In this document: piece after piece, positions 1 to 44,974 of the stretch
Layout of the letters: every line of letters begins with the position of its first letter
How positions within the stretch are numbered: position 1 is the stretch's first letter
Source of the DNA: Alphaproteobacteria bacterium
GTDB lineage: Bacteria > Pseudomonadota > Alphaproteobacteria > Thalassobaculales > Thalassobaculaceae
Reading direction: 5' to 3'
NCBI GenBank assembly: GCA_013203465.1
Contig: JABMNR010000047.1
Span: 1 to 44,974, forward strand
DNA: 44,974 nucleotides
Position numbers and translations under genes: made by a program
Notes under the pieces: generated by a model
Databases searched by the model: none
Told to the model about the DNA's origin: nothing
What the model saw: the letters and a program-made list of their open reading frames with translations, nothing else

Positions 1-89
1 CAGAAAGGGCCAAAGTGGCAGAGTTTTAATCCGCCAAAAGCGGGACTATCCCGCTTCTACCGTGGAAGACTTTTGCACCGCCCATTACA
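1..89. mobile_element. Right end of a probable IS21-family insertion sequence
   Basis: Two related 21-bp motifs lie at 15-35 and 62-82. Both begin GTGG and end CCGCC around a TTTT core, and they match at 16 of 21 positions. IS21-family ends are known to carry several such repeated transposase-binding sites. Read inward from base 89 the edge is TGTAATGGGCGGTGCAAAAG, which resembles IS21-type tips starting TGT and followed by a GGCGG block. Between the motifs is a perfect 8-bp stem (38-45 with 49-56, 3-base loop) that could be the terminator of the istAB operon. Homology to cytochrome c starts exactly at base 90, which fixes the boundary. The transposase genes and the left end would be outside the window. 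The family call is inferred from the terminal pattern only. Confidence 0.6.
38..56 (+). terminator. Perfect hairpin inside the IS end
   Basis: AAGCGGGA and TCCCGCTT pair perfectly over 8 bp around a 3-base CTA loop, between the two terminal repeats. It is GC-rich but has no strong T run after it. It may end transcription of the element's operon or stop read-through into the host gene. Confidence 0.4.
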
Positions 90-323
90 ATCACACCGCA
101 CGAGCAGGGCATCGGCGACTGGTCGAGCGACGACATCGCCTACGCGCTCAAAACCGGGTTCCTGCCCGACTTCGATACGTTCGGCAGTTCCATGGTTCCG
201 GTGCAGGAGAATATGGCAAAACTGACCGACGACGATCGTGCGGCCATCGCAGCCTACCTTAAATCACTCCCGCCAAGACTCAGCCGCGGGAAGAAGACGA
301 AAACGAAAACCGGAGAGCCCTGA
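90..323 (+). pseudogene. 3' remnant of a c-type cytochrome gene, cut by the IS end
   Basis: The frame reads ITPHEQGIGDWSSDDIAYAL, then a segment containing GFLPDFDTFGSSMVPV and AAIAAYLKSLPP, ending with a lysine-rich tail and TGA at 321-323. This is the C-terminal half of the small diheme or monoheme cytochrome c proteins that accompany membrane dehydrogenases, where ITPH-xx-GIGDWS and AAYLKSLPP are typical. The haem-binding CxxCH motif and the signal peptide of such proteins lie upstream and are absent. The same frame meets a TAA at 27-29 inside the IS end, and no cytochrome-like sequence is seen in any frame of 1-89. The gene is therefore truncated at base 90 and should not make a working cytochrome. 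Confidence 0.75.
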
Positions 324-348
324 CCAGCGGCGCGCCGTCGTTCGTCTC

Positions 349-381
349 ATACCAAGGTTCACGGATAGAGACCCTTGGTAT
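349..381. terminator. Inverted repeat between convergent genes
   Basis: A 9-bp perfect inverted repeat (ATACCAAGG at 349-357, CCTTGGTAT at 373-381) flanks a 15-base loop, between the end of the cytochrome remnant and the end of the creatininase-family gene. Its right arm reaches the creatininase stop codon. It could act as a two-way terminator, although no T run follows. Confidence 0.4.
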
Positions 382-1127
382 CAAACCTCCGCCATGAAAG
401 CTCGATAATCCTCGATCACGGCGGTGGCCGAGGCCGCCACGAGGCGCCCTCCGGCCTCGGGGGTCGCCAGGAAACTATCGGCCGCGATCCGGCCGTCCGG
501 GTGGATCGATCGGTAGTCATCGGCATCATAAAACGGCCGTGGGCGTGGCGGCGCCGGGTCCATCGGCACCGACTTGATGTGTTCGGGGTAGGCGAACTGG
601 GTCACCGCCACTTCCGAGGCCGTGGCGTGATGGCCGTCCCGATCGCCGTACAGTTCCTTGCACAGCGTGCTCACCGACTGGAAAGCAAACCAACTCGCCA
701 GCTTGCAGCGCACGGCCGGCCGGCCGAGACCGGGGTTCAGGCTTCGCTCGGCGTGGATTTCGCTGAAGGCGGCGGCGGTGGTCGGGATGTTGCCGCCGTG
801 CCCATTGAGGAAGTAGAACCGCTCGAACCCGTTGCGGGCGAGCGACAGTACCGTGTCCTTGATCACCGCGATCAGCGTGGTCGGCCGCAACGCGATCGAC
901 CCCGGAAACGCCAAGTGGTGTTGCGCCATGCCGATCGACAGCGTCGGTCCGACCACGCAACCCAGCTCTTCCGCCGCCCGGTCGGCGATCACCTCGGGAC
1001 AAATCGCATCGGTGCCGATCAGCCCGATCGGCCCGTGTTGTTCGGTCGAGCCGATGGGGATGATGATTCCCCGATCACGTTTCAGGTAAGCCTCGACCTC
1101 CATCCAGGTCATCAATTGCAGACGCAT
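381..1127 (-). CDS. Creatininase-family amidohydrolase
   Basis: This 248-residue protein has the length and motifs of the creatininase family (metal-dependent cyclic amide hydrolases such as creatininase, and the related MftE and FAPy-deformylase enzymes). Visible metal-site elements are IGSTEQHGP (residues 25-33, with Glu29 and His31), Asp40, the NGHGGN loop at 108-113 and Glu172 in ATASEVA. These fit the usual two-metal centre. The start ATG is preceded by a GGGGGAGAGG purine run. It follows the kinase remnant on the same strand with a 90-base gap. The substrate cannot be told from sequence: proteins of this type occur beside uptake and catabolic genes, and the adjoining amidase hints at amide or heterocycle breakdown, but that link is only inference. 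Confidence 0.8.
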   Translation of the reverse strand: MRLQLMTWMEVEAYLKRDRGIIIPIGSTEQHGPIGLIGTDAICPEVIADRAAEELGCVVGPTLSIGMAQHHLAFPGSIALRPTTLIAVIKDTVLSLARNGFERFYFLNGHGGNIPTTAAAFSEIHAERSLNPGLGRPAVRCKLASWFAFQSVSTLCKELYGDRDGHHATASEVAVTQFAYPEHIKSVPMDPAPPRPRPFYDADDYRSIHPDGRIAADSFLATPEAGGRLVAASATAVIEDYRAFMAEV

Positions 1128-1217
1128 GGCCCTCTCCCCCGCCGCCGTTCACTCACGCGTTTATCATACCGCCCCCTAAGATATTGAATGCGGGACGGAT
1201 TCACAGCTTAAATCAAA

Positions 1218-1731
1218 TCACGTCGGCTGGCCGGACGGGATCACACGGGCAAGTGCCGAGAGCAGCACGGGCCAGTCGAACGGCTTGGCGACACTCTCCG
1301 TCATGCCGGCGTCGGTATAGATTTCCAGTTGCTCACGAAGAGCGTCGGCGGTTAGGGCGATGATCGGCACCGTGGCGCCGTAGTCGTTCATGGCACGGAT
1401 ACGGCGAGCCGCTTCCACCCCGTCCATGACCGGCATGCGAATATCCATCAGGATGACGTCGTAGCGCCGGCCGTCGGTCAGCATGTCCAGGCACACTTGG
1501 CCGTTGTCGGCGACGTCCACCTGGTGCCCCAACGCGGTCAAATATTCCCGCATCAGCATCCGGTTTAGATCGACATCATCGACCGCCAGAATCGTGAGGC
1601 TGTGGTTTGATTTTTCAGGCACGACGTCCACTTGCTCCCGCACCGTCTCGGCCATCGGCAAACGGATCTCGAAGAAGAAGCGCGCCGCGACCAACGTCCA
1701 AATCTACACCAGACCCCTTCCAGCAGGGTGA
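1218..1731 (-). pseudogene. Tail of a hybrid sensor histidine kinase: frameshifted HATPase end plus intact receiver domain
   Basis: The longest open frame (from a TTG at 1694) begins ARFFFEIRLP, which is the classic last strand of a histidine-kinase ATPase domain, and continues into a complete receiver domain. The receiver has an acidic pair (AVDDVD), phospho-acceptor Asp in LMDIRMP, Thr in IALTAD and Lys in VAKPF. Just upstream, another frame reads GVDLDVGRGA, the residues expected directly before RFFFEI. The kinase tail is thus split by a frameshift near 1680, and everything upstream is replaced by the amidase gene. An internal ATG at 1655 (MAETVREQ) could still yield a 145-residue single-domain response regulator, so the receiver may remain functional. 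Confidence 0.7.
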
Positions 1732-3024
1732 TCAGACGGCGGTCGCCCCTCGATCAACCAGCGCACGCTCGAGCCAGGCGGCCACGGCAAGTGCCCGCGC
1801 GTCCTCGCCGTATCCCGTGACGATCTGAACCCCAACCGGCAGGCCCCGGCCGCCGGTGCCCGCGGGAATGGTCACACATGGCCACCGCAGCAACGTCCAG
1901 ACCTTGTTGAACAGCGGATCGCCGGTGAATTCCAGGCCTTCCGGCGCCTCGCCCGACGCGGGGACCGTCAGAATCGCGTCGATCCCGTCAAGCCGCGCCG
2001 CCGCCTCGTTGCGGAACACGTCGGCCTCGGCCATCGCCGCGAAATACGCGTCGTCGTCGATCGCGCGGCCGGCGGCGATCGTCTCGCGATAGAAATCGCT
2101 GAGCTTGTCGTAAGCGTTGTCGTATTCCCAGGCCAAGGCCCGCCCCGCCTCCGCCGTCATGATGGTGGCGTGAACCGGGTCCATCGCTTCGAACCGGGTC
2201 CAGTCGACCAGTCCCGCAACCGACGCGCCCGCGGCCTGTGCCGCCTCTCGCGCACGCTCCAGCGCAGCGCCGCCATCCTCGTCGATGCGGTCGGCGAACG
2301 GCACGTGGATGGCAAGCCGGGGTGGTGCTGCGTCGAAGGTGTCGAGTCGGGGCGGCGTGGCGCCACGAAGCGCACCGTCGAACAGGGCTATGTCCTCGAC
2401 CGCGCGGGCGAAGGTGCCAACCGTATCGAAATACCCCGACAACTCCTTAACCCCGGCCCGATCATAGGTGCCGAAGGTCGGCTTGAACCCGACCACCCCG
2501 CAATAGGCCGCCGGCCGGATGACCGAACCCGCCGTCTGGGTGCCGAACGCCAGGGGTACCATGCAGTCCGCCACCGCCGCCGCCGATCCGCTGGAGGAGC
2601 CGCCCGGCGTGTGCGCTAGGTTATGGGGATTGCGGGTCTTGCCCGGTCGTCGCCAGGCGAATTCGGTCGTCACTGTCTTGCCGATCACCACCCCGCCAAC
2701 CGATCGGGTTCGGGCGACCACGGCCGCGTCCTCGGTTGGCTGATTGCCCTCATAAATCGACGAGCCATAGGCCGTCGGCATGTCGGCGGTGTCGATCAAA
2801 TCCTTCGCCGCCACCGGCAACCCTCGCAGTGGCCCGATCCCCGACGCGGTACGTACGGCGGCGCGCGCCGCCTCCGGATCAAGATGAATAAAGGCACCGA
2901 CCTCCGGCTCCCGCTCGGCGATCCGGGCCTGGCATGCCTGCATCAGTGCCTCGGCCGTCAAGGTGCCGGCTTCGATCCGGCGCAACGCCGCCCACGCGGT
3001 CAAGGCGTTCGGGTTATCGCTCAT
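1732..3024 (-). CDS. Amidase-signature family amidase
   Basis: This 430-residue enzyme belongs to the amidase signature family (GatA-like), which hydrolyses carboxamides through a Ser-cisSer-Lys triad. The catalytic Lys is Lys74 in PVAAKDLIDT, the Gly/Ser-rich loop is TPGGSSSGSAAAVA (139-152), and the nucleophile Ser lies in GTQTAGSVIRPA (Ser167). Its length is typical of stand-alone amidases rather than GatA, and no gatB or gatC lies nearby, so a tRNA amidotransferase role is unlikely. Its ATG overlaps the stop codon of the broken yjbQ-like gene in an ATGA arrangement, which shows that the two were once translated as a coupled pair. The substrate is unknown. Confidence 0.88.
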   Translation of the reverse strand: MSDNPNALTAWAALRRIEAGTLTAEALMQACQARIAEREPEVGAFIHLDPEAARAAVRTASGIGPLRGLPVAAKDLIDTADMPTAYGSSIYEGNQPTEDAAVVARTRSVGGVVIGKTVTTEFAWRRPGKTRNPHNLAHTPGGSSSGSAAAVADCMVPLAFGTQTAGSVIRPAAYCGVVGFKPTFGTYDRAGVKELSGYFDTVGTFARAVEDIALFDGALRGATPPRLDTFDAAPPRLAIHVPFADRIDEDGGAALERAREAAQAAGASVAGLVDWTRFEAMDPVHATIMTAEAGRALAWEYDNAYDKLSDFYRETIAAGRAIDDDAYFAAMAEADVFRNEAAARLDGIDAILTVPASGEAPEGLEFTGDPLFNKVWTLLRWPCVTIPAGTGGRGLPVGVQIVTGYGEDARALAVAAWLERALVDRGATAV

Positions 3025-3237
3025 GCTTGAGCTCCCATGACATGCAAGATCACCTCGCGGCGGTGGGGGGCAGTTCGATGTTCAACCAGATACACCCCTG
3101 CCAGATGCCCAGCAACGGCTGACCGTGACCACCGGAATCGCGATTGAGGTCTGGGTAAACGCCGACCGGATATGGGCGGGCGTCTCGATCGGTGACACGG
3201 TTTGTGACTGGAAGGTAACGGGATGGGGTTGGCTCAT
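3021..3237 (-). pseudogene. Remnant of a YjbQ-family gene with two frameshifts
   Basis: Three consecutive reading frames together rebuild the C-terminal half of a YjbQ (secondary thiamine-phosphate synthase, UPF0047) protein. Frame one, from ATG 3237, gives ETPAHIRSAFTQTSIAIPVVT, abbreviated here to the key part AHIRSAF...SIAIPV. Frame two gives GQPLLGIWQG. Frame three gives VYLVEHRTAPHRREVILHVM and the stop. Family members read PAHL..., then IPV..G.L.LGTWQGIYL.EHR, without breaks. The N-terminal half is missing, and the divergent glycosylase gene starts about 85 bases upstream. Its stop TGA (3021-3023) overlaps the amidase ATG. The gene cannot make a full product. Confidence 0.75.
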
Positions 3238-3321
3238 GAGGCGATCATAGGAGCTACGGCGTGACGACCCAAGTGCCCGGGCCGCTTGAGGGATCGACGA
3301 CGCCGGTCTAGCGTGTCGACC

Positions 3322-3972
3322 ATGACAATGGAGACCCGCTGCGCCGCCCTGAGCGATGCCCTTGACCGGCTGACAGCGATCGATCCGGCCATCGCCCGCG
3401 CCATCGCCGAAGTCGGTGCGCCCGAGCCACGCGTTCTTGAACCGGGCTTCGCCGCTCTGCTACGCATTATCGTGGGCCAACAGGTCTCGACCGCCTCCGC
3501 CGAGGCGATCCGCACGCGGCTATGGGACGCCGGCGCCGACGATCCCGAGCGGTACCTCGTGCTTGACGACGCCGCACTCGGCGCGATCGGGCTGTCGCGC
3601 GCCAAGATACGGTACGGCCGGGCGCTGGCCGAGGCGGTGGTGTCCGGATGTCTCGATCCGCGGGCCCTGTCTCGGCTCTCGGGTGCGGAGGCCGACGCCG
3701 CGTTAACGGCGCTTCCTGGTATTGGCCGCTGGACATCAGACATTTACCGGATGTTCGCGCTCGGCGACATGGATGTGTTTCCCTCCGGCGACTTGGCGTT
3801 GCGCGAGGGCGTTCGCCTGCTCGACGACGCGATCGACCGTCCGTCGCCCAGCGACACCGACGCACGCGCCTTGGACTGGCGACCACACCGCAGCGCGGCG
3901 GCGCTGCTTCTGTGGCGGCTGTATCGGGTTCGCCGCGGCGTCGCGGTGTTGGGCGCCGACACCGGCTCGTGA
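3322..3972 (+). CDS. AlkA-like DNA-3-methyladenine glycosylase (HhH-GPD)
   Basis: This is a 216-residue helix-hairpin-helix DNA glycosylase. It removes alkylated bases such as 3-methyladenine in base excision repair. Visible features are the LLRIIVGQQVST helix (47-58), the hairpin LPGIGRWTSD (131-140) and the catalytic Asp157 in VFPSGDLAL, all typical of AlkA-type enzymes. The ATG at 3322 is preferred over an upstream in-frame TTG at 3286 that would add unrelated basic residues. A second ATG follows at 3328. It lacks the N-terminal beta domain of E. coli AlkA and so resembles the short bacterial form. It is divergent from the yjbQ remnant and stands alone. Confidence 0.88.
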   Translation: MTMETRCAALSDALDRLTAIDPAIARAIAEVGAPEPRVLEPGFAALLRIIVGQQVSTASAEAIRTRLWDAGADDPERYLVLDDAALGAIGLSRAKIRYGRALAEAVVSGCLDPRALSRLSGAEADAALTALPGIGRWTSDIYRMFALGDMDVFPSGDLALREGVRLLDDAIDRPSPSDTDARALDWRPHRSAAALLLWRLYRVRRGVAVLGADTGS

Positions 3973-4111
3973 ACAACATTTCCCGAGATGGTGGCGGGAC
4001 TTGCGTCGCTCTGATAATCTGGCATTTCAAGAAAACTGTGTGTAATTAAACTGCGAGTGATGAGGGGCATCGGGGACGTGCGAGAAAACCGGAACAATGT
4101 CCGGTCGTTGT

Positions 4112-4140
4112 GCCGTCTTATGACGGCGATGAACGCCGTC
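4112..4140 (+). promoter_or_regulatory. Mutually exclusive hairpins in the leader of the GGDEF-EAL gene
   Basis: GCCGTC (4112-4117) can pair with GACGGC (4122-4127) around a TTAT loop. The same middle block, extended to GACGGCG, can instead pair with CGCCGTC (4134-4140) around ATGAA. The two stems share one arm and so cannot form together, 24 bases before the ATG at 4164. This could be a switch or chance GC symmetry. If translation starts at GTG 4110 instead, the segment is coding. Confidence 0.3.
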
Positions 4141-4163
4141 CCGGGCATGCCGGAGACGGAGGC

Positions 4164-6644
4164 ATGACGACGACCGCTCCCCTGCCGGCCGGCGGTGATG
4201 ACACCCCCTTCCAGAGCGCCCTTGACGCCTTGGACAACGGCTATTTGATTTTCGACGCCAACGATCGCCTCGTTGCATTCAATGACGCGATACGGGGCTT
4301 GCTGCCACAGATCGCGGACCTGTTCCGGGTTGGTGTCTCTTTCGAGGCGTTGGCCCGTGCCGACGCCGAGCACACCGCCGGTTCCCCTTACGCGGTCGAT
4401 GGGTGGTTGACCACGCGGCTGGCGTGGCACCGTCAGCCCCGGTCCTCGTTCGACAAACAACTGCCGGACGGCCGCTGGTTGCGCGGCTCGGATCATGCCA
4501 CCTCGGACGGCGGCCGGATCCTGGTCTATCGCGACGTTACGGACGAGAGGCGGCACGCCGAGGAAGCCGAGCGCTACACCACGCTGCTGCGCGGCACCCT
4601 CGAGAACATTAGCCAAGGCTTGGTCGCGTTCGATGAACATCTCCGCCTGATGATGTGGAATGCACGCTGCTTCGAGCTGCTCGACCTCCCCGACACCTTT
4701 GCCCAGGCGGGCACACCCCTCGTCGATATCGTTCGGTACCAGGCCAACCGGGGCGAGTTTGGCGAGGGCGAACCAGCAGTACTGACAACCCAAGTCATGT
4801 CGATGTTCACCGACCCCCAGGGCGCGACCTATGAACGCGAAACTCATAAGGGGGTGATGCTCAGCGTGAAGGTTCGACCGCTCGGTAAGGGGGGGTTCGT
4901 AGCAACCTTCAGCGACGTGACCGAGCGCAAGAACGCCGAGCAGGCCCTGCGCGATAGCGAACAACGATACGCCCTGGCCGCCACCGGGTCCAACGACGGG
5001 TTGTGGGACTGGGATCTGGTAAATAACCGCATCTACCTATCCGAACGTTGGAAGGAGATGCTTGGCTGCGCCGAGGACGAGATTGGCGACGGCGCCGAGG
5101 AGTGGTTCAGCCGCATCCATCCCGAGGACGTTCAGCGGGTGACCGCGCAACTCGACACCCATTTGAGCGACGTGACCTCGCACTTCGAAAGCGAGCACAG
5201 GGTTCGTCACCGCGACGAAAGCTACCGTTGGATGCTCGTCCGCGGGCTGGCGGTGCGCGATGGTCCGGGAGGGGCCAACCGCATCGCGGGCTCGATGACT
5301 GACATTACGGATCGCAAGCGGGCCGAGGAGCAGTCGATCCATGACGCACTGCACGACAGCCTGACCGGCTTGCCCAACCGTACCCTCTTCCTGGAACGGG
5401 TTCGCCAGGCGCTGTCCCGCGTGCGACGAACGCCGTCGGCCCGGTTTGCCGTGATTTATCTAGACCTTGACCGCTTTAAAGTAGTCAATGAAAGCCTAGG
5501 CCACGCGCACGGCGACGACCTGATCATCGCGGCCGCCCGCCGCCTGGAGCAGAGCCTGAAATTCGGCGACACCGTTGCTCGACTAGGCGGAGACGAGTTC
5601 GCCATTTTGTTAGAGGACGTGGCCGACAAAGAAGAGGCGACATCGATCGCCGACATACTGCAAAAGGCGTTGTCCGCGCCGTTCACCCTCGGCACCAAGG
5701 AGATATTCACCACGGCCTCGATGGGTATCGCGCATTCCGGCGAGGAATACCTGCGGCCGGAAGACATTCTCCGCGATTCCGAACTCGCCATGTACCGGGC
5801 GAAGGAGTTGGGCAAGGCGCGGTCCGTTGCGTTCGATCCCGCCATGCGCGGAACCGCGGCGACACCGCTCGACGTCGAAACGGACCTCCGCCGGGCGCTT
5901 GATCGCGGCGAGATGGCCTTGCATTTCCAACCAATCATCTCCCTGGCCGACGGCCGGATCCGAGGGTTCGAGGCGCTGATGCGCTGGACCCATCCGGAGC
6001 GAGGCGACGTGCCGCCGGCCGATTTCATCCCGTTGGCCGAGGAAACCGGGATGATCGTCGAGTTGGGTGAGTGGGTGCTGCGCAATGCCTGCGCTCAGAT
6101 GGTTGCATGGAATCAACAGCACGCGCCATCGGCTCCGCTCGAAGTCAGTGTCAACATTTCCGGTCGCCAGTTCACCCAGATCGACCTCGTGCGCATGGTG
6201 ACGAATAGCTTGGATAGCTCGGGGCTGAGCCCGAATCTCCTGAAGCTGGAGATCACCGAGAGTGCCCTGATGGAGAACGCCCAACGCTCGGTCCAGATGC
6301 TGCAGCAGCTCAAGGAACTCGACATCAAGATCTGTGTCGATGATTTCGGAACGGGGTACAGCTCCCTTAGCTATCTTCATACCTTCCCGATCGACACGCT
6401 CAAGATCGACAAATCCTTCGTCCGGGATATGGGCCGCAACCGCCACAATCTTGAGATCGTCCGCACGATTGCTTTGTTGGCGCAGAATCTCCGGCTTGAC
6501 GTGATCGCCGAAGGTGTGGAGACGCCGGAACAACTTGCTCAGCTTCGCGCCATTGGCTGTGGTTACGCCCAGGGTTATCTGTTCTCGCGCGCGCTCACTA
6601 TCGAGGCCGTCGACCATCTGCTGGCAGAGAACCGAAGCTGGTAG
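4164..6644 (+). CDS. Cyclic-di-GMP protein with three PAS-type domains, GGDEF and EAL
   Basis: This 826-residue cytoplasmic protein has three PAS-like sensor regions (about 12-125, 135-255 and 265-390; the third has the WDWDLVNN...EEWFSRIHPED pattern of PAS_3). They are followed by a GGDEF domain with intact GGDEF at 475-479 and an EAL domain. EAL signatures are FEALMRW (Glu603), LEITES, DDFGTGYSSL, LKIDKSFV, AEGVET and QGYLFSRAL, so phosphodiesterase activity is likely. The inhibitory site five residues before GGDEF reads KFGD instead of RxxD, so product feedback may be weak. No membrane span is seen. The ATG at 4164 with GGAG upstream is preferred; a GTG at 4110 would add 18 residues. A small membrane protein follows after 22 bases and is probably co-transcribed. 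Confidence 0.92.
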   Translation: MTTTAPLPAGGDDTPFQSALDALDNGYLIFDANDRLVAFNDAIRGLLPQIADLFRVGVSFEALARADAEHTAGSPYAVDGWLTTRLAWHRQPRSSFDKQLPDGRWLRGSDHATSDGGRILVYRDVTDERRHAEEAERYTTLLRGTLENISQGLVAFDEHLRLMMWNARCFELLDLPDTFAQAGTPLVDIVRYQANRGEFGEGEPAVLTTQVMSMFTDPQGATYERETHKGVMLSVKVRPLGKGGFVATFSDVTERKNAEQALRDSEQRYALAATGSNDGLWDWDLVNNRIYLSERWKEMLGCAEDEIGDGAEEWFSRIHPEDVQRVTAQLDTHLSDVTSHFESEHRVRHRDESYRWMLVRGLAVRDGPGGANRIAGSMTDITDRKRAEEQSIHDALHDSLTGLPNRTLFLERVRQALSRVRRTPSARFAVIYLDLDRFKVVNESLGHAHGDDLIIAAARRLEQSLKFGDTVARLGGDEFAILLEDVADKEEATSIADILQKALSAPFTLGTKEIFTTASMGIAHSGEEYLRPEDILRDSELAMYRAKELGKARSVAFDPAMRGTAATPLDVETDLRRALDRGEMALHFQPIISLADGRIRGFEALMRWTHPERGDVPPADFIPLAEETGMIVELGEWVLRNACAQMVAWNQQHAPSAPLEVSVNISGRQFTQIDLVRMVTNSLDSSGLSPNLLKLEITESALMENAQRSVQMLQQLKELDIKICVDDFGTGYSSLSYLHTFPIDTLKIDKSFVRDMGRNRHNLEIVRTIALLAQNLRLDVIAEGVETPEQLAQLRAIGCGYAQGYLFSRALTIEAVDHLLAENRSW

Positions 6645-6666
6645 AACCCATTAGGAGATCGGGCGT

Positions 6667-7734
6667 ATGCGCCGTTACGACGTGTATTTCCTTCAGAAGA
6701 AGGTGGCGGGAGGCTGGGAAACCGCCGAGAAGGCGCCCTCGGCCTCGGTGCTGATCGGCTCTCTCGTCCGTAATTTCGAGGACCGTGAGGATGCCGCCGT
6801 TCGGGTGGTCGCCGCCAATTGGGACAAGGCCGCCCGCGATTGGGTGTTCGAGCAAGTGTTCTTCGTCGACCGCGCGGCGATCGATCTGACATTGGCGGAA
6901 CCAGACGACGAGGAGCCGGACACCTCTCCCTGGGAACCCGCCGTCAGCCACGAGCCGGAACCGGAGACCGGCCCGGCGTATACCATGACGTCGAACGACC
7001 AGGAGCCCGTGCCCGGCGGACGCGGTTTCGCCGATGCCATCCAGGCGGCCGATCGCGAACAAGACCTTGAGTCCGACAGCCCAACTAAAAACTGGTCGTT
7101 CGATGACGACGGTAAAGACGACGTTGAGGAAGACGACACCTTCCGCCGTCTTGGGTTCACGCGAGCCGGCCAACAGGCGCCAGTGGGTCCGCCACCCTCC
7201 TTCTCGTCCGAGCGCCGCCGCAGCGGCCGCCCGCTCTTCATCATCGGCACCGTGCTGATCGCCCTGATCCTCACCGGAGCGGCGGCGGTGGCCCTTATGG
7301 TCGCCTTCGACTCGCCGCATATCCACCCGCTGATCGAGCGGGCGCGGGAGTTGGCTGGCGGCATGGATCACGACGTCGGATCACCGCCACCATCGATGCC
7401 CGACACCGTCATGCCAACCACCAGCGGCCAAGTGATCACCTACGTCGGTGTGGCGCCACGTCTGCGCGGACGCTGGTCGAGTGGGTCGTGCTCGGCGGGC
7501 TACGTCGAGTTCGGCGATCATGGGTACGTGATCGTCGCCGAGAACAGGCCCCCGTCGGTTGAAATTCCAATCCTCGAGACGCTGGAAGACGAGTACACAT
7601 GGTTCCTGCGGCGGTCGCCCCATCTGGTGGAGCATTTCCAAAAACTGGGGTCCAACGACATCCAGAAAATCGGTGACACCACCCGCAGCGGCTTCCTGCA
7701 AAGCACCTACGAGATCATGGCCCGCTGCCCCTGA
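6667..7734 (+). CDS. Unknown one-span membrane protein downstream of the c-di-GMP gene
   Basis: I do not recognise this 355-residue protein. It has three parts. Residues 1-75 are a compact N-terminal unit (starts MRRYDVYFLQKK, with aromatic strands and a WVFEQVFFVD motif). Residues 75-180 are a very acidic, probably disordered linker. A single span follows at about 190-214, preceded by SSERRRSGR. By the positive-inside rule the N-terminal unit is cytosolic and residues 225-355 are periplasmic. The periplasmic part contains Cys275 and Cys354, which could form a disulfide, and patterns such as GRWSSGSCSAGYVEF. AGGAG lies eight bases before the ATG. The tight spacing after the GGDEF-EAL gene suggests a shared function, but this is inference. 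Confidence 0.8.
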   Translation: MRRYDVYFLQKKVAGGWETAEKAPSASVLIGSLVRNFEDREDAAVRVVAANWDKAARDWVFEQVFFVDRAAIDLTLAEPDDEEPDTSPWEPAVSHEPEPETGPAYTMTSNDQEPVPGGRGFADAIQAADREQDLESDSPTKNWSFDDDGKDDVEEDDTFRRLGFTRAGQQAPVGPPPSFSSERRRSGRPLFIIGTVLIALILTGAAAVALMVAFDSPHIHPLIERARELAGGMDHDVGSPPPSMPDTVMPTTSGQVITYVGVAPRLRGRWSSGSCSAGYVEFGDHGYVIVAENRPPSVEIPILETLEDEYTWFLRRSPHLVEHFQKLGSNDIQKIGDTTRSGFLQSTYEIMARCP

Positions 7735-7759
7735 ACACGCGTGCTCCAATGCGGGTTTG

Positions 7760-8470
7760 CTAAAACAGGCTGCCTTGCGGCGGCTCGCTCGGTGATGGCG
7801 GCGGCGCGGCAACCGGCTCGATCAAACCCGCGTCGTCATGCCGTACGTTGCCGACACGCGGGTCGACCCGATAGGCCATGATCGCCTCGGGATCACACGG
7901 TGTCATGAGCGCCTCCGCCTCCACCGTGTCGGCGGTGAGCCAGGCCTCGAACTGTTCAGGTTCGAACAGCATCACCGGCATGCGGTGATGGATGTCGCGG
8001 AGCGTGGCGTTCGCCTCGGTCGTCAGGATGGTGAAGGTCTGCAGCGCGCTGCCCTCTCCCCGGCCCTCCCACAGCTCCCACAATCCGGCAAAGGCGAAGG
8101 GCGCCTGATCCTGTCGCGCGACCCGCCAAGGCTGCTTGATCCCGCCCTCGGTCTTCCACTCGTAAAAGCCGTCGGCCGGGACCAGACAGCGGCGTCGGCG
8201 GTAGGCCGCGCGAAACGATGGTTTCTCCGCCACGGTCTCGGCCCGGGCGTTGATCATCTTCGCGCCAACCGAAACATCCTTGACCCAGGACGGCACCAGA
8301 CCCCACCGCATCATCGCGGCCACCCGCCCACCGCTGCCGCCGAGATGGATCACCGGCGCCGCCTGGGTGGGCGCCATGTTCCAGCGCGGCGCTAGATTGT
8401 CCCGAAACACCACCCCGAACAGGCGGCGCAGCATGTCCGGCGTCATGGTGATGCTGTAACGCCCGCACAT
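7760..8470 (-). CDS. yedK: SOS-response-associated protein YedK/HMCES (SRAP)
   Basis: This 236-residue protein is a member of the SRAP family, which forms a stable covalent link to abasic sites in single-stranded DNA through Cys2. It begins MCGRYSI, and the initiator Met must be removed to expose the catalytic Cys. Other family landmarks are RWNMAPTQ, VPADGFYEWK with the conserved Glu, and DIHHRMPVML with the catalytic His. The length matches the family. It ends facing the unknown membrane protein gene with only about 25 bases between them. I see no convincing LexA box in the 120-base upstream region. Activity is well supported by conserved residues; the local role is general DNA protection. 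Confidence 0.92.
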   Translation of the reverse strand: MCGRYSITMTPDMLRRLFGVVFRDNLAPRWNMAPTQAAPVIHLGGSGGRVAAMMRWGLVPSWVKDVSVGAKMINARAETVAEKPSFRAAYRRRRCLVPADGFYEWKTEGGIKQPWRVARQDQAPFAFAGLWELWEGRGEGSALQTFTILTTEANATLRDIHHRMPVMLFEPEQFEAWLTADTVEAEALMTPCDPEAIMAYRVDPRVGNVRHDDAGLIEPVAAPPPSPSEPPQGSLF

Positions 8471-8591
8471 CGATGCCCGTTCCGCCCGTGGTTTCGAAAA
8501 ATAACCATCTGGTACCGCGCCTTTACTTGGCGATACCCCTCATGGCCAGTACGATCCGCCAATCTACCATGCGAACAAGGCGAGGCACCCA

Positions 8592-10928
8592 ATGGCGAAG
8601 TTCGGCGTAGGCCAAGGCATGAAGCGGGTCGAGGACCAGCGCTTCCTGACCGGTCAAGGACGGTACACCGATGATCTGCGGTTCGAGGGCACCGCGCGGG
8701 CGGTCATCGTTCGGTCACCGGTCGCCCACGCCGAGATCCGCTCGATCGATACCTCGGCGGCCGCGGCCGCGCCTGGCGTTCTAGCGGTGCTGACCAACGT
8801 CGACGTGAAGACGGATGGGTTGGGCGACCTGCCGTGCGCCGCCTTGGTCAATGGCCGCGACGGCACGAGTGCGGTTGGCCCGGCGTATCCGCTTCTGACC
8901 GGCGATCGCGTGCGCCATGTCGGCGACGCGGTGGCCTTGGTGATCGCCGAAACCCCGCAACAAGCCACCGACGCGGCGGAACTGGTCGAAGTCGACTATG
9001 CCGATCTGCCGGTGGTGCACGATATCTCCACGGCCTCGGCCGACGGCGCGCCGGTGATCTGGAAGCAGGCGCCGGGCAACCTCTGCGTCGATTGGGAAAT
9101 GGGTGACGCCGCCGCGGTCGCGGCCGCCTTCGCCAAGGCCGCCACGGTGGCCGAGCTGACCCTGGTCAACAACCGCATCATCGTGAACTCGATCGAACCG
9201 CGCGGCGCCATCGGCCGACACGACGCGGCAACGGGCGCCTACGAGTTGTACGTATCGACCCAGGGACCGCACGGGGTGCGCGGCACGATTTGCGGTGTCC
9301 TGGGCATTGAACCCAAGACGATGCGCGTGGTGTCGCCGGATGTCGGCGGCGGCTTCGGCATGAAGATCTTCCCCTACCGGGAATACGCGCTGGTGCTGTG
9401 GGCCGCCAAGAAACTCGGTCGGCCGGTCAAGTGGATCGGCGAGCGAACGGAATCCTTCATCTCCGACACCCAGGGACGCGACCATCTGTCGACGGCGCGG
9501 CTGGCGCTGGATGGCGACGGGCGGTTCCTGGCCCTCGACGTCGACACCAAGGCCGATCTTGGCGCCTACCTCTCGCTGTACGGCCCGGCGATCCCCACCG
9601 TCGCCGGGTCCGGCATGCTCGCCGGGCTGTACACCACGCCGGCGATCCGGGTGCGGGTACGGTGCTATTTCACCAACACCCTGCCGACCGACGCCTATCG
9701 CGGCGCCGGTCGGCCCGAGGCCGCCTATCTGGTCGAACGTCTAGTCGACGTGGCCGCCCGCGAGACCGGGATCGATCGCGCCGATATCCGGCGGCGAAAC
9801 TTCATCCCGGCCGACGCCATGCCGTACACCACGGCCTTGGGCGAAACTTATGATTCGGGCAACTTCACCGCGCATCTGGACAAGGCGTTGACGCACGCCG
9901 ACTGGGCCGGCGCCGAAGGCCGCAAGGCCAAGAGCAAGGCCCGCGGCATGCTGCGTGGTATCGGTATCTCGACCTATGTCGAGGCGTGCGGCGGCGGCGG
10001 GCCCGAGTGGTCCGATCTTCGCGTTTTGCCGGACGGCCGGGTCGAGGTGCCGATCGGCACCCGTTCCACCGGCCAGGGCCACGAGACCGCCTACTCTCAG
10101 TTGGTGGCCGAGGCGTTCGGTGTCGACAATGACCAGGTGACGGTGATCCAGGGCGACACCGCCGCCATCGCCATGGGCGCCGGCACCGACGGCTCGCGCT
10201 CGCTGCCGGCCGGTGGCTCGGCGTTGCATCTGGCGATCCAAGCGGTGATCGCCAAAGGGCGCCGCATCGCCGGTCATGTGCTGGAAGCGGCGGAGTCCGA
10301 CATCGAATTCGCCGACGGCCGCTTCACCGTGGCCGGTACCGACCGGACCAAGACCTTGACCGAGATCGCGGTACTGGCCCAGGACACGGCCAACCTGCCC
10401 GACGGCATGGAGCCCGGTTTGGAAGCCTCGGAACGCTATGAGCCGCAAGCCTCGACCTATCCCAACGGTACCCATGTCTGCGAGCTGGAGGTCGATCCCG
10501 ACACCGGGGTCGTCACCATCGAGCGTTTCACGGTGGTTGATGATTTCGGCGAGGTGGTGAACCCGATGCTGTTGGAGGGTCAGGTCCACGGCGGCGTCGC
10601 CCAAGGCATCGGCCAGGCCTTGCTGGAACGCACGATCTATGGCGAGGACGGACAGCTCGTCACCGGCTCGCTGATGGATTATTGCCTGCCGCGCGCCGAC
10701 GACCTGCCAAACGTCGCGTTCACCATGAGCCCGACCCGCTGCGCCACCAACCCGCTCGGCGTCAAGGGATGCGGTGAAGCCGGAGCGATCGGCGCCCCGC
10801 CGGCGGTGATCAACGCCCTGATCGACGCATTGTCCGAGGTCGGGGTGACCAGCATCGACATGCCTGCCACGCCGGAGCGGGTGTGGTCGGTGATCCAGGC
10901 GGCACGCGCCCCTGTGGCGGCGGAGTGA
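8592..10928 (+). CDS. Xanthine dehydrogenase-family molybdopterin subunit, CoxL form II type
   Basis: This 778-residue large subunit matches the aerobic CO dehydrogenase/xanthine dehydrogenase family, which hydroxylates substrates at a Mo-cytosine-dinucleotide centre. The N-terminal start (VGQGMKRVEDQRFLTGQGRY) and C-terminal GVKGCGEAGAIGAPPAV are typical. The active-site loop reads AYRGAGR at 368-374. That is the form II signature, not the AYxCSFR loop of true CO dehydrogenase, so CO oxidation should not be assumed. The FAD (CoxM) and 2Fe-2S (CoxS) subunits usually encoded beside it are absent on both sides, so partners must come from elsewhere or the protein works in an unusual complex. Its stop overlaps the start of the CysQ-like gene (TGATG), which implies coupled translation. 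Confidence 0.9.
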   Translation: MAKFGVGQGMKRVEDQRFLTGQGRYTDDLRFEGTARAVIVRSPVAHAEIRSIDTSAAAAAPGVLAVLTNVDVKTDGLGDLPCAALVNGRDGTSAVGPAYPLLTGDRVRHVGDAVALVIAETPQQATDAAELVEVDYADLPVVHDISTASADGAPVIWKQAPGNLCVDWEMGDAAAVAAAFAKAATVAELTLVNNRIIVNSIEPRGAIGRHDAATGAYELYVSTQGPHGVRGTICGVLGIEPKTMRVVSPDVGGGFGMKIFPYREYALVLWAAKKLGRPVKWIGERTESFISDTQGRDHLSTARLALDGDGRFLALDVDTKADLGAYLSLYGPAIPTVAGSGMLAGLYTTPAIRVRVRCYFTNTLPTDAYRGAGRPEAAYLVERLVDVAARETGIDRADIRRRNFIPADAMPYTTALGETYDSGNFTAHLDKALTHADWAGAEGRKAKSKARGMLRGIGISTYVEACGGGGPEWSDLRVLPDGRVEVPIGTRSTGQGHETAYSQLVAEAFGVDNDQVTVIQGDTAAIAMGAGTDGSRSLPAGGSALHLAIQAVIAKGRRIAGHVLEAAESDIEFADGRFTVAGTDRTKTLTEIAVLAQDTANLPDGMEPGLEASERYEPQASTYPNGTHVCELEVDPDTGVVTIERFTVVDDFGEVVNPMLLEGQVHGGVAQGIGQALLERTIYGEDGQLVTGSLMDYCLPRADDLPNVAFTMSPTRCATNPLGVKGCGEAGAIGAPPAVINALIDALSEVGVTSIDMPATPERVWSVIQAARAPVAAE

Positions 10929-11722
10929 TGGCTCGCGCGGTGATCGCCGCGATCGATCCGAACGACCGGCTTGCCCTGTTGGACGCCATCGTCGCCTTGA
11001 GTCGCGAGGCGGGCCAAGTGATTCTGCCGTTCTACCGCGAGGAAATCGTGGTCGACGACAAGACCGACGGCAGCCCGGTCACCGCCGCCGACCGCGCGGC
11101 CGACGCGCTGATCGTACCGGCGCTCCAAGCGTTGACGCCTGCCATCCCCGTGGTCGCGGAAGAAAGCGTGGAAGCCGGTGACATCCCCGATGTGTCCGGC
11201 GGCCGGTTCTGGCTGGTCGACCCGTTGGACGGCACCAAGGAGTTCATCCACAAGCGCGGCGACTTCACCGTCAACATCGGTCTGATCTGGGATGGCGAGC
11301 CGGTGCTGGGCGTGGTGCACACGCCGGTCGATGGCATGGCCTGGGCCGGTGCCGTCGGGCATGGCGCCTGGGAGGAGGACGCCGACGGCAACCGTGTGCC
11401 GATCGCCGTTCGCACCGCCGATCCAGACGACATTACCGTGGTGGCCAGTTTCAGCCATCGCAACCCCGAGTTGGAAGCCTGGATCGCCACCCGCAAGGTC
11501 GCCCACTCGGTCTCGCGCGGCTCGGCCCTCAAGTTTTGTCTGGTCGCTCGGGGTGAGGCCGATCTCTACCCGCGCACCGGCCCGACCATGGAATGGGACA
11601 CCGCCGCCGGCCACGCCCTTCTGCTTGCGGCGGGCGGGCGGATGACCGCACTCGACGGCGCCCGGTTCCGCTACGCCAAACCAGCGTTTCGCAACGGCCA
11701 CTTCCTCGCCTCGGGAGCATGA
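10928..11722 (+). CDS. cysQ: Inositol-monophosphatase-family phosphatase, CysQ-like
   Basis: This 264-residue protein belongs to the Mg-dependent, lithium-sensitive phosphatase superfamily. It has GSPVTAADRAAD near the N-terminus, VVAEES with the metal-binding Glu, WLVDPLDGTKEF (metal-binding Asp98 and Asp101) and EWDTAAGHALLLAAGG near the end. The DGTKEF and EWDTAAG pattern fits CysQ (3'-phosphoadenosine 5'-phosphate phosphatase) better than SuhB. It would recycle PAP from sulfate activation. The ATG at 10928 overlaps the upstream stop as TGATG and is chosen over a GTG 45 bases upstream inside the CoxL gene. No other sulfur-assimilation gene is adjacent, and the tie to CoxL is unexplained. 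Confidence 0.85.
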   Translation: MARAVIAAIDPNDRLALLDAIVALSREAGQVILPFYREEIVVDDKTDGSPVTAADRAADALIVPALQALTPAIPVVAEESVEAGDIPDVSGGRFWLVDPLDGTKEFIHKRGDFTVNIGLIWDGEPVLGVVHTPVDGMAWAGAVGHGAWEEDADGNRVPIAVRTADPDDITVVASFSHRNPELEAWIATRKVAHSVSRGSALKFCLVARGEADLYPRTGPTMEWDTAAGHALLLAAGGRMTALDGARFRYAKPAFRNGHFLASGA

Positions 11723-11725
11723 CCG

Positions 11726-12133
11726 GTGCGGGACCGTCCCGCGCTCGTCGTCCTTCTGCTTCTGGCGTGCGCCGGTTGCGCCGCCCCGCGCCCATCGGCG
11801 CAGGTCACGCCGCCGCAATTGGACCCGCGCCATCCAATCGTCACACCGGCGCTGAGCGACACGGACGCCTTACGCGGCCAACGGCCTGCCGTGCGTGAGT
11901 CGCGCCGTCCCGGCAGTAACGAGGTTCTGTCACGCCAACCGACCATGGCACCCCGGGTATCGAAGACTCCGGTCCCACCACTGCCGGTGCCGGAGCATCC
12001 GGGGGAAACGCTGCCGCGTGATCTGCAACGCATCCTCGACGCCAAACCACCGCCCGATCCTCGGCCGGCCGGCACCATCGATACCCGCCCCGGCACCATT
12101 CGCACGACGCCGGGGACCATTGACCGGCGTTGA
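11726..12133 (+). CDS. Small proline-rich lipoprotein
   Basis: This 135-residue product starts at GTG, three bases after the CysQ-like stop. It has a hydrophobic signal (PALVVLLLLACAGC) with two possible lipidation cysteines, Cys15 (LLAC) and Cys18 (AGC). The mature part is rich in Pro, Arg and Thr, appears disordered, and ends in three seven-residue repeats built on PGTI (AGTIDT, PGTIRT, PGTIDR). No known domain is visible. It is probably anchored to a membrane in the envelope. It is the last gene of the CoxL-CysQ run and converges with the ParA gene. Confidence 0.65.
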   Translation: MRDRPALVVLLLLACAGCAAPRPSAQVTPPQLDPRHPIVTPALSDTDALRGQRPAVRESRRPGSNEVLSRQPTMAPRVSKTPVPPLPVPEHPGETLPRDLQRILDAKPPPDPRPAGTIDTRPGTIRTTPGTIDRR

Positions 12134-12155
12134 GCTCCGGACAGAACCAGCGGCG

Positions 12156-12812
12156 TTACAGCGTCGCCTTGGCGACCTCGGCGGCCAGCGCGCTCACCTC
12201 GGCGGCGGCGGTGCCGCGCCGCTGGTATTCCGTCACGCCCTGGCCTTCCAGCAAGGCCGCCGCCAGCGCCACCCGGTTGCCGATGCGCGCCTGCGCCACC
12301 GTGGCCCCCAAATCCGCCAACTTGGCGACCATCGCCCCGGTCAGCGTGGCGCGCGGCGGCACCCGGTTCAGCACCAGCATCGCCGGCGTCTTCTCCGAGC
12401 GCGCCAGATCAAGCGTGGCCTGGGTCGCCCAGAAATCCATCGGGCTTGGTTGCAAGGGAACAAGCACGAGATCGGCCGAGCGGATGGCGATCTTGGCTTC
12501 GGTCTCGGCGTGCGGCGGGCTGTCGATCACCACGATGTCGTGGTCGCGCGCCAGCTTCTCGACCTCGTTGGCGGTGCGCCAGCCGGTGATCCGGTGCACG
12601 ATCAGGCTACCCTTGCCGCGCGCGCCCGTCGGCGCGGGTAAGCCAAGTTCCTGCCGCATCGCCCACCAGGACGAAAGCGAGGCCTGCGGATCGATGTCGA
12701 CCACCGCGACCGTCCTGCCGGACTCGGCCCAGGCCACGGCCAGATGCGCCGCCAGCGTGGTCTTTCCGGCGCCGCCCTTCTGTTGCGCGATGGTGATAAT
12801 GCGGGCGCTCAT
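12156..12812 (-). CDS. Orphan ParA/MinD-family ATPase
   Basis: This 218-residue P-loop ATPase has a deviant Walker A KGGAGKTT (12-19) with the signature first Lys, VVDIDPQ at switch I and VVIDSPPH at switch II. It resembles the short ParA/ParF-like partition ATPases without an N-terminal DNA-binding domain. The ATG at 12812 has GGAG seven bases upstream and is chosen over longer starts. There is no parB, no parS-like repeat, and no plasmid replication gene nearby. It may position a cellular cargo or be a chromosomal orphan. A possible minus-strand promoter has TACACT (complement of 12844-12849) sixteen bases from a weak -35. Confidence 0.88.
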   Translation of the reverse strand: MSARIITIAQQKGGAGKTTLAAHLAVAWAESGRTVAVVDIDPQASLSSWWAMRQELGLPAPTGARGKGSLIVHRITGWRTANEVEKLARDHDIVVIDSPPHAETEAKIAIRSADLVLVPLQPSPMDFWATQATLDLARSEKTPAMLVLNRVPPRATLTGAMVAKLADLGATVAQARIGNRVALAAALLEGQGVTEYQRRGTAAAEVSALAAEVAKATL

Positions 12813-12940
12813 CCCGAACTCCATGGACGATGGACAATGGGGCAGTGTAGCGCCTCGATTATTTTGCTGCACCTGCGAAATACACCTCGGATGCGTGCCG
12901 GACTTGACGCCGGGCCGGGATTGCGCGACCCGTCCGCGCC

Positions 12941-13906
12941 ATGACCGCGCCCATCCTGCCGATCGCCGACCCCAGCGCCCGCGCCGAAGCCGCCCGACTG
13001 TTGCGAGCGGGCGGGTTGGTCGCCTTCCCGACCGAGACCGTCTATGGCCTGGGCGCCGACGCCACCGACGAGACCGCCGTCGCCCGCATCTTCGAGGCCA
13101 AGGGCCGCCCCCGGTTCAACCCGTTGATCAGCCATCTGCCCGACACCGCGATGGCATTCCGCATGGGCGTCGCGACGGAGGCGGCGCGCGGATTGGCCGA
13201 TGCCTTCTGGCCGGGACCGCTGACCTTGGTGCTGACCCGTGTCCAGAACTGTCCAATCGCGTGGTTGACGACGGCCGGCCTGGACAGCGTGGCCCTGCGG
13301 GTACCGGGCAGCGATGACGCGCGCGCGCTGCTGGCCGAAGTGGGACGGCCGGTGGCCGCGCCGAGCGCCAACCGCTCCGGCCGGGTCAGCCCGACCACCG
13401 CCGCCCACGTCGCCGAGGAGTTGGGTGACCGGATCGATCTGATCTTGGATGGCGGGCCCTGTTCGGTAGGCGTCGAGAGCACGGTGATCGACCTGTCGCA
13501 CGACGCACCCCGCCTGCTGCGCCCTGGTGGCGTTCCTCGGGAGGCAATCGAGGCGGTCACCGGACCGATCGCGGCGGCGACCGCGGCCGACCCCATCACA
13601 GCACCCGGCATGCTGGCCAGCCATTACGCGCCGAGTGCCCGGCTGCGCCTGGACGCGCGGGACCGGCGGGACGGCGAGGTATTCCTCGACTTCGGCGCGA
13701 CCCGCTTGGACGCCGATGCCGATCTGAGCCGTTCGGGCGATCTGGTCGAGGCGGCGGCCGCCTTGTTCGCGACCCTACGGGCGCTCGACCAACCGAGGAT
13801 CACCGCGATCGCCGTCGCGCCCATTCCCGATCACGGGCTCGGCACCGCGATCCGTGACCGGCTGGCGCGCGCGGCCGCACCCCGGGAGGGAGCGCATGAC
13901 GGTTGA
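12941..13906 (+). CDS. tsaC: L-threonylcarbamoyladenylate synthase (Sua5/YrdC type)
   Basis: The enzyme makes threonylcarbamoyl-AMP from Thr, bicarbonate and ATP, the first step of the universal t6A37 tRNA modification. The 321-residue protein has an N-terminal YrdC domain (FPTETVYGLGADA, KGRPRFNPL, SVALRVPG, APSANRSGRVSPT, GVESTVIDL) and a C-terminal Sua5 domain (about 220-318, after PGMLASHYAP), so it is the long Sua5 form rather than the short TsaC form. It is divergent from the ParA gene with about 130 bases between the starts. It is likely essential. Confidence 0.93.
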   Translation: MTAPILPIADPSARAEAARLLRAGGLVAFPTETVYGLGADATDETAVARIFEAKGRPRFNPLISHLPDTAMAFRMGVATEAARGLADAFWPGPLTLVLTRVQNCPIAWLTTAGLDSVALRVPGSDDARALLAEVGRPVAAPSANRSGRVSPTTAAHVAEELGDRIDLILDGGPCSVGVESTVIDLSHDAPRLLRPGGVPREAIEAVTGPIAAATAADPITAPGMLASHYAPSARLRLDARDRRDGEVFLDFGATRLDADADLSRSGDLVEAAAALFATLRALDQPRITAIAVAPIPDHGLGTAIRDRLARAAAPREGAHDG

Positions 13907-14022
13907 GCCGGATCGACGGCGCCAAACACCCCGTGGCGCATCGGACCATTCGCCGCGCACGGCTTGTGGCGCCCGCCGCCAGGATTAATATCGACTGCCC
14001 TGATTGGACCGGAGACCGATCG

Positions 14023-15462
14023 ATGACCGCACCCGCTCTCGCGCCTAGCCCGGCCGACGCCCCCGCCGACCGGATCAAGGCCATCGTCGGCCCCAGGGGA
14101 TGGACCGACGACGCGGACGCGATGGCGCCGCACCTGTCCGACTGGCGCGGACTGTACACCGGAAAGGCCCGGATGCTGGTCAAGCCGGCGCGTACCGAGG
14201 AAGTGGCCGAGGTCGTGCGCATCTGTCACGCCGCCGGGATTCCGATCGTCCCGCAAGGCGGCAATACCTCATTATGCGGCGGCTCCATCCCCGACGCCTC
14301 GGGCGACGCGATCGTGTTGTCGCTGGGGCGGATGAACCGGGTGCGGGATCTGGACGCCGCCAACCACACGATCACCGTCGAGGCCGGGTGCATCCTTGCC
14401 GCTATCCAGACGGCCGCCGCCGAGGCCGACCGGTATTTTCCGCTGTCGCTGGCCGCCGAGGGCAGCGCGATGATCGGCGGCAACCTCTCGACCAACGCCG
14501 GCGGCACCAATGTGCTGAAGTATGGCAACGCCCGCGATCTCACCCTCGGACTGGAGGTGGTGCTGCCGGACGGCCGGGTCTGGAACGGCCTGCGCGGTTT
14601 GCGCAAGGACAACACCGGCTACGACCTGAAGCATCTGTTCCTCGGTGCCGAGGGGACGCTGGGCATCATCACGGCCGCCGTGCTCAAGCTGTTCCCGAAA
14701 CCGACGCAGACCGCCTGCGCGTTCTGCGCCGTGCCCGATCTGGCCGCGGCGGTGACTCTGCTGGGCCGTGTCCGCGCCGAAAGCGGCGACGCGGTCGAGA
14801 CCTTCGAGTTCATGCCCCGGCTGGTGATCGATCTGGTGCTCAAGCACATCCCCGACACCGAGGACCCGCTCGGCGAATCCCACGCTTTCTATGTGCTGGT
14901 GGAGCTGGTCTCGACCGCCACCGGCGAAACCGGCCTGGGTGAGAGGCTGGAGACAATCCTGGGGCAAGCCTTCGAGGACGTGTTGGTGGTCGACGCCGCC
15001 ATCGCGCAATCGGAAGCCCAACGCCAAGCCTTCTGGAAGCTGCGGGAGAACGCCTCGGAAGCGCAGAAGGACGAGGGTGCGTCGATCAAGCATGATGTCT
15101 CGGTCCCGGTCTCGCGCATCGCCGAGTTCTACAACACCGCGTTTGAGCGGGTGCGCACGATCGATCCGACGGTGCGGCTGGTCGGCTTCGGTCATGTCGG
15201 CGACGGCAACCTGCACTACAATCTGCAAGCGCCCGAGGGCAGCGACGGCCGGGCGTTCCTGGCACGCTGGGTGGATTTCAATCGCGCGGTCCACGACGTC
15301 GTGGACGCGATGGGCGGCTCGATCAGCGCCGAGCACGGCATCGGCCAATTGAAGCGTGACGAGCTGGCCCACTACAAGGACCCGGTCGCGCTGGCGCTGA
15401 TGCGCGGCATCAAGGCGACGCTCGATCCCAAGGGGCTGATGAACCCCGGCAAGGTGCTGTGA
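14023..15462 (+). CDS. FAD-linked D-2-hydroxyacid dehydrogenase (D-lactate/D-2-hydroxyglutarate type)
   Basis: This 479-residue flavoprotein has a PCMH-type FAD domain (VPQGGNTSLCGGS near 83, GGNLSTNAGGTNVLKYG, GAEGTLGIITAA) and a C-terminal FAD-oxidase domain with the GHVGDGNLHYN metal-site motif and ISAEHGIGQLKR. These are features of D-lactate, glycolate (GlcD) and D-2-hydroxyglutarate dehydrogenases, which oxidise 2-hydroxyacids to 2-ketoacids. No GlcE, GlcF or Fe-S partner is adjacent, which favours the single-subunit D-2-hydroxyglutarate/D-lactate group. The ATG at 14023 follows GGAG. Upstream in-frame sequence overlaps tsaC and is not family-like. Confidence 0.87.
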   Translation: MTAPALAPSPADAPADRIKAIVGPRGWTDDADAMAPHLSDWRGLYTGKARMLVKPARTEEVAEVVRICHAAGIPIVPQGGNTSLCGGSIPDASGDAIVLSLGRMNRVRDLDAANHTITVEAGCILAAIQTAAAEADRYFPLSLAAEGSAMIGGNLSTNAGGTNVLKYGNARDLTLGLEVVLPDGRVWNGLRGLRKDNTGYDLKHLFLGAEGTLGIITAAVLKLFPKPTQTACAFCAVPDLAAAVTLLGRVRAESGDAVETFEFMPRLVIDLVLKHIPDTEDPLGESHAFYVLVELVSTATGETGLGERLETILGQAFEDVLVVDAAIAQSEAQRQAFWKLRENASEAQKDEGASIKHDVSVPVSRIAEFYNTAFERVRTIDPTVRLVGFGHVGDGNLHYNLQAPEGSDGRAFLARWVDFNRAVHDVVDAMGGSISAEHGIGQLKRDELAHYKDPVALALMRGIKATLDPKGLMNPGKVL

Positions 15463-15464
15463 CA

Positions 15465-16262
15465 ATGGACGGTGCCGCCGAGCAACAGCGCGCCAAAGCC
15501 GCCCGCGCCGCCGTCGATGCCCTAACTGGCGAGATGGCCGCCCGCGTCCATGCCGCGCGGGTGCGAACCCGGCCGTTTCCGCATCTGGTGGTCGATGACG
15601 CGCTGCCGGCCACCCTTCGCCAAGGCCTGGACAGCGCCTGGCCGCGCGACGATCAAATGGTGCACACCAATTTCGGCGGCCGGCGCGAAAAGACCGCAAC
15701 CGGGCTGGCGAAAATCACCGCGGGTGCCCAGCGGTCATTCTGGAATGTGCTTCGCCACGTCACCGCCGCCGCGTCGGAGGAGATCGCCCGCAAGCTGGAC
15801 CGGCATCTGGCGGACAAGTTCCGGCCCTTGATCGGCCCCGACTGGCGGCGGCGGATGCGCGACGCCGCCTACATGCCAGCCGATTGCCAAGTGGCGGAGT
15901 ATCGCGGACGGGTCGAACTGGCGCCGCATGTCGATCACGCCCGGCTGGTGATCAACGGCTTCGTCTATCTGGACGACCCCGACCCACCGACCCCCGAGCC
16001 CCGGCGCGGCACCATGCTGTACACGTCGGGCGGTTTCGCCTGGCCGTCGAACATCGCGATCCCGGAGAAGATCCGCGACCATTTCCTCAAGGAAGCGGTC
16101 GACATCGGCTGGCGCGACAACCGGCTGTTCGCCTACGTCAACGGCCCCTGGTCGTTCCACGGTGTCCCGCCCCACGACCTCGGCACCGCCCGCCGCCGCC
16201 TCTTGATGCTCGGCCGCGCGCTGACCGAGGAGACGGCGGCGCGGCTGTTTGGCGACGAGTGA
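15465..16262 (+). CDS. 2-oxoglutarate/Fe(II)-dependent oxygenase-like protein
   Basis: This 265-residue protein shows a plausible double-stranded-beta-helix iron site: His155-x-Asp157 in LAPHVDHARLVING, distal His232 in WSFHGVPP, and an Arg about 11 residues later for 2-oxoglutarate. The pattern VFVYLDD-type strand (NGFVYLDDPD) fits prolyl-hydroxylase-like (2OG-FeII_Oxy_3) proteins of unknown substrate. It starts two bases after the upstream flavoprotein stop (a GTG at 15459 overlapping that stop is also possible), so the two are probably co-transcribed. The substrate is not predictable; small proteins of this kind act on amino acids, glycans or proteins. Confidence 0.7.
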   Translation: MDGAAEQQRAKAARAAVDALTGEMAARVHAARVRTRPFPHLVVDDALPATLRQGLDSAWPRDDQMVHTNFGGRREKTATGLAKITAGAQRSFWNVLRHVTAAASEEIARKLDRHLADKFRPLIGPDWRRRMRDAAYMPADCQVAEYRGRVELAPHVDHARLVINGFVYLDDPDPPTPEPRRGTMLYTSGGFAWPSNIAIPEKIRDHFLKEAVDIGWRDNRLFAYVNGPWSFHGVPPHDLGTARRRLLMLGRALTEETAARLFGDE

Positions 16263-16391
16263 TACTTGCCTCCGCCGCGCATTACCCGCCATCTTGACGC
16301 GCCGGCGATTGGCGGCGTGCCTTGGCTGCGCTAGAAATCCGGGGCGTGCATCACTCAACCCCGCTGCGCCGCCGATCGGAAGGACCACGCC

Positions 16392-18188
16392 ATGACCTAT
16401 TCCGCCCCCATTCGCGACATGCGGTTCGTGATGGCCGATGTGGTCGGTCTCGACCGGATTGCGTCGCTGCCCGGCCTGGACAGTGCCGAGGGCGCGTTGG
16501 TCGATCAGATCCTGGAGGAGGCCGGCAAGCTGGCGGGCGGGGTGCTGGCGCCGATCAATCATTCGGGCGACCGGCAGGGCGTGCGGCTGGAGAACGGCGT
16601 GGTCCGCACCCCCGACGGATTCGCCGACGCCTACGCCCAGTTCATCGAGGGCGGGTGGAACGGGGCGGCGTTCGAGGAGGAATACGGCGGCATGGGCCTG
16701 CCGTGGCTGGTGGCGACGGCGCTGCAGGAGATGTGGCAGGGCGCCAACATGGCCTTCGGGCTGTGCCCGCTGTTGACCCAGGCGGCGATCGAGGCCTTGC
16801 GCGAGGTCGGCACCGACGCGCAGAAGGCTCTGTACCTGCCGAAGCTGGTGAGCGGCGAGTGGACCGGCACCATGAACCTGACCGAACCGCAGGCCGGCAC
16901 CGACCTCGCCGCCATCCGCACCCGGGCCGAACGGGCCGAAGACGGCAGCTACCGGCTGTTCGGCCAGAAGATCTACATCACCTATGGCGACCATGACTGG
17001 ACCGAGAACATCGTCCATCTGGTACTGGCCCGCTCGCCCGACGGCATTGCCGGCACCAAGGGGTTATCGCTGTATCTGGTGCCGAAATTCATCCCCACCG
17101 CCGACGGCAAACCCGGCGTGCGCAACGACGTCAAGCCACTGTCGACCGAGAAGAAACTCGGCATCCACGCCAGCCCGACCTGTGTGATGGCCTATGGCGA
17201 GGACGGGGGCGCGGTCGGCTGGTTGGTCGGCGGGGAGAATCGCGGCATCGAGCACATGTTCATCATGATGAACAACGCCCGGCTGGCGGTCGGCATCCAA
17301 GGTCTCGCCATCGCCGAACGCGCGTATCAACAAGCGGTCGACTACGCCCGCACCCGGGTGCAAAGCCGGGCGATCACCGGCTCGACCGGTGCCGTGACCA
17401 TCATCCACCACCCGGACGTTCGCCGCATGTTGCTGACCATGCGGGCGCAGATCGAGGCGATGCGCGGCCTGATCTACGAGGTGGCGGCGATGACCGACAC
17501 CGCCAACCGCCACCCCGACACCGACGAACGCACCCGCGCCCAGACGCGGGTCGACCTGCTGATCCCGGTGGTGAAAGCGTGGTGCACCGACGCGTCGGTC
17601 GACATCTGCTCGACCAACGTGCAGATCCACGGCGGCATGGGTTTCATTGAGGAGACCGGCGCCGCCCAACACTATCGCGATGCCCGCATCACCCCGATCT
17701 ACGAGGGTGCCAACGGCATCCAGGCGCTGGATCTGGTGGGCCGCAAGGTGGCGCGCGATGGCGGCACCGCCATGGCGGCGTTCCTGGCCGACGTGACGAC
17801 GACGCTGCACGATCTCGCGGGTGTCGCGGACGGCGCTCCCGCGCTGCGCGCGATCCATGACCGCTTATCCGCCGCGCACGGTACGTTGGCCAAGGCGACC
17901 GATTGGATGGTCGCGACCATGCCGACCGATCCGGCGGCCGGCGCCTCGCCCTCGGCGCTGTATTTAAAGTTGGCGGGACTGGTGGCCGGTGGCTGGATGA
18001 TGGCCCGCTCGGCCCTGGCCGCGCACCGGAACAAGACTGGTGCCAACGGTGACGCCCGGTTCCTAGAGACCAAGCTGGTGACGGTACACCACTACGCCGA
18101 TCACCTGTTGTCCCAGGCACCCGGCCTGATCGACGCCATCACCGCCGGTGGAACAACCGTAATGGCGCTGGATGAGGATCAGTTCTGA
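16392..18188 (+). CDS. Acyl-CoA dehydrogenase, long DmdC-like form
   Basis: This 598-residue flavoenzyme catalyses alpha,beta-dehydrogenation of an acyl-CoA. The order is an N-terminal helical domain, a middle beta domain (MNLTEPQAGTDLAAIRTRA near 158), a C-terminal helical domain with QIHGGMGFIEETGAAQ and catalytic Glu438 in TPIYEGANGIQ, and an extra C-terminal domain of about 120 residues. This architecture is shared with DmdC (3-methylmercaptopropionyl-CoA dehydrogenase) and many uncharacterised alphaproteobacterial paralogues. No dmdA, dmdB or dmdD is seen, so the substrate stays open. A GGAAGG stretch lies 13 bases before the ATG. It ends at a palindrome shared with the convergent lipoprotein gene. 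Confidence 0.9.
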   Translation: MTYSAPIRDMRFVMADVVGLDRIASLPGLDSAEGALVDQILEEAGKLAGGVLAPINHSGDRQGVRLENGVVRTPDGFADAYAQFIEGGWNGAAFEEEYGGMGLPWLVATALQEMWQGANMAFGLCPLLTQAAIEALREVGTDAQKALYLPKLVSGEWTGTMNLTEPQAGTDLAAIRTRAERAEDGSYRLFGQKIYITYGDHDWTENIVHLVLARSPDGIAGTKGLSLYLVPKFIPTADGKPGVRNDVKPLSTEKKLGIHASPTCVMAYGEDGGAVGWLVGGENRGIEHMFIMMNNARLAVGIQGLAIAERAYQQAVDYARTRVQSRAITGSTGAVTIIHHPDVRRMLLTMRAQIEAMRGLIYEVAAMTDTANRHPDTDERTRAQTRVDLLIPVVKAWCTDASVDICSTNVQIHGGMGFIEETGAAQHYRDARITPIYEGANGIQALDLVGRKVARDGGTAMAAFLADVTTTLHDLAGVADGAPALRAIHDRLSAAHGTLAKATDWMVATMPTDPAAGASPSALYLKLAGLVAGGWMMARSALAAHRNKTGANGDARFLETKLVTVHHYADHLLSQAPGLIDAITAGGTTVMALDEDQF

Positions 18189-18201
18189 GACACGGTCTCA
18201 G
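18185..18201. terminator. Compact palindrome holding both stop codons of convergent genes
   Basis: CTGAGAC (18185-18191) and GTCTCAG (18195-18201) pair perfectly over 7 bp with a 3-base loop. The acyl-CoA dehydrogenase TGA (18186-18188) and the lipoprotein stop on the other strand (18198-18200) both lie in the arms. It would form a hairpin in either transcript and may work as a two-way terminator or 3' end protector, though no T run follows. Confidence 0.5.
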
Positions 18202-18833
18202 TTGAACAGCCCCTCCAGCGGGTTCAGCCGAAAGCCGGCATTTGGCGCCGCGCGGATCGAGCCAAGGATCGGCGGCTGGTTGCGCTCGCGGCCGCCGTCG
18301 TTCTGCGGAAACATCTCGCGGATGCCGGCGCGCACCATCTCGCGCAGCTTGGGGTCGTCGAGCCTCGTCAGTTTGGGGCCGCGCACGATGGCGCCGGCGA
18401 TCGATTCCTGTCTGGCGCAGAACGCCAGGAATAGATTAGTCCGATCGGTGAACCGCACAGCCGGCACGTCACTCGGGAACGAACGGCAGACGTCGTCGGT
18501 CGAGGTTGCCACGGCCGGATCAAACAACACCAGCACGCGATAGTTCGGGTGTGCCGCCGCCGTGCGATCGGCGGTGAAAGTGGTATTCATCCCGAACACC
18601 GCCCCACTCGCCGCCTCGGCCACGGCGGCGGAAGCGGCCCCGGGAGCGGCGATCCCGGCGTTGCCCGCCTGCAGCCAGACAGGGCCCTTCTCCCCGGCGT
18701 AGAGCAGGAACGCCCGGCGGCCCTGGGCATCGGTGCCGGTGAGGGTGTCCTGGGCCGTCACGCAGCCGACCAAAGTCAGTAGCAACGTCGCGGCCGCGAT
18801 GCCGGCACGGGCGCGGGCAGGGAACATCGACAT
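18198..18833 (-). CDS. Putative lipoprotein of unknown function
   Basis: This 211-residue protein has a lipoprotein signal: basic start, hydrophobic AAATLLLTLVGC and lipobox LVGC with Cys24. The mature region has no domain I recognise. It contains two further Cys (VCRSF and AFCARQ) that might pair, and ends with a Pro/Asn-rich tail. The alternating pattern around YRVLVLFDP suggests an alpha/beta fold in the periplasm. The ATG has GGAG seven bases upstream. It is divergent from the DUF924 gene and convergent with the acyl-CoA dehydrogenase gene. Confidence 0.75.
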   Translation of the reverse strand: MSMFPARARAGIAAATLLLTLVGCVTAQDTLTGTDAQGRRAFLLYAGEKGPVWLQAGNAGIAAPGAASAAVAEAASGAVFGMNTTFTADRTAAAHPNYRVLVLFDPAVATSTDDVCRSFPSDVPAVRFTDRTNLFLAFCARQESIAGAIVRGPKLTRLDDPKLREMVRAGIREMFPQNDGGRERNQPPILGSIRAAPNAGFRLNPLEGLFN

Positions 18834-19011
18834 AGCCTCACTCCATCACTGTCTGCTCTTCAGATACGGTCGCTCCGGCCGCACCACAAGGCCGCGGCAC
18901 AACACGGTGCCCTTTTGGGTTGGGCCCGTCCTGTCGATCACCGGCGGGTACTTTGCGGCAACAAGGCCATCGGCTATCGTCGCGGCGCGGCGCGGGAGGA
19001 GAAACACAGCC

Positions 19012-19560
19012 ATGGCCGATCCACGGGTCGACGAGGTTCTACGATTCTGGTTCGAGGAGATCGACCGGAGCGCGTGGTTCGCGAAAAGCGATGCGTTCGA
19101 CGCCGCGTTGACCGACCGCTTCAGCACCCTCTGGGCCGAGGCGGCGGGCGGCGGTCTCATGGATTGGCCGGTCACGGCGGACGGACGGCTCGCGCTGATC
19201 CTGGTGCTGGATCAGTTTTCTCGGAACCTGAATCGCGGCCGGCCCGAGGCGTTTGCCCACGACCCACGCGCCCGAGCCATCGCCCGCCAAGCGATCGCCC
19301 TCGGCGATCATACCCGCGCCGCACCAGAGGTCGGTCTGTTCCTGTTCCTGCCGTTTGAACACAGTGAGGATCTCGTGGATCAAGATTGGTGTGCCGAGTT
19401 GTTCGCGGCACTCGGCAACCCGGATTGGGTCGACTACGCCGAACGCCACCGGGTCGTCATCAAGCGCTTCGGCCGTTTCCCGCACCGAAACGAGGCGCTT
19501 GGCCGAGACAACACGGCCGAGGAACAGGCCTTCCTTCAGCAACCGAATTCATCGTTTTGA
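19012..19560 (+). CDS. DUF924 family protein
   Basis: This 182-residue protein has the landmarks of the DUF924 family: VLRFWFEE at the N-terminus, LALILVLDQFSRNLNRG in the middle, FLFLPFEHSEDL, and RFGRFPHRNEALGR near the C-terminus. The family adopts a TPR-like all-helical fold and its biochemical role is unknown. The start ATG at 19012 follows GGAGGA at 18996-19001. Longer in-frame openings upstream are not family-like. The next gene begins 13 bases after its stop, so the two are probably in one transcript. Confidence 0.9.
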   Translation: MADPRVDEVLRFWFEEIDRSAWFAKSDAFDAALTDRFSTLWAEAAGGGLMDWPVTADGRLALILVLDQFSRNLNRGRPEAFAHDPRARAIARQAIALGDHTRAAPEVGLFLFLPFEHSEDLVDQDWCAELFAALGNPDWVDYAERHRVVIKRFGRFPHRNEALGRDNTAEEQAFLQQPNSSF

Positions 19561-19573
19561 CCGGAGTCCGCTC

Positions 19574-20515
19574 GTGACAAGCAAACCCGATATCGTCGTC
19601 GTCTCGCCCTGGTACTCGGCCGCCATGGATGAGTTGGAGCAGGCGTTCACCGTTCATAAGCTCTGGCTGAGCAAGGACAAGGATGCCCTGCTCGCCTCCG
19701 TCCGGGACACCTGCGTCGGCATCGCCGGCAGCTCTTGGTGCACGGCCGAGTTGATGGATGCGCTGCCCAACGCCACGGTGATCGCCCATCATGGCGTCGG
19801 CTATGACGGGGTCGACGTGGCCGCCGCGACCGAGCGGGGGATCAAAGTGTCCAATACCCCGGACGTACTGAGCGACGAGGTCGCGGATTTCGCCATCGCG
19901 TTGATGCTTGCCACCTGCCGGCGCATCCCCCAAGCCGATCGTTATGTGCGTGAAGGACGGTGGGAGCGCGAGGGTGACATGCCGTTCACCCAGCGGGTTT
20001 GGGGCCGCAAGGTCGGTATTCTCGGCCTCGGCCGCATCGGGCAAGAGATCGCCGCGCGCTGCGCCGCCTTCAAGATGGACATCCGCTATCATACCCGCAG
20101 CCGCCGCGACGTGCCCTACGCCTATTCTAGCTCATTGGCCGAAATGGCCAAGGAGGTCGACATTCTGATCGCCATTGTCCCCGGCGGGACCGCGACCAAA
20201 CATCTAATCAACCGTGAGGTTCTGGACGCGTTGGGCCCAACGGGTGTGCTGATCAACGTCGCGCGCGGCAGCGTGGTCGACGAGGACGCGCTGATTGCCG
20301 CCCTGCAAGACGGCCGGTTGGGCGCCGCCGGTCTTGACGTGTTCGCCGACGAACCCCGGGTGCCGCAAGCGCTCAAGGACATGACCGAGCAGGTCGTCCT
20401 GCAACCGCACCAAGCCAGCGCGACACACGACACCCGCCTCGCCATGGGCCGGCTCGTCATGGAGAATTTGAAGGCCGGGATCGCCGGTAAACCGCTGCTC
20501 ACGCCGGTGAACTGA
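19574..20515 (+). CDS. NAD(P)-dependent D-2-hydroxyacid dehydrogenase
   Basis: This 313-residue enzyme belongs to the D-isomer-specific 2-hydroxyacid dehydrogenase family (glycerate, hydroxypyruvate and related). It has the NAD fold GILGLGRIGQEIA, catalytic Arg in INVARGSVVDE, Glu in DVFADEPRVP and His in LQPHQASAT, the usual Arg-Glu-His set. A GTG start at 19574 is the best choice because upstream frame sequence lies inside the DUF924 gene and the family begins with KPDIVVVSP-like residues. It converts a 2-ketoacid to a D-2-hydroxyacid or the reverse. Substrate specificity is not clear. Confidence 0.9.
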   Translation: MTSKPDIVVVSPWYSAAMDELEQAFTVHKLWLSKDKDALLASVRDTCVGIAGSSWCTAELMDALPNATVIAHHGVGYDGVDVAAATERGIKVSNTPDVLSDEVADFAIALMLATCRRIPQADRYVREGRWEREGDMPFTQRVWGRKVGILGLGRIGQEIAARCAAFKMDIRYHTRSRRDVPYAYSSSLAEMAKEVDILIAIVPGGTATKHLINREVLDALGPTGVLINVARGSVVDEDALIAALQDGRLGAAGLDVFADEPRVPQALKDMTEQVVLQPHQASATHDTRLAMGRLVMENLKAGIAGKPLLTPVN

Positions 20516-20536
20516 AGGCCGGATCACGGTGGCTTG

Positions 20537-21007
20537 CTAAGTTTTCCGGTATCCGGGCGCGTGATCGGCCAGCGCCCGGCGTAACGTGTCCGAAATGGGC
20601 ACCGCGCGCCGGGCTTCCGGATCGAAGCACACCGCGATCGCGGTAGCGGTCACGCGACACTCGCCATCGACGTACACACCTTGCTTGACGGTACAGGAGG
20701 TGTTGCCGAACGCGGCGATCCGCGTGCCGGTGTGCACGGCGCCGGGAAACCGCATCTCACGAAGGAAATCGATCTCCAATCGTCGCACCACCCAGGTTGT
20801 CGAGCCGGGCGCCCGCGTGGCGATGTCGTACAAGATTTCACCACAGGCCATGAACAGATTGACCCGGCCGTTTTCCAGAAACACACCGATCGCGTTGTTG
20901 TTCACGTGACCCACCACGTCGACATCGGCGGCGCGCAATCGTTCCTCCGTCCAGAAGGTAAAGGACGCGGGGTCGGACGGATCAAAATCCTGGGTGGTAG
21001 CGGTCAT
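20537..21007 (-). CDS. Acyl-CoA thioesterase (4-hydroxybenzoyl-CoA thioesterase-like hotdog)
   Basis: This 156-residue hotdog-fold protein has the 4HBT-type N-terminal motif DVDVVGHVNNNAIGVFLENGR, quoted here only for its D..GHVNN..Y/G core, in which the Asp is catalytic. The remainder (EIDFLREMRFPGAVHTGTRI and a CTVKQGVYVDG strand) fits YbgC/FcbC-type thioesterases that hydrolyse short or aromatic acyl-CoAs. It lies 39 bases downstream of tamB on the same strand. It may be co-transcribed with tamA-tamB, although a functional link to the Tam module is not expected. Confidence 0.85.
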   Translation of the reverse strand: MTATTQDFDPSDPASFTFWTEERLRAADVDVVGHVNNNAIGVFLENGRVNLFMACGEILYDIATRAPGSTTWVVRRLEIDFLREMRFPGAVHTGTRIAAFGNTSCTVKQGVYVDGECRVTATAIAVCFDPEARRAVPISDTLRRALADHAPGYRKT

Positions 21008-21046
21008 GTAGTCCTCGGTGAAGGATGACGGTGGGCGAGAGGCTTC

Positions 21047-24000
21047 TTAATAATCGAGCTTGAAGTTGGCGCCTACCCGGCTTTGGGAATCAGCGCCCAT
21101 GTCGGTCTCCACCTTCACGTGATCGGTCACGTCGACCTCGACGACCGCGCGGCTGTTATCGCCGGACAGACCTTGCTGGAGCTTAAAGAACACACCCGGC
21201 GCCACGTACTTACCGACCGACAACGAGGAGCCGGTGGTACCATCCGCGCGGGTCTCGTTCTCGACGCTCAGTGTATCGGCGCCGAGGGTCCTCCGCACCG
21301 TATCCTGGATGCCGCCAAGGCCGCCATCACCGTCAAGTCGACCCGCCATGACCGCCGTCGACTGGGCGAGACGGAGCGCTTGGAACGGGCTGAGGCCGGC
21401 CTTCGGTTCGCCGAACAGGATGCGTGACAGGATTTCCTCCTCGGCCAACGCCGGCGTGCTGTCCAACTCGACGGTAGGCTCTTGGGCCGAGCCCGAGACG
21501 ATCACGGCCGCAACGATGCCGGCCACGTCGGTGGTAAGCCGCATGTCCAGGTTCGGGTTGTCTGGAGCGCCGCCATCGAACGATACCTGACCGCGCTCGA
21601 ACGCGAACAATCGTCCGAGCGCGTCCAAGGAACCTCGGCGGACACGGATCGCTCCCCGCACCTCTGGCGCGTCGACGGGCCCGGTGACAGTCAACTCACC
21701 TTGCCATTCGCTGTCTAGACCACGACCTCGTACAAATACCTGACCGGGGATCGCCACCGTCAGATCCAAGACGAGGGGCGCGGCACCGGTGCCGGCGGAG
21801 GGTGGTTCGGGCTTCTGGGCCGCATCTTCCGGGCCGTTCACCTCAATGACATCCAAGATCACAACGGTCGTCGGCAGTGAATTCGGAATGCGGATTTCGG
21901 ACGGCTTCATGGTGACCGCACCGGTCACGGTGTATTCCGGCCGCGCGCCGGTCAGCGCAAGATCGCTATCGAGGACGATCGTCGCCTCATCAGTCGATAC
22001 CGCCACGAAATCCCGCGCCGTCAGGCGGATATCCGCCGGCATGCCCTGGCTGGTGTTGAAAGAGAACCACCCGCCACCTTCGATCGTGCCGCCGGCCAAT
22101 GCCCGCGCCGTCAGGCTGTCGATCCAAAGGCGGTCACCACGGCCGCGTGCGTCGAGCGCCAGGTCGCGGAGATACAAACCCACGTTTGGCAGGTCGACCG
22201 CACCTTCCGTCAACACGACGCTGCCATCCAACACCGGATCGTTCGGCGTGCCGGAGGCCGTGACACCGGCGGTGAAACGCCCGCTCACCCGGGCCGCGTC
22301 CAACGGTAGGAAGGCAATCAGATGCGCCACATCGGCATTGGCATCGAGGCGCGCCGTCATGGCGGCATCCATCGCTGGCGTCGGTATCGCACCCGGCGGG
22401 CCGGCCAAGGTCAGCTCGGCGCGCGCCGACGCCTGGACGCCATGGGCGATCGCCGCTTCCCCCTGGATCGTTAACCGGAGAGCGTCGAGCCGTGCCGACA
22501 GCGTGGCCGTCAACGGCGGCGCCTCGGCGTATTCCGGATCATCGATCCTAATTCCGTCAGTCGAGATTGTTACCGTGGCGCTGGGGTCGTCCAGGCGCCC
22601 CGTCGCGCGAAGATCGGCATCGACCACGCCCGACAACAACACCGAGGGATCGATCGCGCGGACCAAGGCGGCGGGTATGCCGCGCGCGGTGAGTCTCACA
22701 TCAAGATCGGCCGGGTCCAGACGCCCGCTACCGGTCACGCGCCCACCATCGAGCACGAGCGACAAGTCGCGCAGCATGGGTTTTGGACCGAGACCAATCA
22801 GCAGAGGTCTGTCGATCGCAAGGTCAACCGCGCCCAACCGCGCGTCCAGACGGCTGACCGTGACGGTCGGCGGATCGGCCGTGAGGCCTACCGCAGCCGC
22901 CGCGTCAACATGGATTGGCTGCATACCGGCAGCACCCTCACCCACCACCGTCACGCGTGCGTTGGTCCCGTCGGCGTCGATTGCGACGATGACGCCATCG
23001 AACTGGATACCGGCCGCCGGTCGAAAGGTGCCGATGTTCACCTCCAGACGGCCCGAGGGCATCCCGAGCAGATCGCGCCCCTCGCCCGACAGCCGCAGGC
23101 TCTCGACCGTGCGACCGTCGGAAAACCTCACACCTTCCATCTGTCCTTCGACCTGGGCCGACTGTCCATCCGCCGCGTTCAATGCCAGATCGAGACGCAA
23201 CGCACCCGCCGTCATGGGCAGATCAAAGATGCTCCCGAGCACACCAAGATCGGCGATCATGAGGGACAGCGCGCCTGCCGCGGTCGTATCACGGGCATCC
23301 AGAACAAGGTCGCCCGCGGCCGTCACACCGGCGCCATCGATCGTCAGACCATCCAGCCGCACGCGATCACCCGCCAGGGCGTAGCTGGTTGTGACGGTTA
23401 CCGCGCTATCCTCGATCCAAGCCGTCGCGGACACTCGACCCTCGGGTGTGCCCGGCAATCCGATGACGGTCGCCGTGCCCTCGACCCTCGCAATCGCGAC
23501 ATCCTCGACGCTGAGATCACCAAACCGCCAGGATGCCGACGCCGTAGGCGCGCCCAGCACCCCGCCGATCGCCAATGCCACCGTGCCCTGTCCTTCCAGC
23601 TCAACGCCCGCCATGGGACCCAGCGGCGCCAGATCGGGAAGGCGCAGGGTTGCCCGTCCATCAAACGCGCCCGTCGCCGTTGCAAGGCTCAAATCACCTT
23701 CAATGTCCGCCAGGGCCAGGCTGGCCCAAAGCTCATGCACGGCGATGTTGCCGTCGGCATCCATCGTTATCCCAGCGCCAAGACCGGGTTCGCGCCCGAT
23801 CAACCGGCTGACATCGGGGTCACCCAAGTCGACGCCGACGGCCGATAGGTCGATCACCGCGCTGAGGTCCAACGGGTCCAGGTGCAGGGAGACATCGACG
23901 TTACCAACCACACCGCCGGTGATTGCCTGGCCCACGATGCTCCGCCATCGGGTGAGATCCGAGACGGTCGCGTCCACCGCCAAGTCGAGCCGGCGCGTGT

Positions 24001-25441
24001 CGGACAATGTACCGGTGGCATCCAGCGTGAGCCCCTCGCTCGCAAGCGATAACCGGTCGATCGACGCATCAAGGGATTTGAGCATCACCTTGCCATCACC
24101 CTCGAAACGCAGACGCGGCCCAAGCATCGTGGCGAGATCGATGTCGGGCAGCTCGGGGGTATCGGCACCGCCGCTGACCGTCACGTCGATCGTGTCGGGC
24201 AGCAGAGCGAGCGGCTCGAACGCCATCGCGATAACGTCCAACCCCACCGAGGACAAGCCGGTTCCGTTCGCCGTGGCGGCGCCCGTCACGGATAATTGTA
24301 GACGTTGGCCTTGTTCCGTCAGGCGCGCCGTGATGTCGAGCGATCCGTCGAGCTCAAGGTCAGCCGCCGAGGATAGGGCGGACAGCGACGGCAACCGCAC
24401 CGACAGATCGGCAGCGACCGGGATCCCGTCCGGATCGACCGTCACGGCACCGCGCAGATCGCCGGCGGCCGCGCTCGCTTTCAGTTCCCGAAACTCGATC
24501 GCCCCCGACGGCAGCAGGCGCGCGATCAAAGACACCGGCACCGATGGCCCGATAGCGGACGCGACATCGCTCGGCAGCAGGCGTGTCGGCTCGACGTCAC
24601 CGTCCAAGCGCAACAGATAGCCGCCGGAATCGGTTGATAGATCAAGCGCCAGGGCGAGCCGCGCGCCGACGCCAAACCCGGCTTGCAGGCGTCCCTTCCA
24701 TGCCGCCAAGGTACCGGCACCGCCCAATGTCAAATCGAAGGCCGGACGCTCCGGGAGCCCGGCCAACCCCGCCAGCAAGCCCCCTTCCGGCTCGTGCGCC
24801 CGGACATCGGCGCGCAGCACCTCGTTTCGGGGATCGATCGACAGGTCAACATCAAGCCGCGCCGAGCCGCCCGCCACACGACGGGCATCCACCCAGCCAG
24901 CCAAAGCCGCGGTGTCTGCGGTCCAAAGCGTGCGGAGTTCGGCGGCCAACACCACCTCCTCCCCCAACAACGCCGCGCCAAGCCGGACATCCTGAACGGC
25001 CACGGCCTCGATCGACATGGTGAGGGGCGGTGCGGGTACGGACAGACGAATGGGAGCGAGGTTGGCCGCGCTGTCCGGCGTGGTGCTCGGAATGGTCGGT
25101 GCACGCTCGAGCCGAGCGGCCTCGATCGCCACTCGATCGACCTGCAGCGCACCGGACAACAACCTCAAGGGCCGCCAGTCGATTTGGGCTCGGCCCACAT
25201 GCGCGAACATCCCGTCCACGTCGGATAGCGTCACGTCGCGCAACACCATGGCGGTCGGCACGACCCCCTCGATCGCGCCAACCGCGACGCGCACCGGCTG
25301 ACCGGTGGATGCCCAGCCAATGGCGGCGGCGAGGCGGTCACGGCCCCACCCGGTGTTCGCCACGCCAAGCCCCAGCACGACCAAGCCAAGCGGAAGTCCA
25401 AGCAGAATAAAACCAGCGACGATGAGCGTGCGCCGCCGCAT
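21047..25441 (-). CDS. tamB: Translocation and assembly module protein TamB
   Basis: This 1464-residue AsmA-like/TamB protein spans the periplasm and works with TamA in outer-membrane protein assembly and, by current understanding, lipid transport. It has one N-terminal span (about 5-28, LIVAGFILLGLPLGLVV), a very long beta-rich body of repeating strands ending in Asp/Val/Leu patterns, and the conserved C-terminal DUF490 domain (RGRGLDSEWQGELTVTGPV, LFAFERGQVSFDGG, EILSRILFGEP). It ends in the expected DY terminus. The ATG overlaps the tamA stop (ATGA), so translation is coupled. Large open frames on the opposite strand here are codon-bias shadows. Confidence 0.95.
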   Translation of the reverse strand: MRRRTLIVAGFILLGLPLGLVVLGLGVANTGWGRDRLAAAIGWASTGQPVRVAVGAIEGVVPTAMVLRDVTLSDVDGMFAHVGRAQIDWRPLRLLSGALQVDRVAIEAARLERAPTIPSTTPDSAANLAPIRLSVPAPPLTMSIEAVAVQDVRLGAALLGEEVVLAAELRTLWTADTAALAGWVDARRVAGGSARLDVDLSIDPRNEVLRADVRAHEPEGGLLAGLAGLPERPAFDLTLGGAGTLAAWKGRLQAGFGVGARLALALDLSTDSGGYLLRLDGDVEPTRLLPSDVASAIGPSVPVSLIARLLPSGAIEFRELKASAAAGDLRGAVTVDPDGIPVAADLSVRLPSLSALSSAADLELDGSLDITARLTEQGQRLQLSVTGAATANGTGLSSVGLDVIAMAFEPLALLPDTIDVTVSGGADTPELPDIDLATMLGPRLRFEGDGKVMLKSLDASIDRLSLASEGLTLDATGTLSDTRRLDLAVDATVSDLTRWRSIVGQAITGGVVGNVDVSLHLDPLDLSAVIDLSAVGVDLGDPDVSRLIGREPGLGAGITMDADGNIAVHELWASLALADIEGDLSLATATGAFDGRATLRLPDLAPLGPMAGVELEGQGTVALAIGGVLGAPTASASWRFGDLSVEDVAIARVEGTATVIGLPGTPEGRVSATAWIEDSAVTVTTSYALAGDRVRLDGLTIDGAGVTAAGDLVLDARDTTAAGALSLMIADLGVLGSIFDLPMTAGALRLDLALNAADGQSAQVEGQMEGVRFSDGRTVESLRLSGEGRDLLGMPSGRLEVNIGTFRPAAGIQFDGVIVAIDADGTNARVTVVGEGAAGMQPIHVDAAAAVGLTADPPTVTVSRLDARLGAVDLAIDRPLLIGLGPKPMLRDLSLVLDGGRVTGSGRLDPADLDVRLTARGIPAALVRAIDPSVLLSGVVDADLRATGRLDDPSATVTISTDGIRIDDPEYAEAPPLTATLSARLDALRLTIQGEAAIAHGVQASARAELTLAGPPGAIPTPAMDAAMTARLDANADVAHLIAFLPLDAARVSGRFTAGVTASGTPNDPVLDGSVVLTEGAVDLPNVGLYLRDLALDARGRGDRLWIDSLTARALAGGTIEGGGWFSFNTSQGMPADIRLTARDFVAVSTDEATIVLDSDLALTGARPEYTVTGAVTMKPSEIRIPNSLPTTVVILDVIEVNGPEDAAQKPEPPSAGTGAAPLVLDLTVAIPGQVFVRGRGLDSEWQGELTVTGPVDAPEVRGAIRVRRGSLDALGRLFAFERGQVSFDGGAPDNPNLDMRLTTDVAGIVAAVIVSGSAQEPTVELDSTPALAEEEILSRILFGEPKAGLSPFQALRLAQSTAVMAGRLDGDGGLGGIQDTVRRTLGADTLSVENETRADGTTGSSLSVGKYVAPGVFFKLQQGLSGDNSRAVVEVDVTDHVKVETDMGADSQSRVGANFKLDY

Positions 25442-27243
25442 CAGAACGCTTGGCCGAGGCTGAAATAGACCTGGAACGTGTCGTCACTATCCCGGCCGTT
25501 CAGCGGAAACCCGAGGTCGGCACGCACCGGGCCGACCGGGGTGAAGTATCGCACCCCCAAGCCAGCACCCCACTGCAGTTCCTCGTCCAGCGACGGGGTT
25601 TCGGTGTTGTACACCTGCCCGGCGTCGATGAACGGCACGATGCCGACATCGCCCCACACGCGCCAGCGTAGCTCGGCGCTCACCTCGATCACGGAACGCC
25701 CGCCAAGCGGCTCGTTCCCGGCGTCAAGCGGTCCCACGTGTTGAAACGCATAACCGCGCACCGAGCCGCTGCCACCCGAGTAGAACCGCTTGTCGGCCGG
25801 CAGATTGGTGGTGGACGACCCGATGATCGCGCCCCACCGGGCACGGCCCGCCAACACCATGTCGCCGGCGCTGTCCAGTGCCAGATAATGCGCGTGCTGC
25901 ACTGACAGCTGGTACATCGCCTGGGTCGAGCCGAGGGTTTCCAAATACGGCGTGAACCGAAGCCGCGTGCGCCCTCCCTTGGTCGGATTGAGCAGATCAT
26001 CGGCCGTGTCCAGCGTCACCCCAAGCGGGATGCCCACCAAGGTGAATTGAGAGCTCACCCCATCTTCGTCGACCTCGCTGCGTTCCAGCACGGCGCCATA
26101 GTCGACCGACAGGATACGACTGAGCCGCCAGTCGAAATAGCCCCCGACCGAGTAGGTTTCGGAATCGAAGCTGTCGGTATTCTTCTCCACGTAGCCCGAA
26201 TGAAGCACCAGATCCTGATCGTTGCGGATGATATCAGGGAGCCGGAGTTGCCCTGACACACCACTCTTGACCTCCGCCAGATCAGCGCGAAAATCAAACC
26301 GTTCAGCGCCACCGAACAGATTTCGGTGGGTCCAGAACGCGGTGGCGCCCAGACCCTCCGAGGTCGACGCGCTGACACCCGCGCCAATCGTCCGGCGGTC
26401 GCGTTCGACGACCGTGACCTGGACCGGCAGCAACCCGTCGCCATCAACCGCATCGTCGAAGGTGACGGTAACGGTGTCGAACACCCCGGTGGCGGTCAAC
26501 GCCCGCCGCCCCTTTTCCAACTGCCGCACGTCCGCGTCCTGTCCGTACCGCCAGGGCAACCGGCGCAGGATATAGGTCGGATCGACGGTCTCCGATCCGA
26601 CAACCCGCACGGGCCCGAACCGAGCGCGGGGGCCGCTGTCGATGGTGTACGTCACCATCATGGTCTTGGCGGCGCGGTCGATCACGACCTTGCGCTCCCC
26701 GGCCTTGGCCAGCGGATAGCCACGCTCCCGGACCAGGCGGACCAGCACGGTCTCGGCGTCGAGCACCGGTGCCGCCACTGCCGGGTCACCGGGTTTCAGC
26801 GGGATGTCGGCACGCGGCAACTCCAACCCGACGGCCGAGCTGTCGCCGGTCATGGCATGCACCGCCACATCGGCGACGGCATAGACCTGTCCCGTCGTGG
26901 CCGTCACCACCACGGTCGACGGGCCGCTGTCCACGGGGGGCTCGATCGCGACGTCGACCGCGGCGTCGTAGTAGCCGAACGATCGGGCAGCCGCGATCAT
27001 CCGTTCGATATCCTGGTTGGCCCGCCGCCGCAGCGCCGCGCGGGTAGGAGGCGGTGTCCTGGCCTGGGCGACGAGGGTCGAGCTATCGGTGATCGCCTCG
27101 GCCACGGCCGTCGTCTGATCCAGCCCCTCGAAGCGCACGATGTAGGAAAAATCGGTGGGCGGCGTGTTGGCGTAAGCCGGTGGTGCGATCCACGAGACCA
27201 TCAGGAGCGGGACCATCAGGAGAGGGACAGCGAGAAAGCGCAT
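25441..27243 (-). CDS. tamA: Autotransporter assembly factor TamA (Omp85 family)
   Basis: This 600-residue outer-membrane protein has a signal peptide (about 1-25, ending PPAYA), three POTRA-like periplasmic domains (about 30-270) and a C-terminal Omp85 barrel. Barrel landmarks are the RFYSGGSGSVRGYAFQ segment, containing the conserved RGY loop motif of the family, and a C-terminal strand ending in QVYFSLGQAF with the terminal Phe needed for insertion. It works with TamB, whose gene overlaps by four bases. GGAG precedes the ATG by four to five bases. Confidence 0.95.
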   Translation of the reverse strand: MRFLAVPLLMVPLLMVSWIAPPAYANTPPTDFSYIVRFEGLDQTTAVAEAITDSSTLVAQARTPPPTRAALRRRANQDIERMIAAARSFGYYDAAVDVAIEPPVDSGPSTVVVTATTGQVYAVADVAVHAMTGDSSAVGLELPRADIPLKPGDPAVAAPVLDAETVLVRLVRERGYPLAKAGERKVVIDRAAKTMMVTYTIDSGPRARFGPVRVVGSETVDPTYILRRLPWRYGQDADVRQLEKGRRALTATGVFDTVTVTFDDAVDGDGLLPVQVTVVERDRRTIGAGVSASTSEGLGATAFWTHRNLFGGAERFDFRADLAEVKSGVSGQLRLPDIIRNDQDLVLHSGYVEKNTDSFDSETYSVGGYFDWRLSRILSVDYGAVLERSEVDEDGVSSQFTLVGIPLGVTLDTADDLLNPTKGGRTRLRFTPYLETLGSTQAMYQLSVQHAHYLALDSAGDMVLAGRARWGAIIGSSTTNLPADKRFYSGGSGSVRGYAFQHVGPLDAGNEPLGGRSVIEVSAELRWRVWGDVGIVPFIDAGQVYNTETPSLDEELQWGAGLGVRYFTPVGPVRADLGFPLNGRDSDDTFQVYFSLGQAF

Positions 27244-27332
27244 ACGCTCCAGCCAATGGATCGGGATACGGTCTCACACTATAAGGAGCGGTCAGCGCCA
27301 AGTCACGGCACGGCCCTCATCCGCCGCGACGG

Positions 27333-27572
27333 TCAGTCGCCGGAGGGCAATTCCTCGTCGGTCAGCTCGATCGGCTCACGTGTGATCCGTTCGCCCTTCC
27401 GGTGTGTCAGCACAACCACCGTCATCACGCCCAACCCGACAGCGAACGTGATGCCGGCGAAGACATTGAACTCGCTGGTATGGAGATGATTCTCCCCCGT
27501 CACCCAGAGGATCGCGAACGTCACCACCAACAAGGCCCAATGCAACGGTTTACCGAGGAATATCTCTTTCAT
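27333..27572 (-). CDS. Small two-span membrane protein linked to a TRAP transporter
   Basis: This 79-residue protein has two predicted spans (about 10-27 and 37-55) and a charged, acidic C-terminal tail (RKGERITREP...DEELPSGD). It starts four bases after the stop of the fused TRAP permease and has a GGGAGAG ribosome site, so it is clearly part of that operon. It does not look like DctQ (four spans). Its size suggests an accessory subunit or a stabiliser of the permease. I know of no assigned function. Confidence 0.75.
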   Translation of the reverse strand: MKEIFLGKPLHWALLVVTFAILWVTGENHLHTSEFNVFAGITFAVGLGVMTVVVLTHRKGERITREPIELTDEELPSGD

Positions 27573-27576
27573 CGCG

Positions 27577-29604
27577 TCACTCTCCCGCCTGCATCACGGC
27601 CGACTCGCGCCGTCGCAGCGCCACGACCGCGGCCCCCAGCGCCAAGCCGCCGAGCGACAGCGCCAGGCCGGGAACGCCGAACGGTTCGATGACCGGCGGG
27701 ATCAAGGCCAGCACCGCCGCCGCCAGCACAACGGCCCGCAGCGATCCCGTCAGACGACCGTGCAGCCATCCCTCCAGCGCCGCCGACAACAACCAAAGCC
27801 CACCGATCGCCGCCAAGGTCGAATAGACGGTCCAGCCCAGCGACCCCTCGAACAACAAAGATGGATTGTAGACGAAGGCGAAGGGCACGAGATATTTGGC
27901 GATACCGACTCGCGCCGACTCGATGGCCGTGGCCATGGGGGGTGTCTTGGCGATCGCCGCCGCGGCGAACGACGCCAGCGCCACCGGCGGGGTAATGCTC
28001 GACACCACGCCGAAATAGAAGGCGAACATGTGGGCCGCGATCGGCTCGATCCCGATCTTGATCAGCGACGGCACGATCAGCGCCGCCACGGTGATGTAGA
28101 CCGCCGTCGTCGTCATCCCCATGCCCAGGATGATCGCCGCGACGGCGGTCAAGGCGAGCAGCAGCAACAGGCTGCCGCCGGACAGCTCGATGACCGATTG
28201 CGTGAACTTCAGACCTAGGCCCGAGACAAATACCGAACCGATAATGATGCCGGCACAAGCGCAAGCCACGGTGACCGGCACCGTCGATCGGATTCCGCTT
28301 TCGAATGCCGCCAGGATATCGGCTGGACTCATCCGGGTGTGCGGGTTGATGAAGCTGAGCGCGATCAACGCCAGGATGCCCCAGAACGCCGACTTCATCG
28401 GCGTGTAGCCCAGCACCAGGAACACGATCAGGATCGCCAGCGCGAACAGCAGATGCCAGCCATCCTTAAACACCGCCCAGGTTTGCGGCAGCCGGTCGCG
28501 GGAAATGCGTTCGATGCCACTCTTCTCAGCCTCGAAATGCACCATGAAATAGATCGTGGCGAAGTACAGGAAAGCCGGGATCGCCGCCGCCACGATCACG
28601 TTCAGATACGGCACCGCCAGGAACTCGGCGATGATGAAAGCCGCCGCCCCCATGATCGGCGGTGTGATCTGCCCACCGGAGGAGGCGCAGGCCTCGACCG
28701 CGGCGGCGAACTTGGCGCGGTAGCCGAGGTTCTTCATCAACGGAATGGTGAAGGAGCCGGTGGTCACCACATTGGCCACCGCCGAGCCCGAGACCGTCCC
28801 CATGAAACCGCTGGCCACCGTGGCCGCCTTGGCCGGCCCGCCCACGCGGTGACCGGTCAAGGATACGGCCAGATCGATGAAAAACCGCCCCGCCCCCGAT
28901 CGGATCAACAGCCCTCCGAACACGATGAACAGCACGATGTAGGTGGCGGCGACATGCAACGGGATGCCGAAGATGCCGTCGCTGCTCATGAACATGGTGT
29001 CGATGTATTTGCCGAACCGGGTGGGCGGACCGTAGAAAAATCCAAAGAAATACTGCGCGTAGAGCGCGTGCACGATGAAGAAGGCGGTGACCACCACCAT
29101 CGCCGGGCCAACCGCCCGACGGGTCGCCTCCAGGATCACCAAGATCATCATCCCGCCCATGATCAGGTCGGGCGTTTCCTTCTCGCCATACCGCAGGTGG
29201 AAGGAGTCGATGTCCCAAAGCGTCCACGCCTGAACGACAAGAACAGCCAGGATCAACAGCAGATCGATACCAAAGCCGGCCGCGCGCAGAACACCGCCGG
29301 CCTCGCCCGGCCGCCAGATCGGTTCACGGTGCGATGTGCGGAACAGCGGGTTCATCAAGACCGCCAGCACCAGCATCACCGTCAGGTGCGTCGCACGGAA
29401 GGACCGCCCCTCCGGCGTGCCGAACATCGCGACATAGAGATGAAAGAACGCCAACCCGATCGCCAACGCCGCGCACACGAAGGTGATCGTCCACGCCGTC
29501 GACCAGCGATCCTCACCCTCGAGCAAACGCTCAAGATAGGTCGCCTCCTTCACCTCACCGTAGTCGAGGGCATTGGGCCGTGAAGCGGCTTCTTGAGAAC
29601 TCAT
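27577..29604 (-). CDS. TRAP transporter permease, fused 4TM/12TM (DctQM) type
   Basis: This 675-residue membrane protein fuses the small (DctQ-like) and large (DctM-like) TRAP subunits, the form used with TAXI binding proteins. The DctM part shows GGLLIRSGAGRFFIDLA, GSAVANVVTTGSFTIPLMK, CASSGGQITPPIMGAAAF and the second scaffold repeat near VSSITPPVALASFAAAAIA. It drives secondary, Na-coupled uptake of organic acids. The ATG at 29604 begins MSSQEAASRPNALDYGE; a GTG at 29655 would add 17 residues, and neither has a strong ribosome site. It lies between the TAXI gene and the small two-span protein. Confidence 0.92.
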   Translation of the reverse strand: MSSQEAASRPNALDYGEVKEATYLERLLEGEDRWSTAWTITFVCAALAIGLAFFHLYVAMFGTPEGRSFRATHLTVMLVLAVLMNPLFRTSHREPIWRPGEAGGVLRAAGFGIDLLLILAVLVVQAWTLWDIDSFHLRYGEKETPDLIMGGMMILVILEATRRAVGPAMVVVTAFFIVHALYAQYFFGFFYGPPTRFGKYIDTMFMSSDGIFGIPLHVAATYIVLFIVFGGLLIRSGAGRFFIDLAVSLTGHRVGGPAKAATVASGFMGTVSGSAVANVVTTGSFTIPLMKNLGYRAKFAAAVEACASSGGQITPPIMGAAAFIIAEFLAVPYLNVIVAAAIPAFLYFATIYFMVHFEAEKSGIERISRDRLPQTWAVFKDGWHLLFALAILIVFLVLGYTPMKSAFWGILALIALSFINPHTRMSPADILAAFESGIRSTVPVTVACACAGIIIGSVFVSGLGLKFTQSVIELSGGSLLLLLALTAVAAIILGMGMTTTAVYITVAALIVPSLIKIGIEPIAAHMFAFYFGVVSSITPPVALASFAAAAIAKTPPMATAIESARVGIAKYLVPFAFVYNPSLLFEGSLGWTVYSTLAAIGGLWLLSAALEGWLHGRLTGSLRAVVLAAAVLALIPPVIEPFGVPGLALSLGGLALGAAVVALRRRESAVMQAGE

Positions 29605-29676
29605 GAACGAAACCAAACGATCATACGACGGAGGGGACTGGAACGGAGGGAACACGCGAACAGGCGCCAGCTCACC

Positions 29677-29711
29677 GCTGACGCCCGTCGCGTAATCATC
29701 CGCGCGTCAGC
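29677..29711 (-). promoter_or_regulatory. Stem-loop at the TAXI binding-protein stop codon
   Basis: GCTGACGC (29677-29684) and GCGTCAGC (29704-29711) form a perfect 8-bp stem around 19 bases. The right arm contains the TAXI gene stop codon. Placed between binding protein and permease, it could slow 3'-end decay or partly end transcription, leaving more binding-protein mRNA. Confidence 0.45.
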
Positions 29712-30672
29712 TGGATTTACCGACACCCATTTCCTCGTAATAGCGGGCGGCACCCGGGTGCACCGGTATCGCCGACCCGTTCAGCGCGTTCTTCAGCGTG
29801 ACCGAGTTCCACACCTTCTTCACCTCGGCGAAGGCCGCGTGGTTGTCCCAGAACACCTTGGTCATGTTGTAGACCAGATCGTCCGGCAGATCCTTGTTGA
29901 CGATCATGTTGGTGACGATGCCGAGAGACGGAATGTCCTTGTCGACACCCTCATAGGCACCAGCGGTGATCGCGCCACGAATGTAGCCGGGATTGGCCTC
30001 GATGATCGCCTCGAGCTTATCCTCCGGCAGACCGATAAACCGGAGGCCGGGGCTGTGGTTCAACTCGATGAACGAGGCCTGAGGCATCGAGGTGGCCGCC
30101 ATGAACACATCGACATGGCCATCCTTCATCAGCGCCACGGATTCCGTGTAGCTGACGAAGTGGACGACGCCGCCATTGTTCTTAACGTCCTCAAAATTGA
30201 AGCCATAGGCCTTGAGGATCGATTCCGCGAACGCGGTACCGGTCCAGCCCGTCTTGCCTGGCGAAAGCCGGGCCGCTTTCATGTCCTCGAAGGACGTTAT
30301 TTTACTGTCCTTCGGTACCGCGACCTGGAAGGTGGCCGGGTACAAGGTGGCGAAATAAGCAATATCCTTCTCCGCCTTGTCGAACTTGCCCTTGCCCGTG
30401 TAGCCGTTAAAGGTGGTATGGGCGTAAGACCAGCCGATTTCGGCGTCGCCGCCGCTCACCGCCTTGATGTTCGAGATACCGCCGCCCGACGTGTTGGACG
30501 TGGCGATGCCGTCGATCTTCTCCTGCATAACCTGCATGATCTTGGCGCCCAACGGATACCACGACCCGCCGGACGGTCCCGAGACCATACGTACGAAAGT
30601 ATCAGCGTCGGCAACCGTGCCCATCGCCATCAGGGGTGCCGCGATCATCGCGGCGCGAGCCAATCTCCGCAT
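29707..30672 (-). CDS. TAXI-family TRAP transporter solute-binding protein
   Basis: This 321-residue periplasmic protein has a signal peptide (about 1-23, AAPLMAMGTVADA) and TAXI-family landmarks: VRMVSGPSGGSWYPLGAKI after the signal, NTSGGGISNIKAVSGGDAEIGW, and GKTGWTGTAFAESIL in the binding site region. TAXI proteins deliver substrates such as glutamate or 2-ketoacids to fused TRAP permeases. GGAGGAAACGC precedes the ATG. It is the first gene of the TRAP operon. The ligand is not evident from sequence. Confidence 0.93.
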   Translation of the reverse strand: MRRLARAAMIAAPLMAMGTVADADTFVRMVSGPSGGSWYPLGAKIMQVMQEKIDGIATSNTSGGGISNIKAVSGGDAEIGWSYAHTTFNGYTGKGKFDKAEKDIAYFATLYPATFQVAVPKDSKITSFEDMKAARLSPGKTGWTGTAFAESILKAYGFNFEDVKNNGGVVHFVSYTESVALMKDGHVDVFMAATSMPQASFIELNHSPGLRFIGLPEDKLEAIIEANPGYIRGAITAGAYEGVDKDIPSLGIVTNMIVNKDLPDDLVYNMTKVFWDNHAAFAEVKKVWNSVTLKNALNGSAIPVHPGAARYYEEMGVGKSS

Positions 30673-30770
30673 GCGTTTCCTCCATCGGGTTTTGACCAGG
30701 CCGTCGAGCGCGGCCTTCTAGGCGCGAGCGTGACGGCTTGAGGCGCCGGGCGCAAGAGCCTACCGCCGGA

Positions 30771-31994
30771 TCATCTCTCGCGATCGCCGTTACCACCGGC
30801 CAATCGGCTAAAGACCGGCGACGTCCGCAACAACGCGACAAACCGCGATCGCAATGCGCGGTCGGGTGCCGCCCGCCGGGTCATGCGCCACACCACGAAG
30901 ACCAGGAACAATATGTGCACAATCCCGATGTACATGAAGAACGCCGACACACCGAAGCGCTCCATCACCACGGCTGACAACGACGGCCCGATGATCGCGC
31001 CCAAGGCGAAGAACAGCATCAGGCCTGCGGCTATCTCAATGTACTGCCCGGGTCCGGCAAAATCGTTGGCGTGGGCGGCCGACAGGGAATAAAGCGGCAC
31101 CGCGAAGGCGCCGAACAGCAAAATGCCTAAATAAACGCCATCCACCCCGGACAAGGACAGCACCCCGCATCCGATCGTCGCCCCAATGGTCGCCACGACG
31201 ATGGTCCAGCGCCGATCGAAGCGATCGGACAGCCAGCCCAGCGGATACTGGGTGATCAGGCCAACCGCGATGCCCAGGGTCATGAACAGCGCTACCCCGT
31301 CGGCGTCCAACCCCATGCCCTGTGCATACAGCGGTCCCATCTGACGAAACGCGCCGTTGGTAAGACCCAATGTGATGCACCCAGCGCAGGCCACTGGTGA
31401 AATCGCCCACACGGCGCCGAGGTGTATGCGGGAGCTTTCTGGTGGCGGTGGACTGACCAATTTTGATAACGCCACCGGCACCACAGCCGCGCAATACATC
31501 ACCGCCATCGCGACGAAAATCGCGATGCCGCCAACGCCCAGGGCTGGGATCAGGAATTGAACTCCGGTCACCGCCGCCAGATCGACGATGCGGTAAACGC
31601 TTAGCACGCGGCCTCGGTCCGAACTTTCCGCCAAGGCGTTCAACCAACTCTCGACCACCGTGGCGGCGACTGAGAACGCTATGCCGAGGGCGAGCCGCGC
31701 GACCATCCAAACCCACGGATCGACCACGGTCATCATCGCCAACACCGCGATCGCGGCCGTGGCGGAGAACGCGGCGAACACCCGGATATGGCCGGATCGG
31801 CGGATCAGCGCCGCCGAGGACAGCGAGCCCACCAGAAACCCCATAAAAAAGGATGACCCGATCAGCCCGATGATCCACTCCGGAAATCCCTCCAACCCGG
31901 CCCGCATCGCGGTGAGGGTTCCAAGCCCGCCATTGGCACCCAACAGAGCGCCCGCGGACAGCAGGATCGGCAGCAGCATCAGGCGTGTGACCAT
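30771..31994 (-). CDS. MFS transporter, YcaD-like
   Basis: This 407-residue protein has about 12 spans in two halves, with an MFS motif A-like loop in the second half (GWLSDRFDRRWTIV). The N-terminal LGANGGLGTL, FFMGFLVGS and ESWLNALAES segments resemble the YcaD/YfkF group of exporters with unknown substrates. It lies downstream of the histidine kinase gene and about 100 bases upstream of the TAXI gene on the same strand. An inverted repeat lies in its leader. It could share a transcript with the kinase. Confidence 0.85.
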   Translation of the reverse strand: MVTRLMLLPILLSAGALLGANGGLGTLTAMRAGLEGFPEWIIGLIGSSFFMGFLVGSLSSAALIRRSGHIRVFAAFSATAAIAVLAMMTVVDPWVWMVARLALGIAFSVAATVVESWLNALAESSDRGRVLSVYRIVDLAAVTGVQFLIPALGVGGIAIFVAMAVMYCAAVVPVALSKLVSPPPPESSRIHLGAVWAISPVACAGCITLGLTNGAFRQMGPLYAQGMGLDADGVALFMTLGIAVGLITQYPLGWLSDRFDRRWTIVVATIGATIGCGVLSLSGVDGVYLGILLFGAFAVPLYSLSAAHANDFAGPGQYIEIAAGLMLFFALGAIIGPSLSAVVMERFGVSAFFMYIGIVHILFLVFVVWRMTRRAAPDRALRSRFVALLRTSPVFSRLAGGNGDRER

Positions 31995-32021
31995 GGGATG
32001 GCCTTCAAGGATGGAAGATAA

Positions 32022-32048
32022 TCAACACTGCGTGGGGCGCCGTGTTGA
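32022..32048. terminator. Inverted repeat between kinase and MFS genes
   Basis: TCAACAC (32022-32028) and GTGTTGA (32042-32048) pair perfectly across a GC-rich 13-base loop. It lies after the kinase stop (32116) and before the MFS start (31994). It may end or reduce read-through; no T run is seen. Confidence 0.35.
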
Positions 32049-32115
32049 CGCAACGGCAAACGCCAATGGTTCGCGCCGATCAGCCAAGCCCCCCGGAATC
32101 AGGCGATGAGGTTGC

Positions 32116-33522
32116 TTACACTACCCGCGACGGTGGCAGATGGACTCGCGCTTTTGTCCCGACTCCTGGCTTACTTTCGAGTGTTAACGTCCCGCCGTGG
32201 CGTTCCACCAACCGGCGGCTCAAGGCAAGGCCAAGACCCGCGCCATCAAGGTTGGTCACGCCCTGGTTCTTTACCCGAACGAAAGGCTCCATCACACGGT
32301 CGAGATCGTCAGGCTCGATGCCGACACCCGTGTCGCGGACGGCAATCTCGACCCCCCCTTCATCGGTCGGCCGAACCGTAAGATCGACCTGTCCGCCGGG
32401 CCGGGTGAACTTCACGGCGTTGGTCAGCAGGTTGATTACCACCTGACGCAGTTTGACCACGTCGGCCAACACCCGCGGTGTCTCCAGCGCGACCGCCACC
32501 GAGAGATCGAGGCCACGCTCAAGCGCCCGGCCCGCAACCATGGTCCGGCACGACTCGATCAGATGAGCCATGTCGATCGGCTCCTCCGACAGCTCCAAGG
32601 CGCCGACCTCGGCCCGCGAGAAATCCAGGATGTCGGAGATCAAGCTGAACAGATGATTGCCGCTGTCGGCAATATTGCCGACGTATTCCTGGTATTTCGG
32701 ATGGCCCAGCGGCCCCCAAATCTCCTCCCGCATCGCATCCGCGAAGCCGATTACCGCGTTCAGGGGAGTCCGCAACTCGTGGCTGAGATTGGCCAGGCTC
32801 TCATGCTTGATCAGGTTGGCCTCATGGGCCAAGCGACGGGCCACCAACAAGTCCGCACTCAGCGCCTCATTGATCAAGCGCAGCCGGAAGGTTTCCGCCA
32901 GTGACCGCGAGGACGCCTGTCCGGCAACGACCACCAGCGCGGCATAGACCAGCCCCATGGCCGCCACGTTCAAGTGGATCGGATCGCCGATATAGGTGCT
33001 TGCCACCAGTATCGACAGCGACGGCGGCAGCACCAGAAAGCGAAACGCCGGCGGATGGGCCGCCAACGAAAAAACCGACGCCGCCATCATGCCGCCGATG
33101 GCGAACATCACCAGTCCCTGGCTCGTCAGCGTGGCGCCAAGCGGCGCGACAAGCGGCGCAAGCGCCCAAACGAGGCCGGTCGCCAGCGCCCCAACCTCGT
33201 AGCGCCGGGCCCAGCGCTTGGCCGATTGCACCGTGGGGTGGGCGCGGCGATAGGCCCACCACAACCCGAACCGGGTTACAACCACGACCGTCATCAACAG
33301 CAACCAACCGGCGAGCAGATCGCACGGAACCATCGGGTCCATCGCCGTGACAAGCAGGATCGCGATGGCGATATTGGCGAACATCGCCACCGGCGACCGG
33401 TACAACTCCTTGATTCGCTCAGCCAGCATCGCTTCGGGTGTTATGCCCTCGGCGGCGTCGTTCACGTTGGCATTCGACTCGGTAGGTTCCCGCTTGTTGG
33501 TTTTTTTCGGGTCATCACTCAT
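32116..33522 (-). CDS. Multi-span sensor histidine kinase, DivJ/PleC-like core
   Basis: This 468-residue kinase has a charged N-terminal tail (1-45), about six membrane spans (47-60, 68-84, 112-130, 137-154, 162-178, 186-202), then a HisKA domain with H-box His248 in LANLSHELRTPLNAVIGF, and a HATPase domain (N box INLLTNAVKF, G1 VRDTGVGI, G2 GAGLGLALSRRL). The segment GHPKYQEYVGNIADSG, followed by SLISDILDFSRAE, is typical of the alphaproteobacterial DivJ/PleC/HWE-neighbour group. No response regulator gene is adjacent. A perfect CtrA box lies 74 bases upstream of the ATG. The start at 33522 (MSDDPKK) is preferred over one 54 bases upstream. Confidence 0.9.
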   Translation of the reverse strand: MSDDPKKTNKREPTESNANVNDAAEGITPEAMLAERIKELYRSPVAMFANIAIAILLVTAMDPMVPCDLLAGWLLLMTVVVVTRFGLWWAYRRAHPTVQSAKRWARRYEVGALATGLVWALAPLVAPLGATLTSQGLVMFAIGGMMAASVFSLAAHPPAFRFLVLPPSLSILVASTYIGDPIHLNVAAMGLVYAALVVVAGQASSRSLAETFRLRLINEALSADLLVARRLAHEANLIKHESLANLSHELRTPLNAVIGFADAMREEIWGPLGHPKYQEYVGNIADSGNHLFSLISDILDFSRAEVGALELSEEPIDMAHLIESCRTMVAGRALERGLDLSVAVALETPRVLADVVKLRQVVINLLTNAVKFTRPGGQVDLTVRPTDEGGVEIAVRDTGVGIEPDDLDRVMEPFVRVKNQGVTNLDGAGLGLALSRRLVERHGGTLTLESKPGVGTKARVHLPPSRVV

Positions 33523-33595
33523 CAAATCCCACCGATGCCCGGTCGCGGCCGAACCATTCGATCGCCCCGTGTGCAAAATGAGAACCGCTGAATAG

Positions 33596-33610
33596 TTAAC
33601 AAACCGTTAA
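33596..33610. promoter_or_regulatory. Full-consensus CtrA binding site (TTAA-N7-TTAA)
   Basis: The segment reads TTAACAAACCGTTAA and is followed by C, matching the CtrA consensus TTAA-N7-TTAAC at every fixed position. It reads as TTAA-N7-TTAAC on the other strand too. It is between divergent genes: 74 bases from the histidine kinase ATG and about 115 bases from the flavoprotein ATG. CtrA is the cell-cycle and motility master regulator of alphaproteobacteria. Confidence 0.65.
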
Positions 33611-33724
33611 CGCCCTCCGATACCCTCGTTCGTTCTCCGGCGGCCAATGGAAACTAGCAGACAAAGAGCAAGAATCGGCGCCTACCCCTTCATCGAGCGG
33701 ATCAGGACGCGCTAAGCTGCCGGC

Positions 33725-35770
33725 ATGACCAAGAGCAAAGACCCCCTGCTTCAACCCTATCGTCTGAAGCATCTAGAGCTGAAGAACCGCATCCTGTCGA
33801 CCGCGCATGAGCCAGCCTATTCCGAGGGCGGGATGCCGACCGAGCGATACCGCCTATACCACGCGGAAAAGGCCAAGGGTGGCATTGGGCTGACGATGAT
33901 CGGCGGCTCCGCCATCGTCGACCGGGACAGCCCGCCGGCCTTCGGTAATCTGCACCTTTACGACGACCGGATCGTGCCGTGGTTCAAGCAACTTGCCGAC
34001 GCGTGTCACGCCTACGACACCAAGGTTATGTGCCAGATCACCCATCTCGGCCGCCGCACCAGCGCCACCAGCGGCGACTGGCTGCCGATCCTCTCCCCCT
34101 CGCCGATCCGCGAGGCGGCGCACCGGTCATTCCCGAAGGAAGCCGAGGATTTCGATCTCGAACGGATCACCGCCGCCTACGCTGCCGCCGCCGTACGCTG
34201 CCGGGACGGTGGTCTCGATGGCATTGAGATCGAAGCCTATGGCCATTTTCTCGACGCCTTCTGGTCGCCGCTGACCAACACGCGCGACGATGCCTATGGC
34301 GGCAGCCTGGAAAACCGCATGCGCTTCGGCATGGAGGTGATCCACGCCATCCGCCGGGCGGTCGGGGCCGACTACATCGTCGGCATCCGCATGGTCGCCG
34401 ACGAGGACCTAGCGGCCGGGTTGAGCCATGAAGAAGGCATCGAGATCGCCCGCCGCATTGCCGCCGACGGCGCGATCGACTTCATCAACGTCATCAAGGG
34501 CCATGTCGATACCGACGAAGGGTTGAGCCACGTCATCCCCGGCATGGGCACCCCTGCCGGCCCGCATTTGGCGTTGGCCAAGCAGATTCGCGAGCAAACC
34601 GGCGTCGCCACCTTCCACGCCGCCCGGATCAACGACGTTGCCACCGCCCGGCACGCCGTCGCTCAGGGCCATGTCGATCTGGTCGGCATGACCCGCGCCC
34701 ACATCGCCGACCCGCACATCGTCGCCAAGATCATGGCCGGCGAAGAGGATCGTATCCGGCCCTGCGTCGGTGCCGCCTACTGCATCGACCGCATCTACTA
34801 CGGCGACGAAGCGTTGTGTCTGCACAACCCGGCGACCGGGCGCGAGGCGTCGATCCCGCAGGTCGTCACGCGCGGCCCCGGCCCTTACCGCAAGGTGGTG
34901 ATCGTCGGCGCCGGCCCGGCCGGACTTGAAGCGGCTCGGGTGGCGGCCGAGCGGGGGCACATCGTCACGCTGTTCGAGGCCGCACCGCAGCCCGGCGGAC
35001 AGATCCGGTTGGCGGCAGCCTTGCCGCGGCGGCGCGAGATGATCGGCATCGTCGACTGGCGCGTGGCCGAATTGCAACGGCTGGATATCGAGCTGCGCTG
35101 CAACGTCTACGCCGAGGCGGAAGAGATCCTGGCCGAAAACCCGGACGTGGTGATCGTCGCCACCGGCGGCTTGCCGAACACCCGGTTCCTGGAGAGCGGC
35201 GAGGAGCTGGTGGTTACCAGCTGGGATATCCTGTCCAGCGAGGTGAAACCCGGTGAACGGGTGTTGCTGTTCGACGACAACGGCGCCCATCCCGGTCTCG
35301 CCGCCGCCGAGGCGATCGCCAACGCGGGCAGCGCCCTGGAGTTCGTGACACCGGAGCGTACGCTGGGACCCGACGTGGGCGGGGTGAACTATCCGGCCTA
35401 TTTCAAGGCCTTCGCCACGCACGACGTGCGGATCACCTTGAACAAGCGATTGCGGTCGGTGCGGCGCGACGGCAACGGATTGGTGGCCGAGCTATGGGAC
35501 GAATACGGCCGGCTGGCCGTCGAGCGGGAGATCGATCAGGTGGTGGTGGAACACGGCACCCTGCCGCTCGATGATGTCTACACGACGTTGAAGCCCGGCT
35601 CGGTCAACGGCGGTGCCGTCGACATCGCGGCCCTCATCGACATCCGCGCCCAGGAAATCGTCCGCAATTCAGACGGCGCTTATCGTCTATATCGGATCGG
35701 CGACGCCGTGCAGTCTCGCAACGTCCACGCCGCGATCTACGAAGCGGCACGGCTAACTCTGGCGCTATAA
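33725..35770 (+). CDS. NADH:flavin oxidoreductase, N-methylproline demethylase-like
   Basis: This 681-residue protein has the trimethylamine dehydrogenase/2,4-dienoyl-CoA reductase architecture: an N-terminal old-yellow-enzyme FMN barrel (1-345), an Fe-S linker (345-370), and FAD and NAD(P) domains (VVIVGAGPAGLEAARVAAERG near 395). The linker reads RPCVGAAYC...ALC, i.e. Cys347-x5-Cys353-x11-Cys365. The usual motif is Cys-x2-Cys-x3-Cys-x11-Cys, so one Cys is lost and the spacing is one residue shorter. Proteins annotated as N-methylproline (stachydrine pathway) demethylases have a similar RPCVGA-YC segment, so a role in N-methyl amine catabolism is plausible. The leader lacks a strong ribosome site. 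Confidence 0.85.
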   Translation: MTKSKDPLLQPYRLKHLELKNRILSTAHEPAYSEGGMPTERYRLYHAEKAKGGIGLTMIGGSAIVDRDSPPAFGNLHLYDDRIVPWFKQLADACHAYDTKVMCQITHLGRRTSATSGDWLPILSPSPIREAAHRSFPKEAEDFDLERITAAYAAAAVRCRDGGLDGIEIEAYGHFLDAFWSPLTNTRDDAYGGSLENRMRFGMEVIHAIRRAVGADYIVGIRMVADEDLAAGLSHEEGIEIARRIAADGAIDFINVIKGHVDTDEGLSHVIPGMGTPAGPHLALAKQIREQTGVATFHAARINDVATARHAVAQGHVDLVGMTRAHIADPHIVAKIMAGEEDRIRPCVGAAYCIDRIYYGDEALCLHNPATGREASIPQVVTRGPGPYRKVVIVGAGPAGLEAARVAAERGHIVTLFEAAPQPGGQIRLAAALPRRREMIGIVDWRVAELQRLDIELRCNVYAEAEEILAENPDVVIVATGGLPNTRFLESGEELVVTSWDILSSEVKPGERVLLFDDNGAHPGLAAAEAIANAGSALEFVTPERTLGPDVGGVNYPAYFKAFATHDVRITLNKRLRSVRRDGNGLVAELWDEYGRLAVEREIDQVVVEHGTLPLDDVYTTLKPGSVNGGAVDIAALIDIRAQEIVRNSDGAYRLYRIGDAVQSRNVHAAIYEAARLTLAL

Positions 35771-35780
35771 GGCCATTGCC

Positions 35781-36260
35781 CTACTCTTCCGCCTCAAGCC
35801 CCAGGCGTTGATGCCACGCGGCGATCGACTCGTCGGGATACTCCTCGAAGGTCTGGTCGTTCTCGCGCACGCAGGGCTCGACCCACGGCGCCTTGCTGCC
35901 GAGCATCAGATGCGTCCGCTCCGGCGGCATCGGCAACGGCGTGTCGATGGCCGACGCGAACGGGTGTGCCAACTCTGGCCAGCGGCTGTCCCATGCCCAC
36001 AGCATGGACCCACAGTGCTCGCAGAACCGGCGGCCAAGCGGGCTCTCGCCGCCACCCGGTTCCTTGGCATGATAGACCCGCACATGCTCCCCACCCTCGA
36101 CCTCCAGGCTGTCGGCTTCACCACCCAGATTGATAGCGTACCCGCCGCCACCCGCCGTCTTGCGACAGATCGAGCAGTAACAGAGGTTGAACGGATAGGG
36201 ATGCGCCGACGTCAGCCGAAACCGGACCGCGCCGCAATGACAGGAACCTTCGAGTTTCAT
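35781..36260 (-). CDS. GFA-family zinc protein
   Basis: This 159-residue protein has the zinc-cysteine pattern of the glutathione-dependent formaldehyde-activating (GFA) family: Cys7/Cys9 in SCHCGAV, Cys27/Cys29/Cys32 in CYCSIC, and Cys80/Cys83 in FCEHCGS. The family name comes from one member; most have unknown substrates, and a role in formaldehyde is not implied by itself. It starts 13 bases after the TauD-like gene ends and is probably in the same transcript. Its end faces the flavoprotein gene. If that flavoprotein releases formaldehyde by demethylation, the pairing would be meaningful, but they are on opposite strands. Confidence 0.9.
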   Translation of the reverse strand: MKLEGSCHCGAVRFRLTSAHPYPFNLCYCSICRKTAGGGGYAINLGGEADSLEVEGGEHVRVYHAKEPGGGESPLGRRFCEHCGSMLWAWDSRWPELAHPFASAIDTPLPMPPERTHLMLGSKAPWVEPCVRENDQTFEEYPDESIAAWHQRLGLEAEE

Positions 36261-36273
36261 CGCCTACCTCCAA

Positions 36274-37149
36274 TCAGTGCGGCCGATCGCCCTGCAAGGT
36301 AACCCGGCGCACATGCCGGCGATGGCCTTCATAGTCGTTGACCGCCCGGTGCATCAGACAGCGGTTGTCCCACACCGCGACCGATCCCTTCTGCCAGCGA
36401 AACCGGCAAATGAATTCGTCGCGGATGGCGTGGGTGTAAAGAAAATCGAGGATCGGCTTGGACTCCGCCTCGGTCATGTCGGCGAAACGCAGCGTGTAGT
36501 TCGGGTTGACGAACAGCCCCTTGCGGCCGGTTTCCGGATGGGTGCGCACCACCGGATGCTCGACCAGTTTGTCGCCGTCCTCGTTGGCGTCGATCGTCAT
36601 CGAGACCGACTGGTTCTTACCGCCTTGGAACTTCGACTGGCTGCCGTAGGACCGGGCGCCGGTGTGCAGCGCCGTCATGCCGTCCAGCATCCGCTTCATG
36701 CCGTCGGACAGGGTCTCATAGGCCGCGTATTGATCGGCGAACAGAGTGTCACCACCGCGCGGCGGCACCTCAAGCGCATACAGCAGCGAACCCAGCGCCG
36801 GGGTTTCCAGAAAGGTGGTGTCGGTGTGCCAGTTGCCACCGAAATTGTACTTCCCGATGTCCTCCGGCTCCTTGACGATGTCGATGATCTCGGGATGGCC
36901 GTCCAGGCTCTTGACGAACGGGATCGCCACCGGTTCACCGAACAGCCGGGCCGCCCGCTTCTGCCGTTCCGGGTCAACCAAATCCTGGTCGCGAAAGAAC
37001 ACCACCGAATTGCTCAGGAACGCGGCATGCACCTCCTCGGCCTGCCGGTTGGATAGCGGTGCGCCCAGGTCGACACCATGGATCACTGCCCCGATCGATC
37101 CGCCGACAGGCTCGATCTCGATGGTGTCGTAATGGGTCGTCGCGGCCAT
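36274..37149 (-). CDS. TauD/TfdA-family 2-oxoglutarate dioxygenase
   Basis: This 291-residue enzyme oxidises a substrate using Fe(II), O2 and 2-oxoglutarate. The iron ligands are His108 and Asp110 in NWHTDTTFLE and His267 in WDNRCLMHRAVNDY. The distal Arg pair (HVRRVTL) follows and should bind 2-oxoglutarate. The N-terminal IEPVGGSIGAVIHGVDL matches the family. The ATG at 37149 has GGAGG five bases upstream and is chosen over an ATG 21 bases further up. Family members act on taurine, alkyl sulfates, phenoxy acids or carnitine precursors, and the sequence does not settle which. It sits between the GFA and MFS genes on one strand. Confidence 0.9.
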   Translation of the reverse strand: MAATTHYDTIEIEPVGGSIGAVIHGVDLGAPLSNRQAEEVHAAFLSNSVVFFRDQDLVDPERQKRAARLFGEPVAIPFVKSLDGHPEIIDIVKEPEDIGKYNFGGNWHTDTTFLETPALGSLLYALEVPPRGGDTLFADQYAAYETLSDGMKRMLDGMTALHTGARSYGSQSKFQGGKNQSVSMTIDANEDGDKLVEHPVVRTHPETGRKGLFVNPNYTLRFADMTEAESKPILDFLYTHAIRDEFICRFRWQKGSVAVWDNRCLMHRAVNDYEGHRRHVRRVTLQGDRPH

Positions 37150-37221
37150 GGCGTCCTCCGTTGCCGACATTGTGTCCGTATTTTGCTGCGGCTGCGTGCG
37201 CAGTCTAAGACAGGAATCCCG

Positions 37222-38457
37222 CTATCGGGCAACCGTCCGCAAGCCGATCGCGAAAGGCAGCATGGCCAATGCCATGATCACCGCCGCCGCCAGGAACGGC
37301 GCGCCGGGGAAGTAGAGCGGTGTGGACGCGGCGGTGAAATACCCGAACAACTGGGTCATCAGCACCGGGGTCACGATCATGGTGATGCCGGTGACGCTGC
37401 TGAGCGCGCCTTGCAGCTCCCCTTGGGCGTTATCCGGCACCCGGTTCGCCATCAATCCGGTCAAGGCGGGTGCCAAGATCGCACCAAGAGCGGTGATCGG
37501 AATGATCGCGTAGACCATCCAGCCCTCGGTCGCGAACGACAGGGCGACCAACCCGAGAATGCTGACGAGAAAGCCGAGCAGGGCGGTCATCGCCTCGCCG
37601 ATACGCGGCAAGACCAGCCGTATGAGCCACCCTTGAACCAAGGCGAAGCCCACCCCCCACAAGGCGAGGGACAGACCGACCTGTCCGGTGGACCAGCCGA
37701 ACGCCTCCTGGGTGTAGAAACTCCACACCGCCGGATAGGCGTATTGCGCCAGGTTGTACATAAAAAACGCCAGTACGAACCACGCCACCATGGGCACCTT
37801 GGCGATTTGCATCGCCACGCCCAACGGATTGGCCCGTATCCACGAGAACGGCCGGCGGTTGGCCGGGTCAAGCGTTTCCGGCAGGACGATGGCGCCGTAG
37901 CAAAAATTGCCAAACGCGATCGCCGCCGCGGCGTAGAACGGCGCGCGGGTGCTCAACTCCCCGGCCAAACCGCCAATGATCGGGCCGACAATGAAGCCGA
38001 TGCCGAACCCCGCCCCCATCAGCCCGAAATTCTGCGCCCGCTTCTCCGGTGGGCTGATATCCGCCACGAAGGCGTTGGCGGTGGAATGGGTCGCGCCGGC
38101 GGCACCGGCGATCAAGCGGCCGAGGAATAACACCCATAAACTCGGCGCCACCGCCATGATCAGGTAGTCGACCGCCATGATGGCCAGCGACACCAGCAGC
38201 ACCGGACGGCGCCCGAACCGGTCCGACAGATTACCGACGGTCGGGCCGAGCACGAACTGCATCAGCGCGTAGGCCAACGTCAGGAACCCGCCCCACAGAG
38301 CGGCCTGGCTCAACGACAACGCGGTAAGCTCGCGGATCAGGCCCGGGAGCACGGGGATGATAATCCCGATGCCCATCCCGTCGACCAGCACGGTGACAAA
38401 CACGAAGGCGGTGGCGTGGCGGCCGGGGCTGGCGGGTACAGGCGGCGGCTGGATCAT
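37222..38457 (-). CDS. MFS transporter of the TCR/Tet (TetA-like) group
   Basis: This 411-residue protein has 12 predicted spans. It carries MFS motif A ([14 protein letters not shown], about 77-90), the TetA-like [17 protein letters not shown] start, and [11 protein letters not shown] plus [21 protein letters not shown] in the first half. The family exports drugs and metabolites by proton antiport, but many chromosomal members have other substrates, so tetracycline resistance should not be assumed. It begins 34 bases after the dehydratase stop and shares its strand. It could export a product or be a separate unit. Confidence 0.88.
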
Positions 38458-38491
38458 ACCGCCCCGTATAACGGAAACCGCCTAAGGCCAG

Positions 38492-40231
38492 TTAATGAAT
38501 CTCCGGCTCGGGGGTCGCCGCCATGCCCATCAGCACATCGAAGTCGCAGCCTTTGTCGGCCTGGGTGATGTGGTTGGCGTAGATGGCACCGAAACCGCGC
38601 TCGAACTTGCGGGCGGGCGGCACCCAGGCGGCGAACCGGGCGGCTAGTTCCTTCTCCGAAACGTCCAGATGCAGGCGGCGGCCGGGCACGTCGAGCTCGA
38701 TCATGTCGCCATCGCGCACCTGGGCCAGCGGCCCGCCGACCCAGCTTTCGGGAGCGACGTGCAAGACGCAAGTGCCGTAGCTGGTGCCGCTCATCCGGGC
38801 GTCGGAGATGCGCACCATGTCGCGCACACCGGTCTCCAGGATCTTCTTCGGGATCGGCAGCATGCCCCATTCCGGCATGCCCGGTCCGCCCTGGGGTCCG
38901 GCATGCTGCAGGACGATCACGCTGTCGGCGGTAACGTCCAAGTCCGGATCGTCGATCCGGGCGGCCATGTCGTTGTAGTCCTTGAACACGATCGCCGGCC
39001 CCTTGTGCTTCAGCAGCTTGGGATCGCAGGCCGACTGCTTGATGATGGCGCCGTCCGGGCACAGGTTGCCGCGCAGCACCGCCAACCCGCCCTCTTCCGA
39101 CAGCGGCGCCGACTTGCGCCGGATCACCTCCTCGTTCCAGATATCGGCGCCCTCGATATCCTCACCCAGGGTCTTGCCACTGACCGTCACCGCGTCGAGA
39201 TGCAAATTGTCGCGTAGCTCGCTCAGCAGAGCCGGCATACCGCCGGCGTAGTAGAAATCCTCCATCAGCCAACGCCCCGACGGCCGAATGTCGGCGAGCC
39301 AGGGGGTACGCCGGCTGATCGCATCGAACCGGTCGAGATCGATCGGCACGCCCAGCCGCCCGGCCATGGCGACCAGATGCACCGCCGCGTTGGTCGACCC
39401 GCCCATGGCCATGACCACGGTGATGGCGTTCTCGAACGCCTTCTCGGTCATCACATCGGACGGCTTCTGGTCTTCCCATACCATTTCGACGATGCGTCGG
39501 CCGCAGCCGCTGGCCATGCGGGAGTGGTTGGCGTCGACCGCCGGAATGGCGCTTGACGCCGGCAGCGACATGCCGAGCGCCTCGACAGCACTCATCATCG
39601 TCGCCGCCGTGCCCATGGTCATGCAGGTGCCGGGCGCGCGGGCGATGCCGTCCTCGATCTCTTCCCAGTCCTTCTGCGTGATGTTGCCGACCTTAAGCTC
39701 GGCCCAGTACTTCCAGGTGTCGGAGCCGGAGCCCAAGGTCTTGCCGTGCCAGTTGCCGCGCAGCATCGGTCCGGCCGGCACGAAGATCGCGGGGATATTC
39801 ATGCTGGCCGCGCCCATCAGCAGCGCCGGCGTGGTCTTGTCGCACCCGCCCATCAGCACCGCCCCGTCGCAAGGGTAGGAGCGCAGCAACTCCTCGCACT
39901 CCATGGCCAGCAGGTTGCGGTACAGCATGGTGGTCGGCTTTTGGAACGGCTCGGAGAGCGAGATCGCCGGCATCTCGACCGGAAAGCCACCGGCCTGCCA
40001 GATGCCGCGCTTCACTTCCTCGGCGCGCTGTTTGAAATGGGTATGGCAGGGGTTGATGTCGGACCAGGTGTTGATGATCCCGATGACCGGCTTGCCCTTC
40101 CAGTCCTCGCGGGCGTAGCCCATCTGCAGGGTGCGCGACCGATGGCCGAAGGCCCGCAGATCCTCGGCCCCGTACCACCGCGCGCTGCGCAAATCCTCAT
40201 AGCGTTTGCGCGCACTGCCCTTTGACGCCAT
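38492..40231 (-). CDS. IlvD/EDD-family sugar-acid dehydratase, L-arabinonate dehydratase-like
   Basis: This 579-residue enzyme removes water from an aldonic acid to give a 2-keto-3-deoxy acid. The [2Fe-2S] ligands are Cys62 (INPCHTH), Cys130 (GGCDKTTPA) and Cys203 (GTCMTMGTA), with Lys132 next to the second. The catalytic Ser lies in SDARMSGTSYG. Spacing of the Cys is the same as in the characterised Rhizobium L-arabinonate dehydratase (68 and 73 residues apart, as I recall it). The ribosome site is GGGGAGGG. It follows the ABC transporter genes on the same strand and probably acts on the imported sugar after oxidation. D-xylonate or related acids are alternatives. Confidence 0.9.
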   Translation of the reverse strand: MASKGSARKRYEDLRSARWYGAEDLRAFGHRSRTLQMGYAREDWKGKPVIGIINTWSDINPCHTHFKQRAEEVKRGIWQAGGFPVEMPAISLSEPFQKPTTMLYRNLLAMECEELLRSYPCDGAVLMGGCDKTTPALLMGAASMNIPAIFVPAGPMLRGNWHGKTLGSGSDTWKYWAELKVGNITQKDWEEIEDGIARAPGTCMTMGTAATMMSAVEALGMSLPASSAIPAVDANHSRMASGCGRRIVEMVWEDQKPSDVMTEKAFENAITVVMAMGGSTNAAVHLVAMAGRLGVPIDLDRFDAISRRTPWLADIRPSGRWLMEDFYYAGGMPALLSELRDNLHLDAVTVSGKTLGEDIEGADIWNEEVIRRKSAPLSEEGGLAVLRGNLCPDGAIIKQSACDPKLLKHKGPAIVFKDYNDMAARIDDPDLDVTADSVIVLQHAGPQGGPGMPEWGMLPIPKKILETGVRDMVRISDARMSGTSYGTCVLHVAPESWVGGPLAQVRDGDMIELDVPGRRLHLDVSEKELAARFAAWVPPARKFERGFGAIYANHITQADKGCDFDVLMGMAATPEPEIH

Positions 40232-40264
40232 CGCGCCCTCCCCTGATCTCGTTTGGTTTTCGTT

Positions 40265-40285
40265 GCCGGGAGTCGAGCACCCGGC
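40265..40285 (-). promoter_or_regulatory. Stem-loop between second permease and dehydratase genes
   Basis: GCCGGG (40265-40270) pairs with CCCGGC (40280-40285) over a 9-base loop, 24 bases past the permease stop. It may set relative transcript amounts. The short stem in GC-rich DNA could also be chance. Confidence 0.3.
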
Positions 40286-40309
40286 GGGGGGAGGGTCAAG
40301 CGGGGCGGA

Positions 40310-41215
40310 TCACTCCTTCACCGCTCCGGTCATCGAGCTGACGTAGTGTTCGACGAAGAACGAGTAGACCAGGCACACCGGCACCGAGCCGAGCAGCGCG
40401 CCGGCCATCAGCGGTCCCCAATGATAGATGTCGCCCTCGACCAGCTCGCTCAGCACCGCCACCGGCACCGTTTTATTCTCCGACGACGAGATGAACACCA
40501 GCGCGTAGATGAACTCGTTCCAGCACAGGGTGAACGCGAAGATGCCGGCCGAAATAATGCCGGGAATCGACAACGGCAGGATGATCTTGGTCAGGATCTG
40601 CCACCGGCTGGCGCCGTCGATCAGCGCGCACTCCTCCAGCTCGTAGGGGATCGACTTGAAGTAGCCCATCAACAGCCAGGTCGAGAACGGGATCAGGATG
40701 GTCGGATAGGTCAGGATCAAGGCCAGCGGGCTGTCGAAGATGCCGTACTGGAACACCACCAAGGCCAGCGGGATGAACAGGATACTTGGCGGCACCAGAT
40801 AGGCCAGGAAGATCAGGCCGCCGACCCAGCGCGCGCTGGAATAGCGGATGCGCACGATGGCGTAGGCCGCCATCACGCTGGCGACGATCGACAGCATTGT
40901 CGCCACCACCGCGACCAGCATGGTGTTCCACATCCACGACGGATAGTCGGTGTTGAACAGCAGGTGGATGTAGTGCTGCAACGTCGGCGCATCGACCCAC
41001 CACGGATTCACGCTGCGGTCGATCAGCTCGGCGTTCGGCTTCACCGAGGTCAGGCCCATCCAATAGAACGGGAACAGCAGGATAATCAGGAAGCACAGAA
41101 TCGGCAGGTACACGACGACGAACCGGCTCGGCAGCGTGACCAGGTAATCCATGCCTTCGGCGTCGTCGCGGGCGACGCCGACGCCGGGCGGGGTGCTTTG
41201 TGAGGTGGCGGCCAT
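40310..41215 (-). CDS. Carbohydrate ABC transporter permease (CUT1, MalG-like)
   Basis: This 301-residue inner-membrane protein has six spans and the EAA loop EECALIDGASRWQILTKIILPLS, given here by its core EECALIDGASRW, which contacts the ATPase. The ending VSSMTGAVKE is typical of CUT1 MalG-like permeases. GAGGAAATTCGTC precedes the ATG. It starts 16 bases after the first permease stop, in the order ATPase, binding protein, permease 1, permease 2, dehydratase. Confidence 0.93.
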   Translation of the reverse strand: MAATSQSTPPGVGVARDDAEGMDYLVTLPSRFVVVYLPILCFLIILLFPFYWMGLTSVKPNAELIDRSVNPWWVDAPTLQHYIHLLFNTDYPSWMWNTMLVAVVATMLSIVASVMAAYAIVRIRYSSARWVGGLIFLAYLVPPSILFIPLALVVFQYGIFDSPLALILTYPTILIPFSTWLLMGYFKSIPYELEECALIDGASRWQILTKIILPLSIPGIISAGIFAFTLCWNEFIYALVFISSSENKTVPVAVLSELVEGDIYHWGPLMAGALLGSVPVCLVYSFFVEHYVSSMTGAVKE

Positions 41216-41231
41216 GACGAATTTCCTCGTG

Positions 41232-42185
41232 TCAGTCGTCGCTCTCGCCCTGCTGCCACTTGCGGCGTTGCAGGCCGAACCACGAGAACAGAATGGCGGC
41301 CAGCAGGAACGGGATCATCGCGGTGGAGATCGCCGCCCCCTCGCCAAGATTGCCGCCCATGATCGCCCGTTGATAGCTGAGCGTCGCCATCAGATGGGTG
41401 GCGTTGACCGGCCCACCCCGGGTCATGGCGTAGATCAGTTGGAAATCGGTGAAGGTGAACAGCACCGAGAACGTCATGACCACGGCGATGATCGGCGTCA
41501 GCATCGGGAAGGTCACGAACCGGAACATCTGCCAGCGCGAGGCGCCGTCGATGGTCGCCGCCTCGTACAGCGATTGCGGGATGGTCTGCAGCCCGGCCAG
41601 CAAGGTGATGGCGACGAACGGAATGCCGCGCCAGATGTTGGCGGCGATCACGCTGGCCCGGGCATTGTTCGGGTCACCGAGGAAATTGATGTTCTCGGTG
41701 ATCAGGCCGAGTTCGATGAGTGACCAGGAGATGATCGAGAATTGGGTGTCGTAGATCCACCAAAAGGCGATCGCCGACAGCACCGTCGGCACGATGAATG
41801 GCAACAGCACCACCGCCCGGATCATTGCCTTGAACGGCATTTGGTTGTTCAGCAGGATCGCGAGATACAGGCCGAGCCCGAATTTTATGACGCTGGCGAC
41901 GGTGGTGTAGAGGAAGGTGTTGAACACGCTGAGCCAGAACACCGGGTCCTTGTTCAGCCACTCGAAATTTTCCAGCCCGATGTAGACGCCATCACGGCCG
42001 ATGCGGGTATCGGTCACGCTGAGCCAGATGCCGAGGCCGAGCGGGTAGGTCAGGAAGAGAATCAAGAACGCGCCGGCCGGGACCATGAACCAGAAGCCCA
42101 GCCAGTTGCGGTCGTACTTCAACCGGCTCCACAACCCCATCGGCGAGACTGTCGCCGAGCCGGTCCGCTCCACCTGGGTTGCCAC
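41232..42185 (-). CDS. Carbohydrate ABC transporter permease (CUT1, MalF-like)
   Basis: This 317-residue protein has a MalF-like layout with six spans, an N-terminal cytoplasmic start (KYDRNWLGFWFMVPAGAF) and the EAA loop YEAATIDGASRWQMFRFVTFP. The start is a GTG at 42185 with AAGGAG seven bases upstream. The in-frame extension to 42533 overlaps the binding-protein gene and is a shadow. It pairs with the MalG-like permease encoded next. A 31-base hairpin lies between it and the binding-protein gene. Confidence 0.92.
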   Translation of the reverse strand: MATQVERTGSATVSPMGLWSRLKYDRNWLGFWFMVPAGAFLILFLTYPLGLGIWLSVTDTRIGRDGVYIGLENFEWLNKDPVFWLSVFNTFLYTTVASVIKFGLGLYLAILLNNQMPFKAMIRAVVLLPFIVPTVLSAIAFWWIYDTQFSIISWSLIELGLITENINFLGDPNNARASVIAANIWRGIPFVAITLLAGLQTIPQSLYEAATIDGASRWQMFRFVTFPMLTPIIAVVMTFSVLFTFTDFQLIYAMTRGGPVNATHLMATLSYQRAIMGGNLGEGAAISTAMIPFLLAAILFSWFGLQRRKWQQGESDD

Positions 42186-42215
42186 TGTGATTCTCCTTCG
42201 CCGACGCGCACAAGA

Positions 42216-42246
42216 CTTGGGGCAGCGTCCTCGACGCCGCCCCAAG
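42216..42246 (-). promoter_or_regulatory. Strong intercistronic hairpin after the binding-protein gene
   Basis: The segment folds as CTTGGGGC-G-GCGTC, loop GAG, GACGC-T-GCCCCAAG: 14 pairs including one G-U, with a 3-base loop. It starts 10 bases after the binding-protein stop and ends 31 bases before the permease GTG, leaving the ribosome site free. Stem-loops at this place in malEFG-like operons protect the binding-protein mRNA from 3' decay and lower permease expression. Confidence 0.65.
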
Positions 42247-42256
42247 CACGCTCTCG

Positions 42257-43591
42257 TTAGACGCGGTAGTAGCGCTCGGCCCGCCGTTGCGCGGTCTCCA
42301 TCGCTTCCTTCGGACTGGTCTGACCGGTCGCCGCTTGGCTCACCATGTCGACCACAACGAAGTCGGCCAACGCCCCCGCCGCCGCGTAGCCAAGCGATCC
42401 GGCATAGCCCATGTCCAAGGTGCGGGTCGACGCCTCCTTGAACACCCGACGCTTGGGATCCTCGGTCCAGACCGTATTGGCTTCGTAGGCCTTCAGCGTC
42501 TGCGTGAAGTAACCGACCGACGCCTCCAGCCAAGCATCGTACTGATTGGCTTCCATCAGATACGACATCAGCAGCTTACAGGCGTTCGGATACTTGGTGT
42601 ATTTGAACGCCTCGATCATGAACGGCAACTGCAGTTCGGTCGGTTTGCCGATCGGGCCGATCGGATAGAACGCGTGATCTATGTCCTTGGCGATGTCCAT
42701 GCCCTGGCGGACCGCCGCCGCGTAGATCGAGATGCCGTTGTTGGTGTAGCCGAGTTCGCCGGACAAAAAGATCTTGTTGTTGTTCGAGTCGTTCCACGAC
42801 GCGGTGCCCGGAATCCAGTACTCATACAGCTCCCGAATGTATTCGAGCGCGGCCTGAGTCTCGGCGCTGTTGATCGTGACGTTGCCGTCCTTGTCGACCA
42901 GCTTGCCGCCGTGGCTCCACACCAGCCAATGACACCACGCGTTGCCGTCACCAGTCGCCCGGCCCAGCGCCATGCCGCCCGGCAGACCGTTCGCCTTGAG
43001 CTTCTTGGACAGCTCCATCAGACCGGCGGTGGTATCGGGGAATTTCTCGAATCCGGCGTCCTGCACCGCCTTGACCCGGTAGTTGATGTAGTTGCCGCTC
43101 ACGCACAGCGGCAGCGCCATCCAGTTACCATCGCGAATACCGTAGGCCGCCGGCGCGTCGTACCACCCGCCATATTTACCGCCCAGGTAGTCGGCGACAT
43201 CGGTGACGTCGAGCAGCTTGTCGGGGATCAGATGCGGGATCGCCATCGGCCCCCAGATAATGTCCGGACCGGCGCCGACATTAGCCGCCACCGCCGCCTT
43301 AGGTTGGATGTCGTCGATAAACTCCTTGTCCAGACGGACCTTGATGCCGGTCGCCTTCTGGAACGCGGCGATGGATTTATCGAACTGGATGTCTTCGGTC
43401 TCAACGAACCGATTCCAGCGCAGCATCCGCAGGCTGGCGCCCTTCTCCGGCTTGAACGGTGACTCAGCGGCAAACGCCGTCGCGTGATCCAACAGTGTTC
43501 CGGCGCCGCCGAGCGCCGCTCCCGCCGCCAATACCGTCGTGGTCTTCAGCACGGAGCGACGCGACACGTCCTTTTTTCTGATACCGGTCAT
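42257..43591 (-). CDS. Sugar ABC transporter substrate-binding protein, Tat-exported
   Basis: This 444-residue protein has a twin-arginine signal (DVSRRSVLKTTTVLAAGAAL, with SRRSVLK) and cleaves near ATAFAAES. The mature part is a CUT1-type family 1 extracellular solute-binding protein (MLRWNRFVET, GPDIIWGPMAIPHL, GELGYTNNGISIY). The Tat signal implies that it folds in the cytoplasm before export, seen in some alphaproteobacterial sugar binders. The ATG at 43591 follows AGGGAGGATTGAGC and is chosen over a start 60 bases upstream. The ligand is unknown, but the dehydratase context suggests a pentose or aldonate. Confidence 0.92.
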   Translation of the reverse strand: MTGIRKKDVSRRSVLKTTTVLAAGAALGGAGTLLDHATAFAAESPFKPEKGASLRMLRWNRFVETEDIQFDKSIAAFQKATGIKVRLDKEFIDDIQPKAAVAANVGAGPDIIWGPMAIPHLIPDKLLDVTDVADYLGGKYGGWYDAPAAYGIRDGNWMALPLCVSGNYINYRVKAVQDAGFEKFPDTTAGLMELSKKLKANGLPGGMALGRATGDGNAWCHWLVWSHGGKLVDKDGNVTINSAETQAALEYIRELYEYWIPGTASWNDSNNNKIFLSGELGYTNNGISIYAAAVRQGMDIAKDIDHAFYPIGPIGKPTELQLPFMIEAFKYTKYPNACKLLMSYLMEANQYDAWLEASVGYFTQTLKAYEANTVWTEDPKRRVFKEASTRTLDMGYAGSLGYAAAGALADFVVVDMVSQAATGQTSPKEAMETAQRRAERYYRV

Positions 43592-43637
43592 GCTCAATCC
43601 TCCCTTACGCGGCCACTCTGTCGCTGGCCGTATCGCT

Positions 43638-43669
43638 GGATCGGTGGGCATTGGGTGGGCGACCGATCC
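43638..43669 (-). promoter_or_regulatory. Inverted repeat between ATPase and binding-protein genes
   Basis: GGATCGGT (43638-43645) and ACCGATCC (43662-43669) pair perfectly over 8 bp with a 16-base loop, about 45 bases after the ATPase stop. It could be a stem-loop or an operator for a second promoter in front of the binding-protein gene. Confidence 0.35.
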
Positions 43670-43712
43670 TTACGCCCGTTGATTCCATGCAGCCATAGCC
43701 GCGCGGAACCTC

Positions 43713-44849
43713 CTAAATCCTGCGCCCCGTGTCGGCGTCGAACAGATGCACCTTGTCGAGATTCGGCACCAAGGTGATGGTCTCGCCCGGGCGTACCGCG
43801 TACCGGTCGCGGAACACCGCCTGTAATTCGCCGCCAGCCGCTCTGGAGACCAAGAGGGTCTCGGCTCCCGTCGGTTCGACCACGGCGATCTCGCTCGTGA
43901 TGCCGCGGTCGTTCTCACCGCCCAGTGTCAGATGCTCCGGCCGGATGCCATAGACCACCCGCCGGCCGCTCTGGCCGTCCCACCCGTCGCCCAGGGGCAG
44001 CGCCACGCCGTTGTCGGTTTCAACCACCGCAGGCCCGCCATTGGCCTTCACCATACCGGTGGCGAAATTCATCGCCGGCGAACCGATGAAGCCGGCGACG
44101 AAGGTGTTAACCGGGTTGTCGTACAGCTCCAGCGGCTCGCCAATCTGCTCGACAATCCCGTCGTGCATGACGACGATCCGGTCGGCCATGGTCATGGCCT
44201 CGATCTGATCGTGGGTCACATAGATCGAGGTGGTCTTGAGCCGCTGATGCAGCTCCTTGATCTCGGTGCGCATCTGCACGCGCAGCTTGGCGTCCAAGTT
44301 CGACAGCGGCTCATCAAACAGGAACACCTGCGGGTCGCGCACGATGGCACGGCCCATGGCCACACGCTGCCGCTGTCCGCCGGACAGTTGACGCGGATAG
44401 CGATCGAGAAACGGCACCAACCCGAGGATTTCGGCGGCGATCCTCACGCGTTGGTCGATCGTCGCCTGGTCGGCGCCGCGCAGCTTCATGCTGAACGCCA
44501 TGTTGTCGACGACTTTCATGTGCGGATACAGCGCGTAATTCTGGAACACCATGGCGATGTCGCGTTCCTTCGGCGGCACCATGTTCACCACCCGGCCACC
44601 GATCGACACCTCGCCCGCCGTAATCCTCTCCAAACCGGCGATCATCCGCAGCAAGGTGGACTTGCCACATCCCGACGGCCCAACCAGCACGACGAACTCG
44701 CCATCGGCGATATCGATGTCGACACCGTGGATCACCTCGGTGCTGGCGAAGGATTTGCGTACATCGCGAACCAGGACTTCCGCCAAGGCCTCGCCCCTCC
44801 CTGTCGCCCTGTGGTTGATCCTGGGCGTCGTTTGACCGAGATTCTCCAT
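43713..44849 (-). CDS. Sugar ABC transporter ATPase (MsmK/UgpC, CUT1)
   Basis: This 378-residue ATPase energises the transporter. It has Walker A GPSGCGKST, Q-loop FQNYALYPH, signature LSGGQRQRVAMGRAI, Walker B VFLFDEPLSNLD, the H-loop THDQIEAMT and a C-terminal TOBE/OB domain (about 245-375) typical of CUT1 ATPases. The ATG at 44849 has GGGAGGATCTCAT upstream and is preferred over an ATG 51 bases further up. It is first in the operon. A perfect dyad (44895-44911) lies about 45 bases upstream. Confidence 0.95.
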   Translation of the reverse strand: MENLGQTTPRINHRATGRGEALAEVLVRDVRKSFASTEVIHGVDIDIADGEFVVLVGPSGCGKSTLLRMIAGLERITAGEVSIGGRVVNMVPPKERDIAMVFQNYALYPHMKVVDNMAFSMKLRGADQATIDQRVRIAAEILGLVPFLDRYPRQLSGGQRQRVAMGRAIVRDPQVFLFDEPLSNLDAKLRVQMRTEIKELHQRLKTTSIYVTHDQIEAMTMADRIVVMHDGIVEQIGEPLELYDNPVNTFVAGFIGSPAMNFATGMVKANGGPAVVETDNGVALPLGDGWDGQSGRRVVYGIRPEHLTLGGENDRGITSEIAVVEPTGAETLLVSRAAGGELQAVFRDRYAVRPGETITLVPNLDKVHLFDADTGRRI

Positions 44850-44894
44850 ATGAGATCCTCCCAACCCAAAAAGTGTGCCTCGGATCGGTATCAC

Positions 44895-44911
44895 ATGCAA
44901 TCAGCTTGCAT
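44895..44911. promoter_or_regulatory. Dyad operator candidate upstream of the sugar transporter operon
   Basis: ATGCAATCAGCTTGCAT has perfect 6-bp arms (ATGCAA/TTGCAT) around a 5-base spacer. It sits 46-62 bases upstream of the ATPase ATG, where a LacI, GntR or IclR-type repressor would act. No regulator gene lies within the window on that side, so its identity is open. Confidence 0.4.
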
Positions 44912-44974
44912 CTGACGGTCGCCCGAAGCGTGATCCGGTCGAAAAAGGACCAATTAGCGGCCATTCGGTGTTGA

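What the first reader, a model, noticed from the sequence alone, without database searches (positions are those of the whole stretch)
33596..33610. Perfect CtrA box upstream of a DivJ/PleC-like kinase
TTAA-N7-TTAAC matches the consensus in both orientations and sits in a 200-base divergent promoter region of GC-rich DNA, where such an AT motif is unlikely by chance. The kinase core resembles the family that feeds the CtrA pathway, so this may be a feedback loop.
Basis: partly seen in the sequence, partly recalled or inferred. Interest (0 to 1): 0.55.

Follow-up and report, generated by a model that had tools for sequence, protein, structure and literature searches.

The report
Conserved CtrA box before sensor kinase
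A perfect binding site for the bacterial master regulator CtrA lies in front of a membrane sensor-kinase gene and is conserved in related species, so CtrA probably switches this kinase on; this is a new example of a known kind of control, and whether the kinase signals back to CtrA is unknown.

Summary
GTTAACAAACCGTTAAC (33595-33611) matches TTAA-N7-TTAAC on both strands, the only match in the window. The genome encodes CtrA (NCBIfam equivalog over cut-off), ChpT, a CckA-like kinase and a DivK-like regulator. An 11-bp-spaced repeat, YAAY-N6-TTAAC, lies on the kinase strand, in 7 of 8 cases 83-94 bp before the start codon, in 8 of 14 same-family orthologues; 6 of 14 lack it there. A T-first hexamer follows after 10-11 bp, which would put CtrA over the -35 region, as in activated Caulobacter promoters. 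All 14 ctrA promoters read in the family carry a similar box. CtrA-activated transcription of the kinase is likely but unproven. "DivJ/PleC-like" is weak: four other kinases of this genome score higher on the DivJ and PdhS profiles. The feedback loop is speculation here, though CtrA control of divJ/pleC is predicted in print for other Alphaproteobacteria (PMC2877005, passages). The divergent oxidoreductase gene looks like a later insertion, so the box probably serves the kinase. New member of a known kind.

The parts
33595..33611 (-). CtrA box GTTAAC-N5-GTTAAC (TTAA-N7-TTAAC on both strands); gene-strand reading GTTAACGGTTTGTTAAC, TTAA...TTAAC from -88 to -73 relative to the kinase ATG
   Evidence: similar site in 8 of 14 orthologous upstream regions, own included
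33578..33584 (-). putative -10 hexamer region (TTCTCA after N10 or TCTCAT after N11 from TTAAC); weak match to TATAAT
   Evidence: position inferred from orthologues TATACA, TATCAA, TATTCA, TAGCGT (three), TAGTGT; the sigma-70 scan found nothing in 33400-33800
32116..33522 (-). membrane sensor histidine kinase, 468 aa, six predicted long N-terminal helices (TM, my reading), HisKA and HATPase_c
   Evidence: Pfam; orthologue alignment; AlphaFold model (mean pLDDT 79.3, pTM 0.48)
33725..35770 (+). FMN/FAD oxidoreductase (OYE family) on the other side of the box; probably inserted between GFA and kinase
   Evidence: gene not there in L020-L023
35781..36260 (-). GFA-family gene, probably the ancestral upstream neighbour of the kinase
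   Evidence: like-placed in L020-L023
36274..37170 (-). TauD/TfdA-family dioxygenase gene, syntenic
30771..31994 (-). MFS transporter gene between kinase and TAXI protein; not there in L020-L023
29707..30672 (-). TAXI-type TRAP solute-binding protein gene, syntenic

Best explanation
The box is a CtrA binding site in the promoter of the minus-strand kinase gene. Phosphorylated CtrA binds as a dimer to the two half-sites 11 bp apart, over the -35 region, and helps sigma-70 polymerase start transcription about 50 nt before the kinase ATG, so the kinase is made when CtrA-P is high. Shown by computation: the site, its conservation on one strand at a near-fixed distance in part of the family, and the presence of CtrA. 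Inferred: binding, dimer, activation rather than repression, start site. Not shown: the signal sensed and the partner regulator of the kinase.
For: CtrA equivalog at 411 bits, cut-off 350. Best site on the gene strand at -83 to -94 in 7 of 8 upstream regions (own, and six of the seven orthologues in labels g3 and g12; the eighth, G022, has it at -131 from an uncertain GTG). Placed-window shuffle P 0.0000-0.0060 (250 bp) and 0.0000-0.0155 (local) for the 8; 0.34-0.96 for the other 6. An unanchored alignment of the 8 shows invariant AA and TTAAC at the box. T-first hexamer 10-11 nt after TTAAC in the 8, placing the box 5' end at about -38/-39; full sites that activate in Caulobacter have their 5' base near -35, e.g. 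-39 at ctrA P2 (PMC4287350, passages). The same type of box lies before ctrA in 14 of 14 promoters read; in G031, G001 and G027 it reads TAAACAAACCGTTAAC, one base different from the window site. 13 of 14 genomes with a strong orthologue have CtrA, against 2 of the other 22 of the family.
Against: Own -10 element is poor and the sigma-70 scan is negative. 6 of 14 orthologues lack the box at this place (two of them have an 8/9 site at -199), and all six genomes have CtrA. With placement left free the shuffle P for the 8 is 0.000-0.103, so single sites are not all striking. G002 keeps the box, yet neither CtrA (E <= 1e-80) nor ChpT was found in its assembly. Only 2 of 19 distant sensor-domain relatives outside the family have an 8/9 site. 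The bare motif is barely enriched in the genome. No expression or binding data.
Confidence: 0.8

Rival explanations
1. CtrA-kinase feedback loop: CtrA activates a DivJ/PleC-type kinase that acts on DivK (or otherwise on CckA) and so returns to CtrA activity. (An addition to the best explanation rather than an alternative to it.)
For: DivK-like regulator (78% to a recalled Caulobacter DivK), CckA-like kinase, ChpT and CtrA are all present; no regulator gene beside the kinase among the proteins scanned; DivJ and PdhS profiles hit its core; CtrA control of divJ/pleC is predicted in print for other groups (PMC2877005, passages).
Against: Core scores lower on those profiles than four other kinases of this genome; best profile hit is TorS; no evidence of a DivK interaction.
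Confidence: 0.2
2. CtrA represses rather than activates, or drives both the kinase and the divergent oxidoreductase gene from one symmetric site.
For: The box matches the consensus on both strands; one CtrA site can serve two divergent promoters (PMC6180460, passages).
Against: Box plus T-first hexamer spacing fits activation of the kinase; I see no T-first -10-like hexamer at N10-N11 on the + side (read by eye); relatives have box and kinase without the oxidoreductase.
Confidence: 0.15
3. The site belongs to another OmpR/PhoB-type regulator that also uses spaced direct repeats.
For: Six other Trans_reg_C proteins exist in the genome.
Against: The sequence is the published CtrA consensus and resembles the ctrA promoter boxes of the family; the published CenR motif is TGA-N8-TGA (PMC9275681, passages).
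Confidence: 0.08
4. Chance AT-rich match without function.
For: About 12 such places in the genome, and 15 hits against 8 control hits.
Against: Conservation in strand, distance and half-site spacing in three genus labels.
Confidence: 0.04

Closest known systems
CtrA full-site activated promoters of Caulobacter crescentus (PMC4287350, PMC11264516; passages seen)
   Same: TTAA-N7-TTAA, box near -35, single site
   Different: own -10 weak; start site not mapped; left half-site degenerate in relatives (TCAA, GCAA)
Predicted CtrA control of divJ/pleC in other Alphaproteobacteria (PMC2877005; passages seen)
   Same: CtrA site before a HisKA kinase gene in a genome with CckA-like, ChpT, CtrA and a DivK-like regulator
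   Different: this kinase is not shown to be DivJ or PleC, and its six-helix N-terminal region has close relatives only in its own bacterial family
ctrA promoters of the same bacterial family
   Same: near-identical box; TAAACAAACCGTTAAC in three of the five g2 genomes
   Different: other gene; one half-site imperfect in the sites found

Membership tests
CtrA-regulated promoter | TTAA-N7-TTAA(C) site | tested here: met
CtrA-regulated promoter | CtrA encoded in the genome | tested here: met
   NF045991 411 bits, cut-off 350; one own-genome hit over cut-off
CtrA-regulated promoter | box over the -35 region of a promoter | tested here: inconclusive
   T-first hexamer 10-11 nt after TTAAC in the 8 regions; sigma-70 scan negative; no mapped start site
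CtrA-regulated promoter | conserved among orthologues | tested here: met
   8 of 14, three genus labels; 6 of 14 not
CtrA-regulated promoter | CtrA-P binding and CtrA-dependent transcript | not testable with these tools
   needs ChIP, EMSA, reporter
DivJ/PleC/PdhS kinases | match to DivJ (NF050805) or PdhS (NF041593) equivalog over cut-off | tested here: not met
   168 and 166 bits against cut-offs 1000 and 2000, core only; these are lineage-specific full-length models
DivJ/PleC/PdhS kinases | best DivJ/PdhS-type kinase of its genome | tested here: not met
   four other kinases score higher; only four of the five other own-genome matches were scanned
DivJ/PleC/PdhS kinases | phosphotransfer with DivK | not testable with these tools
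   needs purified proteins

The most novel reading that the evidence does not exclude
In one family of Alphaproteobacteria, a six-TM kinase with a sensor region of its own has been wired under CtrA and feeds DivK or CckA, giving the CtrA pathway a lineage-specific membrane-sensing feedback arm.
Probability: 0.15. Interest if true: 0.5.

Novelty: new member of a known kind. Interest (0 to 1): 0.3.

Why it matters
It extends the predicted CtrA regulon to a membrane kinase conserved in part of one alphaproteobacterial family, and gives a testable candidate for sensory input near the CtrA pathway. If the kinase acted on DivK, it would show how CtrA circuits gain new sensory arms. As it stands it is one more likely CtrA target.

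Tried and rejected
Genome-wide motif counts: not decisive; own 15 hits against 8 control hits, and over the 36 family genomes the ratio differs by genus, with many genomes below control. ORF position of boxes: 11 of 12 outside filtered ORFs against 4 of 7 control places, so little weight.

Slips and dropped rows: read L018 and L020 on the wrong strand because their antisense frames are open; one search corrects both, and searches use the corrected strand. One search oriented loci by the first 600 bases only, so some (L018, L020) are listed on the strand as stored; synteny was read allowing for that. L104 (ctrA of G015) was misframed by my script because its locus is truncated, and was left out of the ctrA-promoter count, 14 of 15 loci read. 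In one search, L122 gave a frame problem, upstream was counted from the match start rather than from a start codon, and L132 had only about 200 bases upstream.

Other dead ends: the single genome-contig scan gave two loci, 27-28% identical in the kinase core only, not used. PDB sequence and fold searches returned histidine kinases and no assignment of the sensor region. CenR as binder was rejected on its published motif. G036 homologues L030 and L044 have one-mismatch boxes at other distances; not counted. The placement window -100 to -75 was chosen after seeing the own site; the G022 window (-143 to -118) was placed after seeing its site, and its start codon is uncertain.

Full report
Observation. 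The reported sequence is present and perfect: GTTAACAAACCGTTAAC at 33595-33611, matching TTAA-N7-TTAAC on both strands. It is the only hit in the 45-kb window, even at one mismatch for TTAA-N7-TTAA. Dinucleotide shuffles of the window gave no hit for the 9-base pattern in 100 trials. In the 4.48-Mb genome there are 12 places (15 strand hits) against 8 hits for the reversed control, so the word alone is weak evidence.

Regulator. One of seven Trans_reg_C proteins of the genome is CtrA: 411 bits on NCBIfam NF045991, cut-off 350. Its contig (C89) also carries genes that I read by eye as cheB, cheY and cheW, a cheA-like gene (NCBIfam CheA models, below cut-off) and chpT (Pfam HPTransfase over cut-off; NCBIfam ChpT models below cut-off). 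A CckA-like kinase (465 bits, below the 1000-bit cut-off of the Caulobacter model) and a DivK-like regulator (78% to a query recalled from memory) are present.

Kinase. The gene is 32116-33522 on the minus strand, 468 aa from the ATG. The model shows six long helices before the HisKA helices, which I read as TM helices, then HisKA and HATPase_c. None of the eight proteins that I scanned around it (29.7-40.2 kb) is a response regulator, so I call it an orphan. Orthologues with a strong sensor-region match (E below 1e-16) are found in 14 of 36 family genomes, own included; the 13 others are 36-45% identical over the whole protein. In a tree of the 14 the own protein groups with the four g12 ones (support 1.000; unrooted). 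In label g12 the loci L021-L023 show TauD, GFA, kinase, TAXI and a transporter gene that I read as TRAP permease, in that order; the GFA gene of L021 was missed by the ORF filter but its 3' end reads upstream. L020 shows the same genes, its GFA 3' end being read. These names rest on resemblance of the printed sequences to the window proteins; the TRAP gene was not scanned. The window has the same order with the oxidoreductase between GFA and kinase and an MFS gene between kinase and TAXI. The box therefore does not need the divergent gene and probably predates it.

Footprint. Read on the gene strand, the best CtrA-like site in 250 bp upstream is: own TTAACGGTTTGTTAAC (-88); G022 GCAACGAACCGTTAAC (-131 from an uncertain GTG); G013 TCAATAGAGCGTTAAC (-87); G002 TCAACGGACCGTTAAC (-87); G026 GCAACCAATCGTTAAC (-83); G030 and G034 TCAACCAATCCTTAAC (-84); G035 GCAACCATTCGTTAAC (-94). 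The right half TTAAC is invariant and the left half is [TG][TC]AA[CT], 11 bp upstream. With placement left free, shuffle P for these eight runs from 0.000 to 0.103 (300 shuffles). In a fixed 25-bp placement window it is 0.0000-0.0060 (250-bp shuffle) or 0.0000-0.0155 (local shuffle), against 0.34-0.96 for the other six: five g2 genomes and one g5. These values are not independent, because the eight fall into three genus labels, and picking the best site per sequence makes the anchored alignment look better. An unanchored alignment, with a longer stretch given for G022, nevertheless shows the invariant AA and TTAAC block. 10-11 nt after TTAAC lies TATACA, TATCAA, TATTCA, TAGCGT (three times) or TAGTGT; own TTCTCA or TCTCAT is the poorest. 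Counting from such a -10, the box begins at -38 or -39. Caulobacter full CtrA sites that activate have their 5' base near -35, for example -39 at ctrA P2 (PMC4287350, passages).

Controls. All 14 ctrA promoters of the family that I could read (of 15 loci) have an 8/9 site of the same type at -62 to -97 from the start of the CtrA profile match. In G031, G001 and G027 it reads TAAACAAACCGTTAAC, one base from the window box. Outside the family, 19 distant sensor-region loci in 16 genomes were found among 385 genomes searched; 2 of the 19 have an 8/9 site in 350 bp (L122 had a frame problem). CtrA is found in 13 of 14 genomes with a strong kinase orthologue and in 2 of the other 22; genome size and kinship confound this. 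Against: G002 keeps the box although neither CtrA (E <= 1e-80) nor ChpT was found there, which may be an assembly gap or a real loss. The six orthologues without the box are all in genomes with CtrA, so control of this kinase by CtrA, if real, is not universal in the family.

Is it DivJ or PleC? The core matches NCBIfam DivJ at 168 bits and PdhS at 166 bits, but TorS at 207, and 82 kinase-type families in all. Four other kinases of the genome score 184-216 (DivJ) and 185-224 (PdhS). I scanned four of the five other own-genome matches, plus a CckA/VirA-like kinase on C117, so the true number may be larger. The label is too specific. Two published notes bear on it, both seen as passages: in cluster C of PMC2877005 (Magnetospirillum, Rhodospirillum) DivJ is missing while PleC-DivK is present, and CtrA control of divJ and/or pleC is predicted in most Rhizobiales.

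Verdict. A conserved and probably functional CtrA site in the promoter of an orphan membrane kinase; activation is likely, feedback unproven. A new member of a known kind of regulation.

Noticed in passing
L083:4300-11717 (own genome contig C89): ctrA lies beside a chemotaxis cluster (cheB, cheY, cheW by eye, cheA by profile below cut-off) that ends in chpT; a 7/9 CtrA-like site stands before cheA.
   Followed up: partly
L090-L103, 300 bp upstream of ctrA: A CtrA-type site, TTAA-N7-TTTA or TTAA-N7-TTCA on the gene strand, is present before ctrA in 14 of 14 genomes read, suggesting autoregulation.
   Followed up: partly
L010:1501-1516 (own contig C138): Another perfect box stands about 87 bp before a 5TM-5TMR_LYT histidine kinase gene, itself just downstream of a kinase gene with Stimulus_sens_1, HAMP and HisKA domains (ChvG-like, a recalled label).
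   Followed up: partly
L015:1501-1516 (own contig C192): A perfect box about 150 bp before a GAF-PAS signalling protein gene.
   Followed up: no
L108 and L110 (own contig C181:23290-24018): A DivK-like regulator gene is followed directly by a receiver-containing open frame of 462 codons, possibly pleD.
   Followed up: no
window 33725-35770: OYE-family oxidoreductase with a C-terminal pyridine-nucleotide domain, nearest NCBIfam model mycofactocin OYE 2 but below its cut-off, apparently inserted into a conserved TauD-GFA-kinase-TAXI-TRAP block.
   Followed up: partly
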